A stretch of 64,000 nucleotides of DNA from Hamiltosporidium tvaerminnensis (taxonomy: Eukaryota; Microsporidia; Dubosqiidae). A program made the position numbers and the translations under genes. Under the pieces are notes generated by a model. That model did no database searches. It was not told the origin of the DNA and saw only the letters and a program-made list of their open reading frames with translations. The DNA lies in assembly GCA_022605425.2 (NCBI GenBank), contig JAKIMF020000001.1, positions 250,501-314,500 on the forward strand, read 5' to 3'. Below are positions 1-64,000 of the stretch, piece after piece; the first letter of the stretch is position 1, and each line of letters begins with the position of its first letter.

Positions 1-1
1 T

Positions 2-3000
2 AACCGTAGTGATAACACCCCTTTAACTAACAATACTAATAATTGTAGTAATAACACCCCTTTAATCACCCCTTTAATCAACACTATCTCTACTTACCTC
101 CTTATATCTAATACCCTGTTACTTACTAACCATTTACTTAATACTTATAACACCCTTAAGAATAGACATTCCTTTCTATTAACAGGTGTTAATAAGATAC
201 TTTTATTTAAAGAAGAAGTAAATAATTTAAATATTTTATTAAAAGAGAAATGTTTAAGATTATCACAATTAAAGGTAGAAAGTACTAACAATATAACAGA
301 TTTAATAAATGAAAAAGAAAAAGTAAATAACACTATAAAAGAGATAATTAGTGTTAATAAAGATATAAAGAATAACATATGTTATTCTTTAAGTAAAAGA
401 AAAGTAATAAGTAAAGAAATAAAGGGTGTTAAAGATAATATAGATAGTGTTATTAGAGATATAAAGGGTGTTGATAAGAAGAGTGTTAGTGAGTTAAAGA
501 GTATGAATAACCCACCTTTAGTTATTAAGAAGGTACTTAGTGGGGTAGTGGGGGTATTGGAGGGGGATAGTAGTATGATGGAGGGTTATAGTATGATGAT
601 GGAGGGTGATAAGGGTTATAGTAGTAGTAGTATGATGGAGGGTGTTAAGGGAAGTAGGGATAGTAGTATGATTGAGGGTTATAGTAGTATGATGGAGGGT
701 GTTAAGGGAAGTAGGGATAGTAGTATGATTGAGGGTTATAGTAGTATGATGGAGGGTGTTAAGGGTAGTAGTATGATGAAGGGTGTTAAGGGTTATAGTA
801 TGATGGAGGGTGTTAAGGGAAGTAGGGATAGTAGTATGATGGAGGGTGTTAAGGGAAGTAGGGATAGTAGAGAGGATGATAAGGGTGTTAAGGGAAGTAG
901 GGATAGTAGTATGATGGAGGGTTTTGAGGGAAGTAGGGATATAAAGGGTCTTAGTGAAGTTTATGATAAACAACAGGGTGTTAATGACAGTATTACTAAT
1001 ATAAAGGGTGTTAGTAAAAGTACTATTAAACAACAGGGTGTTAACATAAGTACTAATAAACAACGGGGTGTTAAGAGTAGAGAGTGGAGGGAGGTTATTA
1101 GTATAGTGAGAAGAGAGGATTTTATAGCAAGGATAGTAAATTATAGGGATTTATTAGAAGATGGATTAGAAGAGGGTGATATGTTAGAAGATGGATTAGA
1201 AGAGGAATTAGAGGGTGTTAGTGATAAGGATATATTGGAGGGTGTTAGTGATAGTAGTATGTTAGAGGGTGTTAGTGATAGTAGTATGTTAGAGGGTGTT
1301 AGTGATAGTAGTATGTTAGAGGGTGTTAGTGATAGTAGTATGTTAGAGGGTGTTAATGTCAATACTGATAATAACACCCCTTTAACTAACAATAGTAATA
1401 ACACCCCTTTAACTAACAATACCACTAACACCCCTTTAACAAACAATACCACTAACAATACCACTAATACCACTAACACCCCTTTAACTAACAATACCAC
1501 TAACACCACTAATACCACTAACACCCCTTTAACAAACAATACCACTAACAATACCACTAATACCACTAACACCCCTTTAACAAATAACCCCTTTACCCCT
1601 CTTATCCCTCTTGCTTATAAGGCTTCTACTGCTTGTGGTCCTTTATGTAAGTGGCTTTCTTCTACATTAGATTATATACAAATAACAAGTAAATTAAAAC
1701 CTTTTATAAAAGAACTTAAGAATATTAATAATAGTATTATTAATAATAAAAGGGTGTTAAATAATAAACAAGAGTGTCTTAAATTAAAAGAAGAAAAGGT
1801 TTTACAACTTAAAGAGGAATTAAGAGTTAAGAGTTGTAGTGTTATAACGTATGAGAAGGAAATGGAAGAAATAAAGGGTAGGATGTGTGTTATGGAGGAG
1901 TGTATAGGTGTTATGGAAGAGGAAGTAGGGAGATGGAGTGTAGAGATAGGATGTGTTAGAGATAAGGGGGGTAGTAATAGTAGTAGGGATAGGGGTAGTG
2001 TATTAGAGGGTGTTAATAACAGTATTGATGATTATAAGTGTAATAGTAGTAGGGATATGTTAGAGGGTAATAGTAGTAGGGATATGTTAGAGGGTAATAG
2101 TAGGGATATGTTAGAGGCTTTTATTAATAAGGATGGTAGTAGAGAGGGTGTTAATAATATGGAGTATGATTATAAGGGTGTTAGTAATAAAGACAGTAGT
2201 AGTGGTAATGAACAAAGGGGCTTTAACAACATCACTAATAATTATCACCCTCTTAACAACAGTACTAATAATTATCACCCTCTTAACAACAGTACTAATA
2301 ATTATCACCCTCTTAACAACAGTACTAATAACTATCACCCCTTTAATAACAGTACTACTGATATTAATATACCTTATCTTACTAACCTTTTAAATCTTCT
2401 TAATAATAACACTTATATGGATAATAGTGTTATTTCTTATATAAGAAATACTTATTATAAATTAAGAGGTGTTAGTAATATTAATACTAATGATTTAAAT
2501 ATTTTATTAGAAAATAAAAGGGTTATATATATATATGATAAAGAGGGTGTTATTACAAAGGAAGTAACAAGGAATAATAAGAAGATGAGGTGTAGTGTTA
2601 TTGGTAAGGGTAATAGTAGTGGGGGTATTAGTACTTATAGTGTTAGTAATAACTATAGTGGTAACACCCCTTTAGGTAGTAGTAATAATGATTATTGTGG
2701 TAACACCCCTTTAGGTAGTAGTAATAATGATTATTGTGGTAACACCCCTTTAGGTAGTAATAATAATAACTATAGTGGTAACACCCCTTTAGGTAGTAAT
2801 AATAATAACTATAGTGGTAACACCCCTTTAGGTAGTAATAATAATAACTATAGTGTTAACACCCCTTTAGGTAGTAGTAATAACTATAGTGTTAACACCC
2901 CTTTAGGTAGTAATAATAATAACTATAGTGTTAACACCCCTTTAGGTAGTAGTAATAACTATAGTGGTAACACCCCTTTAGGTAGTAGTAATAATGATTA

Positions 3001-6000
3001 TTGTGGTAACACCCCTTTAGGTAGTAGTAATAATGATTATTGTGGTAACACCCCCTTATCTAATATCCTTCATATTCTTAATACCTTTCTTGTTACTTCT
3101 ATGGATAATAACAACTATTTAACAGTAATTAACACTGCTATGTTACATAATATAGATATAATAATAACAGGGTGTTATTATTACTGTCCTTATATTTATT
3201 CACTTATAAAATATCAAATGACTGTAAAAGGTTTTAATGTTATTTTAATAGGAAAAGATAAAGAAGGGTGTTATGAAGGTATTTATAATATTATATATGA
3301 AGAGGGTGTTAGTGATTGTATAAGAGAAGTAATAAGTGAGGTATATAAAGGGGTGGATATAATAGAGAATATGTTAGAGAAGGGTGTTAGAGGCAGTAGG
3401 GATATTTTAGAGAAGGGTGTTAATGATAAGGATATGTTAGAGGGTAATGTAAAGGGTGTTAATGATAAGGATGATTTTAAAGAGGGTGTTAGTAACAGAT
3501 CAGATAAACAACAGGGTCTTAATGACAGTCCTAATACTTTACACCCTGTTAATGAACGTACTTATAAACAACAGGGTCTTAATAACAGTATATCTAATAT
3601 GAATACCTTTAACAATCTATCTACTATCAATACCTTTAACAATCTATCTACTATCAATACCTTTAATACCTCTGAGTCTTCTTTATTATCAGGTGTTATT
3701 TCTTTAGAAAATAACCTTTTATCTTTAATAAGTAATAATAATATGGAAATAAAAGGTGTTAAATCTATAATAGAGTGTAAGAGGGTGTTAGATATTAAAA
3801 GAAAAGAATTTAAAGAATTAAAGGATAGAAATAAAGAAATAAGAGATATTGAAAATAACATATGTTACTTATATGAAAGTATAAGAAAGTCTTATTATAG
3901 TAAATATAAGGTATATTTAAGTAATAAAGTATTTAAAGGGGTATTAAGATATATAATAAAGGGGGTAATAAAAGGTTTTAGTGAAAGGGTGTTATTAGAG
4001 GGTGTTAGTGAAAGGGAGTTATTAGAGGGTGTTAATGATAGGGAGTTATTGGAGGGTAATTTTGATAGGGAGTTATCTGAGGGTGTTAGTCATAGGGAGT
4101 TATTAGAGGGTGTTAATGAAAGGGAGTTATTAGAGGGTGTTAGTGATAGGGAGTTATTGGTGGGTGTTAATGAAAGGGAGTTATTAGAGGGTGTTAATGA
4201 AAGGGAGTTATTAGAGGGTGTTAGTCATAGGGAGTTATTAGAGGGTGTTAATGAAAGGGTGTTATTAGAGGGTGTTAATGAAAGGGAGTTATTAGAGGGT
4301 GTTAGTGATAGGGAGTTATTGGTGGGTGTTAATGAAAGGGAGTTATTGGAGGGTGTTAATGAAAGGGAGTTATTAGAGGGTGTTAGTCATAGGGAGTTAT
4401 TGGAGGGTGTTAATGATAAGAGTAGTAGTAGAGAGGGTGTTATCAACAGCACTGATAGATTAGAGGGTGTTAGTAAGAGTACTGATAGATTAGAGGGTGT
4501 TAGCAACAGTACTAATGAACAACACCCTGTTAGTAATAATACTACACAACACCCTGTTAATAACAATACTACACAACACCCTGTTAATAACAATACTACA
4601 CAACACCCTGTTAACACTAACCTAAATACTACTATAGCTAACACCCTCTTATCTTTCTATTCTTACTCTTATATGCCTGTTGATAGACAAAGGGTGTTAA
4701 ATTATAAAGAATTGAGAAATGAAATATTAAATATAGAATTACCTTTTAATTACCTGTTAATTAACTTAGATGTAACATTATTAAAATTAAAATGTGTTAG
4801 TGTTAGTTGTGGTAGTGAAGAGAATAATAAAAGGGTGTTAGATACTATAAATAGAGAGAGTATTTGTATTATTAAGAATGTACAGTTTATGCCAGAACTT
4901 AAGGATATGTGTAGTAATTATAGGGGTGTTAATTATAGTAGGGAGGTAGTAGGGGGTGGTAGTAGGGATATATTAGAGGGTGTTAATTATAAAGGTAGTG
5001 TATTAGAGGGTGTTAACAATAGTAGGGAGGTATTAGAGGGTGTTAATTATAAAGGTATTGTAGTAGGGGGTGTTAATTATAAAGATAGTGGATTAAAGGG
5101 TGTTAACAATAGTAGGGAGGTATTAGAGGGTGTTGGTTCTAGTACTAGCAAACAAGACCCTATTAATAGTAAGACTTACAAACAATACCCTTTTATTAGT
5201 AGTACTTATAAACAAGACCCTTTTAATAACACTACTAATAATTATCACCCTGTTAATAAGAGTACTAAACAACACCCCTTTAAAAGAGTCATTTACTGTA
5301 TGGAAGGTAACACACAACACTCTCTTATGGAGGATTGTAGAATAATTTATGGTGAACAAGAATATTCTTATAATAACATATATAAGACATATAGAGATAT
5401 AATAAGGGAAGAGGGTGTTAGTAATAGAAGTAAGGGATTAGAGAGGGGTGTTAGTAATAGAAGTAAGGGATTAGAGAGGGGTGTTAGTAATAGAAGTAAG
5501 GGATTAGAGAGGGGTGTTAGTAATAGAAGTAAGGGATTAGAGAGGGGTGTTAGTATAGTAGAGGGTAGAGAGGGGGGTGTTAATAGTAAGAAGAAGGGTG
5601 TTAGTAATGCAAGTATACGAGAAGGGGGTGTTAATATAGTAGAGGGTAAGAATAGGGGTGTTAATAGTAAGAAGAAGGGTGTTAGTAACAGTAATAAGTA
5701 TAAGGGTAGTAGATATAGGGGTGTTAATTATAAGACATTATCTATAAGAGGTGTTAATGATAAATCATTCTCTATAACACCCCTTAGTAATACATCTCCT
5801 CATATAACACCTCTTAGTAATACATTTCCTCATATAACACCTGTTAAAACTAAATCATTCTCTATAACACCCCTTATTAAGACATCTCCCCATATAACAT
5901 CTGTTAAAACCAAATCATACTCTATAACACCTGTTAGTAATACATCTCCTTATATAACACCTCTTAACACTAAATCATACTCTATAACACCTGTTAATAC

Positions 6001-7417
6001 TACTACCCTTTATTCTATACTTAAGTATTCCTTTATATATTCTTTAGAAATAAGATGTGTTATTTTACATTCTTATATATGTTATATCTCTTGTTATATT
6101 CCTTATACTTTAAGTTTTAATTATGAATGGTCTTTAAAAGATTTATTGTTATTTATAAGGTGTTGTAAGTATATGACATTTAAAGAGAGTATAGGTGTTG
6201 TGTATGGTAGTAGGTTAAGTTATAAAGAGGTTATTTGTATAGAAATAGTAGGTGATATAATAAAGGGGGGTGTTAGTAGTATGGATATAGTAGAGGAGGG
6301 TGTTAGTAGTAAGGATATAGTAGAGGGTGTTAGTAATAAGGATATAGTAGAGGAGGGTGTTAGTAGTATGGATATAGTAGAGGAGGGTGTTAGTTATAAG
6401 GATATAGTAGAGGGTGTTAGTTATAAGGATATAGTAGAGGGTGTTAGTAGTATGGATATAGTAGAGGAGGGTGTTAGTAGTATGGATATAGTAGAGTGTG
6501 TTAACAATAGTAGGGATATTAAGGAGGGGGGTGTTAGTAAAGGTAGTATGTTAGAGGGTGTTAGTAGTATGGATATAGTAGAGGGTGTTAACAATAGTAG
6601 GGATATTAAGGAGGGGGGTGTTAGTAAAGGTAGTATGTTAGAGGGTGTTAGTAGTATGGATATAGTAGAGGGTGTTAACAATAGTAGGGATATTAAGGAG
6701 GGGGGTGTTAGTTATAAGGATATAGTAGAGGGTGTTAGTAAAGGTACTAGTAATTATAAGGGTGTTATTAACAGTACTAATAAACAACACCCTGTTAACA
6801 ATATTACTGATACTTATCACCCTCTTAACGACAGTACTGATACTTATCACCCTGTTAACAACAGTACTGATAATACCCCCTCTTATACCTGGTTATTTAC
6901 TTACTATGATATTCTTAAGGATAAATTAAAAGGTAAAGAATATGAAATTATAAATAACAAGGAAATTACAAGTAAGAATAAGAAGGATAACAAGGATACT
7001 AACAAGGGATTGGATAGTCACGATATTAACAAGGGATTTATTAACAAGGAACTTACAAGTAAGTCTAACAAGGATACTAACAAGGATAACAAGGGACTCA
7101 TTAACAAGGAACTTACAAGTAATTATAACAAGGATATCAATGGATTCATTAACAAGGAACTTACTAGTAATGATATTAACAATCAATCTTGTAAATTATC
7201 ACCCTTTAGTATTAAGGTAAGATTCTATAAAGCTATAGTAGTAGAAGAGGGTGTTAATTATAGTAATATTGATAATGTATGTTATTTACTTATTAAAGAG
7301 GTTAATAGTAGTAATAAGAAGGAATGGGTTTGGGTTGTTAATAAAGGGGTGATAGATAAGGTATATGTAAGTAGTATAAAGGGGTGTTATTATAGTGTAG
7401 TGGGTGAAGTATTATAG
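2..7417 (+). CDS. DYN1: Cytoplasmic dynein heavy chain, C-terminal motor part, 5' end outside window, repeat-expanded
   Basis: Minus-end-directed microtubule motor. The frame is open from base 2 to the TAG/TAA-free end at 7417 (2471 codons), so the ATG at 503 is internal and the gene starts left of the window. Family landmarks appear in the right order, numbered from base 2. They are: stalk helix CC1 (about 40-167); start of the microtubule-binding domain, SMNNPPLVIKKVL (167-179); its middle, WREVISIVRREDFIARIVNY (362-381); its end, KASTACGPLCKW (540-551); CC2, ending EEEVGRWSVEI (639-649); AAA5, NDLNILLENKRVIYIYDKEG (about 820-840) and about 1038-1110; inter-AAA helices (1227-1327); AAA6, SVSCGSEENNKRVLDTI then IIKNVQFMPEL (1600-1640), CMEGNTQHSLMEDCRIIYGE (about 1766-1785) and ESIGVVYGSRL (about 2062-2072); C-terminal strand region (2397-2465). 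Repeat blocks separate these islands and add about 1000 residues. No P-loop is expected in AAA5/6. The assignment is from recalled family motifs. Confidence 0.88.
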   Translation, partial: NRSDNTPLTNNTNNCSNNTPLITPLINTISTYLLISNTLLLTNHLLNTYNTLKNRHSFLLTGVNKILLFKEEVNNLNILLKEKCLRLSQLKVESTNNITDLINEKEKVNNTIKEIISVNKDIKNNICYSLSKRKVISKEIKGVKDNIDSVIRDIKGVDKKSVSELKSMNNPPLVIKKVLSGVVGVLEGDSSMMEGYSMMMEGDKGYSSSSMMEGVKGSRDSSMIEGYSSMMEGVKGSRDSSMIEGYSSMMEGVKGSSMMKGVKGYSMMEGVKGSRDSSMMEGVKGSRDSREDDKGVKGSRDSSMMEGFEGSRDIKGLSEVYDKQQGVNDSITNIKGVSKSTIKQQGVNISTNKQRGVKSREWREVISIVRREDFIARIVNYRDLLEDGLEEGDMLEDGLEEELEGVSDKDILEGVSDSSMLEGVSDSSMLEGVSDSSMLEGVSDSSMLEGVNVNTDNNTPLTNNSNNTPLTNNTTNTPLTNNTTNNTTNTTNTPLTNNTTNTTNTTNTPLTNNTTNNTTNTTNTPLTNNPFTPLIPLAYKASTACGPLCKWLSSTLDYIQITSKLKPFIKELKNINNSIINNKRVLNNKQECLKLKEEKVLQLKEELRVKSCSVITYEKEMEEIKGRMCVMEECIGVMEEEVGRWSVEIGCVRDKGGSNSSRDRGSVLEGVNNSIDDYKCNSSRDMLEGNSSRDMLEGNSRDMLEAFINKDGSREGVNNMEYDYKGVSNKDSSSGNEQRGFNNITNNYHPLNNSTNNYHPLNNSTNNYHPLNNSTNNYHPFNNSTTDINIPYLTNLLNLLNNNTYMDNSVISYIRNTYYKLRGVSNINTNDLNILLENKRVIYIYDKEGVITKEVTRNNKKMRCSVIGKGNSSGGISTYSVSNNYSGNTPLGSSNNDYCGNTPLGSSNNDYCGNTPLGSNNNNYSGNTPLGSNNNNYSGNTPLGSNNNNYSVNTPLGSSNNYSVNTPLGSNNNNYSVNTPLGSSNNYSGNTPLGSSNNDYCGNTPLGSSNNDYCGNTPLSNILHILNTFLVTSMDNNNYLTVINTAMLHNIDIIITGCYYYCPYIYSLIKYQMTVKGFNVILIGKDKEGCYEGIYNIIYEEGVSDCIREVISEVYKGVDIIENMLEKGVRGSRDILEKGVNDKDMLEGNVKGVNDKDDFKEGVSNRSDKQQGLNDSPNTLHPVNERTYKQQGLNNSISNMNTFNNLSTINTFNNLSTINTFNTSESSLLSGVISLENNLLSLISNNNMEIKGVKSIIECKRVLDIKRKEFKELKDRNKEIRDIENNICYLYESIRKSYYSKYKVYLSNKVFKGVLRYIIKGVIKGFSERVLLEGVSERELLEGVNDRELLEGNFDRELSEGVSHRELLEGVNERELLEGVSDRELLVGVNERELLEGVNERELLEGVSHRELLEGVNERVLLEGVNERELLEGVSDRELLVGVNERELLEGVNERELLEGVSHRELLEGVNDKSSSREGVINSTDRLEGVSKSTDRLEGVSNSTNEQHPVSNNTTQHPVNNNTTQHPVNNNTTQHPVNTNLNTTIANTLLSFYSYSYMPVDRQRVLNYKELRNEILNIELPFNYLLINLDVTLLKLKCVSVSCGSEENNKRVLDTINRESICIIKNVQFMPELKDMCSNYRGVNYSREVVGGGSRDILEGVNYKGSVLEGVNNSREVLEGVNYKGIVVGGVNYKDSGLKGVNNSREVLEGVGSSTSKQDPINSKTYKQYPFISSTYKQDPFNNTTNNYHPVNKSTKQHPFKRVIYCMEGNTQHSLMEDCRIIYGEQEYSYNNIYKTYRDIIREEGVSNRSKGLERGVSNRSKGLERGVSNRSKGLERGVSNRSKGLERGVSIVEGREGGVNSKKKGVSNASIREGGVNIVEGKNRGVNSKKKGVSNSNKYKGSRYRGVNYKTLSIRGVNDKSFSITPLSNTSPHITPLSNTFPHITPVKTKSFSITPLIKTSPHITSVKTKSYSITPVSNTSPYITPLNTKSYSITPVNTTTLYSILKYSFIYSLEIRCVILHSYICYISCYIPYTLSFNYEWSLKDLLLFIRCCKYMTFKESIGVVYGSRLSYKEVICIEIVGDIIKGGVSSMDIVEEGVSSKDIVEGVSNKDIVEEGVSSMDIVEEGVSYKDIVEGVSYKDIVEGVSSMDIVEEGVSSMDIVECVNNSRDIKEGGVSKGSMLEGVSSMDIVEGVNNSRDIKEGGVSKGSMLEGVSSMDIVEGVNNSRDIKEGGVSYKDIVEGVSKGTSNYKGVINSTNKQHPVNNITDTYHPLNDSTDTYHPVNNSTDNTPSYTWLFTYYDILKDKLKGKEYEIINNKEITSKNKKDNKDTNKGLDSHDINKGFINKELTSKSNKDTNKDNKGLINKELTSNYNKDINGFINKELTSNDINNQSCKLSPFSIKVRFYKAIVVEEGVNYSNIDNVCYLLIKEVNSSNKKEWVWVVNKGVIDKVYVSSIKGCYYSVVGEVL
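560..1060 (+). repeat. Repeat block 1 inside the dynein microtubule-binding domain
   Basis: Tandem units of GGGTGTTAAGGGAAGTAGGG and relatives, encoding MEGVKGSRDSS-type peptides. They separate the first helix of the microtubule-binding domain (SMNNPPLVIKK) from the conserved segment around REDFIARIVNY. The frame stays open throughout. Confidence 0.9.
1215..1600 (+). repeat. Repeat block 2 inside the dynein microtubule-binding domain, strand-switched
   Basis: About five 27-bp units (peptide EGVSDSSML) carry the word as AGGGTGTTA. From about 1370 the word flips to TAACACCCC, giving NTPLTNN peptides with AATACCACT spacers. The block sits between the REDFIARIVNY segment and the KASTACGPLCKW end of the domain. 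Sense and antisense copies are adjacent in one exon. Confidence 0.9.
1960..2365 (+). repeat. Repeat block 3 between dynein stalk and AAA5
   Basis: Short sense units (LEGNSSRDM) are followed by about four 30-bp antisense units encoding YHPLNNSTNN. Here the word is read in the frame where TAA would be a stop codon, and its first triplet is TAT instead. Confidence 0.85.
2635..3065 (+). repeat. Repeat block 4 within AAA5, 36-39-bp NTPLG units
   Basis: About eleven tandem units of GGTAACACCCCTTTAGGTAG followed by AATAATNNTTATTGTGGT-like spacers, encoding NTPLGSSNNDYCG and close variants. It splits the AAA5 module between its two conserved islands. Confidence 0.9.
3340..3680 (+). repeat. Repeat block 5 between AAA5 and the AAA5-AAA6 helices
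   Basis: Irregular EGVND and KQQGLN units on the sense word are followed by three NTFNNLSTI units of about 27 bp. It is less regular than the other blocks, suggesting an older expansion. Confidence 0.75.
3980..4620 (+). repeat. Repeat block 6 before AAA6, 27-bp RELLEGVNE units
   Basis: About sixteen 27-bp units GAAAGGGAGTTATTAGAGGG plus TGTTAAT, encoding RELLEGV[NS][ED/H]. Antisense QHPVNNNT units (CAACACCCTGTTAATAAC) end the block. Near-identical units indicate recent slippage or unequal exchange. Confidence 0.9.
4920..5280 (+). repeat. Repeat block 7 inside AAA6
   Basis: Sense units encoding SREVLEGVNYKG give way to antisense-type units with STYKQDPFN peptides. It separates the KNVQFMPEL island from the CMEGNTQHSLMEDCRIIYGE island of AAA6. 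Confidence 0.8.
5405..6000 (+). repeat. Repeat block 8 inside AAA6, sense then antisense units
   Basis: Four exact 33-bp units encode NRSKGLERGVS, followed by SKKKGVS units. Then come antisense units in yet another frame (ATAACACCCCTTAGTAAT, encoding ITPLSNTSPH). This is the ITPL frame, distinct from the NTPL frame of block 4. Confidence 0.85.
6265..6870 (+). repeat. Repeat block 9 between AAA6 and the dynein C-terminal domain
   Basis: Many SSMDIVEEGV and NNSRDIKEGGV units are arranged in a higher-order repeat of about 114 bp (clear at 6495-6710). The block ends in antisense HPVNNSTD units. Confidence 0.88.
6960..7165 (+). repeat. Lys/Asn-rich repeat NKELTSN in the dynein C-terminal domain
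   Basis: Four to five variable units with the core ATTAACAAGGAACTTACAAG encode INKELTS plus NKDTNKD spacers. It lacks the AGGGTGTTA word, so it is a different repeat type from blocks 1-9. Confidence 0.75.
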
Positions 7418-7830
7418 GAGTAGTAGTAGGGAATAAAGGGTGTTATTGTATTTAGGAGTAGTAGTGATAAGAGGGTGTTATAGTATATTAGGAGTAGTAG
7501 TAGTGATAAGAGGGTGTTATAGTATTAAGGAGTAGGAGTTGGGAATAAAGGGTGTTATGGTATTATAGGAGTAGTGGTAGTAGTAGGGAATAAAGGGTTT
7601 TATAGTATTATAGGAGTAGTAGTAGTAGTAGGGAATAAAGGGTTTTATAGTATTATAGGAGTAGTAGTAGTAGTAGCAGGGATAAGAGGGTTTTATTGTA
7701 GTAGTGATTAGTAGTAGGTATAAGAGGGTGTTATAGTACTAGGGAATAGCACTAGGAAGTAGAAGGTGTTAACTATTAGTTTGGTATAATAGGGTGTTAG
7801 GTATATAAATAGGTGTTAATGTTCCTTAGT
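7418..7830 (+). repeat. Non-coding continuation of the GGGTGTTA array after the dynein stop codon
   Basis: Units of GGAGTAGTAGTAGGGAATAA plus AGGGTGTTAT recur about every 50-60 bp, with AGGGTTTTAT variants. TAG and TAA stops occur in every unit, so this part cannot be translated. The word therefore persists without coding constraint. Confidence 0.9.
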
Positions 7831-7931
7831 TAAACTTTTATTAAAGGTTTACTGTTATATTTTTAATGTACTTTGTGGTTCTTTTAATTGATGAAGTAGG
7901 AGATATAAATAATCGATTAGAGATATAAATA

Positions 7932-9300
7932 TAGGGTTTTTCGATCAATATAATAATTATTTTGAAAAAAAAATTCATTCATAATAAAATTTACTCCTAT
8001 GTCAAATTCTTTTTCAGGTAAAAATACCAACGAGGACAAATATGATTTTCATGTAATGTGAAACACCGGAATGTATAGAGTGCTAAAATTACAATGTTTT
8101 GAAGTGTCTTGTGTAAAAATCTGGATCACATGATAAAAATCTCCCATTATCCACCATTCCAACTCTGAGGAAACAAATGGTTTCTATTAATGATCGGGAA
8201 TGCATAATTGAAAAAAACATTAGAAGGCTATTCTATGTCCGCAATTTCCTCTAATTATCGAATAAATTACCAGACGGCTAATAGTATCGTTAGACGATAT
8301 CTAAAAACCGGCTTAGGTATTTGTCGAGAAAAGAGGTGGTGATAGGGCGATCAAAGTTAACTTTGGAAATAAAAGAGAGCTTACAAACCTATGGAAATTT
8401 TGAGCGTAAAAAACCCTCTATGAGTTGGCAGAATGGGTTAAATGTACATTTTATGTTGATGTGTCAACTAGTACAATTGATCGCGCACTAAGGGAGTTAC
8501 ATTACACTCTAAAGCGTGTAACATTAGTGCCTGAGCGTAGAAATACACTTTCGACAATTGAGCTAAGAACCAATTACGCAACTAGTTTTCGTGAGTTGGA
8601 GGTTGATAACGATGACAAAAACTTTGTCTTTTTAGATGAAGTTGGGTTCGCAGTAGTAACACGCCCCAGTAGAGGTCGTAATATGAGAAGTGAATCTGCA
8701 TACTTATCTGCAACAGCAGCCCGAAGTAGAAATATTTCAGAAGTGTCGGCAATGAACAAATATGGTATGATATACCATAAGATTCATGAGAGGGCCATAA
8801 ATGATGAGGATTTCAAATTATTCTTTAAGGATATTCATTTAAGTTGTCAACGGCAAGGAATTTTGACTTCAATATTAGTAATGGACAATGCGAGAATTCA
8901 TCACTATCAGGGATTGAATGATGATGAGGAATTTTCTCGTATCGAATAAAATATCTTCCACTTTACTCTCCATTTCTTAATCCAATTGAGAATATATTCT
9001 CAGTCTGAAAAAATAGAGTAATTCGAGGTGGTGCTCGTACTGAGTCTCAGTTGAGAATATTAATTTGTGAAAAATTTAATGAGATCACGGGAGAACATTG
9101 TAGTTCTTTTTACCGTAAAATGTTAGGATATTTGCAAATGGCTGAAGTAGGGCAAGTGATTCTTGAATAATAAATCTCCAGTACTATTTATAATCAGTTT
9201 TTCAAATTTCTATTTTTCAAATTTTTATTTTATAAATTGTTTTTTTAAAAATGATTATTATATTTATTGCAATGATTATTATATTGATCGAAAAACCCTA
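7932..9300 (+). mobile_element. DD34E (IS630/Tc1/mariner-like) DNA transposon, decayed copy 1
   Basis: Terminal inverted repeats TAGGGTTTTTCGATCAATAT at the left end and its complement at 9281-9300, flanked by TA dinucleotides as expected for insertion at TA. The element is about 1.37 kb with one decayed transposase gene. It lies in an AGATATAAAT-rich repeat visible on both sides. A second copy in opposite orientation is at 38.66-40.20 kb. Confidence 0.88.
7999..9170 (+). pseudogene. DD34E transposase pseudogene, copy 1
   Basis: Starts MSNSFSGKNT like copy 2. The longest open stretch, from 8425, has an HTH-like segment (STSTIDRAL), the first catalytic Asp in FLDEVGF and the second in VMDNARIHHY. 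A two-base indel then creates TAA at 8947, and the third catalytic residue (NPIEN) follows in another frame near 8980. More frame breaks lie before 8425; for example, two extra bases near 8055 relative to copy 2. The family is the Tc1/mariner/IS630 superfamily. This copy cannot make an active enzyme. Confidence 0.88.
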
Positions 9301-9690
9301 TAATAGATCAGAGATATAAATAGATTGGAGATATAAACATTGATTCAAGAGAATTTTTAATTTAATTTTTAAACTTATTTTTAGGAAATTAAACGTAGAA
9401 TATTTAAGAATTTAAAAAGGTTTATTTAAATGTTTTATACTTTAGAAAATTGAATTGTATTTTAGAAAGTAAATTTAAGAATATTAAATAAAGAAATAAG
9501 TATAAAATGAATTGTATTTAAGAGAGAGAATTGTATTTAGAAAGTTGATTTAGAAATCTAAATAAATAAATAAGTATAAAGATAATTTTATTTAGAAAAG
9601 ATAATTGTATTAATAGTTTTCTCATAGTATTTACTAAGGATATCTGTTTTGCCTTATTGGTTTATAAAAATATACTTATAAGGTATTTAT
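9301..9690. other. AT-rich spacer with short AGATATAAAT and TATTTAGAAA repeats
   Basis: No conserved coding frame. Degenerate short repeats (GAATTGTATTTAGAAAGT-like, about 60 bp apart) occur at 9440-9600. Confidence 0.6.
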
Positions 9691-10055
9691 TGGAAATCTG
9701 TTGGAATTGATGGTATTTATAAAGAAGTAACTAACAAATATATTTATAAGGATATAATAAGGTTGGAAGAGAAACTAGAAACTGATTATTTTAAATTATA
9801 AAGAATTAAATTAAAGAATAGATTACTGTATGGCTTTTTATACGGAATAAATATTTGTAAAGAAAGCTGTATTTCTTTATATCAGAGTGTGATGAATATG
9901 TTTTATTACTATGTAGAGATAATAAGGTAATTAGTAAAATATTTTGGTATTGAGATATGTAAAGATGTGAAAGTAGAAGATATTCTGAATTTATCTTTTT
10001 ATAAAGAGTATTGAAACAATCTTAAGGCAACATGTAGTGATATTTTAAGTTTTTA
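9691..10055 (+). pseudogene. Reverse-transcriptase relic related to the 40.6-kb LINE
   Basis: Two segments match the intact LINE protein in order. TGGAAATCTGTTGGAATTGA encodes WKSVGIDGIY, against WKAAGIDGIY in the LINE. Near 10007-10045, FYKEY-NNLKATCSDI aligns with LNKEYGNNLKATWIDV. Stops and frame changes lie between and around them. Their spacing (about 330 bp against about 360 bp in the LINE) fits a collinear fragment of the palm domain. Sequence distance suggests an old insertion or a sister family. Confidence 0.72.
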
Positions 10056-10985
10056 TTTACTTTATTATTATTTTAATACCTTTTAAGGTAAAGATTTTAT
10101 ATAAAAATATTTATTTAAAAGAAGGTAAATGAAAATTTTATTATTGAATGAAGATTTTACTTAGAAAGGTTTTCAAAGAAATTTGTTATGTTTTTGTATT
10201 TTATGGGGTTTAATTATATTTTGATTTATTTTAGTTTACGATACGTATATATAGGTTACAATTGTTTATTAAATATTGATTATTAATATTGATTAGTAGC
10301 AAAAATTTTATTAAAAATAGGTTAAAAAACTTTGAATTTAAGGCTAGTCTCAATTGAGGTTATAAAAAAAACTGGTTTTAAAGTTATAAGGAAAACTGAG
10401 TATAAATGATATTTTTGTTATTTTACAAATAATCTTTTCAGGAGAATAGGTTATTTTAAAAATTTTGTGGGTAATAAAGATATCAGGTGTAATTAATTTG
10501 TTTAGGAAAGGGTTTATGTTGAAAAAGTAGAAAACTTTTTAGGACTTTGGTCAGGTGATTTAGTGTAAAAAAAAAATTTTATGTTTTTTTACATGCTGTA
10601 TTGTTTTGAAATAAGCTATGAGAGTGATGAAGAGAGTTTGGCGATATTTTTAAATGATACTTTTTGGCAAAAAGTGTTGGTAGAGAATATTGTATGTTAA
10701 GATTTGTTATAACGAGTGTTTAAATCGTGCAAAACACGAACTGAATTATCCATCTACATACTTTAAAGTTTCAAACAACTTACCATTAACCATTTAATTT
10801 ACTATCTTATAGTTACAAATTAAAAAAAGCTTCAATGGTATTTTAAAGATGGTCTCTATACTATTGCTTGCAGACATATTTATCCGAACTTTCACGATTT
10901 TAGTGTAGAGTAGGTGTTTAATATATAGAAAGAAACAAATTTACAAATATAGAGTTTAAGATATTTTTTATTATGAATCTGAGTT
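10056..10985. other. Unannotated AT-rich spacer
   Basis: I see no gene, tRNA or tandem array here. Homopolymer A/T runs dominate. Confidence 0.6.
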
Positions 10986-11538
10986 CAAAGAAAAATTTTT
11001 AGTTTTCAACACTTTTATTCACAAATAATCATTTTTTTTATTATTCTATACTAAAGATGCAATACTAAAGAATATGTAATGTGTAAAATAATTAATTATT
11101 AATAGTTTAGATGTTATTGGTATTTGTCATTAATAATTTAGGAAATTGTAGATTAGATTTAATAGTAGAAATTATTAATAACGACTTTCTATGTTTATAT
11201 GTTAATTTGGATCTGTAAATATTTTTTGGTGTATTTCGTTTAAGAAAATCTTTTTTTCAAACAAATATTTAGTGTCGAAAGCAAAATAAAACTTAGGAAA
11301 ATTTATAGAACTTGGTTGAATTGTGTAAAAGAGAAATTCTTATAGGATTCCGTTTTAAATTTTATTATTTCTCTTTAAAATTATTGCTGAGATACATTTT
11401 TATATTTTTAAACATCTGTATGAAAATTTTGACATTTCATTTAAAAATTAATAATAGACATGAAGAAATCTTTTCTGTGGTTTGTATAAAATTCAATTGT
11501 ATATTGTCCCGAGGATTAAAAAGTTTGGAGACCCTTTG
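10986..11538 (-). mobile_element. hAT transposon relic 1 (C-terminal dimerisation region and one terminus)
   Basis: On the minus strand, 11170-11290 reads KRNTPKNIYRSKLTYKHRKS. This resembles the hAT C-terminal dimerisation segment that follows the FGSTYLCEQ motif; here the motif is eroded to CFRH-IFV. The 11506-11538 end (complement CAAAGGGTCTCCAAACTTTT) is the terminal sequence typical of animal hAT elements. The matching opposite terminus was not found, so the left limit is approximate. Relic 2 at 59.5-60.2 kb is collinear. Confidence 0.72.
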
Positions 11539-12435
11539 GTCTAGATGGACTCTATGTAAGTTTCTGGTATATCTTAACTGGAAATATATACGGTTTTAAA
11601 ATGTAGATTGAGTAGGTATTCTGCTACTTCTAAGGAGCCTAAGGATGGGCTTTAATTTTGAATCACAATCCATGAAACAAACATTTGAAACACCAGGAAA
11701 CTCACCGTCTATTAAATTATTTATACACATCTTTGGATATAAATTTTGTGATCTAGGTTTCTAGAGAAATACTGATGGTTTATTGCGGGAGCAGTTATCT
11801 ATGTTGGTCGAGAATTGAGTTAATAACATGAAAAGATATAAAATTTTCTATCCTTTTAGTATAAATTGATATTTATAAAACAAAAATATTTTTACTTTTG
11901 AATTTTTACATTTATATTGAATTTAATCTTAAAAATATTTTTTGCTGAATTTTATTAAAAAAAATATAAAATTTATAATTTGACTATAAATATTTAATTT
12001 TACTTCATAGAAGAAAAACAAACAGTTTAACTATTTAATTTATTGGTATTGTTACGTTTATTTTTCTAATTTTTTTGTATAATTCTCATTTTTTTATAAA
12101 TTATTAATTCGAGTTGTATCTCTGTGTTTATTATGCGTTTAAAGTATTTATTGTAATATAAATAAAAGAAGAATATTGCAATTTATTTAAATTAAAGAAA
12201 TTAAAGAAATTAAAAAAAAAATTAAATTAAAGAAATTAAGGAATGTTAAGTAATTATAGAAATTAGGAAATTTAAAATATTGTAGAAATAGAGAAATTAA
12301 GGACATTAAATAAAATATTTTTGAAGAATTTAGAATACAGTTAGTATGAATTCAGTTCTTGTCTTGTTCCTTGTTTCTTTTATATCTCTTTTGTAGTTAT
12401 ATTAGACCCTTTTTATATATTTTGAATCAAAGGCG
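11539..12435. other. AT-rich spacer left of the inverted duplication
   Basis: No recognisable gene. A-rich degenerate repeats (AAATTAAAGAAATTAAAG) lie at 12185-12310. Confidence 0.6.
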
Positions 12436-12716
12436 CAAATATTAGAAAAATTATAAATTGAATTAGATTATCTTCTTTTATAGACATAAATAATTTGATT
12501 ATTTACATTTTAGTGGTTTTTTAATCTAAATATTTAAAAAGAAGAGATTCGATTTTAAAATCTATATTAAAAACCAAGAAAATGGAATCAAAAAGAATAT
12601 TTTATATTCTATTTTTGCATTATTATATTAAAGATCAAATTTATATTAGAATTTAAATTAGGAAAATTAATTTATCATTTATTATGTTTAAATATAATTT
12701 GTAATTTACTCCTTAT

Positions 12717-14522
12717 ATGAGTCTGGTTTTTTGGATTTACATTGTAAGTTGTTCTCGTGTGATAAATATTATAAGAAACGGCAGCAGATTTCGAAACCTG
12801 CATCGAAGTAATTGTTTCACATCTTTATCTAAGAACGAATTGAGTGCTAATGAAAGGTCGAATATTTATGAAACAAAAAAACCAGCATCTTTAGCAGCAA
12901 AGAAAATTGATCCCGTGTATAAAAGCCTTCATGAAATCAAATTATTACATAAAAATGTTACGGAAAATAGAAATTTTATACCTAGTGACAATGAAAGGAT
13001 TTTACCTTATTTGAGATTTAATATTAAATGCATTTTAAAGAAGGAACGTAAAAATAGTAAAAACTATCTTGAAGATTGTGATTTTGAGAATCACTTCCTT
13101 AAGGTAGCCTATCCAACCCGTTTATATGTAGAAAAGGATTTGGATCTTTATAATTCGTCTACTAAAGAACTTTTTAGAAGGAAAAGGAGTGTTTCTATTA
13201 AGCCGAAGATATTATCAAAAATGATAAATACGTTTTTTGAAAAAAGTCAAGATGAGTCATTTAATCTCAGCAATAGAAATGCTTATGATTTTTTTGATTT
13301 TAAAAAAAGTGAAACACTGATGAATATTAAGAATGTTATTAGAGATACTGAAAATCGTTTGGCGCAAAATGGTACATCAGATTCTTTAAAATGGGCAAGA
13401 TTTTTTCAAGATTCGGAAATAGAGAACCTTTTTATTTTTTATTTGCTATTAGTTAAATATTCAAATGAAAAACAAAATATGGATGAATTTTTGTCGAAAA
13501 ATAATCTTGACTTGGATGTGATTCAGTCTAAAATTGCGGAGATTAAAAGTTGTCATTTTGATGGTTTTGATTTTACGGAGACTTTGGATTTGAATTTTTA
13601 TGATTATAACTATTTTTTTGACGCATCTTCAGAATTTTATGAAGATAGTTTAAAACTTTTGGCAAAAAACTTTCAAGCTATAAATTATGATCAATTTGGA
13701 AATATGAACGAATCATTCCTGAGCGAAGATAAATTTAATGAAGTTTTCAAGAAAAAAATATATGATCATAAGATTCCATTAGATTTTTTAACTTGCATTC
13801 GAATAAAAAAAGAAACCACTAATATTTTGATTAAAAGACTATTTTTGGAAGTCCAAACTGTAAAGATGATAATGAAATTGTATGATACCTTATTTTTGGT
13901 TTATTCATATCAAAGAACACAGATGGATTATGTCATAGTGGCTAATTTTATAATATTTTTTGCAAAAGATATTGTAAAACTTTTTGAACACGAAAAAAAC
14001 GAACTGACAGTATTTCTTACGCTGATCTGCAATTTAAGAAATTTTTCATTATCCTGTGCTGAAATAGCGAGTTTTTCAGATAAACCGGTTAAAACATATG
14101 TAAACCTATCTGTTATAGCGATGTTTTCACAACTTAAAATTGAAGACCAGAATGATGCTGTTATCGTTGATTTAAAAAATGAAATTTCAAGGAATTTCTT
14201 TGTTAGTTTTCTTTATAGCCAATCTAATTGGTTAAATAATATTTCAAGATTTTACGGAACAGGATACAACTTTTTTTATGAATTCAAATTTATTGAGCAT
14301 CTATTATGTCGTCAATATGGTATTTCTTATCTAAAAGGTGAATGTTATTATTATAATTTATTAATGTATCTACTAGATAATAATATATTCATTTCTGACA
14401 TATTTGACAGAGATGAACTTCTCTACGTAGCAAGGTCACTTCGTTCAAATAATGCATTTGGTAATACTTCTAAAGAATGTAGTGAATTAATACGCATAAT
14501 TGAGTATTTTTTAAAAGTCTGA
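12717..14522 (+). CDS. Family A protein, left copy (601 aa, possibly secreted)
   Basis: I do not recognise a known domain. The protein starts with a short hydrophobic stretch (MSLVFWIYIVSCSRVINII) that could be a signal peptide, followed by a basic, Ser/Asn-rich region. The body is mixed charged and Phe/Tyr-rich and probably helical. The start is supported by the identical ATG in the paralogue and by CTCC five bases upstream. The paralogue at 52473-54284 is nearly identical over the first 480 or so residues, then drops to roughly half identity over the last 120. It converges with family B on the opposite strand. Lineage-specific families with leader peptides are common in microsporidia; an exported role is inference. 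Confidence 0.75.
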   Translation: MSLVFWIYIVSCSRVINIIRNGSRFRNLHRSNCFTSLSKNELSANERSNIYETKKPASLAAKKIDPVYKSLHEIKLLHKNVTENRNFIPSDNERILPYLRFNIKCILKKERKNSKNYLEDCDFENHFLKVAYPTRLYVEKDLDLYNSSTKELFRRKRSVSIKPKILSKMINTFFEKSQDESFNLSNRNAYDFFDFKKSETLMNIKNVIRDTENRLAQNGTSDSLKWARFFQDSEIENLFIFYLLLVKYSNEKQNMDEFLSKNNLDLDVIQSKIAEIKSCHFDGFDFTETLDLNFYDYNYFFDASSEFYEDSLKLLAKNFQAINYDQFGNMNESFLSEDKFNEVFKKKIYDHKIPLDFLTCIRIKKETTNILIKRLFLEVQTVKMIMKLYDTLFLVYSYQRTQMDYVIVANFIIFFAKDIVKLFEHEKNELTVFLTLICNLRNFSLSCAEIASFSDKPVKTYVNLSVIAMFSQLKIEDQNDAVIVDLKNEISRNFFVSFLYSQSNWLNNISRFYGTGYNFFYEFKFIEHLLCRQYGISYLKGECYYYNLLMYLLDNNIFISDIFDRDELLYVARSLRSNNAFGNTSKECSELIRIIEYFLKV

Positions 14523-15584
14523 TTCAGTTATTGATATTAAGTTTAACTTTATTCTCTGAAATCAATAAAAAAAAGTTTTTTCATTCACTTCATAACCTTT
14601 AAACTCTTTTTTTAAATATTACAGTAAAATTAATTTTTGGATATACTTTTTAAAATAATTCAGTCTTCATTTGCTTTTAACAATAGATAACGGAGAAATA
14701 AAGGCCACATATTTTTTCCTGTGACAATTTACTAACAAAAGAGTACATTACGCTTTCACGTGAAGCCGGTTTCTGGTTTTAAATATTTAAACATTCAAAT
14801 GGTTTTTATACTATCGTCGTAAAACTTCTTACTTTAAACTTTCATTAATATGGTGAAGTAGATTGTAAGGCGATTGGGTTTAGAACCCGGTCTTTATTGT
14901 TTAATTTATTTTTTTAAAACTTTTTTATCTCAAATTGTGGAAACTAGCTCATAAATCGAGTGTGGTTTATCTCTCACCAAAATTTCACAATGATTTTTAC
15001 TCCATTGCAATACACTCATTACCAAGCAGTGGTTTTTAATGTGGGTTTTCTCTTACAAATATTCAATGAATGAAAAAAACAATAAAAATCATATTAGACA
15101 CGTGTTTGTCTATTCTTATACTAATAATTGCATTTTTAAAAAAAAATTACAATTAAATATGCGAGTAAAATAATCTATAGAAAATTAATTAAATATACAG
15201 CGTTTTTTATTAGGAATAAATATTCTTCACTGATTTATAAGTATTTTAAGGTTTATATAGCTGATTTCAATAAATATTATTTACTTTAGTAGAATATATT
15301 TTGTATTTTGTATTTGGTTATAATTATTTACGAACTATTCAAAAATACTTAATCAAATAATTTAAAGTTATTATTTTTGAATAATCGAATACTTAATATA
15401 AATAAAAAAAATTATTAAAAGCATTGGTTTTGGGATTCCTCACAGAACAAATTTTTTTTCATTTCTGTAAATTTATTTCAAAGAATTCAATACGATAGGA
15501 ATAATATACTTGTATTTTAAAAAACATAAATGACTTGAAATGTAAAGAAAGAAATGTTTATTTTATTTTTTTTATTTATTAGTT
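14523..15584. other. Spacer between convergent family A and B genes, with an R1 end fragment
   Basis: 14985-15062 resembles the R1 right end (CACTCATTACCAAGCAGTGG). 15100-15580 is conserved, as reverse complement, in the right duplication arm and is the 3' flank of family B. No gene seen. Confidence 0.65.
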
Positions 15585-17470
15585 TCAGTTTTCGTCTCCT
15601 GCATAGTATTCTCCTTCGGAATCAAAATCAGTATTTGGTGCATCATAACCAGAGTCTTCATTGAATTCTGAACACTCTTCTGATTCTTCTTCGCATGGAT
15701 CAGAATTGTTTTGTGGTTCTGTTGCAATTTCCGTAATGTCATTATCCCATGTCATGTTATGGATCGGCATATTGAAATCACCTTGATTTGTCTCGCTATT
15801 TTCTTGTTTTTTCTTTTCATTTTGTTTGGTTTGTTTGCTATTCTTCTCTTTTTTTTCAGTTGAGTTTGTAGAACTTGTATTTGACGAGTCATTTGTCATT
15901 TCATTTTCCTTTTTAGAGCATTCCCATGTTTGTTTTTTGGGGGATTGTTTGTTGAATTCAGAATTGCTTTGGTTATTAGAAAAAGGTTTAGATATCTCTT
16001 TTGATTCTGGAGTTGTGCAATCCTTCTTACAGTCAAAGTTATTTTGAGTTTGGTTATTCTTATTACTGCTTATATCGCTAGGATTATCTTCTGGTGCAAA
16101 TTTTCCGTATTTCCTATAATATTCCCATAAATGAATTTGACGGGAATACTCACTGTCAGAGTCAATCATTTCATCATGATCTATATGTTCTTCCATATCG
16201 TTTTTGTGTTGATCGTTGTATTTATATTTTTCATCTGAAACTTTTTTGTTGCAACAATTTGAACACGCATATTGTCTCATACAACCCTCACTTGAATCCT
16301 CTACTTCAAACGAACCACTTTGATTTGAAACATTTGTTTCGTTTTTAGCGGGAAGACTATTAGCTTTTTTTTGTCTTCTTGGATGTCGAACTTTTGTATA
16401 TTCATCAGACTCACTTTCACAAATATTGACAAACACAGAGTTTCCAGAAAATTTATTTTTATATTTTCCTTCTATTGAATCGAGTGACCTATAAAAGTTA
16501 TCTAGGTTGTTTTGTAACCTTGATATATATGGAATGAAGGTATTTTGTTCATCCTCGTCTGTGTTTCTATTTCTTCTGTTATTTGCTAAAGATCTATTCG
16601 AAATCGATCTGTCAAAATAATTTAATATTCTTGATCTGATGTGTTCCCGATTTCTAATATTTCTATTTGTTCTAAATCGTATACTTTGTGGAAGAGTTTC
16701 AAAAATATTGTTATTATTGCTCTGATTTTCAATCGTATTTGAATAAATCGGTGGTTCATGCTCCGAAGATAAATTTATGTCAGATAATTCTCTTTCTTCT
16801 ATAGGCGATGAAAAGGGTTCGATTGTCGATTCTGGATATACTCTACTTGAAAAATTTGATCTTTGAAAAAAACCATTGATATTTATATTAAATAGACTAT
16901 CTCGTGTATCCATATTCGTAAGTGTTCTCACTCTACATCTACGTTCGCGAAAAAAACGTTCATGACTCGAAGATAAATTAGAATCTTCATTATGACAGTT
17001 GTTTAAAATTTCTGGACTTAAATACTCTATTTCATTATAGGTTTCTTCCTCAATATAAGTTGATTTGTCATCTTCATCATCTATGTTGCTAGAGCTAATA
17101 TTTGAATACTCATTGTCGATATCCGAACAATTATTGTATTCAATATTTATTATTGGATCATTCTGAGCTACTATGTTCTCAAAAAGAAGTTTCCGTTCGG
17201 GGTTTTCATTTTGGTATTCTGATGGTTGAATTTCTTGATTGTTAATATCTTCGTCATTTATATTTTTCTTAGTATTTATTATTGTTTTACCGGTAATATT
17301 AACATCTTTTTTGTATCAGATTTTTCCTCGCTATTCTGATTCTTTTTATCTTCTTTTATATCAGATTCTGATTGTTGTTCGATCATTGAATTTTTGTCAT
17401 CCGAAGAATTCTTTTTATTCGTAGCATTATTATTATTTACTGGTGATGTAATATTTTCTTTTTTTGGCAT
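15585..17470 (-). pseudogene. Family B acidic Asn/Ser-rich protein, left copy, frameshifted near the N-terminus
   Basis: Starts MPKKENITSPVNNNNATNKK at 17470 and ends DFDSEGEYYAGDEN at 15585. One base is missing near 17313 (GATACAAAAA here, GATATCAAAAA in the right copy), giving a stop after 63 residues. The original frame is otherwise open from there to 15585, so a single deletion breaks a gene of about 628 codons. Visible features are an acidic, low-complexity N-terminal half; IRFRTNRNIRN; YACSNCCNKKVSDE, a Cys cluster that might bind metal; and the conserved block LWEYYRKYGKFAPED. The C-terminal tail is Asp/Glu-rich. Function unknown. Confidence 0.8.
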
Positions 17471-17840
17471 TCGTTATAAATTCTTCACCTTTTTATAAAT
17501 GACGTAAAACGAATGTGAAACTTCGTTTCTCAAACATTGAAAATGTAAAAAGCTATTCGTTGTTGTTTAAATATGTTTGGATTTCGAGGCAAAAAACATT
17601 ATAGAATCCAAACGTTGGTCTTTATAGAATTTACTTTGTTTATTTTTCGTTTTGTTTCGAATATTCTGCAAAAAAGTTTGAAAATCTATTAGATTCTTAA
17701 TCGAATATTCTATTTGTCATTGCTTTTCAGGAATGCAAAAAAATATGCCTTTTACATCGCTTTTGTGCACAGGAATAAATGAAACAATTGGTATTATAAC
17801 CTAAAAAAATTGATATCAAAATAAACCCAAATTTTATCAT

Positions 17841-18124
17841 TATTTTTGAAAAATAGGGATAATTTATTGTTAATTGTACTCTAATGCTCTAAATATGATC
17901 GAATTATCGAATTTTGAATGGGAATTTTAACATCATAAGTTTAAAATTTATCTGAAAGAGTTTTAGATTGAAATGAATCATAAACCCCTAAAAAAAATTA
18001 TAGTCACATGATATATAATTTAATTCAAGTCATTTTGTTGAAATAATTACTGAAACTGTAATGAATTAACGTTTTAATTTTAAATAATCACGTATTTTAA
18101 AACCGTAAGTTGTAATTCTTTCTT
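17841..18124. other. AT-rich spacer between the inverted duplication and R1 copy A
   Basis: No gene seen. It marks where homology with the right arm ends. Confidence 0.6.
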
Positions 18125-18805
18125 TTCATGGCATTAAATCTTTACTAGGTTTAACATAAATAACTGCTCTTCTGGCATTCCATTGGTACCACCTACGATA
18201 CCTGCGTCACAAAGCCTTTTATCTACCAAGTGTGTAGAACCCAATTAATAGGTGAGGCGGTTGCCCGGAGTTCGTTAATGTCCGTTGCATAGTGTGTGAT
18301 CGTAGGTTTAACTCCATCCTGAGCTTCTCCCAAAAGACTATGTAGCATTTCCACTTACTCTACACTTCTGAACCCAATAAACTTCTAGCTAAGATATATT
18401 TCAGAGGTTTACAGGGGGTCCACCTAGACAATGCAATGTCATACCAACAGGTATAACCTGCTACTTAGCTCTCCCGGCTTTTAATGGTTTTTATTTTTAT
18501 ATCTCCCAAGCGCTAAGTCTTCTAACCCGAGTGAGCAAGGCTATGCTTCCATGCTTTTATATGGCAATTACCTACAATTTCAACTGCGGTTTGTGATCCA
18601 ATCAAATAAAAAACTACAAATAAATTTGTAAAAAAAAGTTTCTCCATTTCTTAGACATTATCCTCCTCATATAAACTCCCATGAAACAACCGAAGATGTA
18701 TGTGATTTTATTCCCATTAAAAATACAAACAATGATCCTCACATTAAGTTCACACACTCATTGCCAAGCAGAAAGTTTTTAATGCAGTTATCCTTCCCAC
18801 TCAAC
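18125..18805 (+). repeat. R1 dispersed repeat, copy A
   Basis: Shares the R1 landmarks CAGTTGCCCGGAGTTCGTTA (here with GG for AG), GTCATACCAACAGGTATAAC, CTTAGCTCTCCCGGCTTTTA and CACTCATTGCCAAGCAGAAA. The left end is diverged. It ends about 55 bp before the LSM6 start codon. No frame is conserved between R1 copies, so R1 is non-coding. Confidence 0.85.
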
Positions 18806-18847
18806 AAAGTTCAATTTATAAAAATTATTTTACTTATAAATTACAAT

Positions 18848-18850
18848 CCC
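18848..18850 (+). promoter_or_regulatory. CCC motif upstream of LSM6
   Basis: CCC 11 bases before the ATG at 18861. A CCC or GGG signal close to the start codon has been described for microsporidian genes. Confidence 0.45.
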
Positions 18851-18860
18851 TTATTAAGAA

Positions 18861-19088
18861 ATGGAAAATAAAAAAATATTTTACCAAAATTTTATAGGAA
18901 ATTCGGTGCGTGTAAAATGTAATGATAGCACTTTTTACGTAGGAAAAATGATTTCTATCGACGGATATTTAAATATTGTTATAGAAAATCCACTTTTTTA
19001 TATATCAGAAACCACAGAACCATTAAAATATAAAAGTATTTTTATCAAAGGAGCAAATGTCGATTATATATCTTTAGAATCAAAATAG
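18861..19088 (+). CDS. LSM6: LSm6, Sm-like subunit of the U6-associated ring
   Basis: A 75-aa single-domain Sm protein. Sm1 covers about 10-45 (IGNSVRVKCNDSTFYVGKMI, then DGYLNIVIEN) and Sm2 about 58-72 (IFIKGANVDYISL). The DGYMNI-type turn and the GxNVxYIS ending point to LSm6 rather than SmF. LSm6 sits in the LSm2-8 ring that binds the U6 snRNA 3' end and in the LSm1-7 ring of mRNA decay. The length is near the 80-86 aa of human and yeast proteins. The 5' leader is short and starts just after an R1 element. SmF is the alternative, less likely. Confidence 0.85.
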   Translation: MENKKIFYQNFIGNSVRVKCNDSTFYVGKMISIDGYLNIVIENPLFYISETTEPLKYKSIFIKGANVDYISLESK

Positions 19089-19470
19089 TTTTTAAATTTT
19101 TCTTTAATCGTAACTTATTTTAAAATATTTTATAATTTATTTTTATTCTTTTAATTTCTTTTTAATATTACCGAACGTTTATTCTTAAATTTTTCTTTAT
19201 TTTTTAATTTCTTCCATATTCTTTCCGCTTTCTTTGCCAAATTCCTTGTAATTTACTAGCATTCTTCTTTCTATCTTTCCTAATACATTTTTACAATTTT
19301 ACAAATAAATTCGGTTTTTTATTTAATTAAGAATTTATAATGTTATTTCCTTTATTCATTCACATTTATAATTCCTTTATAAACATTCTTTATATTTCAA
19401 TTTTATTTTTTATATTTTAAAACGAAGCTGATTTCTATTATTCTAATTAACTGTAAGATGGAGTGAACTT
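19089..19470. other. T-rich spacer
   Basis: Runs of TTCTTTATTTTTTAATTTC-like sequence; no gene seen. Confidence 0.6.
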
Positions 19471-19680
19471 TGGGTTTTTTCATTTAAACTCTAATTCTAA
19501 TTACAATCCTAATCCCGATTCAAACTCTAATTCTAATTCAAACTCTAATTCTAATTCAAACTCTCTCTAATCACAATTCAAATCCCGATTCAAATTCTAA
19601 TCAAAACTCTAATCCTAATTCAATCTCAAATTCTAATTCATACTCTAATTCTAATCCTAATTCTAATTACAATTCCAGTG
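19471..19680 (+). repeat. Minisatellite of TCTAATTCTAATTCAAAC units
   Basis: Irregular 6- and 12-bp units of CTAATT and CAAACT with variants such as CCCGATTCAAAC. Confidence 0.85.
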
Positions 19681-20039
19681 TGTTATAAACCCCTGTGTAA
19701 ATTTAATTAATCATCGTTTTTTCTAAAATTCTAGTTTCAGATTTCTTGATCTTTATATTATTATATATTAATTAAAAAATCTCCGATTCTTCTCATTAAA
19801 CAGAATAAATAATTTTGATTCTCTCTTCTTTAAAAATTATAGATTAAAAACCTTTTTATTTGTAAATTTATTAAAATACTTTTTAATCTGTGAAATAACA
19901 ATACCTTCTAAGTCATAATATTTCAATGCTAAGTAAATTTATAAAAAAACTCAATTGTAAAAAACTTAGGATTTTTAAAATACTCTATAAACTAAAATAT
20001 TATTACGTAATTCTTTATATTCTAAAATCTAAAAAAATT

Positions 20040-20240
20040 AGGATTTCTCAGTCTCACTAAATTTAAAATACAAATTTTTCTAATTCTGATTAAATTTAAA
20101 ATATTTCTCAGTCTCACTACATTTAAAATATTTCTCAGTCTCACTAAATTCAAAATATTTTTCTAAGTCTGATTAAATACAAATTATTTTTCTCAGTCTC
20201 ACTAAATTTAAAATATTTTTCTAAGTCTGATTAAATTTTA
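20040..20240 (+). repeat. Tandem repeat of TTTCTCAGTCTCACTAAATT units
   Basis: About seven units of about 30 bp, alternating CAGTCTCACTAAATT and AAGTCTGATTAAATT forms. They end 20-40 bp before the epimerase pseudogene. Confidence 0.8.
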
Positions 20241-20261
20241 AAAAACCACCCTCAACAGTCT

Positions 20262-20956
20262 ATGGTACAAAAAATTACACAACTTGAGGCTAAAAAAATA
20301 TATTCTGATCTTTTTGAAATGGGATTTTCTTTAAACTCATTAATGAAATAGCTGGTTACTTATCATATAACATAATATCAGACATTTTAAAAAAAGAAAA
20401 ATTAAAAAATGTTTTAATACTGATAGGACCTGGCAATAATGGAGGGGATGGGTTATTTATATCTAAATATCTAAAAATAGAAAATTATAATATTAAAATA
20501 TGGTGTAATAAAGACAGTACATCCAGATTTATTAAAAATTTGTAAAAATTTAGAAATTGAAAATCCAAATCTAAAACAAAAATTAAATCAAATTCTAAAA
20601 AATTTGTAAAAATTTAGAAATTGAAATATCTAATTTTGATTTTATTATTGATTCTAGATTTGGATTTTCATATAAACCACCAATAAGAGAACCGTATTTG
20701 TCAGTAATTAATAAAATTAAAAATCATAAAAAAAGTTATTTCTATTGATGTTCCTACATCATATGTGGTAGATAAAGAAAATACTGATTGTATTTTTAAA
20801 CCTTTATTTGTTATATGCTTTGTTGCTCCTAAATTCTGTTGTGTTGGTTTAAATGTTTAGGTTGTTAAATGTTTTATTCCAAGAAGTATTTGTAAATATC
20901 TTTATGATTTGAATTATGATAGTTATAGATATTATGAATCTTTGGAACTAAAATAA
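20262..20956 (+). pseudogene. NAD(P)H-hydrate epimerase (YjeF N-terminal domain), decayed
   Basis: The enzyme repairs damaged NAD(P)HX together with its dehydratase partner. Conserved pieces occur in order but in different frames: start MVQKITQLEAKKIYSDLFEM; NEIAG; the nucleotide-binding loop LIGPGNNGGDGL (about 20425-20460); DSRFGFSYKPP; VISIDVPTSYV; then APKFCCVGLNV followed by TAG. I count at least four lesions: a frameshift near 20338, another near 20520, a partial duplication of AAAATTTGTAAAAATTTAGA (20537 and 20599), and a frameshift near 20735. No intact copy is in the window. Confidence 0.82.
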
Positions 20957-21411
20957 TTATTTTTAAGAATATATTTGGATTTAATATTATACTTTCTATT
21001 TTAATATTATACTTTCTATTTTAAGAATATATTTCTTTTTGATACAATATTTTTATTTTAATATTATCTTTTAATATTTAAATTTATACTTTCTAGTTTC
21101 TATTTTATTTTAATATATAGTTTCTAGTTTCTATTTTAAGATTTATATTTCATTATATTTTATACTTTCTAGTTTCTAATTTCTATTTTCAAATTTCTAT
21201 TTTAAGATTATATTTTATACTTTCTAGTTTCAAATGTATATTCTCTTTCTTAATATTTTTTAAAAAAAAGGTAAAAATTTATGTTTTTGAAAACAAATGA
21301 AATATTGTTTTAGGAAAATGTATTACATAGAAAAATAAATTTATATTCAGAATATTATCTAAATAGTTATCTAAAGATAATTTTTAATATTGAAGATTAA
21401 ATTAGAATTGC
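20957..21411. other. T-rich degenerate repeats (TTATACTTTCTAGTTTCTAT)
   Basis: Short units recur between 20985 and 21240. No gene seen. Confidence 0.65.
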
Positions 21412-21566
21412 ATTTATTTTTCTGTGTAAATATCCATCAATTGTTTATACATTATTTAGTTCTTTTTATAGGTATCAGTTTATAATTATTTATTTTTCTG
21501 TGTAAATATCCATCAATTGTTTATACATTATTTAGTTCTTTTTACAGGTATCAGTTTATAATTACT
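21412..21566 (+). repeat. 76-bp tandem duplication
   Basis: Two nearly identical copies around TCTGTGTAAATATCCATCAA (21421 and 21497), differing by one T/C in TTTTTATAGG. Confidence 0.9.
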
Positions 21567-21589
21567 TATTTACTTATAAAAGTAATCTT

Positions 21590-21636
21590 AAGAGGTAGAA
21601 GAAAACATATAAAAAATGGTAAAAATATTTTAACCC
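21590..21636 (+). mobile_element. 47-bp 5'-truncated copy of the window's R2-like LINE, with 33-bp target duplication
   Basis: AGAGGTAGAAGAAAACATAT through TTTTAACCC matches the last bases of the LINE (44295-44342), with CATAT for CATGT and one A fewer. It is flanked by identical 33-bp direct repeats at 21557-21589 and 21637-21669, beginning TATAATTACTTATTTACTTA. Extreme 5' truncation plus a long target duplication is the signature of target-primed reverse transcription. Confidence 0.92.
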
Positions 21637-21783
21637 TATAATTACTTATTTACTTATAAAAGTAATCTTTAATATTTATTTTTTATATAGATAATTGTCT
21701 AATTATAATCTATTAAATTACAATTTAATTTAGTTAATATATTTATAATAATATATCATATGATTCAATTGTTTTAAAATTTT

Positions 21784-22248
21784 ATGTCCAAATTTATAAG
21801 ATAAAATATTAAATAAAAAAATTACTTTTTTCTACATAATTCTTATTTGATATTTAATTTTATGTCCAAATTTATAAGATAAAATATTAAATAAAAAAAT
21901 TACTTTTTTCTACATAATTCTTATTTGATATTTAATTTTATGTCCAAATTTATAGATAAAATATTAAATAAAAAAATTACTTTTTTCTACATAATTCTTA
22001 TTTGATATTTAATTTTATGTCCAAATTTATAGATAAAATATTAAATAAAAAAATTACTTTTTTCTACATAATTCTTATTTGATATTTAATTTTATGTCCA
22101 AATTTATAGATAAAATATTAAATAAAAAAATTACTTTTTTCTACATAATTCTTATTTGATATTTAATTTTATGTCCAAATTTATAAGATAAAATATTAAA
22201 TAAAAAAATTACTTTTTTCTACATAATTCTTATTTGATATTTAATTAT
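21784..22248 (+). repeat. Six-copy 77/78-bp satellite
   Basis: Units start at 21784, 21862, 21940, 22017, 22094 and 22171, around ATGTCCAAATTTATAAGATA. They differ by presence or absence of one A. No coding sense. Confidence 0.95.
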
Positions 22249-22619
22249 CTTATAAGTAAATTACTATTTTGTTTATTTTATTATATTCTTAGATATTATT
22301 ACATCTTAATTAGTTTAATTAGTTTAATTAGTTTAATTGGTTTAATTAGTTAAATTTTAATTATTAAATTCTAATATTATATCTTAATTAGTTTAAGATA
22401 TATTATTTTACCGTTTATATTACTAATGTATGAATTAAATTAAATATGAATTAAATTAAATTTGTTAGTTAATTAATGATTGATTTTATTGAATCTAAAA
22501 AAGTTATTAAATGACATTCTACTGATTAATAGGTCTAGTTTCATTTATTAATAACTATTACCTTTCACAATCGAGTGAAAATTTAACTTATTCCTGTATT
22601 TAAGGTTAGTAAGATTTTT
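22249..22619. other. AT-rich spacer with (TTTAATTAG)n at 22310-22345
   Basis: A short TAGTTTAATT microsatellite; otherwise nothing recognised. Confidence 0.6.
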
Positions 22620-22865
22620 TTTAAAATAGTATCTGAAAGTATTCTTTAAATATTAAATGTTCTAAAAAAGAAGGTATTTTCTAAATATTAAATCCTTTAG
22701 AGTAAGGCAAATACTTTACAAATATTAAAACCTTCTATATAAGAAAGTATTTTTTAAATATTAAATTCTTTCAAAGCAAGAAAGTATTTTCTAAATATTT
22801 GAGATCTTCTAAAATAAGAAAATACTTTCTAAATATTAAAGATTCTAACATCCTAGGTATTTTTT
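22620..22865 (+). repeat. Degenerate tandem repeat with core AAGTATTTTCTAAATATTAA
   Basis: About six diverged units of 35-45 bp upstream of the broken gene at 23084. Confidence 0.7.
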
Positions 22866-23083
22866 AAATTACAAATTGAAATATTAAAATATATAATTTA
22901 AAATAAAGAATAATTTTTATTCTAAATATAGAAATTTAAATTAATTAATTATTTGATAAATTAAAAACGAATTTACAATTTTCTAAAAAATAAATAAAAT
23001 TAAAAAAAATTGAATTTTTAATTTAAACAGAGATATATATAAGAAAAAAAAAGGTATTTATAAGAAAAAAAAAAGGTAAGAAT

Positions 23084-24888
23084 ATGATATTTTGGACTTT
23101 ACTATGTAAAATAATATTATATTTATCTTCTTATAGAACTACGCATAGTAATGTGGAAGAAAATAAAAATAGTATTTGTAATATTTATAATGAGTGTAAG
23201 AGATTTATTGTAGAAAATAATGGAAAGAGTGAAGAGGGTATTGAAGGAGAAGATGAAATTATAAATTTGGTGTTGTTAAAAGATAATACATTACGGTATT
23301 TAGTCTGTATTCAATTTGTATTCTGATTATATTTCAAGTTTTTCGTATTTTGTAGTAAAGATACAAATATCTGTGAAATCTAAAAAAATGGATTTTTTAT
23401 TTTTTAAAAAGTTGTTTAATTATTTAAAAATGTATATTTTAGATAAAAATAGAGTTAGAAATAATGTAATATTAAAAATTAAAGATTTTTCATTACCTCC
23501 AGATCCAAATTATATGGATTTTGTAGATGAAAATGATATAAAAATATTATTTGGTTGCGTAGATGGGTTTCAATCTAAATTAAGAAATATTTATACTTTT
23601 AAAGAAGCATTTTCAATTGATGATAAAATAAAAGATGTGGTTGAATTGGTTTTTTTCTTTGAAAATATACCTTCTGAATGGCAAATGGAGAAAATATTTA
23701 ATTCGTATTGCAATTTCTATTCAAAAAAAATGTTTGGTCAGAAATATTTAATGTATTTTTCCAACAAACTTTTTACACCGAAAAAGCTTGGATTCAAAAC
23801 ATTTTTTAAGAAGCTTAGAAGTTTTAAAACTAGAATTTTTTAGAAAATCTGAAGAAAAAACTGAATTTAATTTTGATGAAAACGATGAGAAAAATTCGGA
23901 ATTTTTTTTAAATTATCAGGAAAAACTTCAAAATAAAGAAGAATATTTTGATATTAGACAAACAACAAATAAAATGTTTTTTTATTTTGAAAGAATCATT
24001 AAAGACGATGATTTTTATGGTTTTATTTCAAAGAAATACCACAATAAATATTTATATATTTTACAATTTGGAAATATTCTCTCAAAAAAGAGATATGAAG
24101 TATATTTTGTGTTTAATAAAGATTCTTATACATTAGAAGGTGCAGTTTTCATAGATGGATCAGTTTATAACAATTCACATCAATTCTATCAAAAGAATAC
24201 TTTTCACAGGTTTGATTTATCTATATTTTTTAAAAATATAACTAAACTAATGAATACTTCATTAAATGAAAACTTATTTGAAAATTCTGTAAACAAATGT
24301 AATATTTTTTTCGATGAACTTATATTTATACATCCTGAATACAGAACAATGAAAACTTCTAAATTTTATAAGAATTCATTTGATAAATTATTTGAAAAAA
24401 TATCTAAAATACCTTTATTGTTTATTGAAACATGTAATGATAAAGATATAAAAACAGATTTTAGGATATTTTATTACGGATTTGAAAAAATTAATTTAAA
24501 TTACGATTTTTTAAATTATTTAAATTCTGATTTCTTTAATACTATCAATTCATATGAACAAAGAACAGTTGAAAGTAATATTTATTTACGTAAAGGTGTT
24601 TATAACTCTGAAATATTCAAAAAAATAGAAATTTTCTTTAAAAACGATGAGAAAATCAAATTACTTAAATTAAATGAAATTAAAAATTGGTTAAAAAAAA
24701 ATAAAAAAATATTTTTACAAATTAATTCAGCTATAGATAACGGAATTAAAATAAATTATTATTTTTTATTTGAAATAGATAAGTATGAAGATCCATGTGT
24801 TAATTTTACTTTTTTTACTGATTGTACTGATTTCTTATGGATTTCTAATCAACTTTATGATTCGATTTGGCTGTTTTTAACTCAATAG
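23084..24888 (+). pseudogene. Unknown gene of about 600 codons in three overlapping frames
   Basis: The start MIFWTLLCKIILYLSSYRTT resembles a signal peptide. Open frames 23084-23326, 23316-23843 and 23788-24888 overlap by 11 and 56 bases and share Phe/Lys/Asp-rich composition. They read as one protein broken by two frameshifts, near 23320 and 23800-23840. The third part alone has 366 codons, with features such as IFIHPEYRTMKTSKFYK. I recognise no domain. Separate small genes are possible but less likely, because the second and third parts lack upstream spacing and leader signals. Confidence 0.6.
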
Positions 24889-25231
24889 AAATAATTTAAG
24901 TAAAATTATAAGTTTATTCTATTTTAAATAATTTAATCTGGTATTTCTTTAAAAATTATTTAGATTATTTAATATTTAAACACGTCTAATATATAATTTT
25001 TCAAGAGATACAGATTAAATTATCTTTTTTAAAAATTATATTTGATTTATTAATATATATTAGACTCAATTAAATAGTAATAATCAAATTTAATTAAATC
25101 TGTATAATCTTGTGTGTCTTTATTAATTATATTTGATTTATTAATATTTTCTTTATCTTTTTATTACAATTTAATATTTTGAAGAATTAAAATAATATCT
25201 CTTAGTATATTATTTAACTTAAAATCCCTTT
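24889..25231. other. AT-rich 3' flank
   Basis: Nothing recognised; only short repeats of TTTAATATATA type. Confidence 0.6.
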
Positions 25232-25690
25232 TTATAATAGAATAAGTAAATCATCAAAATCCAAATTATAAATTTACATCCAATTCGTTACAAAATAAAA
25301 CCAAATTTTATAATAGAATAAGTAAATCATCAAAATCCAAATTATAAATTTACATCCAATTCGTTACAAAATAAAACCAAATTTTATAATAGAATAAGTA
25401 AATCATCAAAATCCAAATTATAAATTTACATCCAATTCGTTACAAAATAAAACCAAATTTTATAATAGAATAAGTAAATCATCAAAATCCAAATTATAAA
25501 TTTACATCCAATTCGTTACAAAATAAAACCAAATTTTATAATAGAATAAGTAAATCATCAAAATCCAAATTATAAATTTACATCCAATTCGTTACAAAAT
25601 AAAACCAAATTTTATAATAGAATAAGTAAATCATCAAATCTCGATTATAAATTTACATCCAATTAGTTACAAAATAAAACTAAATTTTAA
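25232..25690 (+). repeat. Six-copy 76-bp satellite
   Basis: Units begin TATAATAGAATAAGTAAATC at 25232, 25309, 25385, 25461, 25537 and 25613. The first five are practically identical; the last has CTCGATTATA variants. It is unrelated to the 77/78-bp satellite. Confidence 0.95.
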
Positions 25691-26018
25691 ATTTGAGTTA
25701 ATTTTAAGATAAATTTAAAGATTTTTTTTTACTTTTACCATTTCATTATTCTTAAATTTTATTTTTTAAAAAACAAAGATTTAATTAAATTCTATTTACA
25801 ATAGCTAAGTATTATTTTAATTATTCTATAAATATATTTTAACTTTGATATTAGTAATCTAATTTTCTTTTATTTTGTAATTAGATTATATAAATATTTA
25901 AGAATTTATTTTTATATTTCAAAAATATTAATAAATATTCAAGATTTAAGAATTTATTTTGTAATTAGAAATGCAAAGAAAATATAAAGAAATAAAATAT
26001 AAAAAATATAAGACTTTA
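25691..26018. other. AT-rich spacer
   Basis: No gene or clear repeat. Confidence 0.6.
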
Positions 26019-26744
26019 TTTAAAAGTATCACATCTTTTTAAAATAGTGGCAAGTGTTATATTTGTTTTCATGACATTAACGCAATTCTAGCTTTAACAT
26101 AAATAACTGCTACCCCAAAACTCCATCAGTAACTCCTGCGATACCTACGTCCCAAAGCCTTTCATCTACCAGGTGTGTAGAACCTAATTAATAGGCGAGG
26201 CAGTTGCCCGGAGTTCGTTAATGTCCGTTGCATGGAGTGTGATCGAAGGCCAAAGCCTCCCCTGGGCTCCCGCAAGACTATGCAGCATTCCCACTTACTC
26301 TACACTTTCTGAACCCAATAAACTTCTAGCTAAGATATATTTCAGAGATTTACATGGGGTCCACCTAGACACTGCAATGTCATACCAACAGGTATAACCT
26401 GCTACTTAGCTCTCCCGGCTTTTAATGGTTTTAATTTTTATATCTCCCAGGAGCCAAGTCTTCTTATCCGAGTAAGGCATGGTTAAGTTTCAATACTTTT
26501 ACATGAAAATTACCTACATGTTCAGCTGCGGTCTGCAATCTGGTTACATAAAAAACCAAAATAAATTTTTAGAAAAAGTTTCGCCATTTCTTAGACCTCT
26601 CCTCCTCATAACAACTCCCATGGAACAAATGAAGATGTATATGGTTTTATTCCCACCGAAAATTCAAACAATGATTCTCATACCAATTTCACACACTCAT
26701 TGCCAAGCAAAAGGTTTTTTATGTGGTTATCCTTTCTCCACATT
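26019..26744 (+). repeat. R1 dispersed repeat, copy B
   Basis: Full length: left end TTTAAAAGTATCACATCTTT, right end ATGTGGTTATCCTTTCTCCA. It ends about 97 bp before the SMC6 start codon. Confidence 0.9.
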
Positions 26745-26832
26745 AAAAAATTAAATTTCTATTTTTATTAATAATTGAATTTCAAAAAATTTTTACTGAC
26801 ATATTTTAAAAAAAAAAACGTTAAAATATTTT

Positions 26833-26836
26833 CCCC
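26833..26836 (+). promoter_or_regulatory. CCCC motif upstream of SMC6
   Basis: CCCC ends five bases before the ATG at 26841, as in other microsporidian short leaders. It supports that ATG over an upstream TTG in the same frame. Confidence 0.5.
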
Positions 26837-26840
26837 AGAA

Positions 26841-29803
26841 ATGAGCGATACTTCTATTGATAAGCCACTTCTTGTTTCAATCGAACTTAAAAATTTTATG
26901 TGTCACAAGCATTTATTTATAGAATTTAACAAAATGATGACTTGTATCGGTGGTAGAAATGGAAGTGGAAAAAGTGCAATTATGATAGCCATAGGTCTAT
27001 TATTTGGACAACGAGCTTATTCATTAGAAAGAGGAAACAGTTACAAAAATTTAATAAAAGATGGAGAAATAAATGCAAAAATACGAGTTGTTTTAAGAAA
27101 TATTAAAAATTATAAAAGATCGTTTTTTAAAGATTTTATAATTATTGAAAAGCGACTTAGAAAAGATTCTGCGCCTTTAAGTATTTACAATTTAAAAAAT
27201 AATTTATTTTCAAGTAAAAAAGAAGATTTGGATTATATTTTAGATTTATTTTCTCTTAGACTTGACAATCCGTTAAATTTTCTGACACAAGAGCAATCTA
27301 AAAAATTTTTAAATATTTCTAAACCAGAACTGTTGTATTCTTTATTTACCAAAGGTACTGAATTAGAGGATATGACAGATTTACATGTAGAAACAGAAAA
27401 TAATATTTTACAGATGAAACAAAAGATTGACATGTCAACATTACAATTAAAAAAACTTCTTGATGAACAAAAAATTAAGACAAATTGTTTAGAAGCGATT
27501 TATAAGACAAAGGAATACGAAAATAAATTAAAAAATTTAGAATCAGAAAAAGAGTGGTCCAGGTTTGAAAAAAAAAATATTCAAATTATTGAGAAAGAAA
27601 GAAATATAAAAGAAATTACAGAAAATATTTGTGAATTTGAAAATGAAAAAAATAATTTTATTAAAGAATTGGATTTTTTAATTGAAGATATAGAAAATAC
27701 CAAACAAGAACGAGAAAGATTTAAAAGAAAACATCAAACAGAAGTAACGAATTGTGAAAATAAATTAAATAATTTAGAATTACAAAATAGAGAAATAAGC
27801 AACGATTTAAATTTTTTAGAAGAAAATTTAAATAATAAAATTTTAAAGAAAAACGAAATGAATGAAAATATTTCTAAATATTTAAATTCTGATGACAAGA
27901 GAGTTGAAAAAGATATAAAAAATAAAAAAAATAAAATTTTAGAATTTGAAAAAGATTTTGAAAAACTTTTAGAAATAAAAAATGAAGCTTTAGAAGAAGA
28001 AAAAAAGTGTTTTGAAGCTGTAAATTTAGAAATGAGAAGAGTATTAATGAACAAAATAATAAAATTTTTCAATTAAAAAATCAAATTTCGTATTTTGAAA
28101 AAGTTGAAAAAAATTTGATATCTTTTTTTAATGAAAATATGCCAAATATAATGAATGAAATAAAATCTTTAAAAACAAAAGACCGTATTATTGGACCAAT
28201 AGGGTTATATATACAACTTAAAGAACATAAATGGTACAAACCTGTCAGTATTATTTTAAAAGATATTATTAGTAGTTTTATTGTTTTTAATTCAGAGGAT
28301 AGAGAATCCTTAAATAATATTTTTAAAAAATATAATTACAGTGGTTCTATTCTATTACCTTCTTTAAAAAATAATAAAGAAATAAAATTTGAAGAAAATA
28401 AAAAATTTAAAACAGTTTTAAATGTTTTAAATATTAAAGAAACGGTTGTTTTAAATCAATTAATTATTTTTTCAAATATTGAACAAATAATTTTAATTGA
28501 ATCTAGAAAAGAAGCGTATTCTGTTATTAAAAGTATGCCTTTAAATGTAGATAGTGCTTATACAATAGAAGGTGACAGAATTAAAATGTTTAGAAATAGT
28601 TTATCAGATTATCGACCAAGAAATTCAAATAAATTTTATTTTGAAAATTCTTCATTTAAAATTGAAAATTTGAAAGACGAATTAAAAAATTTAAAAAAAA
28701 CTGAAATAAAAAAATCAGCAGAAGAAGATCTAAAAAAAGTAAAAAAATTAATTATGGATACATTTAAACGGATAGATGACTTAGAAAAGAATAAAAGAAA
28801 TATTTTATCAGAACTTAAATGTATAGAATCTGTTCAAAGCAATAAAGAAAATATAAAAGATGATTTTGAAAATTTAGATGAAGAAATTGAAAGATTAAAA
28901 ACACAGAAGAAACATCTTTCTTTGAAACTTTCTGATATTAAAAATGAAATAGAAAATTGTAAAAATGAAATTTGTAAATTGAAAGAAATAAATTTTAATG
29001 AAACTCAAGACACAAACAAAATAATAAATACGAAAAGATTGGAGATACAACTGATAGATTCAAAAATTTCTTCAACAAAATTTAAACTTCAAGATATTTT
29101 TAATGAAAAATATACACTTGAAATTCAACTTGAGAAGGAAAAAGAAATATTAAAAAGTAAATATAAAGAAATTTGTAATCCTAGAAATTTAGAAGAAATA
29201 ATTGAAGAGGAAAATATTGTTTTAGCAAATCTTCAAATTTCTAAAAATTCTGGTATTGAAACTGAAATAAAAAAAGATTTGATTCAAATAAATAAAAAAA
29301 TAAAATTTAATCAAAAAATTATTTCAAATTATGAATCTAAAATTTTTAAATTGTCTGAATGTATGAAGAAACGAATTGAAAAACGAGAAGCTTTAAAAAT
29401 TACTATTTCTGAACAAGCATCAATTAAATTTGAAGAACTCACGGCACAAAGAAAATGTATTGGAAAACTTTTTTTTAATCACGACGAAAAAAAACTTGAA
29501 GTCACCATGAAAATAGACAATACAGTGTCTGGTGGTTCAAAAAATACACTTTCAGGTGGAGAACGTTCATATTCAGGTATTTGTCTTCTCTTAAGTTTCT
29601 GGTCATTTCTAAGTTGTCCAATTAAAATTTTAGATGAATTTGATGTTTATATGGATAATATTACAAGAAAATATGCTATAAGAAGTTTATTAGAATTTCT
29701 CTCTGAAAAAAACAGCCAAGTAATTTTAATTACCCCTTTAAATACCAAAGATCTTTTTTCTGAATTCTGTGAAATTATTGTTTTAGAATCACCAAGAAAA
29801 TAA
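26841..29803 (+). CDS. SMC6: SMC6, ATPase of the SMC5/6 complex, one frameshift
   Basis: SMC5/6 acts in DNA repair and chromosome segregation. Residues 1-180 give the N-terminal head: IELKNFMCH, Walker A GGRNGSGKS (37-45), and the SMC6-typical DNPLNFLTQEQSKKFL followed by KGTELEDM. A coiled coil follows. The hinge lies about 28130-28600 (IIGPIGLYIQLKEHKWYKPV), then a second coiled coil. The C-terminal head has signature LSGGERSYS and Walker B IKILDEFDVYMD. A single-base shift near 28035-28050 separates the two parts: the first frame stops at 28076, and the next is already coiled coil (EQNNKIFQLKNQ) before that. Restored length would be about 987 residues, slightly short for the family. It is either a true lesion or an assembly error. 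Confidence 0.9.
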
Positions 29804-29945
29804 TTAGTTTTTACTTCTTAAAAGGTATTTGAAATTATTGCTTTGGATCTGATAAGAAAATAATTGGTTTTTACTTCTTAAAAGGTATTTGAAATTATTG
29901 CTTTGGAATAACCAAGAAAATAATTGGTTTTTACTCCTCAATTCT
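29771..29945 (+). repeat. Triplicated 60-bp unit that includes the SMC6 3' end
   Basis: GAAATTATTG[TC]TTT..AATC..AAGAAAATAATT recurs at 29771, 29831 and 29891. The first copy encodes the SMC6 C-terminus and stop; the other two are 3' duplicates with TAA in the same place. Confidence 0.88.
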
Positions 29946-29999
29946 AAACTGTATTAATCTAAGAAATATTTCATTAAATTTATTCATACAAAACCTTAA

Positions 30000-30190
30000 A
30001 TAAAAAAATATTTTTTTGTAAAATAATTATTTTTTAAAAATCTAATGACACCTGTAAAACTTTATTTAAAATTAAATAAAAAAATATTTTTTTGTAAAAT
30101 AATTATTTTTTAAAAGTCTAATGACACCTGTAAAACTTTATTTAAAATTAAATAAAAAAATTTCATTTTTTGTAAAATAATTATTTTTAT
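30000..30190 (+). repeat. Tandem repeat, 2.5 units of about 75 bp
   Basis: Core TGTAAAATAATTATTTTTTA followed by CTAATGACACCTGTAAAACT, repeated with small changes. Confidence 0.85.
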
Positions 30191-30448
30191 GAAAATATTA
30201 TAAAAACAAATTTGAATACTTAAAGTTTAAAAACTATCTTTTATATGTTTTTTAAATACAAAATGTATAAATAAAGTATTAAAATGAAATATCGAGATAA
30301 TTTTTACATTTCTCTTTTAGGAAATATTTTAACTCTTTAGTAAAAAATAGAATTTACATGGTTATTTTTAATTTATAAGAATAAGGTTATTTAAATTGCT
30401 ATGTAATTTTTAAAAAATTTAGACAAAAATTTAAATTTATAAAAAGTA

Positions 30449-30519
30449 TGCGTAAACCGGGAATCGAACCCGGACCTCAGCCTTGGAAGGGCCGCATTCT
30501 ACCACTAGACTATTTACGC
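30449..30519 (-). tRNA. tRNA-Gly (anticodon UCC)
   Basis: A 71-nt cloverleaf on the minus strand. The acceptor stem is GCGTAAA paired with TTTACGC, with discriminator A. The D arm is GTCTAGTGGTAGAAT. The anticodon stem-loop is CGGCC-CTTCCAA-GGCTG, with TCC at positions 34-36. The T arm contains GGTTCGATTCC. There is no intron. It decodes GGA (and by wobble GGG). It is isolated, with no gene within about 600 bp. Confidence 0.97.
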
Positions 30520-31825
30520 TTAAAGAATTGATTAATAATTGTATATAATATTTATAAAGTATATGTTTAGACTTTTGTTGGAATGAAATTAAGTAAATGT
30601 GTTTAGTATAATAATTACTTTGATATCTTTAATTCGTTGTTATAAATTTGAATTTTTGAATTATAAGTTGGTTATATTTAGATTCTATAAAACTCTATAG
30701 AATTCTGTCTTTGTGTTTTTTGATTTCATATGAATTTTTTGTTACAAATTTATCATTTAAGATGAAGTAAAATCAACGTGTGAATAGCTAATTAATCGAA
30801 TATTTAAATTATTTAGAATAAAGAATTAAGAATAGGAAAAGTACTTTTTTATACCGCGTATTTTAAGAATATATTTTGAATTTGTAAAAACTATGGATTT
30901 ATTTTTCATTTAAGGGAATTATATTTATTTCAGTCTAATATATACTTTTGATTGAAGCACTATTATAGAATTCAAATTTTAGTTCATGCTGATCTTATCT
31001 GCAATTTAACAGTTCTTTTGTTTGTAAATATAATTGTTTACAAGTGTTATTAAAATATTCGCTTCGAATAATTTAAACTGAAAAGACCAAGAAATTAAAT
31101 CTTACAGAGAAGTAATTATATATTATCTATATGTCAGTGTTAATAATATATAATATTATAACTCCTTATGATGCTTAAAAAATGGATTATTTTCTTAAAT
31201 AGTAGTTGAATTTTCACTCATAATATTAAATGGTTACCAAGTATAGGAGTTTGAATTTTGTAACTGCGGGTCGTTTTAATACGAAAATATTCTTTTGTAG
31301 CCAAAGTTAAGAAAATTTACTTAAAAACCTCGTATTTTTATGAATAATTGGTTCTTCTATTAAAAATACCTTAAAATACCGAAAACGAATTTCTTTGATT
31401 TAGGAAATGAACTGGGCATGATTGAACTAGAAGAAAGGAAAGAAAAATATAGGATAATGTAATACATAGCTAAACAGCGCATATATATATAGATTCTACC
31501 ACGAATGAAGCTTTAAACAAGCAAATATTGTTAATATAGAACCTGAAAGATTCTAGCTGAACAATAACCTCAAAAAATGCACTCTGGAATTTAGGATTAA
31601 AGTCAAATATTATTGAGACTGAATATAAGAGAAATGGAAAGATTAAGCTAAACATAAAGAACCAAAAATCAAAATGACTTAAATAAAATCCAATTATTTG
31701 TTCAATTTCCAAATATTCAATGGAAGTAGTTTAAAAGCAGTAATTTAATGTTACAATAGGAATTATATATTTTAATTTTAGAACACTAGTAATCTTATTC
31801 TATTGTATTACCAAAGTCTATAAAA
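30520..31825. other. Spacer of 1.3 kb right of the tRNA
   Basis: The only sizeable open frame (80 codons, minus strand, 31470-31712) has a hydrophobic centre but no recognisable motif and no leader signal. I do not call it a gene. Confidence 0.6.
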
Positions 31826-31828
31826 AAG

Positions 31829-31891
31829 GGGAGATGTTCCACCTGCAGAACATAAGTAGCATACATTTTGTTTTGCTGGTATAACATCTCC
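31829..31891 (+). other. Hairpin in array unit 1
   Basis: GGAGATGTT pairs perfectly with AACATCTCC. Inner pairs (GCAGAAC/GTTTTGC) carry G-T and one mismatch. The loop contains AGTAGCATACAT. Confidence 0.65.
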
Positions 31892-32394
31892 AAAAATTAT
31901 GAAACAATCGTTTTATAAAATAATTTTTTAATTTTTAGTAATTATTGTGGTATTTTTTGTTTTTATCGTCTAACATTTAGTTTTATCGCGAATTTTCTTT
32001 AAATAGCTAATTGATTTCTGTCATTGATGTTGGGGTTTAATAATGTGAAGAGCAAATGATAAATTTCGAGAGAAAATATTTTGTCAGTCCGATTAAAAGA
32101 AGTATATTGTTATAACCTTTTTAAAGACGGTTTTATTAGAATTTAGGTGTTTTGAGAAAGTAATATACTAAAACTTAGCAATATATTTTACATTAATAAA
32201 ATAAAATGTACTTTTCAAGTTCTTAGACTTTTCGATTATTTTTTATATGATACACAATCTATTTTTTATACATTCAAATAATTTCCTGGCATATATCTTA
32301 TTTATCTTTTTAAATTCCTATATATCATCTGTAGCACATTTCTTATTGACATTTTATAAAATACATTTTAATATTTTTAATTAAAATATTAAAA

Positions 32395-33104
32395 TATCAT
32401 ATCATTTTAAAGCGGTGGCAAATGTTTCATTTTTTTTCATAATATTAACGCAGTTCTAGGTTAGCCATTAATACAATAACTTGAACCAAGCACTACATCG
32501 GGACTTCATTTGATGCCTATATTCCAAGGCATTACATCTAGAAAGTACGTAAATCCAATTGGTGGCGAAGCAGTATCATAGAGACTCTTTAATGCTCGTT
32601 GCATGGAGTTTATTATAGGTTTTAACTTATCTAGGGCTCCTCCAAAGATATGCAGTATTCCCACTTACTCTACACTTTCTGAACCCAATAAACTTCTAGC
32701 TAAGATATATTTCAGTGACTTGCATGGGGTCCACCTAGACAGTGCAATGTCATACCAACAGGTATAACTTGCTACTTAGCTTTCCTGGCTTTAAATGGTT
32801 TTTTGTTTTGTATCTCCCAGGCGCTAAGTCTTCTAACCCGAGTGAGCAAGGCTAGGTTTCCATGCTTTTACATGGCAATTACCTACATGCTCAGCTGCGG
32901 TCTGCAATCTGGTTAGATAAAAAACTAAAAATAATTTTGTAGAAAAAGTTTCTCCATTTCTTAGACCACTGCTCATTACAAAAACACCCATGGAACAACC
33001 GAAGATTTGGTGTGTTTTATTTCCACAAAAACCTAGACAATATCTGCACCAATTTTTCATATTCATTGCAACAAAAATGTTTTTTGCAATTATCCTTCCT
33101 CTCT
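32395..33104 (+). repeat. R1 dispersed repeat, copy C (most diverged full-length copy)
   Basis: The right half matches R1 well (GTCATACCAACAGGTATAAC, CTTCTAACCCGAGTGAGCAA). The left third is strongly diverged. A 95-codon open frame on the minus strand here is not conserved in other R1 copies. Confidence 0.85.
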
Positions 33105-33184
33105 TAGCAATCCAAGACAAATAATTTATTCAAATTAATTAATTCGAGTAATATAATTCTATTATGTAAATAAATACAAAAAAT

Positions 33185-33247
33185 GGAGATGGTTTAACCT
33201 GCAGAACACATGTAGCATACATTTCGTTTTGCTGGTTAACCATCCCC
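33185..33247 (+). other. Hairpin in array unit 2
   Basis: GATGGTT pairs with AACCATC and the stem continues through GCAGAAC/GTTTTGC. Compared with unit 1, one extra G on the left arm is matched by one extra C on the right. Confidence 0.65.
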
Positions 33248-33747
33248 AGTGATTGAGAAAAAAACCGTTTTATAATTTTTTTTTAGATGTTTAGTAATTA
33301 TTGTGGTATTTTTTGTTTTTTTGTACAATATTTAATTTAATCTGTATTTTCTTAAAATAGTTAATAGATAAGAAGTTTTTAAAATGAAGATTTAAAGAGC
33401 AAAAGAAATATCTTCTAAAAAGCCAACTATTAGTTATAATTTATATAACTATGTTGCCATAACTTTTTCATGGACGGTTTTACCAGTGTTCAAGAATCTA
33501 TAATTAATCCATCAATAGAATTATATATTTGCCATAATATAATAAAATAACCTTCAATGTCAAATAGACCTGTCTTTTATATTATATAGTTTTTTCTTCT
33601 TCAATCCATTTATTTTATAAATCCTAATAATTTTTATGATTTTAGCCTTATTCGAACTTTGAAATTCCTATATAGCACTTATAACACCACATTTCTATTG
33701 ATATTTCATAAGCCTACCCCATTTTAATATTTTTTATTTATAATATT

Positions 33748-34464
33748 AAAAAGTATTACATCTTTTCAGAATAGTGGCAAGTGTTATATTTGTTTTCATG
33801 ACATTACCGCAGTTCTAGGTTTAACATAAATGACTGTTACCCCAATACCCCATCGGTAACCCCTGCGATACCTACATCCCAAAGCCTTTCATCTGCCAGG
33901 TGTGTAGAACCTAATTACTAAACGAGGCAGTTGCCCGGAGTTCTTTAATGTCCGTTGCATGGAGTGTGATCGAAGTCCGAAGCCCCCCCTAGGCTCCTCC
34001 AAGACTATGCAACATTCCCACTTACCCTACACTTTCTGAACCCAATAAACTTCTGGCCAAGGTATATTTCAGAGATTTACTTGGGGTCCACCTAGACAGT
34101 GCAATTTCATACCAACAGGTATAACCTGCTACTTAGCTCTCCCGGCTTTTAATGGTTTTATTTTAATATCACCCAGGTGCATAATCTTCTAACCTGAGTG
34201 AGCAAGGCTAGTTTTCCATGCTTTTACATGGCAATTACCTACAAGTTTAGCTGCGGTCTGCAATCTAGTTACATAAAAAACTGCAAAAAAAATTGGAGAA
34301 AAAGTTTCGCCGTTTGGTAGACCTTTTTCGTCTTTATGCAAACTTCTATATAAGAACGGAAAACTAGAGTCGTTTTATTCCCAACAAAAACAACCAATGA
34401 TCTTCACATCAGTTTCACACACTCATTACCAAACAGATAGTTTGCGTATGTGGTTATCCTCCCT
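33748..34464 (+). repeat. R1 dispersed repeat, copy D
   Basis: Full length, from AAAAAGTATTACATCTTTTC to GTATGTGGTTATCCTCCCTA. Carries CAGTTGCCCGGAGTTCTTTA and GGTATAACCTGCTACTTAGC. Confidence 0.9.
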
Positions 34465-34543
34465 AATGATCTATTACATTAATTTATTCAAAATAAGCAA
34501 TTCGACTAATATTACCTCATAATATACATAAATCTAAAAAATG

Positions 34544-34608
34544 AGGGAAATGGGTGTAATCTGCACAACACATGTAGCATACATTTCGTTTTGCTGATTA
34601 ACCATCCC
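34544..34608 (+). other. Hairpin in array unit 3, left arm eroded
   Basis: The right arm TGATTAACCATCCCT is intact. The left arm AATGGGTGTAATCTGC has lost most pairing, unlike units 1 and 2. Confidence 0.5.
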
Positions 34609-35150
34609 TAGTGATTGAGAAAAAAACCGTTTTATAAAATTTTTTTAGATTTTTAGTAATTATTGTGGTAATTTTTATTTTTTTTCGTTAGATATTTAAT
34701 TTAATCTGTATTTTCTTTAAATAGTTAATAGATAAGAAGTTTTTAAAATGAAGATTTAAAGAGCAAAAGAAATATCTTCTAAAAAGCCAACTATTAGTTA
34801 TAATTTATATAACTATGTTGCCATAACTTTTTCATGGACGGTTTTACCAGTGTTCAAGAATCTATAATTAATCCATCAATAGAATTATATATTTGCCATA
34901 ATATAATAAAATAACCTTCAATGTCAAATAGACCTGTCTTTTATATTATAAGGTTTTTTCTTCTCCAATCCATTTATTCTTTATACATTCTAATTATTGC
35001 CGTAACACAGCCTTATTTATCTTTTAATATTCCTATATATCATTTATCAGATCCCTTTATTACTATTTCATATAGACTTCATGTAAATATTAATTATTTA
35101 GCAAACAAAATCAATATATGTTTAATATTAACAAAAATCAAGTAAAATTT

Positions 35151-35574
35151 ACTTTCTATCTTTTCAGGTTTAATTTAATATATAAATATGTGTTTATAAA
35201 CTATAATTCGAACAAATATAAGTCATAAATATTTTGAAAAATGTTTGAATAACATACAATAGGCGAGGTAATATACAGAGTAATAGACGAGGTAATAGAT
35301 GAGGTAATAGATAAAGGATAATAGAAGAGGTAATAGATAAAGTAGTAGATGAGGTAATATACAGAGTAATAGATAAAGTACTAGATGAGGTATTATACAG
35401 AGTAATAGAAGAGATTGTGTAAATCTAAGAAGATACATACTAAAAACACTTATAATTTCTATATTTTACAAGTAATTAACACATACATAAATTATTTCTA
35501 AATTCTTTAGATATTTACATACTTCATAATCCATGAAAGAATTAATTAAATCATATTTTTAAACCTTTATGAAG
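35151..35574. other. AT-rich spacer with a GAGGTAATAGA minisatellite
   Basis: 35255-35420 holds about eleven 11-17-bp units mixing GAGGTAATAGATAAA and GAGGTAATATACAGA. No gene seen. Confidence 0.75.
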
Positions 35575-36500
35575 AAAGAATAACCACATTAAAAACTATC
35601 TGCTTGGCAATGAGTGTCTAAAATCATTTTTAACATTTTAATGGAATATAAAACACATGAATCTATAGACTAATCCTTTATAATCCCAACTTATATTTAT
35701 TTAAAAGTATCACATCTTTTTAAAATAGTGGCAAGTGTTACATTTGTTTTCATGACATTAACGCAGTTCTAGGTTTAACATAAATGACTGCTACCCCAAC
35801 ACTCCATCGGTAACCCCTGCGATACCTACGTCCCAAAGCCTTTCATCTACCAGGTGTGTAGAACCTAATTAATAGGCGAGGCAGTTGCCCGGAGTTCGTT
35901 AATGTCCGTTGCATGGAGTGTGATCGAAGGCCGAAGCCCCCCCGGGCTCCCCCAAGACTATGCAGCATTCCCACTTACTCTACACTTTCTGAACCCAATA
36001 AACTTCTAGCCAAGATATATTTCAGAGATTTACATGGGGTCCACCTAGACAGTGCAATGTCATACCAACAGGTATAACCTGCTACTTAGCTCTCCCGGCT
36101 TTTAATGGTTTTTTGTTTTATATCTCCCAGGCGCTAAGTCTTCTAACCTGAGTGGGCAAGGCTAGTTTTCCATGCTTTTACATGGCAATTACCTACATGT
36201 TCAGCTGCGGTCTGCAATCTTGTTACATTAAAAACTACAAATAAATTCGTAGAAAAAGTTTCTCCATTTCGTAGACCTCATCCTCATAAAAACTCCCATG
36301 GAACAACCGAAGATGTAGTGTGTTTTTATTCCCACCGAAAATCCAAACAATGATCTCACAACAGTTTCACACACTCATTGCCAAGCAGAAAGTTTTTTAT
36401 GTGGTTATCTCCCTCCACATCCCAACTTATAACAAATTAAAAGAAATAAATAATAAATTTCCAGTTGTTTATCCTTGAAGGGTAAAACATAAATAAAATA
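35575..36500 (-). repeat. R3 repeat interrupted by R1 copy E
   Basis: 35575-35695 plus 36419-36500 together match 50990-51200. The piece begins with a reversed R1 end (ATAACCACATTAAAAACTAT, TGCTTGGCAATGAGTGT) and continues past the R1 insertion as AACAAATTAAAAGAAATAAA. Confidence 0.72.
35696..36418 (+). repeat. R1 dispersed repeat, copy E, with 13-bp target duplication
   Basis: A 723-bp copy from TTTATTTAAAAGTATCACAT to GTGGTTATCTCCCTCCAC. It is flanked by the identical direct repeat ATCCCAACTTATA at 35683-35695 and 36419-36431. It has no terminal inverted repeats. Read on the minus strand it ends ACTTTTAAATAAA, compatible with an A-rich retroposon tail. Confidence 0.92.
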
Positions 36501-37200
36501 ATTAAGTAAGTTATATCATAAAATAATTCAAAATAACCTTTTAAATTAAAAACAGAAAAGTTACAAATAAATTAAATATAAAAGTTACTGAATGATATAA
36601 GAATTTCTATTTACTTTGTAAAATATTTTAAGTTTTATTTTCATTTATTTTTCTATTCTTAATTTTAGTTTTAGTTTCTATTTTTATTAAAGTTTTATTT
36701 TCATTTATTTTTCTATTCTTATTCTTATTTTTAATTTTAGTTTTAGTTTCTATTAAAAGTTTTATTTTCATTTATTTTTTTATTTTTAATTTTAGTTTTA
36801 GTTTCTATTAAAAGTTTTATTTTCATTTATTTTTCTATTTTTAATTTTAGTTTTAGTTTCTATTTCTATTAAAAGTTTGACATTCTTGTTTTATTTATAA
36901 TTTTAATATCTCATTATATCATTATATCATAAATATCATATAATATCATTTAATATCTTTTAGAAGGTACTGTAATAAAAAAAATAATTTATTATAAACT
37001 AATAAGAATTATTCAAAACAATATATTTCTATCTTTTATCTTTTAATCTTATCATAAAACTAAAATATCATCTTTCTATAAAATATTATATTTCTAATCT
37101 CTATTATCTCTACTAATCTCTACTAATCTCTATTAATCCCTACTAATATCTCTTTAAATATTATCTTTCTTTAGAATTAAATTTTTTTAAAAACATCATT
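36501..37200. other. AT-rich spacer with TTTTATTTTCATTTATTTTT repeats before AsnRS
   Basis: 36635-36880 holds four units of about 55 bp mixing TTTAGTTTTAGTTTCTATTA and TTTATTTTCATTTATTTTTC. 37085-37150 has CTAATCTCTA repeats. No gene. Confidence 0.75.
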
Positions 37201-37208
37201 AAATTTTA

Positions 37209-37211
37209 CCC
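37209..37211 (+). promoter_or_regulatory. CCC motif upstream of AsnRS
   Basis: TTTTACCCTCAAAATG: the CCC ends five bases before the start codon. Confidence 0.5.
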
Positions 37212-37216
37212 TCAAA

Positions 37217-38584
37217 ATGACTGAAAAAATAGAAAGCCAAATTATTGATTTAAGCATTCAAGAAGAAAGTATTGCCTATAAAAAAGTTCAACTTACAGAC
37301 CTTTCAAAAGATTTTATTGGTCAAAAAATTTGTACATTCGGATGGGTAATAACATGTCGTACAACTAAAGCAGGTATGTTTATAGATTTGTATTGTGGTT
37401 TTAAAACAATAAAATGTTTATATCCAAGAGAATTTGAACACAAATCTATTTCTAAATGGACTTCTCTAACAATTTATGGTGAAGTTAAAGAAAACTATAA
37501 GCATTCTAAAGATTCAAGTGAATTTGAAGTACATATTGATCGAATGGAGATATTTGGAGGAAAACAGTCACCACCTTTTCCTATAAACAATGAAACACTT
37601 CCGTTTGTCAAATTAGAAAAAGGACATTTGAATTTGAGAACAGAGGAGCGAATTTTCTTTTTAAAAGCTCGATCTTGTTTAATGCGACATTTTAGAGATT
37701 TTTATTATAAAAATAATTATATTGAAATAACACCCCCTACTATAGTTAAAACACAGGTTGAAGGGGGAAGTACACTTTTTAATTTAAAATATTACGGATC
37801 TGATGCTTATCTTACACAATCATCACAACTGTATTTGGAAACAGTTGTTCCTGTTACTCAGAAGGCATATTGTATTATGCCAAGTTACAGAGCAGAAAAA
37901 AGTAATACTACACGACATTTGAGTGAATATACACATGTGGAAGCAGAATTGGCAGATTTAAATTTTTCAGATTTGTTGGATTCAATTGAAAAATTGGTTT
38001 CTTACGTAATTTCTAAATTTTATGAGGAAATGAGAAAAGATATTTTAATTTTAAATCCAAATTTTGAATTTTTAAAAGTCGTTGAAAAACCATTTAAACG
38101 AATCAGATATACCGATGCTATTGAATTTCTTAGAAATATGAAATATTTGAAAGAAGATGGTACTGAATTTGTATGTGGTGATGATATTCCAGATGCAGGA
38201 GAAAGATTTTTAGTAGAAAAGTATGGAGAAGGATTACCTGTATTTCTGACTCATTTTCCTGTTTCATTTAAACCTTTTTATATGAGAAAAGAAGATGAAG
38301 ACAATACGTTTACTGAAAGTTGTGATCTTTTATTTCCTGGAATTGGTGAGATTTTAGGAGGAAGTATGAGATGTGAAAAACATTCAGAATTAATTGAAGG
38401 ATTTAAAAGAGAAAAAATTGATACAGAAAATTATTTCTGGTATACTGATTTACTGTTGTATGGTCCTTTCAGACATGGAGGATACGGATTAGGATTTGAA
38501 AGATTACTTATGGGATTGATGAGATGGGAAAGTGTTAATAAGGCTTGTCTTTATCCAAGGTTTCTAACAAGATGTGCTCCTTAA
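37217..38584 (+). CDS. Asparaginyl-tRNA synthetase, cytosolic
   Basis: Charges tRNA-Asn using ATP and asparagine. The protein has 455 aa, close to the compact form of the cytosolic class II enzyme, without the long N-terminal extension of animal proteins. An OB-fold anticodon-binding domain covers about 20-115 (GWVITCRTTKAGMFIDLY). The class II core follows with QVEGGSTLF (about 180), YLTQSSQLYLE, motif 2 YRAEKSNTTRHLSEYTHVEAE (224-244), GEILGGSMR and motif 3 HGGYGLGFERLL (420-431). The EGGSTLF and TRHLSE signatures fit AsnRS rather than AspRS. The frame is intact. A dead transposon begins 74 bp after the stop codon. Confidence 0.96.
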   Translation: MTEKIESQIIDLSIQEESIAYKKVQLTDLSKDFIGQKICTFGWVITCRTTKAGMFIDLYCGFKTIKCLYPREFEHKSISKWTSLTIYGEVKENYKHSKDSSEFEVHIDRMEIFGGKQSPPFPINNETLPFVKLEKGHLNLRTEERIFFLKARSCLMRHFRDFYYKNNYIEITPPTIVKTQVEGGSTLFNLKYYGSDAYLTQSSQLYLETVVPVTQKAYCIMPSYRAEKSNTTRHLSEYTHVEAELADLNFSDLLDSIEKLVSYVISKFYEEMRKDILILNPNFEFLKVVEKPFKRIRYTDAIEFLRNMKYLKEDGTEFVCGDDIPDAGERFLVEKYGEGLPVFLTHFPVSFKPFYMRKEDEDNTFTESCDLLFPGIGEILGGSMRCEKHSELIEGFKREKIDTENYFWYTDLLLYGPFRHGGYGLGFERLLMGLMRWESVNKACLYPRFLTRCAP

Positions 38585-38657
38585 TTAAAGTTGATTGGTT
38601 TTATATTTTTATAATTTTATTTTTTTTTATAATCATTTGTAGTTTTTTATTCATTTA

Positions 38658-40204
38658 TAGGTTTTTAGCTCAATATAATAATCCTTGCAATCAATATAAT
38701 AATTTTTCGATCAATATAATAATCCTTGCAATCAATATAATAATTATTTTTAAAAAATAAAAATTTAAAAAATAGAAATTTAAAAAATAAAATTATAAAT
38801 AGTACCTGAGATTTGTTATTCAAGAATAACTTGCCTTACTTCAGCCATTTGCAAATATCTTAACATTTTATGGTACAAAGAACTACAATGTTCTCCGGTG
38901 ATCTCATTAAATTTTTCACAAATTAATATTCTCAACTGAGACTCAGTACGAGCACCGCCTCGAATTACTCTATTTTTCCAGACTGAGAATACATTCTCAA
39001 TTGGATTAAGAAATGGAGAGTAAGGTGTGAGATATTTTATTCGATACGAAGCAATTTCCTCATCATCATTCAATCCACGATAGTGATGAATTCTCGCATT
39101 GTCCATTACAACTATTGGAGTCAAAATTCCTTGCCTTTGACAACTTTCATTAATCTCCTTAATGGATAATTTGAAATCCTCACCATTTACGGCTCTCTCA
39201 TGAATCTTATGGTATATCCTAACATATTTGTTAACTGCTGCGACAGCTGAAATATTTCTACCTCGGAGTGCAGTTACAGATAAGTATGCAGATTAACTTC
39301 ACATATTACGACCTCTGCTGGGGCGTGTTACTACTGCAAACCCAACTTTATCTAAAAAGACAAAGTTTTTGTAATCGTTATCAACCTACACCTCACGAAA
39401 ACTAGTTGCGTAATTGGTTCTTAGCTCAATTGTCGAAAGTGTATTTCTACGCTCAGGCACTAATTTTACACGCTTTAGAGTGTAATGGAACTCTTTTAGT
39501 GCGCGATCAATTGTACTAGTCGACACATCAACATTAAATGTACATTTGACCCATTCTGCCAACTCATACAGGGTTTTTGTATACTTTAAATCAACATAAG
39601 TTTGTAAGCTCTCTTTTATTTCCAAAGTTAACTTTGATCGCCCATCACCACCTCTTTTCTCGACAAATACCAAGCCGGTTTTTAGATATCGTCTAACGAT
39701 ACTTTAACCGTCTGGTAATTTATTCGATAATTAGAGGAAATTGCGGACATAGAATAGCCTTCTAATGTTTTTTTCAATTATGCGTTCCCTTTCATTAATA
39801 GAAACCATTTGTTTCCTCAGACTTGGAATGGTGGTTAGTGGGAGATTTTTATCATGTGATCCCGATGTTTGCACAAGACACTTCAAAACATTGTAATTTT
39901 CGCACTCTATACATTCCGGTGTTTCACCTACATGAAAATCATATTTTTTCTCGTTGGTATTTTTACCTGAAAAAGAATTTGACATGGGAGTTAATTTTAT
40001 AATGAATGAATTATTTTTTAAATTTTTATTTTATAAATTTCTATTTTTTTAAAATAATTATTATATTGATTGCAAGGATTATTATATTGATCGAAAAATT
40101 ATTATATTGATCGAAAAATTATTATATTGATTGCAAGGATTATTATATTGATCGCAAATTATTATATTGATCGAAAAATTATTATATTGATCGAAAAACC
40201 CTAT
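38658..40204 (-). mobile_element. DD34E DNA transposon, decayed copy 2, with iterated ends
   Basis: Ends are TAGGTTTTTAGCTCAATATA (left, imperfect) and GATCGAAAAACCCTATA (right). Inside each end lie serial copies of ATTATATTGATCGAAAAATT and ATTATATTGATTGCAAGGAT: four at the left end and six or seven at the right (40040-40204). Copy 1 has only one or two of these, so the subterminal motif has expanded here. Confidence 0.85.
38816..39985 (-). pseudogene. DD34E transposase pseudogene, copy 2
   Basis: Reads MSNSFSGKNTNEKKYDFHVG from 39985, then LYELAEWVKCTFNVDVSTST, then VVMDNARIHHYRG and SPFLNPIENVFSVWKNRV, ending at 38816, but in at least three frames. The Asp in MDNARIH and the Glu in NPIE are separated by 34 residues (DD34E). 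The DEVGF region around 39290-39380 lies in a broken frame. Decay differs from copy 1, so the two copies died independently. Confidence 0.88.
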
Positions 40205-40554
40205 ATAATCTTTTTATGGGTTATTATAATAATATTTAGCACTTGCTATTTACTATTTAGATATTACCTAGTATTATTACTTATTACTTATCTTATTAGA
40301 TATTACTTAGTAATATTACTTATTACTTTTAGACATTAGTTATTAAGTATAACTGATTAAAAACCCTTTAAGTAATAATTAATAAATTTATAAATTAAAG
40401 AGATAATCTTATGATCTTATGTAAAAATTTAGAAATTAAATTTGTCAATAAAATGTTTTTATAATTATTAAAATTCTATATTTTTTTAAAAGAATTTATT
40501 TGAACTATTTTGTTATTTTAATTATTAAAATTCTATATTTTTATAAAAATCTCA
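40205..40554. other. Spacer between the DD34E copy and the LINE
   Basis: TTACTTAGTAATATTACTTA-type short repeats at 40230-40340. ATAAAAATCTCA (40543-40554) recurs just after the LINE (44356-44367), a possible but imperfect target duplication. Confidence 0.6.
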
Positions 40555-43500
40555 AATGGGTAGAAAGAAAAATGTTAGCAGCGAAATATCGAATAATACC
40601 AAAATAAAGGCTGCAAACGACGCTGATGAGGTGAAAAAGAGTGATAGTGAGATACAAAAATGTAAGCTACACCCACCGGCGATTCCCCTACCTTCCTCCT
40701 CCTACACAACAATAACACCTCCACCACCAAGCCAAACATGCAGTAAAATGCAAAATAGTGGGCTTGACACCTTACCTTCGCCTAATACACCAGTTCCCTC
40801 TTCGGTTGAAGTCTCTGCGTGCGAGCCATCGTACGACATGACAAGCCCCTGTACTCTAGCTACTCCGGAAGGTAACAGGCTAATGGCATTGCGGACGATA
40901 TTCGATTCCGTAACAGCCGACCCGAAGGAATGGCCTCGAATTGTTTTTTTTGCAGTACAGACAAGGTTTGAAAGAATGCCAAGAAATGGCTGGACAGAGC
41001 TTCACAGGTACTATAATGAGAAATTCGGCTGCACTGAAACTCTCGAAGTGTTAAAAAAATTGGCACAAAGTGAGATGGGAAAGGATGTAAAATCAGAAGA
41101 GAATGGAGAGCGACGTAGAATCGCCACTTGTCTCGCTGATACATGCACCTTGACCGACACCACGGAGTACATAAACCTGAGAGATAAATTCTTGAGTAAA
41201 ATCAAAGAAATCTCTGAGAACGAAATTGGAAAAGTAGTGGTCCGAACTAGAAAACATCCAAATGAATTGGTTGATAGTAAAGTTCTGGATCTCATTAATC
41301 GAGTAGTCGGTGAATATGCAGGAGCTCATGTACCTGAGTCAATTACGGAAGCCGCGTATATCATGCAAGCTGCGCAGGTATGCTATGACGAGGCAACACG
41401 CAAAGAAAAGCCTAGATCCGCTTGGAAGGAAAACATAGAAAGTAAAATTTCTAAGTTAGTACTTTCCAAAGATCTTCTCGAGAAGGCTCGTAAGCAGGAA
41501 AAGCTCTCCACTTCGGAAACGAAGAGCCTTAAGAAAATCATGCGAGAGTTTAATTTAAACTTGAGCAGCGTAACTGATCTTTCTGAGGCTTTAGTTAAGA
41601 AGAATGAGTCTTTGAATGTTTACGAGAAAAAAATTACGATGCATGAAAGTAGGAAGCAATTCCGAAAAGAGAATCGTATGTTTGAGCTTTTCCGAGGTCG
41701 ATTTTATCGTGGGTTATCTGAGCGTGTGGAATCCGAGCATGTGGTTAGCCGTGATGAAATTGTGAGTTTTTGGTCTACAATGTGGAACAAAAATGATGAC
41801 ACAGTCACGTACGATGATTATTTGATTCCATTTGTATCAGATAATCATCCGACCACGTTTCCTTCACTTGATGAATTTGTGAATATCATTAATTGGCTCC
41901 CTAATTGGAAAGCTGCTGGAATTGATGGTATCTACAATTTTTTCATTAAGAAACTTACAACTCTTCACAAATATCTTTATGATATTGTGAAAGTTATATG
42001 TTTAGAAGGAACACCTCAAGCTGATTGGTTTTACTGCGGGCTTACGTATTTGATACCGAAAGGAATTCCACGAAGAGGCTCTGACTACAGGCCAATCACT
42101 TGTATGTCCAACCTCTATAAGTTAACGACAAAGTGTGTAACGAAAGTCGTTCAACTTGAAGTGGAAAGGCGAGGGTTGCTTGCAGAGAACCAACTAGGGG
42201 CGGTAAGAGGTGTGCAGGGAGCGAAAGAGCAGGCTCTACTGAATATTGCCTTAAATAAAGAGTACGGAAACAATCTTAAGGCAACATGGATTGATGTTAA
42301 AAAAGCTTATGATTCAATAGATCATGCTTATTTAACTCAATGCATTGAAAACCTTAATTTACCTGATTGGATCCTGAAATTTATTAAGGTAATTATATCA
42401 AAATGGAAAATTGATATATCAGTAGGGCCTGAAAAAATCATGAGCAAGAAGATTGATAGAGGGATCCTGCAAGGAGATAGTCTGTCACCTTTGTTATTTG
42501 TGTTGTGTATGGATCCATTAAGCCGAAAGCTTAATGAAAAATACACAAAAGTGACAGTACAAACAGATGCAGAATCCCATTCTACTAATCATCTCTTGTT
42601 TATTGATGATCTTAAGCTCCTTGCAAAAGACAGCTCCACATTGAGTGCTATGACAGGCGAGGCAAAGGAATTTTTAGAGGTGATTGGCTTAGAGATTAAC
42701 AAAGAGAAGTCAGCCACAAATGATACGTGTTGTGAAGATACTGCTACTCTTCTAGAAGGTGTTAGTGTTTACAAATATTTAGGAATAATAGAAGATAGCA
42801 GAGGAATCCCAACACGTAGCTCATTTGAAGAAGTACAGAGCAAACTTATATCAAGAGTTGAAAGACTTTGTCACACTAGATTAAATGCAAAAAATTTATT
42901 TTCTGCAATCAATCAACATGCGATATCGTTAATCAACTACCACATAGGAGTACTTCGACTTGAACCGGCTGACTTCTCTAAGTTAGATGATGTAGTGCGT
43001 GCGGTGTTGGTTAAAAATAAGATACATCTCCGCCCAGGATGTAAAGAGCGGTTGTATCTTCCTAGAACAGAACTTGGAAGAGGCCTACATAGTGTTGAGT
43101 TGCGAAGCGAACATATGCTTCTGCAACTCTTGGATTGTCTGGAAAAAAGTAAAGAAATATCAACTAGACGAGCAGCAATCCTCAAGGTGGAGAATAATAA
43201 TAAAACCCATCTTGCACTAATAAAAGGCTTCTTAAAAGTAAAGTACAGGTTGGCAGAAGAAGTCACTAAGAAAAGTTTAGAAGAAGCTCAACTTGCAAAA
43301 CTATATAACGAAATAGAAAAACAAAAACTCCATTCAAAGTTATATAATGCAAGGAAAAATGAGCTTGTGAGTGTTAGTGACTCTTCAAGATGGCTAAAGA
43401 GAGGAAATATTAGGCCACGAAATGAAGCTGTGTTCTGCTATATCCAGGATAGAAATGTATTCTGGGGAGCAGATGGTGTGTGTCAACATTGCGGGAAGTC

Positions 43501-44342
43501 TGGTAAGACTGTGGATCATCTAGCAACTAGATGTGAAAAAATGCTAGGCCATGATTACACTAGACGGCATAATGAAGTGGTTAGATGCCTACACCTTCTC
43601 CTTCTAAATAGATATAAGTTTAAGTCTTCAAAACGAATAAGGAGCCACTCAGTTCAAGAAATTCTTGATAATGAGTATGCAGAGATAAGAGTGGACACCA
43701 GAATTAAAACTGATGTTAAAATTCGGAATAACAGACCAGACATATTTATTTTAGATAAGAAGAAGAATAAGATAACACTCATTGAAGTAGGAATCACTTC
43801 CCAAGATTCACTTCAAATAGTTGAAACTGAAAAACTTAGGAAGTATGACCTGCTAGCCAATGAGTTGGGCCTTATTTATAAGTGTAGTGTTGAGATAATC
43901 CCTTATGTGATGACCTGGGACGGTATTGTGACAAAATACCATAAATCTCATCTTAAAAGACTAGAAATACCCATGAATGTAGAAGCATACATTCAGTCTA
44001 TAGTACTTAAAAAGACAGTCGAAACTATTTCCTTTGATCGACGAAGAGGACTTGAGTCAGGACTAAATGCCGAAGAGAGCTGGGAGAGAGCGTCAATGGG
44101 TGTTATTATGAGATCAGAGATGCATGAGGAACCAATACCCCCTTTAAAAGAAGCGAAAACAGAGGAAGATGGTGCCAAAAATTTTAAACCAAAATATAAA
44201 GCCCCCTTTATTTTACAAGGAGGAACCACTTTAGAGGAACCGACCAATAACATAAATGAAGAGTCGGATTTGGAAGAAGAGACAAAAGTGGTTAAAGAGG
44301 TAGAAGAAAACATGTAAAAAATGGTAAAAAATATTTTAACCC
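40555..44342 (+). mobile_element. R2-like non-LTR retrotransposon, apparently complete ORF
   Basis: The 3' end is fixed at 44342 (TTTTAACCC) by the truncated copy at 21.6 kb. The 5' end is inferred at about 40555 from the flanking ATAAAAATCTCA, leaving almost no 5' UTR. The 3' UTR is only about 25 bp. Base and codon use (less A/T-biased, more GC at codon third positions) is visibly unlike neighbouring genes, consistent with recent arrival. Confidence 0.82.
40556..44317 (+). CDS. R2-like LINE polyprotein: reverse transcriptase plus restriction-like endonuclease (1253 aa)
   Basis: Residues 1-100 are a basic then Pro/Ser-rich N-terminus without an obvious C2H2 finger. The reverse transcriptase spans about 440-760: WKAAGIDGIY (451-460), LIPKG, RPITCMSNLYK, WIDVKKAYDSIDH, GILQGDSLSPLLF and the catalytic FIDD (682-685, where FADD or YADD is usual). 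A thumb-like helical region follows. The zinc knuckle is C976-x2-C979-x8-H988-x4-C993. The PD-(D/E)xK nuclease shows RPD (1060-1062) and IEVG (1076-1079). The RT then CCHC then nuclease order is that of the R2/R4/CRE-type early LINE branch. No APE nuclease is present. The single frame is uninterrupted, so it may be active. Which clade it belongs to is not settled here. Confidence 0.92.
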   Translation: MGRKKNVSSEISNNTKIKAANDADEVKKSDSEIQKCKLHPPAIPLPSSSYTTITPPPPSQTCSKMQNSGLDTLPSPNTPVPSSVEVSACEPSYDMTSPCTLATPEGNRLMALRTIFDSVTADPKEWPRIVFFAVQTRFERMPRNGWTELHRYYNEKFGCTETLEVLKKLAQSEMGKDVKSEENGERRRIATCLADTCTLTDTTEYINLRDKFLSKIKEISENEIGKVVVRTRKHPNELVDSKVLDLINRVVGEYAGAHVPESITEAAYIMQAAQVCYDEATRKEKPRSAWKENIESKISKLVLSKDLLEKARKQEKLSTSETKSLKKIMREFNLNLSSVTDLSEALVKKNESLNVYEKKITMHESRKQFRKENRMFELFRGRFYRGLSERVESEHVVSRDEIVSFWSTMWNKNDDTVTYDDYLIPFVSDNHPTTFPSLDEFVNIINWLPNWKAAGIDGIYNFFIKKLTTLHKYLYDIVKVICLEGTPQADWFYCGLTYLIPKGIPRRGSDYRPITCMSNLYKLTTKCVTKVVQLEVERRGLLAENQLGAVRGVQGAKEQALLNIALNKEYGNNLKATWIDVKKAYDSIDHAYLTQCIENLNLPDWILKFIKVIISKWKIDISVGPEKIMSKKIDRGILQGDSLSPLLFVLCMDPLSRKLNEKYTKVTVQTDAESHSTNHLLFIDDLKLLAKDSSTLSAMTGEAKEFLEVIGLEINKEKSATNDTCCEDTATLLEGVSVYKYLGIIEDSRGIPTRSSFEEVQSKLISRVERLCHTRLNAKNLFSAINQHAISLINYHIGVLRLEPADFSKLDDVVRAVLVKNKIHLRPGCKERLYLPRTELGRGLHSVELRSEHMLLQLLDCLEKSKEISTRRAAILKVENNNKTHLALIKGFLKVKYRLAEEVTKKSLEEAQLAKLYNEIEKQKLHSKLYNARKNELVSVSDSSRWLKRGNIRPRNEAVFCYIQDRNVFWGADGVCQHCGKSGKTVDHLATRCEKMLGHDYTRRHNEVVRCLHLLLLNRYKFKSSKRIRSHSVQEILDNEYAEIRVDTRIKTDVKIRNNRPDIFILDKKKNKITLIEVGITSQDSLQIVETEKLRKYDLLANELGLIYKCSVEIIPYVMTWDGIVTKYHKSHLKRLEIPMNVEAYIQSIVLKKTVETISFDRRRGLESGLNAEESWERASMGVIMRSEMHEEPIPPLKEAKTEEDGAKNFKPKYKAPFILQGGTTLEEPTNNINEESDLEEETKVVKEVEENM

Positions 44343-47300
44343 AGAATTTTATTAAATAAAAATCTCAGTTAATTAATTTTATCTCTTTTTAATGTTTTTC
44401 TTGTATCTTTCTGATCACTTGATAAGCTTTCTCTTTTATATTAAAATATAAATAAATATTTTTTTAAATTATTTTCACTTAAATTAAAGACTTTTCAGTT
44501 TTAAAATTCTAAATACAAAAAAAAAGCTTTTTTAAGAAATCTAAGTATTACAATCATTAAAAAAATTTTAATGAGAAGAATTTCTAGATAAATAAATATT
44601 TTATTTCATTACATTTTTTTTCTCCTTTGATGATTATTTATATTTATTAAATATTTTATTTCTTTACATTTCCTTTCTGCTTTTAAATATAAATATTTTT
44701 TGTGTGAAGAGTTTGATTTAAATTTTTTTTATTTCATAAATAATATTTTGTATGATTAAGTTCGGCTATAAAACCACAATTCATATTAAATATAATTATT
44801 TCTATATTTGTCCATTTAATCTGATCTTAAAAAATTAATAACGAATAAAATATCAAAATAATAAAGTAAGTTTTTTTAGGAAATAATATAAAATAAATTT
44901 TCTCTTTTATTATAAGGATGAATATATATATCAAATTACTTATATAATTTAATGGTTCTATTCATCCTTTTCTCTTTAAAAATATTTTCTTAATTTAAAA
45001 TTAATATCTATTGTAGCTTACTTTCAAATTTAAAAGAAATTTTGTTTTAACATATTTATATCAAATTGTTTATACGGATTTTAATGGTAATAAAAATTTT
45101 AAATTTTATATTTGAGAGATTTATAGGCTAAACTACATTTAAAATGATTATTTTCAATATATTAGAGAGACCAAGGCTCGTGCAGGGTTTTAGCGTTGAG
45201 AATAGATGAAAATAAATCTTAATATATTTTTTCTTAAATACGAACGAATGCATTTTATATTTGGAGTGCAATCAGCATTCTAATAATTTATTTTTATATT
45301 ATTTGATTTATGATAAAAAAAAAGTAGACAAGTTTAAATAAAAAAAATATTTTGTGAAATCAATTTTGAATGCAAATAAAATTCGATATCTAAAAAATCA
45401 ATATAAAATTTGTTTTTAAAAGTCATAAAAAAGTATAAGAAATGTATTTGAAATAGTATCTAATATATATTTTAATAAAAATTTAATGTATTTTCATATG
45501 TTTTGTGAAAATTAATGTATAAATTATTTACTATTTTTGCGTATAAATTTTTGTTAACATGCTTCTTAAACTTAAATTAATAATTGAAAGAAAACTTGGA
45601 GAATAATTCCAAAAAAAATATGAGAACAGTATTTGAAACACACATCTTAAAGAACAACGCCCTAATATTTTTCTCGAAGAGTCAATGATCTTGATATTAT
45701 CAAGTATCTAAATCGATACCTTTTCTTTAGTATTCAATTCCAATATATAACGCTTTGCTTTCATTTTTTTGTCCTTAAGGCTAATAATACTTATATAAGA
45801 ATCATGTTTAGAAAAAAAACCGCTTTAACTATAACAATACCCCTGTAAAATTTAAGCTTTGAATATAATCGAAAATTTTTGAGCGAAAAAAATTTTGCTT
45901 TAATCTAAGATTAAGGTAGGAAAATATATTATTTGCCTAAAAAATGCTTAATACTGGTAATAAATGACCGGAAATATATATTATGTAGCTCAATCAATGC
46001 TTTATTTATATAATATATATTATTCACGAGAGGTTAACTTAGATAAACCAATATCTTCATCTTAGATTACTTCAATCGGATCATATTGAACGAAAAATTT
46101 CATATTACATTATTCGACTAATGTCAGACACAAAAAAGTTTATTTTGTCGAAAATAAATATTTATATTCAATTTTTGAATTATGTGAAGATAGCTAGTCT
46201 ATTCAACTATCTAGAAATTAAATGAATAGAAAACTTAAAGAACCTGACTTACACAAGAAGTTGATGGCTATCAAATATACACAGGAATATGAAATAAAAA
46301 AATATCACAAAAAATGAATTGACACATCTTTATATATAGCAATGAAGTGAAACCAACCAGAGTTTTGATAAAACTGAAAATTAAGCGTGATTTATTTAAT
46401 TTCTAGGTTTCTAAATACATTAAAATATTAAATCAAAAAATGCAGACTTTCTTCGGTTCATATCAACTTAAATATATTTGGTAGAGATTAATCTTATTTA
46501 AATATTACGTTTATTATAGATGTACTCTGAAAAAATGTATTATATATTTAATACAAACATTTATATAAAAATATTGTCGCATAATATACTCAATTCCGAC
46601 TTTTTTTTGTAAATATTTAAATCTAAATATCATGAAGAGCTATTAACATCTCACTGTAAAAGAATTAAAAAATATTTAGAAAAATTGAGAAACCAATGTT
46701 ATAAATAGAGACTCGATATATTTTCGGTAATAAATTACATCTATATGTTATACAAATTATAATAAATTTCTACATAAACACAAAAATATATTAATAAAAA
46801 CCAAAATATATAACTTATTCTTAAAGTTTCGGATCTTTCTATAAATTTGGTACCAATATTTTTCTGTCGCAATAAATTTGATGTACTCCAAATATATCAG
46901 AGCTTGGTACTTATCAGCCAACCAGCAAAATAAACCTAATCATAACTTTATATTTTCATTGATGATGAATAGTAACGTACAAGCTAGAGAAATAAAATGA
47001 GTCGAAAAACTCACAAGAAATACCGTCAGAATAAAAATAGTATTTTTGTGGTTTTTTTTCCATTTTAAGTCTAAATGTATTACAAAGAGATGTTTAGAGT
47101 ATTATTTAATAGATAATATGGTGTGTTGAAGAATCATATGAGAATAAAACCTTTTGTTTAAAACAAGAATTTGATTTCTAAGATATCTGAACCAATAACC
47201 ATGAAATATATTTTTAAAGCAGTGGTGAAACACATGCAATAATAAGTAAATTTTTTATTAATAGCTCGATCTTTTCCTACGGATGGAACACAATCCAACG

Positions 47301-48026
47301 ATTGATCATAGCTTTGCCAAGTTATAGGCGTATCAAAAGCAATTTTCTTTTGATTGGTTAGGTAGTCAGCCACACACAAACTTTCCGAACAAAAGATAAA
47401 AAAATAATCATAAATATTAACCCAAATTTAAAAATATATTGTAAGCTCTATCTAAAACAGAATAGATATTTTTTTAGAACATTAAAGACATACCTAATTA
47501 CAATATTAATTTGTAAGAATAAAAATATTTTTTCACATATAAACTGATAATAAGTTGAATATTTTAATTCCTTAATTAAAATCTCTATTTATCAAACATT
47601 TTATTATTATTTAATAGATAAGTTAAATTTTTAAAGGTCAAGCGTATTTTATAGTTGCGTTATATCAAACAACAGAAGTTTATATAATATTCTGTTTTAA
47701 ATAAAAACTAATTTTTAGTCTTTTTTATAGATCAACTGATACGATATTTAATCAAATAAAGTAATAAATATATTGATGATCCAAGAATATTTTAAAAGAA
47801 TAAATTAATTTATTATATTTTAGTATATTTTTTGACGAAATTATTTGAAATTTAATTATATATAATTACTATAACAAAATATTTATAAGTTAATAATTAA
47901 ATCTAATTTATAAAGTTATATCTTACTATATTCAATTCGAAAATATGGGCATAAGATATTTTAATCGTATTTTGATTTATAAAGTATAATTATACTATTT
48001 TATACTTATTTTTTTAAAAAAAGAGA
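44343..48026. other. 3.7-kb AT-rich gene desert
   Basis: I see no tRNA, tandem array or recognisable gene. A 73-codon minus-strand frame at 47158-47379 is the only stretch with less biased composition (around DTPITWQSYDQSLDCVPSVG). It has no known motif and may be a relic. Confidence 0.6.
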
Positions 48027-48389
48027 ATACATTTGGGTTTATTTCGATATTTTTTTAAGTTATAATACCTAATATTTCATTCATTACTGGGTAAAAAAGC
48101 GATGTAAAAGGCATATTTTTTTTGCATTCCTGAAAAGCAATGACAAATAGAATATTCTATTGAGAATCTAATAGATTTTCAAACTTTTTTGCAGAATATT
48201 TGAAACAAAGCGCAAAATAAACAAAGTAAATTCTATAAAGACCAACGTTTGGATTCTATAATGTTTTTTGCCTCGAAATCCAAACATATTTAAACAACAA
48301 CGAATAGCTTTTTACATTTTCAATCTTTGAGAAACGAGGTTTCACATTCGTTTTACGTCATTTATAAAAAGGTGAAGAATTTATAACGA

Positions 48390-50272
48390 ATGCCAAAAAA
48401 GGAAAATATTACATCACCAGTAAATAATAATGATACCAAGAATAATAATTCTTTAGAGGACAAAAATTCAATGATCGAACAACAATCAGAATCTGATATA
48501 AAAGAAGATAAAAAGAATCAGAATAGCGAGGAAAAATCTGATATCAAAAAAGATGTTAATATTACCAGTAAAACAATAATAAATACTAAGAAGAATATAA
48601 ATGACGAAGATATTAACAATCAAGAAATTCAACCATCAGAATACCAAAATGAAAACCCCGAACGGAAACTTCTTTTTGAGAACATAGTAGCTCAGAATGA
48701 TCCAATAATAAATATTGAATACAATAATTGTTCGGATATCGACAATGAGTATTCAAATATTAGCTCTAGCAACATAGATGATGAAGATGACAAATCAACT
48801 TATATTGAGGAAGAAACCTATAATGAAATAGAGTATTTAAGTCCAGAAATTTTAAACAACTGTCATAATGAAGATTCTAATTTATCTTCGAATCAAGATA
48901 GCTCGTTTGGTGGGCCAAGGAGTAATGCAAGAAACGCTACGAATCTAGATAATCGTGATAATATGTCAAATAGACATATTAATGGATTTTTGAATAGATC
49001 AAATTTCTCAGGTATAGTACTTCCCGATAATTATAGCCTACCATCCCCGTATATATACGAAGAAAATGAAGCATCTGACATAATAATGCCAACTGAAAAT
49101 GACACATCGACAAATACGTTTGAAAATCAGATCAATGGCAACAATATTTTCGAAAGACTTCCACAAACTATACGATTCAGAACAAATAGAAATATTAGAA
49201 ATCCAGAGTTTATTAGGTCTAGAATAATAAATGATTCAGAGAGACCACTATCAAATATACCACCACCAAATACCAGAATGAATAGAGATTTGCGGGAAGA
49301 GCAAAATATCTTCAACCCTTATACATCAAGAATAACCAACTACTATAGCTTTTATCACTCACTTGGTTCCTTTGAAGGCAAATATGAGAACAAATTTGCC
49401 GGAGATTCAATGTTGGCTTATATTTGTGAAAGTGAATCCGACGAAGATACAGAAATCGGAAATCCAAGAATTCTAAGAAGAATGAATACACTTGCCACAG
49501 AAAACGGAACAAATGTTTCGGGTATAAGTAGTTCAGATGAAGAAGATGATTCAAGTAGTTTTTTTATGAAACCATATGTATGTTCCAATTGTTGTAACAA
49601 TGATGTTTCCGATGAGGAATATGAATATAAGGATCAAAACAAGGAAAACGGTACGCAAGAGTTTATGAATCATGATGAAATGATTGAGTCTGATAGTGAC
49701 TACTCCCGTCAAATCTATTTATGGGAATATTATATGAAATACGGGAAATTTGCACCAGAAGATACACCTAGTGATCCAAGTAGCAATGACAATAGTTCTG
49801 ACTCAAATAATTTTGAATGTGAGGATGATAACTTTTCATCAGAAACGAAAGAAATAACTAAAATATTCAAAGATTTCCCTCATGGACAAAGCAAATCTGA
49901 ATTCAACAAACAATCCCCCGAAAAACAAACATGGGAATGTTGTAAAAAGGAAAATGAAATGACAAATAACTCGTCAAATACAAGTTCTTCAAACTCAACT
50001 GAAACAAAAGAGAAGAATAGCAGAAAAACCAAAAAAAATGAAAAGAAAAAACAAGAAAATAGCGAGACAAATCAAGGTGATTTCAATATGCGGAGGCAAA
50101 ACTGACATGGGATAATGACATTACGGAAATTGCAACAGAACCACAAAACAATTCTGAGCCATGCGAAGAAGACACAGAAGAGTGTTCAGAATTCAATCAA
50201 GACTCTGGTTATGATGCACCAAATACTGATTTTGATTCCGAAGGAGAATACTATGCGGAAGACGATAACTGA
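48390..50272 (+). pseudogene. Family B acidic Asn/Ser-rich protein, right copy, frameshifted near the C-terminus
   Basis: MPKKENITSPVNNNDTKNNN is open for 571 codons to a TGA at 50103. One A is missing relative to the left copy (AACTGACATGG against AACATGACATGG). In the shifted frame the acidic tail continues to YYAEDDN-stop at 50272, so about 57 C-terminal residues are lost. Motifs shared with the left copy are IRFRTNRNIRN, YVCSNCCNNDVSDE, LWEYYMKYGKFAPED and SEFNKQSPEKQTWEC. The N-terminal 150 or so residues and the C-terminal part are close to identical between copies, while the middle differs strongly. The truncated product might still work. Function unknown. Confidence 0.8.
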
Positions 50273-51654
50273 AACTAATAAATAAATACAATAAACATTT
50301 CTTTCTTTACATTTCAAGTCATTTATGTTTTTTAAAATACAAGTATATTATTCCTATCGTATTGAATTCTTTGAAATAAATTTACAGAAATGAAAAAAAA
50401 TTTGTTCTGTGAGGAATCCCAAAACCAATGCTTTTTATAATTTTATTTATTTATATTAAGTATTCGATTATTCAAAAATAATAACTTTAAATTATTTGAT
50501 TAAGTATTTTTGAATAGTTCGTAAATAATTATAACCAAATACAAAATACAAAATATATTCTACTAAAGTAAATAATATTTATTGAAATCAGCTATATAAA
50601 CTTTAAAATACTTATAAATCCTTGAAACATATTAATTTTTAATAAAAAACGCTGTATATTTCAATAATTTTCTATAAATTATTTTACTCGCATATTTAAT
50701 TGTAATTTTTTTTAAAAAATGCAATTAATAGTATAAAAATAGACAAACACGTTTCTAATATGATTTTTATTGTTTTTTAATTGAATACTAATTTTGACTT
50801 ACTATATTAAAATAATTTATCAAATAATATATTTATACACAAAGCAGGAATTTATTAGTAAATATAAACTAGCGACGGATACAGCAAAAATCTAATATTG
50901 AAGAAAATGATAAATACATCTTAATATTTATTTTATGTTCGAACTGATAGAATATCATTCTTATAAATTGTTTTTTTTTGTTATAAGATTGTAAAAAGAG
51001 AATAATTACATTAAAAATTATCTTCTTGGAAATGTGTGTGTAGAATCAGTGTGAAAATAATTGCTTGCACTGTGGTGGAATATGTACCACACTGGATATA
51101 TAGTTTATTCCCCCATAATTCCGAGTTACAACCGATTAAAAGAAAGAATGATAACTTCCATTTGTTCATACTCGACACCGAATGGTAAAAGAGTAATGGA
51201 ATAAGTAAGTTAGTTGTTTTAAGATAATTTAAAACGGTAAAAAAATCTAACTTAATGTATTAATAGTGAATATTTCGATCAAAATCATTAATATAGATCA
51301 AATATAATAATTAGTTACGATATTACTGAAAATAAAATATTATCAGATATTTATTGGAATCAAAATTATGAAAAACTATTAGAAATATAAAGAAATACCA
51401 GATAATAAATTTTCTAATTTTCCGCTTATTTTATTTATGTTCTGGATTTTAATTGCAAAACGATTAAATCTTTTGAACAACCTCAAATAAAATCCAATTA
51501 TTTTTTAAATTGTGCAGAATACGGATATATTTTTTGATTTGAATCACAAGTTAAACAAAAGGTTTTTCAAAAATTTTTAAAAAGCTTCCGAAGTTATATT
51601 TAAAACAAATTACAATTTAATATTATATATATGTCACAGGCAATTTTAATAATT
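50273..51654. other. Spacer within the right arm: family B 3' flank, then an R3 repeat copy at 50990-51200
   Basis: 50273-50760 mirrors 15100-15580. 50990-51200 matches the two flanks of R1 copy E at 35.6-36.5 kb. It lacks an R1 insertion at the corresponding place (about 51120-51135), which makes it a paralogous empty site. Confidence 0.7.
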
Positions 51655-52185
51655 GGGTAATATTCATAATCCCCAAAGCGAATGAGCGATCTGATAAATT
51701 TTTTATTTTATCAAGAGCAAAATCATACATATCAAAATTAGGGCGATTTCAGCAAAAAAATATTAAAAAACAAGCTGAAAAATGTTAAAACCTCCAATTT
51801 AATATATACTGCCACTAAAAAGGTGGATGCTGAGAGTTTTAGTGCCAGGTGTCGACAGAAGCTGCACCGATGCAAGAAACATTGTGACAGTGTTTCTAAA
51901 AATATCAAATGCCAATACTTTTAATTTAAGCTCCAAACATGGCATCTTGATTCAATTTTACGCGAAGAACCAAGCCATAATATGTAATTCAAACTTTTCT
52001 TTGTATTGAAAAATTCTAAAGGTCGATATTTCATTCAGAGAATGTGCAAGAGTATCATTCAAAACTGAGTGTCAAGTTCATAATCGATGTGGCTGCAAAA
52101 TGGACGCCTAAATGACAAATTCAAGTGCCTTAATGGAAAAAAAAGCATTGTAACTCGAAATGTTACGAAAAAAGAAATAGCTCTA
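51655..52185 (+). pseudogene. Relic of a KRBA2/SCAND3-type integrase (C-terminal part)
   Basis: Broken frames read in order: IHNPQSE (end of an integrase core, as in HPQSQGSVER); VLVPGVDRSCTDARNIVTVF followed by SSKHGILIQFYAKNQ (the VPVPDVDR..TD.RNI and G-ILNQLYTRNQ segment of KRBA2/SCAND3-like proteins); ISFRECARVSF; CGCK; and CNSKCYEK (the terminal Cys-rich CNSRCH tail). At least four frame changes. Such integrases derive from Ginger/Gypsy-type elements and are often annotated in microsporidian genomes. The identification is by recalled motifs. Confidence 0.62.
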
Positions 52186-52472
52186 ATTAATAAAAGCGCC
52201 TAGATTGAACATATTTTATAAATGTAGATGCTTTTTCGGTATTAGTACATTTTTCTATAATTTTTTTAGATTAGTAATACTTTCTCTTATTTTTTTATCT
52301 TATAAAATAGCAATAAAAAATTTATCAAATTGCCAATTAATTAAATTCCGGGACATATATATATCCATAAACCAATCTTGCTGATTTAATTATAAAAAAA
52401 ATACCGTAAAAGCTATGATGTAAATAGAAAACTTTTTTAATAATTCAGAACACACACATTAAAAGCTAACTT

Positions 52473-54284
52473 TCAGAAGAAGGATTCATGCTCTAAAAAA
52501 TACTCAATTATGCGTATCAATTCACCACATTCATACGAATTAATGCCAAACACAATATTTGAACGAAGCAATCTTATTACATCGAGAAGTTCATCTCGGT
52601 CAAATATTTCAGAAATAGATATATTATTATTCAGCAGATACTTAAATAACCTTGAACAATAGTTTTCATTTTTTGAAGAATAAATTCCAAATCGAGAAAA
52701 TAGATGTTCAATATATTTGAATTCAAAAAAAATTTTGCTTGCTGATTCCTGCCTCATAATGTTATTTAACCAAGTATTTCGGCCATAGAGATATCTGACA
52801 AAGAAGTTTTCTAATATTTCATTTCTCAGCGCAGCAATTACCACATCATTCTGGTCTTCAATTTTAAGTTGTGAAAACATCGCTATAACAGATAGGTTTA
52901 CGTATGTCTTAACCGGTTTATCTGAAAAACTCGCTATTTCAGCACAGGATGATGAAAAATTTCTTAAATTGCAGATCAGCGTGAGAAATACTGTCAGTTC
53001 GTTTTTTTCGTGTTCAAAAAGTTTTACAATATCTTTTGCGAAAAATATTATAAAATTAGCCACTTGAACATAATCCATCTGTGTTCTTTGATATGAATAA
53101 ACCAAAAATAAGGTATCATACAATTTCATTATCATCTCTACAGTTTGGACTTCCAAAAATAGTCTTTTAATCAAAATATCAGTAGTTTCTTTTTTTATTC
53201 GAAGGCAAGTTAAAAAATCTAATGGAATCTTATGATCATATATTTTTTTCTTGAAAACGTCATTAAATTTATCTTCACTCAGGAATGATTCGTTCATATT
53301 TCCAAATTGATCATAATTTATAGCTTGAAAGTTTTTTGCCAAAAGTTTTAAACTATCTTCATAAAATTCTGAAGATGCGTCAAAAAAATAGTTATAATCA
53401 TAAAAATTCAAATCAAAAGTCTCTGTAAAATCAAAACCATCAAAATGTGAACTTTTAATCTCCTCAATTTTAGACTGAATCACATCCAAGTCAAGATTAT
53501 TTTTCGACAAAAATTCATCCATATTTTGTTTTTTATTTGAATATTTAACTAATAGCAAATAAAAAATAAAAAGGTTCTCTATTTCCGAATCTTGAAAAAA
53601 TCTTGCCCATTTTAAAGAATCTGATGTACCATTTTGAGCCAAACGATTTTCAGTATCACTAATAGCATTCTTAATATTCATCAGTGTTTCACTCTTTTTA
53701 AAATCAAAAAAATCATAAGCATTTCTATTGCTGACATTAAATGACTCATCTTGACTTTTTTCAAAAAACGTATTTATCATTTTTGATAGTATCCTTGGCT
53801 TGATAGAAACACTCCTTTTCCTTCTAAAAAGTTCTTTAGTAGACGAATTATAAAGATCCAAATCCTTTTCTACATATAAACGGGTTGGATAGGCTACCCT
53901 AAGGAAGTGATTCTCAAAATCACAATCTTCAAGATAGTTTTTACTATTTTTACGTTCCTTCTTTAAAATGCATTTAATATTAAATCTCAAATAAGGTAAA
54001 ATCCTTTGATTGTCACTAGGTATAAAATTTATATTTTTTGTAACATTTTTATGTAATAATTTGATTTCATGAAGGCTTTTATACACGGGATCAATTTCCT
54101 TTGCTGCTAAAGATGCTGGTTTTTTTGTTTCATCTATATTCGACTTTTCATTAGCACTCAATTCGTTCTTAGATAAAGATGTGAAACGATTACTTCGATG
54201 CAGGTTTCGAAATCTGCTGCCGTTTCTTATAATATTTATCACACGAGAACAACTTACAATGTATATCCAAAAAACCAGACTCAT
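52473..54284 (-). CDS. Family A protein, right copy (603 aa, possibly secreted)
   Basis: Paralogue of 12717-14522 with the same hydrophobic N-terminus (MSLVFWIYIVSCSRV). The first 480 or so residues differ at only about 20 positions. The last 120 (from about QNDVVIAALRNEI) differ at about half, yet keep FDRDELL and ECGELIRIIEYFL, and end HESFF instead of a two-residue tail. The frame is intact in both copies, unlike family B. It converges with the right family B gene. Role unknown. Confidence 0.75.
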   Translation of the reverse strand: MSLVFWIYIVSCSRVINIIRNGSRFRNLHRSNRFTSLSKNELSANEKSNIDETKKPASLAAKEIDPVYKSLHEIKLLHKNVTKNINFIPSDNQRILPYLRFNIKCILKKERKNSKNYLEDCDFENHFLRVAYPTRLYVEKDLDLYNSSTKELFRRKRSVSIKPRILSKMINTFFEKSQDESFNVSNRNAYDFFDFKKSETLMNIKNAISDTENRLAQNGTSDSLKWARFFQDSEIENLFIFYLLLVKYSNKKQNMDEFLSKNNLDLDVIQSKIEEIKSSHFDGFDFTETFDLNFYDYNYFFDASSEFYEDSLKLLAKNFQAINYDQFGNMNESFLSEDKFNDVFKKKIYDHKIPLDFLTCLRIKKETTDILIKRLFLEVQTVEMIMKLYDTLFLVYSYQRTQMDYVQVANFIIFFAKDIVKLFEHEKNELTVFLTLICNLRNFSSSCAEIASFSDKPVKTYVNLSVIAMFSQLKIEDQNDVVIAALRNEILENFFVRYLYGRNTWLNNIMRQESASKIFFEFKYIEHLFSRFGIYSSKNENYCSRLFKYLLNNNISISEIFDRDELLDVIRLLRSNIVFGINSYECGELIRIIEYFLEHESFF

Positions 54285-54565
54285 ATAAGGAGTAAATTAA
54301 AATATTATATTTAAACATAATAAATGATAAATTAATTTTCCTAATTAAATTCTAATATAAATTTGATCTTTAATATAATAAGAAAAAAACAGAATAAAAA
54401 ATATTCTGTTTTTGATTCCATTTTCTTGGTTTTTAATATAGATTTTACAATCGAATCTCTTCTTTTTAAATATTTAGATTAAAAAACCACTAAAATGTAA
54501 ATAATCAAATTATTTATGTCTATAAAAGGAAGATAATCCAATTCAATTTATAATTTTTCTAATAT

Positions 54566-55189
54566 AATAAATTAAAATATATTCTAATATTGGTTTACCA
54601 GGCCTTGATATCTGCTTTGATATGGTTGATTCTAACTAAAATAAAGTATTAACACACTCATGAATATCAGGCATAATTTTCGAAATTTTAGCAGATTTTT
54701 CTTAATTGCATATTTTCATCCGAATAAAAAAAATTTCTTTTTCTAGTCGTTATATGTCCAACATTCTTCATGTTAATATAATTTTAAAGCGCATATACGC
54801 GTAATATAGGCGTAATATATCTCTAATTTCTTAGATGTGCCACACGAAACTACTTCTTTATAGCTTAAGAAATTACATTCTCGATTATATTCTATTTATT
54901 CATAATTAAAATTTATTTTTACATATACTTCTATCTTTAAGTATCTGGTGCTTCTTATGATACACATTATAGCATTTTGTCAAATACCATCACAATTTAT
55001 CAAATAAGGAATTACTTAGTAATTAATTTAAGTACGACTATACTTATTAATCAATAATTTTTAGCTCCTCTGTTTCTCGAGTTAAAAAATTAAAACCGTT
55101 TTGGGAAGTAATTTTCAATCTAAAAATTTGACTTGTTTATTCTCTGCAAATTTAAAAGAATTTGCAATGCTACATTGAAATAATAACTT
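54566..55189. other. AT-rich spacer
   Basis: No gene or clear repeat. Confidence 0.6.
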
Positions 55190-55911
55190 TATTTGAAAGT
55201 ATCACATCTTTTAAAAATAGCATCAATTGTTATATTTGTTTTTGATGACATTAAAGCAGTTATAGGTTTAAAATAAATAACTGTTACTCCAACACACCAT
55301 TGCTATCCTTGTGATGCCTTTGCCCCAAAGACTTTCATCTAAAGGTGTGTAGAACCAATTAATCTGTGAGGCATTGCCCAGAGTTCGTTAATGTCCGTTG
55401 GATGAAGTGTGATCGTAGGTCGAAAACCACCCTAGGCTGCCTCAAGACTATGCAGTATTTCGATTTACTCTACGCTTTCTGAACCCAATATAATTCTAAA
55501 TAAGATATATTTCAGAGGCTTATATGGTGTCCACTTAGACAGTGCAATGTCATACCAACAGGTATAACCTGCTACTCAACTTTCTTGGCTTAAATAGTTT
55601 AATTTTTTATATCTCTGACGCCCAGTCTTCTAACCTGAGAGTGCAAGGCTTGTTTTCTATGATTTACATTGGATTTGCCTACAAGTTTACAATATTTTTT
55701 TACAATCTAGTTACATAAAAAACTCCAAATAAAATGTAAAAAAAGGATCGCCATTTCGTAGACATTCTCCTCTTCATACAAACCCCCATGGAATAACCGA
55801 AGACATAGTAATATTTTATCACCACAAAAAATTCAAACAATGATCTTCACACCAGTTATACATATTCATTGCCACGTATAAAGTTTTTTATGTGGTTATT
55901 CTCCCTCCACG
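55190..55911 (+). repeat. R1 dispersed repeat, copy F
   Basis: Full length but diverged: TTTGAAAGTATCACATCTTT at left, TTTATGTGGTTATTCTCCCT at right. It keeps GTCATACCAACAGGTATAAC and TTCGTTAATGTCCGTTG. Confidence 0.88.
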
Positions 55912-56496
55912 TTTATAAAAACGATAATTAAATACTGAAATTCATTTGATTCATAAATTTAAACATTTTAAATACGATAATAGAAAAACCAAAGTATGCA
56001 TTAAAATCTTAGGATAACAAAACCTTTGTAGTCGAAATATACACATTACTTCAATTAGAAGTTCATTTACGTTCAGATATCGACAAAGGCAAAAAAAATT
56101 GTTTTAATTTATCATTCGATGTGATATTAAGCTATTCTAAAGCGATGTAATCCTAAATTAACGTTGATTAAGCCTTCATAAATTCACCACGTTAGATTCT
56201 TTAACATTATACACCCTCTATACCGCAATATGCCAACAGAAAATCGCGAGTTTATTGTTTACAAACCATTATGGTTTTTATGAACTAAACTCGTTAGTGC
56301 TAAGTTACATCAGAACCAGTCATAAAATATTTAATTGTAATTTAATCAGAAGCATTACTGACAGGGTTCAGTATTTTGCGGCCAGTGCATATGAATCACT
56401 TAGACTTATCATAAATTTTTTCTAGGTTATAATAAGAATATTATATATTCAAATGAATTATTCTAAAGTTATAACCAAAAATTTATAAATAACTAG
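55912..56496. other. Spacer, slightly less AT-rich
   Basis: No open frame or motif recognised. Confidence 0.55.
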
Positions 56497-57247
56497 CATA
56501 CCCGCCGCACGTTGCTGCGATAATAAAAGAAAGTAAATCAAAGTATAATAAACCCAAAAACATACATTATTTTATTAAGTCAATTTATAGTTTAAATTTT
56601 TAAAGGCTTTGGATCATTAATATCTTTTGTTGTTGTTTTAGTGTTTAGTTGAAAAAATTAGAAGAGATTTTCACGAACTGAAGTAGCTACATAGAGTTGT
56701 CAGCTGAAAATCAAGTTTTAACAAAATCAATTCTACACACTACAGCGTTTTTCTTGTGAATTTTATTGTCTTTCCAAAAGTGAATCGTAAAGAAACTCAC
56801 ACTTTTAAATGGCTAATGCGTTGGATTCGTTGAATAAATGGAATCAGTAGATCCCCCCTTTTAATAATACAGGTATATTATCACCCTTTACTCCATTACA
56901 CTTTCAAATAACACCTACTTTATTTCCCCTTATCACTAAACCCCTTTAATATACGACAATCCATGTTAAAACCCGTTAACCAAATATAAATTTATTAACA
57001 CCCTTTAAACTACTATTTGACATTAACACCCTTTAACATACTAATTTATGTATTAACCCCATTTAAATTCACTCCTGATATTAACACCTTTTTATAAAAT
57101 ACAATAATAAGCCCTTTAGTTAATCTACCTTTATGATGAAAACAATACCCTCTTTTAATATAAAAATAATACCCTTTATTTACAGTCGTTAAACGTTACA
57201 GACAGATAGACACACACATTCATTTTTATAGTATAGAAGATAAATAA
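56497..57247 (+). mobile_element. Probable foreign dispersed element with animal-repeat-like ends
   Basis: The left end, ACTAGCATACCCGCCGCACG plus TTGCTGCG, and the right end, ACAGACAGATAGACACACAC then TTTTATAGTATAGAAG, resemble the paired termini of a dispersed repeat I know from arthropod genomes (ACTAGCTGACCCGGCAAACG ... ACAGACAGACAG ... TATAGAT). The interior shows no intact gene. Family and mechanism are not identified here. Confidence 0.4.
56860..57190 (-). repeat. Non-coding TAACACCCTTTAA array at a distance from the dynein gene
   Basis: About twelve irregular copies: exact ones such as TTAACACCCTTTAAA near 56995 and TTAACACCCTTTAACAT near 57025, plus variants with ATACCC, CACCTACTTTA or ACCCCATTTAA. 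Spacing is 20-35 bp with no reading frame. It is the same word as in the dynein gene, in the TAACACCC orientation. Confidence 0.82.
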
Positions 57248-57369
57248 TATGTTTAGTTTCTTTCTTAAATTAACTTTTACAGATCAATTTATACATTAGA
57301 TTTTCATTTTTAAACATTCTTTTTTGAATTATAAATTAAAAAATTGTACAATTCTATATTTTTTTATTG

Positions 57370-57372
57370 CCC
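57370..57372 (+). promoter_or_regulatory. CCC motif upstream of TAF9
   Basis: TTGCCCATATG: CCC ends two bases before the ATG at 57375, implying a nearly leaderless mRNA if it marks the start site. Confidence 0.4.
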
Positions 57373-57374
57373 AT

Positions 57375-57785
57375 ATGGCAGCTGAAAACCAAGCACCTCG
57401 TGATGCAAAAGTAGTTTCATTAATTCTTAGATCATTGGGAATTGAAGAATGTGAGCCTAAAGTTATAATTCAATTGTTAGAATTTGCTTATAAATATTCT
57501 ACAGAAATTCTTTTGGATGCTGTTTTATATGCAGAACATGCCAATAGAAAAAATGTAACTAGTGCAGATATTAAATTATCTTTACAAACAAAAGTAGGAA
57601 GGCATTTTGTTCCACCACCGCCTAAACAGTATATGAATGAAATAGCTGTCACTGTCAACAGTAGACCCTTGCTTATGTATGAAGATGAAATTCTTTTACA
57701 AGTACCCCCTGCTAAGTTGGCATTATTTGGTTTGGAATATAGTGTTATTAAAAAGGATAGTGAAACGAAAAGAAGAATCTACTAA
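57375..57785 (+). CDS. TAF9: TAF9, TFIID histone-fold subunit
   Basis: A 136-aa protein from MAAENQAPRDAKVVSLILRS. An in-frame ATG 17 codons upstream is unlikely, given the CCC signal and family starts. The histone fold at about 8-75 has PRDAKVVSLILRSLG, EPKVIIQLLEFAYKYSTEIL and LYAEHANRKNVTSADIKLS. The post-fold conserved region follows (PPPPKQYMNEIAVTVNSRPL, then VPPAKLALFGLEYSV). TAF9 pairs with TAF6 in the promoter-bound TFIID core. The protein is shorter than human or yeast TAF9, having lost the variable tail, as usual in microsporidia. Frame intact; no close neighbours. Confidence 0.93.
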   Translation: MAAENQAPRDAKVVSLILRSLGIEECEPKVIIQLLEFAYKYSTEILLDAVLYAEHANRKNVTSADIKLSLQTKVGRHFVPPPPKQYMNEIAVTVNSRPLLMYEDEILLQVPPAKLALFGLEYSVIKKDSETKRRIY

Positions 57786-59115
57786 AAAAATATTTTTTTA
57801 ATTAAATAATTGAAATTTATCTCTTTCTTGTTTCTTGAATATATTTTGAATGTATTTTTTAAAGTGTTTTTTATAATTTATAGTTCACTGAATCTGTATT
57901 TTGTAAATATTTGTAATTTTTTTAAAGTTAAGTATAGAAGTATGTTAGATTATATGAATATTTATTGTTAGATATCTTGTTAAGCTTTACAAATGAAGTT
58001 TTTTGCGAGAAAAATTCCTATAAATTTTTATTATTTTGGATATTAATTTATCTTTAAATTAAATTACATGCAATATCTAATTTAATTTGCTATTTATGAA
58101 TTTACATTTAATTGTTGGATTTTATTACTATTAATTATATCTGATGCTCATACCTAGATTTTTTTCAAGTATTGGTTTGAGATTTTGTTATCCTTTGTAA
58201 TTTTTGCTCTTATATTTAAAGATTTTGTGCCTTTTGTTATGAATCTTTCTAGGTATATTTTTTTTATTATTTTTTAGACAATGCATTCATTTTATTTGCA
58301 TATCAGAAAGTTACAGTGATGATTCTTGAAGAAAATCATATCTTAACTGTGTATTTTCTTAATACAGTGGTTCAGAATCACAATTTTAGTCTTACTTTAA
58401 ACGAAAAAACAAATAAATGCAGCAATAAAAATTTAGGATTTTACTGGCAAGTTTTAATTCTACTGTTATTGATTATAAACCGAACTATATATTGCGATTA
58501 TTTAACCCTTTATAGACTTTATTTTTTAAATAATTTAAAAGGAATTTATTCTTACATACTTCAACGTATTTTGTACGTACATTTTGCTTTATAAACATTT
58601 ACATTCAAAAGGATAAAAGCATATGTTGCAGACTTAGTGCACCCATTTTCTTCAATATGTTTTTAAGATAGGCCTTTGAACTTATATGAAATACCGGGTA
58701 TATCCTTACCGAAATATTTTATGATATTAGACACAATTTTACGTAAACCATTATTAGAACACGCAAAAGAAGATTCGATATATTTACGAATGAGCAAAAT
58801 AAATTCAATATATATTTTAAACATATATTGTATCTTTGAAGTGAAAATTTAGTTTTGTTTTTCGGTTATTAATTTTCTTTGCAAATCCAACAAAATAATA
58901 AATTTAAAGAAATTTAGTTTAACTAACTTTATAGTCATATGACACATAACTTTTAACTATGCCTATAATTTATCATATAATGAGTCTTTATAGTCTTTTG
59001 GTTAATTGTATTTCATGACTCTAACTTTGAGTTTGCTTTACCAAAAAGAAAATTTTTTATTATTGAAAAGTTGTAGCCACAGAATTATAATTTAATTATA
59101 TACTGTTGCATCGGT
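57786..59115. other. AT-rich spacer of 1.3 kb
   Basis: A 92-codon frame at 58316-58594 has no motif, a biased hydrophobic composition and no leader signal; I do not call it. Nothing else recognised. Confidence 0.6.
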
Positions 59116-59482
59116 AGAGGAGAATAATCACATAGAAAAACCATCTTTTGGCAATAAATATGTGGAATTGGTGTGAGGATCATTGTTTGAAATTTTGATG
59201 GACATAAATATACACTACAATTTCAGTTGTATATACGATTTTTATGGGTTTGGAGGTCGATGAAATGGCAAAACCTTTTCTAGAATTAATTTTGTAGTTT
59301 TTTATGTAACTAGACTGTAAATAACTATATTAAACTTGTGGGTAATTCCCATGTAAAAGCATAGAAAACTAGCCTTGCACTCTCAATTAGAAAGATAGGC
59401 GCAGAAAGATGTAAGAAATTATACCATCTAAACCAAAACACTAAGCAGATGGTTTGCTTCGTTGGTATAACATTGTATTATC
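59116..59482 (-). repeat. R1 dispersed repeat, copy G, truncated and reversed
   Basis: Corresponds to the right half of R1: AATAATCACATAGAAAAACC, ATGTAAAAGCATAGAAAACT, TTGGTATAACATTGTATTAT. It stops exactly where the hAT terminus begins at 59483. The left half of R1 does not resume after the hAT relic. Confidence 0.82.
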
Positions 59483-60182
59483 CAGGCCGGGTCCCCAAAC
59501 TACAGCCCGCGGCCACATTTTTTTGCCTCCCCCCCACAATTTTTTTTATTAAGTAGATTGTTTTTAAATAAGGACATAAAAATGAAAAAATATAGATAAA
59601 TCATACAAAAGGAATTGCAATTATAGATAATTTAGGCCTGGATTTGTAGTACGAAGAAGATTCATAACGTTTTCTTTATTTTTTTTAATATTTTATTCAA
59701 AAAAATAAAAATGAAATAGCAAAAAAATAGATACATAATTATTACTAATGAGCTTGCAGTAGTTGGGCTTTTCAGTGATAATTTTTTTAATTTTGGGTTA
59801 AATTTACTGCTAGAAACTACTAGTAACGACTTCAAGCGCTTATCTGTTAATTTAGATCTGTAAATATTTTTTTATATTTCAGTTCAGATTATGTTTCTTC
59901 GCACAGATAGGTAGAGCCGAATGTGGAAATAAAACCTCGAACAAATTTATGAACGCCGTTGAATTGCGTAACAGGAAAACTCTTATAAATTTCAGTAATT
60001 TTTTATCTATTTTTATATAGAAATATCGTTAATATACATGTTTATTTTTAAGACCCTCTATATGAAACTTTAAAAATTTGATTATAAATTTTAATAATGG
60101 AAATCGCTGAAATTTTTTCAGTATGGTAGCATAAAAAGTAATAAGTTTTCGGCCCGCGAGCCAAAAAGTTTGGAAACCCTTG
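59483..60182 (-). mobile_element. hAT transposon relic 2 with both termini
   Basis: Left end CAGGCCGGGTCCCCAAACTA then CAGCCCGCGGCCAC; right end complement CAAGGGTTTCCAAACTTTTT then GGCTCGCGGGCCG. These pair as imperfect inverted repeats. On the minus strand, 59770-59995 reads FVRGFISTFGSTYLCEET and then SELKYKKIFTDLN-Q, with stops. FGSTYLCE is the hallmark of the hAT C-terminal dimerisation domain. The rest of the transposase is deleted (700 bp total). No clean 8-bp target duplication: offset TTGTATTA and TTGTATTG is the best match. Confidence 0.85.
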
Positions 60183-60858
60183 TATTGACGATAAAAACAC
60201 AAATATATAAATAAAATCTTTTATTTAATATTTACCATTTTATTACATTTTGAGCACTGTATCTAATCTTAAGATGAGGAGTAAGAGTGCTTGTATTAAT
60301 ACATTATCTTCCCAAGATTATATTCATTGCGTATTTAATATTAAAAATGGCAGGTTAAAAATAACATTTTTAACCAGATTTTTACAGCATAGAAAAAGAA
60401 ATACGGTTTATGCATGCCAAAAAAAACAATTCTATTATCTCTATTTGGCAAAATCTCATGCCAAAGATATCTTTGAAACAGTGACTCGCCTTTAAATGAT
60501 ATCAAGAGGTACCTTTACCGATTCTTGAATGAGAGTAATTGCTTTTCTTTCAAATAAAAAAGAATTGTTATAAATGTAGAAGATTTGCTGTTTCGAGCAG
60601 TTAAGGTATAAATAACATGTTGAATATATTTTGAAAAGCTTTAAATTGCCGTTTTTGCTATTTTATTTTCGATGAATATAATCATCGAGTTACCTTTTTA
60701 GGTTAATTATCAAATTATAAAGATATTCCATTCATAAATCGTTTATATTCAAAAATATTTTATTTATTTTAATCAAAAAAAAGCTTTTAATCTTTGATAT
60801 CTTCTTTTCTTAATTACTGATATAAAAGATATATATACCAATATAGAATGCCCTTCAC
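60183..60858. other. AT-rich spacer before the LRR gene
   Basis: An 81-codon frame at 60250-60495 shows no recognisable motif and is not called. No repeats seen. Confidence 0.55.
60851..60853 (+). promoter_or_regulatory. CCC motif upstream of the LRR gene
   Basis: GCCCTTCACATG: CCC ends five bases before the first ATG (60859), favouring that start. Confidence 0.45.
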
Positions 60859-63502
60859 ATGTATCAGAATCAATTGGGACAATTATTTAGAATTTCTCCG
60901 AGTAAAAAAAATCTTCAAATACTCTATATCATGCTTTTTAAGTCATCTAATCACTACATTGCAGTGAAAAACATACTGTGTTCGTTTTTTCTTTTTGTAT
61001 TTTTTGGAATAAATAATTGCATTCGCATAAATATATTTTTCAACGGTATAGATCGATCATTTGATTCTACGACAAATCTATACGATTCCAATGATCTTCA
61101 TAATCTTATTGGTAGAAAAAGAATACGTGAGACCGAAACAACATTCATTGAACCAAATGATCATTCGTTTCGGCCAAATAAAAATCGATACCTTGAAACC
61201 AATCAATCAAAAGAATATAGTATAAGAAGTAAAAAACCGAGATTGGATATAGATTCAGAAAATACAACAAATATTACACCTAAATATATTCATACCAATG
61301 TTAAATGTAATCTGGGAGGAGATTTAGATCAAATCAATGTTGAAAAATCTAGTTTCGAGCTAATGAATGAAAGAATTAAAAATGACGGCAATTTGAAAAC
61401 CACACAAAGTAGGCCATGTCAAAGAACCATGGATTCTATTACTATCGATTATTCGAATATTTTTATAATTAGGTCGCGTTGTTTTGATATTTTATACAGA
61501 TCAAAGCTTCATGAAACTAATATTAATATTAAAGATATCACAAAAAGTAATATTGATTGTTTTTGGGTCAAAAAATGCATAGATATTTTATATTATGGGT
61601 TTGATTCGCAAATTGATGGTTTAAATAACAATGAATTTATAGATCTAATTGAATTTCTCAACGATCTTAACTGTTACTCAAATACTGATGCCCTCTATAT
61701 TTTGTATAAAAATCTACTTCCGTATTTATGTTTATACATAGTAGATGAAACTTGCTTTAATTTATTAAATATGACGAATTCTGAATATTTGAGGCATGTA
61801 AAATTGTTCCTGCCATTCTTAGCTGTACTTTATGATAAGGTCGATATATTTTTTAATTCAAATACAAAAGAATTAACGTTCATTGTGAAAGAACAAAACC
61901 GAGAATCTTTTAAATATGAAATGAATTTTACCGATGATACAATAATTCGAATCACACCCGAAGCTCTTAATTACATGCAACAAGATGATTCTAACGGGAA
62001 AAGAGAACTATTAGGTTTTTTGGTTAGTTCTTATAAAATAACTGGAATAAAGATTTCTAGTAGTGATAGGTATTATACCGAATGTGTCTCTACGGATTTT
62101 GCGTGTAAATTTATTCTAAATAACCCTGTCATCTATAAAATGCAAACAAGCTTTTGTTCTGTTTTAGGAAACATCGAATCTATTAAAATAAATACGTTAA
62201 AATCTATAGAAATTGAAAGATTAGATCTTTTAACAGAAGATGTTGATTTTTTCAGTAAATTTTTAAAATTAGAATCTTTAAGTATAGTGAAATGTAAGTT
62301 CCTAAACTATGGAAATTTCCTTCGTAAATTAGCATTAATGTTTCCAAAATTGAAGATCTTACGAATTGTTGGGTCATTTTTAAGATTTGGCTTTCTAAAT
62401 AATCTATTTTCCACTTACATAGAGATTTTAGATCTTTCTTGTTGCAAATCCATAGGAAAAATTTCCAATTTTCCAAATATGCAAATGAAAGCTTTGAAAA
62501 GTTTGAGGATAGATTATTCAAGTCTAAATTATAAGGTAATGAGAGTAATGATTTCAACACTATTCTTTGAAAATTTTAAGCATGAGAGGAACTAAGTGTA
62601 GAATATTTCATATTTTTGAACATTACAGAAATTTAAAAAAATCTTTTTATTATTTAGATTTTTCGAGGATTAGGTTCAACAAGAAACTCGTAGGTTTATT
62701 TTCAGTTAATATCGAAGCTGAAATATTGTTTTTAGAAAATCTAGAGCATTTAGGCGATTTAATTCGAGTGTCGAGGCTTGAATCATTATATTCAAGTACA
62801 AGAACCATATCTTTATCAAATAATTCTTCGTTTAACGATATATTTTTATTATTAAAGAATTTTAAAAAACTTGAATGTTTAAAACTTTCTGGAACAAAAA
62901 TAATGAGGTTACATCAGTGTGTTTTTGATTTTCAATTTAAAAGTCATTTGAAAGATCTTGATTTATCGAATAACAAATTGTCAAAAAATTACATTCGTTG
63001 CCTTAATCAGTTTGATTGCTTAGAAAGAATAAATCTATCGAATTGTAATCTCGAATCAGGTTTGATGGAATATCTTTCTGTTATGCACCCAGCGGTATCT
63101 CTGAGAAAAATAAATTTAGCTAGAAATATACTAAGCAAATCAGATATATTTGCACTTGAACAATTTATAAATCTTGATCATTTAACTGTTTGTTTTCAAA
63201 GTGAAATATTTTCATATGTCTTAAAAGAGTATGGTTCCTTAAGACTTAAAAATTTAGAAACATTAATTTTGGTTGCTTCATTTTTTACAAGCGAAATTTA
63301 TCATTGTATAATGAGAATGTCTTCATTGAAAAATCTTGAACTTCAAGGATGTCATTTAGAGAAAAATGTTTTTACAAACTATGGAATATCTTATCCTAAT
63401 TTTTTACAAAAAATTACTCTTATTGATTCTAAATATTATCCCGAAGATATAGATACCTTCAATGACTTGAAAATCTGCGGTATAGAAGTTTTGATTTATT
63501 AA
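60859..63502 (+). CDS. Leucine-rich-repeat protein, possibly secreted, one frameshift
   Basis: The first frame (60859-62595, 578 codons) has a hydrophobic N-terminal stretch (ILCSFFLFVFFGINN, about residues 40-54), a charged low-complexity region, a helical middle and the first LRRs (LKILRIVGSFLRF, IEILDLSCCKSIG). A second frame (62567-63502) overlaps by 29 bases and continues the LRRs: LECLKLSGTKIM, LKDLDLSNNKLS, LERINLSNCNLE, LRKINLARNILS, LKNLELQGCHLE. A one-base shift near 62570-62595 splits what would be a gene of about 880 codons. LRR families with leader peptides are known from microsporidia with large genomes. Secretion and any host role are inference. If the start is the ATG at about 60931, the hydrophobic stretch lies closer to the N-terminus. 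Confidence 0.78.
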
Positions 63503-64000
63503 ATTATTTTTCCTTATTCAATTTTTATGATATTTTTAGATTCAAAATTATTTCTCAATTAAATATATAATTCATAATGACTCGATTTATCTACCTTGAT
63601 TATTACTTGCATAATATCAGGCCAGATATTTGTGAAGCTCATTTTCTAAATATTTTGATGTGAAAAAATAGTCTTCATAAGGTTTTAGTTATTAAAAGAT
63701 TGTTATTATATTTGTTTATTCTTAATTAAATTTAAATTTCCTTTAATTTGGGTTAATATATTTCAAAAAACGGTAAATTTTTTTATTGCATAGCACATAT
63801 TATTTCTAGATTATATAATTGTAAAAAACAATTAATCTATTTGTCTTACAATTATTTCGTTGAAAAAAGCCGTATATTTTATTATCCAGTTGATTTTTTC
63901 TATATATACCTACTCTTGGGTTCGATAATAAGTCAAATAAATCATTTAAAGAATATTCACGGTGTAAAATTACTAATATAGGAATCTAAAAACGCATTAA
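63503..64000. other. AT-rich 3' flank to the window end
   Basis: No gene or repeat seen. Confidence 0.6.

Follow-up and report, generated by a model that had tools for sequence, protein, structure and literature searches.

Chi and the DNA-uptake words are over-represented short words in bacteria, and the Rickettsia palindromic elements are long inserted elements in which one DNA element is read in several frames in proteins. HIP1 of cyanobacteria is likewise a short DNA word that is strongly over-represented in the genome (PMC4390886). The word described here differs from HIP1, Chi and the uptake words in that it is found in a eukaryote, is confined to territories and is not a perfect palindrome. 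In Octosporea bayeri (= Hamiltosporidium tvaerminnensis), 14 proteins with in-frame inserts of 15–57 aa have been described, and the inserts in conserved proteins are retained in mRNA, as determined by RT-PCR (Corradi et al. 2009, PMC2784321). The same species is studied here and the inserts are likewise in-frame, but single inserts reach 148 aa (in IleRS) and the word also lies outside inserts, whereas the section of that paper on the inserts reports no common DNA word. The 'jaculum' trypanosomatids are Ku-less parasites with many protein insertions, which have been put down to error-prone end joining (PMC6635534). The part of that paper dealing with them mentions no common word, whereas the word described here also arises where the length is unchanged.

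The window, that is, the whole 64,000-nucleotide stretch of DNA analysed, comes from H. tvaerminnensis, a parasite of water fleas. It contains 81 matches to AGGGTGTTA on both strands, where 0.41 are expected and none of 100 shuffles reaches 81; positions 148–7799 contain 79 of them. The 21.64-Mb genome holds 3,785 matches to AGGGTGTTA (2014 + 1771), compared to 110 (47 + 63) for the backward-read pattern. The word is thus not confined to this locus, and the objection that the original prediction raised against itself fails. The 8-bp word can be written as RGGTGTTA, and its long form, the 13-bp extended consensus TAAARGGGTGTTA, has 907 copies genome-wide as against five for the control. In a 264-kb sample of the genome, the core of the word is sharp: position 1 also accepts A, and positions 5, 6, and 8 show smaller excesses. 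One-off neighbours of the word are few in this sample, and neutral decay therefore fits only with a recent burst. Among the literature matches listed, there was nothing on this word.

Judged from its sequence, the host gene is a dynein heavy chain full of in-frame repeats. Its open frame begins 5,749 bases before the first position of the window, and earlier pieces of the gene, in other frames, extend to about 14.7 kb upstream of the window or more. The upstream piece with the AAA1 hydrolytic site domain (PF12774, E=7.2e-29) matches the yeast cytoplasmic dynein structure with E=6.9e-26. Among the three further upstream pieces (putative AAA2–AAA4), only the AAA3-like one has a dynein-family match, which is below the cut-off (PF12775, E=6.4e-4). 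None of the six window pieces matches dynein families, the best match of any kind being Fez1 (E=0.0015), and the whole window reading frame has only a sub-threshold match in Pfam (PMG, E=0.02). By eye only, the order and appearance of the segments fit AAA2–AAA4 upstream of the window and, within it, the stalk, AAA5, AAA6, and the C-terminal part (Table 1).

Table 1. Word sites, tandem arrays, and host gene in the window
Feature	Position	Strand	Basis or detail
C-terminal portion of an open frame in a giant dynein heavy chain gene	2..7417	+	upstream AAA1 piece
Antisense word TAACACCCT, read NTL	148..156	-	word search and frame reading
Tandem array, period 57, unit holds main-frame word (EGV)	625..847	+	array scan
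Tandem array, period 27 x 5.5, main-frame word LEGVSDSSM	1208..1355	+	sequence and array scan
Tandem array, period 48, complementary word TAACACCCC read NTPL	1418..1584	+	sequence and array scan
Off-frame word RVL, island resembling dynein stalk (by eye only)	1751..1759	+	word search
Tandem array, period 39 x 10.7, complementary word as GNTPLG / VNTPLG	2647..3058	+	array scan
Off-frame word GCY (ITGCYYY)	3169..3177	+	palindromic form TAACAGGGTGTTA at 3165-3177
Off-frame word GCY (KEGCYEG)	3265..3273	+	frame reading
Off-frame word RVL (CKRVLDIK)	3782..3790	+	frame reading
Tandem array, main-frame words; off-frame RVL words at 3986, 4256	3974..4416	+	array scan
Antisense word, read NTL	4639..4647	-	word search and frame reading
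Off-frame word RVL (DRQRVLNYK)	4691..4699	+	frame reading
Off-frame word RVL (NNKRVLDTI)	4832..4840	+	frame reading
Post-stop stretch, six more words (7437, 7472, 7511, 7549, 7725, 7791)	7418..7799	+	word search

Within the dynein open frame, 63 of the 71 exact sense words are read as xAG-GGT-GTT (EGV/KGV/QGV type), six as AGG-GTG-TTA (RVL), and two as xxA-GGG-TGT-TAy (GCY). Of 23 copies of the complement TAACACCC, 21 have the phase xxT-AAC-ACC-C (NTP/NTL type) and two the phase xTA-ACA-CCC (TP); the exact 9-mer TAACACCCT occurs there only twice, both times in the xxT-AAC-ACC-C phase. As claimed from the first inspection of the DNA, the word is used on both strands and in nearly every frame, namely five of six, very unevenly. 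In the sixth frame TAA would be read as a stop codon, which rules that frame out. Many of the copies in the main frame belong to tandem peptide arrays.

Enrichment was measured in the 264-kb sample, which comprises 13 pieces and 1.2% of the genome; 11 of the pieces were picked for holding or adjoining the window gene or listed words, so that densities are not genome averages. Reading frames with N were dropped, and a near-identical PI4K copy was left out of the shuffle, flank, neighbour, phase, array, final codon-choice, and outside-ORF analyses. Under a synonymous codon shuffle outside shared 18-mers, GGGTGTTA is the top 8-mer (69 vs 8.4) and its complement is found 30 times vs 2.1, which corresponds to enrichments of about 8-fold for sense and 14-fold for antisense. 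In a 40-codon local shuffle, GGGTGTTA is still at the top, with 99 vs 34 for both strands together, and ranks first of 280 anagrams. A 13-mer mask reduces GGGTGTTA to 4 vs 1.2 and takes out most of the words themselves, which is why masks of 18- and 24-mers were used. The codon choice is similarly skewed: with 60 codons cut from each ORF end, 13 of 15 RVL have the spelling AGGGTGTTA (0.32 expected) and 14 of 15 GCY that of the word (1.84 expected). The word spelling is used in 15/23 GVL, 49/57 NTP, and 34/76 NTL, and the expectations for all five peptides are 0.18–4.05. A count that kept the second PI4K copy and ORF ends with a shifted frame gave RVL 20/24 and GCY 16/17. A codon-shuffled control of the kind proposed with the original prediction thus shows, in this non-random sample, an excess on either strand that protein and codon composition do not account for. 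Retention at the DNA level, whatever the peptide or strand, had also been proposed and is supported; in the per-phase test, two of the five phases are only weakly above the strict control. A signal in transcripts, either an RNA-binding site or pairing of the word with its complement, is consistent with the sense bias of the 8-mer in the sample genes (412 + 47 vs 99 antisense) and with the rise in word density along the gene (gene starts assigned by eye). However, with the protein controlled for, enrichment of the antisense word is no weaker (30 vs 2.1), which is not expected of a single-strand signal, and we regard an RNA-level origin as highly improbable.

Words are also present at conserved protein positions. 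Conserved alignment columns without gaps contain off-frame words of dynein AAA1 and PI4K and two words of Rpn1 (all five search matches aligned), and four of ten IleRS words are in ungapped columns (11 proteins aligned, of at least 120 matches listed among 8,000 scored). The off-frame word of Topo II is ungapped, with a one-residue gap two residues past it. These off-frame words therefore arose in place. The GVL words of IleRS are at conserved sites in near-synonymous placement, and six of its eight main-frame words are in inserts. A Prp8-like C-terminal piece with two GVL words had no match in a PDB search, and the identity of CPSF160 is weak (E=0.0087). The putative 'helicase' and 'coatomer' genes of the sample were named by eye only. 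A mobile micro-element, which had been suggested at the outset, could, if about 13 bp long, explain the dispersed 13-bp consensus, but its insertion is contradicted at several off-frame words by their ungapped columns; moreover, 13 is not a multiple of three, and words in different phases have next to no flank in common outside the consensus, which makes this explanation scarcely credible. Membership in the inserted elements of the Rickettsia type was also rejected, since the tested off-frame words replace bases and add no length.

In the sample, 86 of 293 arrays carry the word in their consensus. A period that is a multiple of three occurs in 232 of the 293 arrays, among them 79 of the 86 word-bearing ones. 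The word spacing in arrays is most often 30 or 27 bases. In-frame tandem units inside an open frame, as in coding minisatellites, are present and do not cover the off-frame island words. Ordinary coding minisatellites, in which a G-V-N/S unit is duplicated in tandem and later frameshifts give the other frames, would agree with these arrays, with the single frame shared by most sense words of the dynein frame, and with the in-frame inserts reported to be kept in mRNA of the same species in the cited section of PMC2784321. Duplication of a peptide unit can be sufficient for the main-frame copies (63 of 71 exact sense words). However, the enrichment remains in DNA without shared 18-mers, off-frame words are in ungapped conserved columns, words occur outside open frames, and flanks are nearly unrelated. 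The minisatellite explanation is contradicted for the off-frame and antisense words and is sufficient for many main-frame copies; as an account of the word it is improbable. Word-rich frames were defined as stop-to-stop frames of at least 150 aa with at least five GGTGTTA/TAACACC (20 of 66 such frames). Non-ORF DNA (ORFs of at least 150 aa) up to 1 kb from word-rich frames has 2.79 words/kb vs 0.25 elsewhere, and some of it may be coding sequence broken by frame jumps.

The word may instead be a recognised duplex-DNA motif, a candidate binding or recombination signal, selected into gene bodies where the protein allows. The sharp core with its tolerated A, the enrichment of both strands, the extended consensus, the nearly independent flanks, that is, seemingly independent origins, and the near-synonymous placement of the IleRS GVL words would fit such a motif. 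In contrast, the words are unprotected in the one paralogue pair available, PI4K (3 of 158 word bases differ, as against 80 of 6,472), the word is rare in other open frames of the sample (0.41/kb), and no binding protein was identified, the T-box search having no matching control; we consider the motif the main rival, though less likely than not. It is doubtful that the word would be a putative eukaryotic counterpart of Chi, uptake words, and HIP1, recognised in duplex DNA and present in many core genes, in every frame that stops allow, the upkeep of which would have reshaped dynein, Prp8, topoisomerase II, and IleRS. A point in favour of short-patch copying is that the differences between the PI4K copies are clustered: 14 pairs of neighbouring differences lie within 10 bp of each other, where 3.4 are expected at random, and there are two clusters of five differences, one of which falls on a word. 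Uneven constraint could also cause this clustering.

We tentatively favour, at somewhat less than an even chance, RGGTGTTA as a DNA-level word built up around long conserved genes via short-patch copying or slippage. A force acting on DNA and not on protein appears to put or keep the word in genes: it is found in five reading frames, on both strands, in non-ORF DNA beside genes, ungapped in conserved segments, and in many array units. Arrays would enlarge through slippage or unequal exchange, and very short template switches, with word copies as their donors, would overwrite near-matches on any strand and in any frame. The template switching would be set in a genome in which no Ku was found, and protein selection would retain only harmless placements and array lengths in multiples of three. 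Similar flanks, a family-A polymerase, and array edges at words, which this model predicts, were not found. The likeness of the flanks (12 bp on each side) of differently phased words less than 150 bp apart vs between genes is, for example, 0.406 vs 0.372 and 0.366 vs 0.316. Because the flanks are hardly alike, any copied patch would be very short, and the copying of long segments between words was rejected. Array edges at words were likewise rejected: of 77 arrays, 28 start and 19 end at a word, where 26.6 would be expected. No family-A polymerase, the class of Pol theta, was found by a search that recovers family-B polymerases. The genome has no match to the Ku family in a search with control genomes that included no eukaryote and of which the only one matching was a bacterium. 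This agrees with the loss of classical end joining reported for microsporidia in the cited part of PMC6635534. If a DNA-level force can rewrite conserved core-protein residues whatever the frame, the word would partly steer how proteins evolve in this parasite. That would offer a direct handle on the origin of low-complexity inserts in parasite genomes, and on repair or recombination in a lineage for which a lack of classical end joining has been reported.

AGGGTGTTA resembles TTAGGG, the telomere repeat of this genome, and thus interstitial telomeric repeats. A telomere origin was rejected because the word differs from TTAGGG and is absent from the 12 telomeric contig starts read (1.5 kb each). 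One of the five non-telomeric contig starts read holds three words.

The word AGGGTGTTA has 81 matches on both strands of the window, against 0.41 from dinucleotide shuffles, and nearly all of them lie in one segment that includes most of the dynein heavy chain frame (see the table). Exact copies occur in every sense phase of this frame (63 of the main-frame EGV type, six RVL, and two GCY), and the complement TAACACCC uses two antisense phases (21 of the NTP/NTL type and two TP). The third antisense phase is unused because a stop codon would fall in TAACACCC. Six further words follow the stop codon of the frame. These counts bear out the original prediction that a single word is used in nearly every reading frame and on both strands. 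The ORF directly downstream resembles, by eye, a Tc1/mariner-type transposase.

Coordinates of the features discussed (C1 and C12, contigs; L018 and L019, sampled genome pieces)
Feature	Sequence	Position
Dynein heavy chain open frame (+)	window	2..7417
Segment with 79 of the 81 copies of AGGGTGTTA	window	148-7799
Transposase-like ORF	window	8425-8949
Dynein gene	C12	about 234,210-257,914
Rpn1, overlapping frames	C1	175,000-178,000
CPSF160-like, overlapping frames	C1	557,000-564,000
Prp8, overlapping frames	C1	853,000-865,000
PI 4-kinase copy, L019	C1	1168001-1178000
PI 4-kinase copy, L018	C1	1262001-1272000

The dynein frame begins 5,749 bases upstream of the window, and more pieces, in other frames, are located farther upstream. 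For the upstream AAA1 piece, the hits are to the dynein motor family (PF12774, E=7.2e-29) and to yeast cytoplasmic dynein (E=6.9e-26). Among three other pieces upstream, one had a sub-threshold hit to a dynein family, and the six pieces from the window had no such hit. The part in the window is assigned to the same gene as the AAA1 piece because its frame and order fit. The suggestion that other genes of the species might carry the word proved correct, as it is present in those of DNA topoisomerase II (E=9.3e-118), Prp8 (E=5.2e-14), phosphatidylinositol 4-kinase alpha (PI4K; E=2.4e-23), isoleucyl-tRNA synthetase (IleRS), and the 26S proteasome subunit Rpn1, and perhaps also CPSF160 (E=0.0087). 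The Rpn1 gene piece shares 96% identity with a database protein of H. tvaerminnensis. Several large genes, including dynein upstream of the window, are divided into overlapping frames; these likely reflect assembly indels or allelic differences, since Rpn1 is uninterrupted in the named H. tvaerminnensis protein (P0002). The assembly comprises 21,638,905 bases in 17 contigs, 12 of which start with sequence read as CCCTAA telomere; the published H. tvaerminnensis genome has 21.64 Mb, 17 contigs, and TTAGGG telomeres (PMC10542269).

Enrichment was measured in a sample of 264 kb in 13 pieces, mostly picked for containing words. Word-rich ORFs (at least five GGTGTTA/TAACACC in a stop-to-stop frame of at least 150 residues) were masked by dropping stretches with an 18-mer found elsewhere in them, which left 13,318 codons. 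Compared with a synonymous codon shuffle that preserves protein and codon usage, no 8-mer is more enriched than GGGTGTTA (69 versus 8.4), its complement comes second (30 versus 2.1), and the enrichment is seen in all five possible phases. The word again ranks first when the shuffle is confined to 40 codons, a far stricter control (99 versus 34, both strands together), and it is first among its 280 anagrams, the median count of which is 1. Under the stricter shuffle, the relaxed core RGGTGTTA occurs 11 versus 7.6, 19 versus 3.3, and 77 versus 40.7 times in the sense phases, and 14 versus 8.4 and 39 versus 9.2 times in the antisense phases. The first sense excess is weak, since the 200 shuffles included at least one with a count of 11 or more; the first antisense excess is modest, the largest shuffle giving 13. 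Masking by 13-mers, which strips most words themselves, leaves a small effect (4 versus 1.2). In the sample, the claim that the word is kept at the level of DNA rather than peptide is supported.

Codon choice, counted with ORF ends trimmed, tells the same story as the shuffles. The word spells 13 of 15 RVL (0.32 expected), 15 of 23 GVL (0.18), 14 of 15 GCY (1.84), 49 of 57 NTP (4.05), 34 of 76 NTL (2.09), and 12 of 14 ITP (1.84); the preference is weaker for EVL (2/10, 0.23 expected) and KVL (3/8, 0.18 expected), and none of four RVL in word-poor ORFs is so spelt. One-off neighbours of the word are mostly near background; the exceptions are A at position 1 (61 versus 18.3) and, to a lesser degree, changes at positions 5, 6, and 8, which places the core at about RGGTGTTA. 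Where the frame allows TAA, the consensus lengthens to TAAA[A/G]GGGTGTTA, which occurs 907 times genome-wide versus 5 for its control. A genome-wide count of the word with one mismatch allowed gives 11,194 versus 3,149 for the control. The nearly palindromic form TAACAGGGTGTTA has 146 copies versus 0.

The words are clustered: 745 of the 804 GGTGTTA in the sample have another within 120 bases. Outside frames of at least 150 residues, in DNA that may include some interrupted coding sequence, there are 44 words in the 15,772 bp lying no more than 1 kb from word-rich ORFs and 30 in the remaining 120,204 bp; other ORFs hold 20 in 48,618 bp. Along nine word-rich genes, with starts set by eye, the density of unique words increases from 0.74/kb over the initial 500 bases to 3-7/kb in most bins past 2 kb, one bin having 1.2. 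In the pooled unique DNA of these genes, which include dynein and genes of contig C1, GC skew on the coding strand moves from -0.38 at the 5' end to values of +0.1 to +0.43 further along, and individual genes differ. The array period is a multiple of three in 79 of 86 word-bearing arrays and in 232 of all 293, and the commonest same-strand spacings in ORFs are 30 (175/503) and 27 (104/503) bases. Same-strand spacings of 27-30 bases are also preferred in non-ORF DNA (19 of the 47 that measure 130 bases or less), where a reading frame is not known to require them.

The presence of the word inside conserved islands is confirmed by ungapped conserved columns in five proteins. The Rpn1 words read as KRVL and IGVL align to distant homologues without gaps. 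The alignments are likewise ungapped at words in topoisomerase II (SGCYTQ), PI4K (SGRVLQS), and dynein (FYGCYK); in topoisomerase II, a gap of a single residue follows two residues past the word. In IleRS, four of ten words, including both off-frame ones, are in ungapped conserved columns, and six lie within lineage-specific inserts or at their edges; of its 1,572 residues, 550, counting a 29-residue N-terminal end, are in columns gapped in at least 80% of 11 homologues. Words in different phases have flanks that are scarcely more similar inside one gene than across genes. The off-frame words therefore look like separate, length-preserving origins rather than products of insertion or of the copying of long pieces, and the proposed mobile micro-element is not supported. 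A 2009 report describes 14 conserved proteins of H. tvaerminnensis with in-frame inserts that are retained in mRNA (PMC2784321), and none of the literature matches listed, which cover subscription journals incompletely, names the word as a feature. We therefore rate only its frame-blind enrichment as new.

Two PI 4-kinase gene copies, about 99% identical and in opposite orientation on one contig, bear on the mechanism. Two of their word arrays differ in length by 60 and 57 bases, roughly two units in each case, and within words the copies show point or clustered differences. Island words show no protection (3 differences in 158 bases versus 80 in 6,472). The differences are clustered, with 14 neighbour pairs no more than 10 bp apart versus 3.4 at random, and none of 2,000 permutations reached 14. 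On the evidence of this one pair, a mutational, short-patch process is favoured over strong selection, although uneven constraint can also produce such clusters. Counting against such a process, array edges did not coincide with words, and searches found neither a copied long flank around words nor a family-A polymerase. The short-patch process has a serious rival in a DNA motif that is recognised and under weak selection. A search for Ku found none, in accord with a study reporting that microsporidia have lost classical end joining; the same study describes a Ku-less trypanosomatid lineage that also has many protein insertions (PMC6635534). Prp8-like and helicase-like genes (e.g. sampled pieces L014, L015, and L012) also carry a further family of repeated peptides, built on a KCIN core (e.g. 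DKCINNLSR, NKCINTFNT), which suggests another common DNA word.
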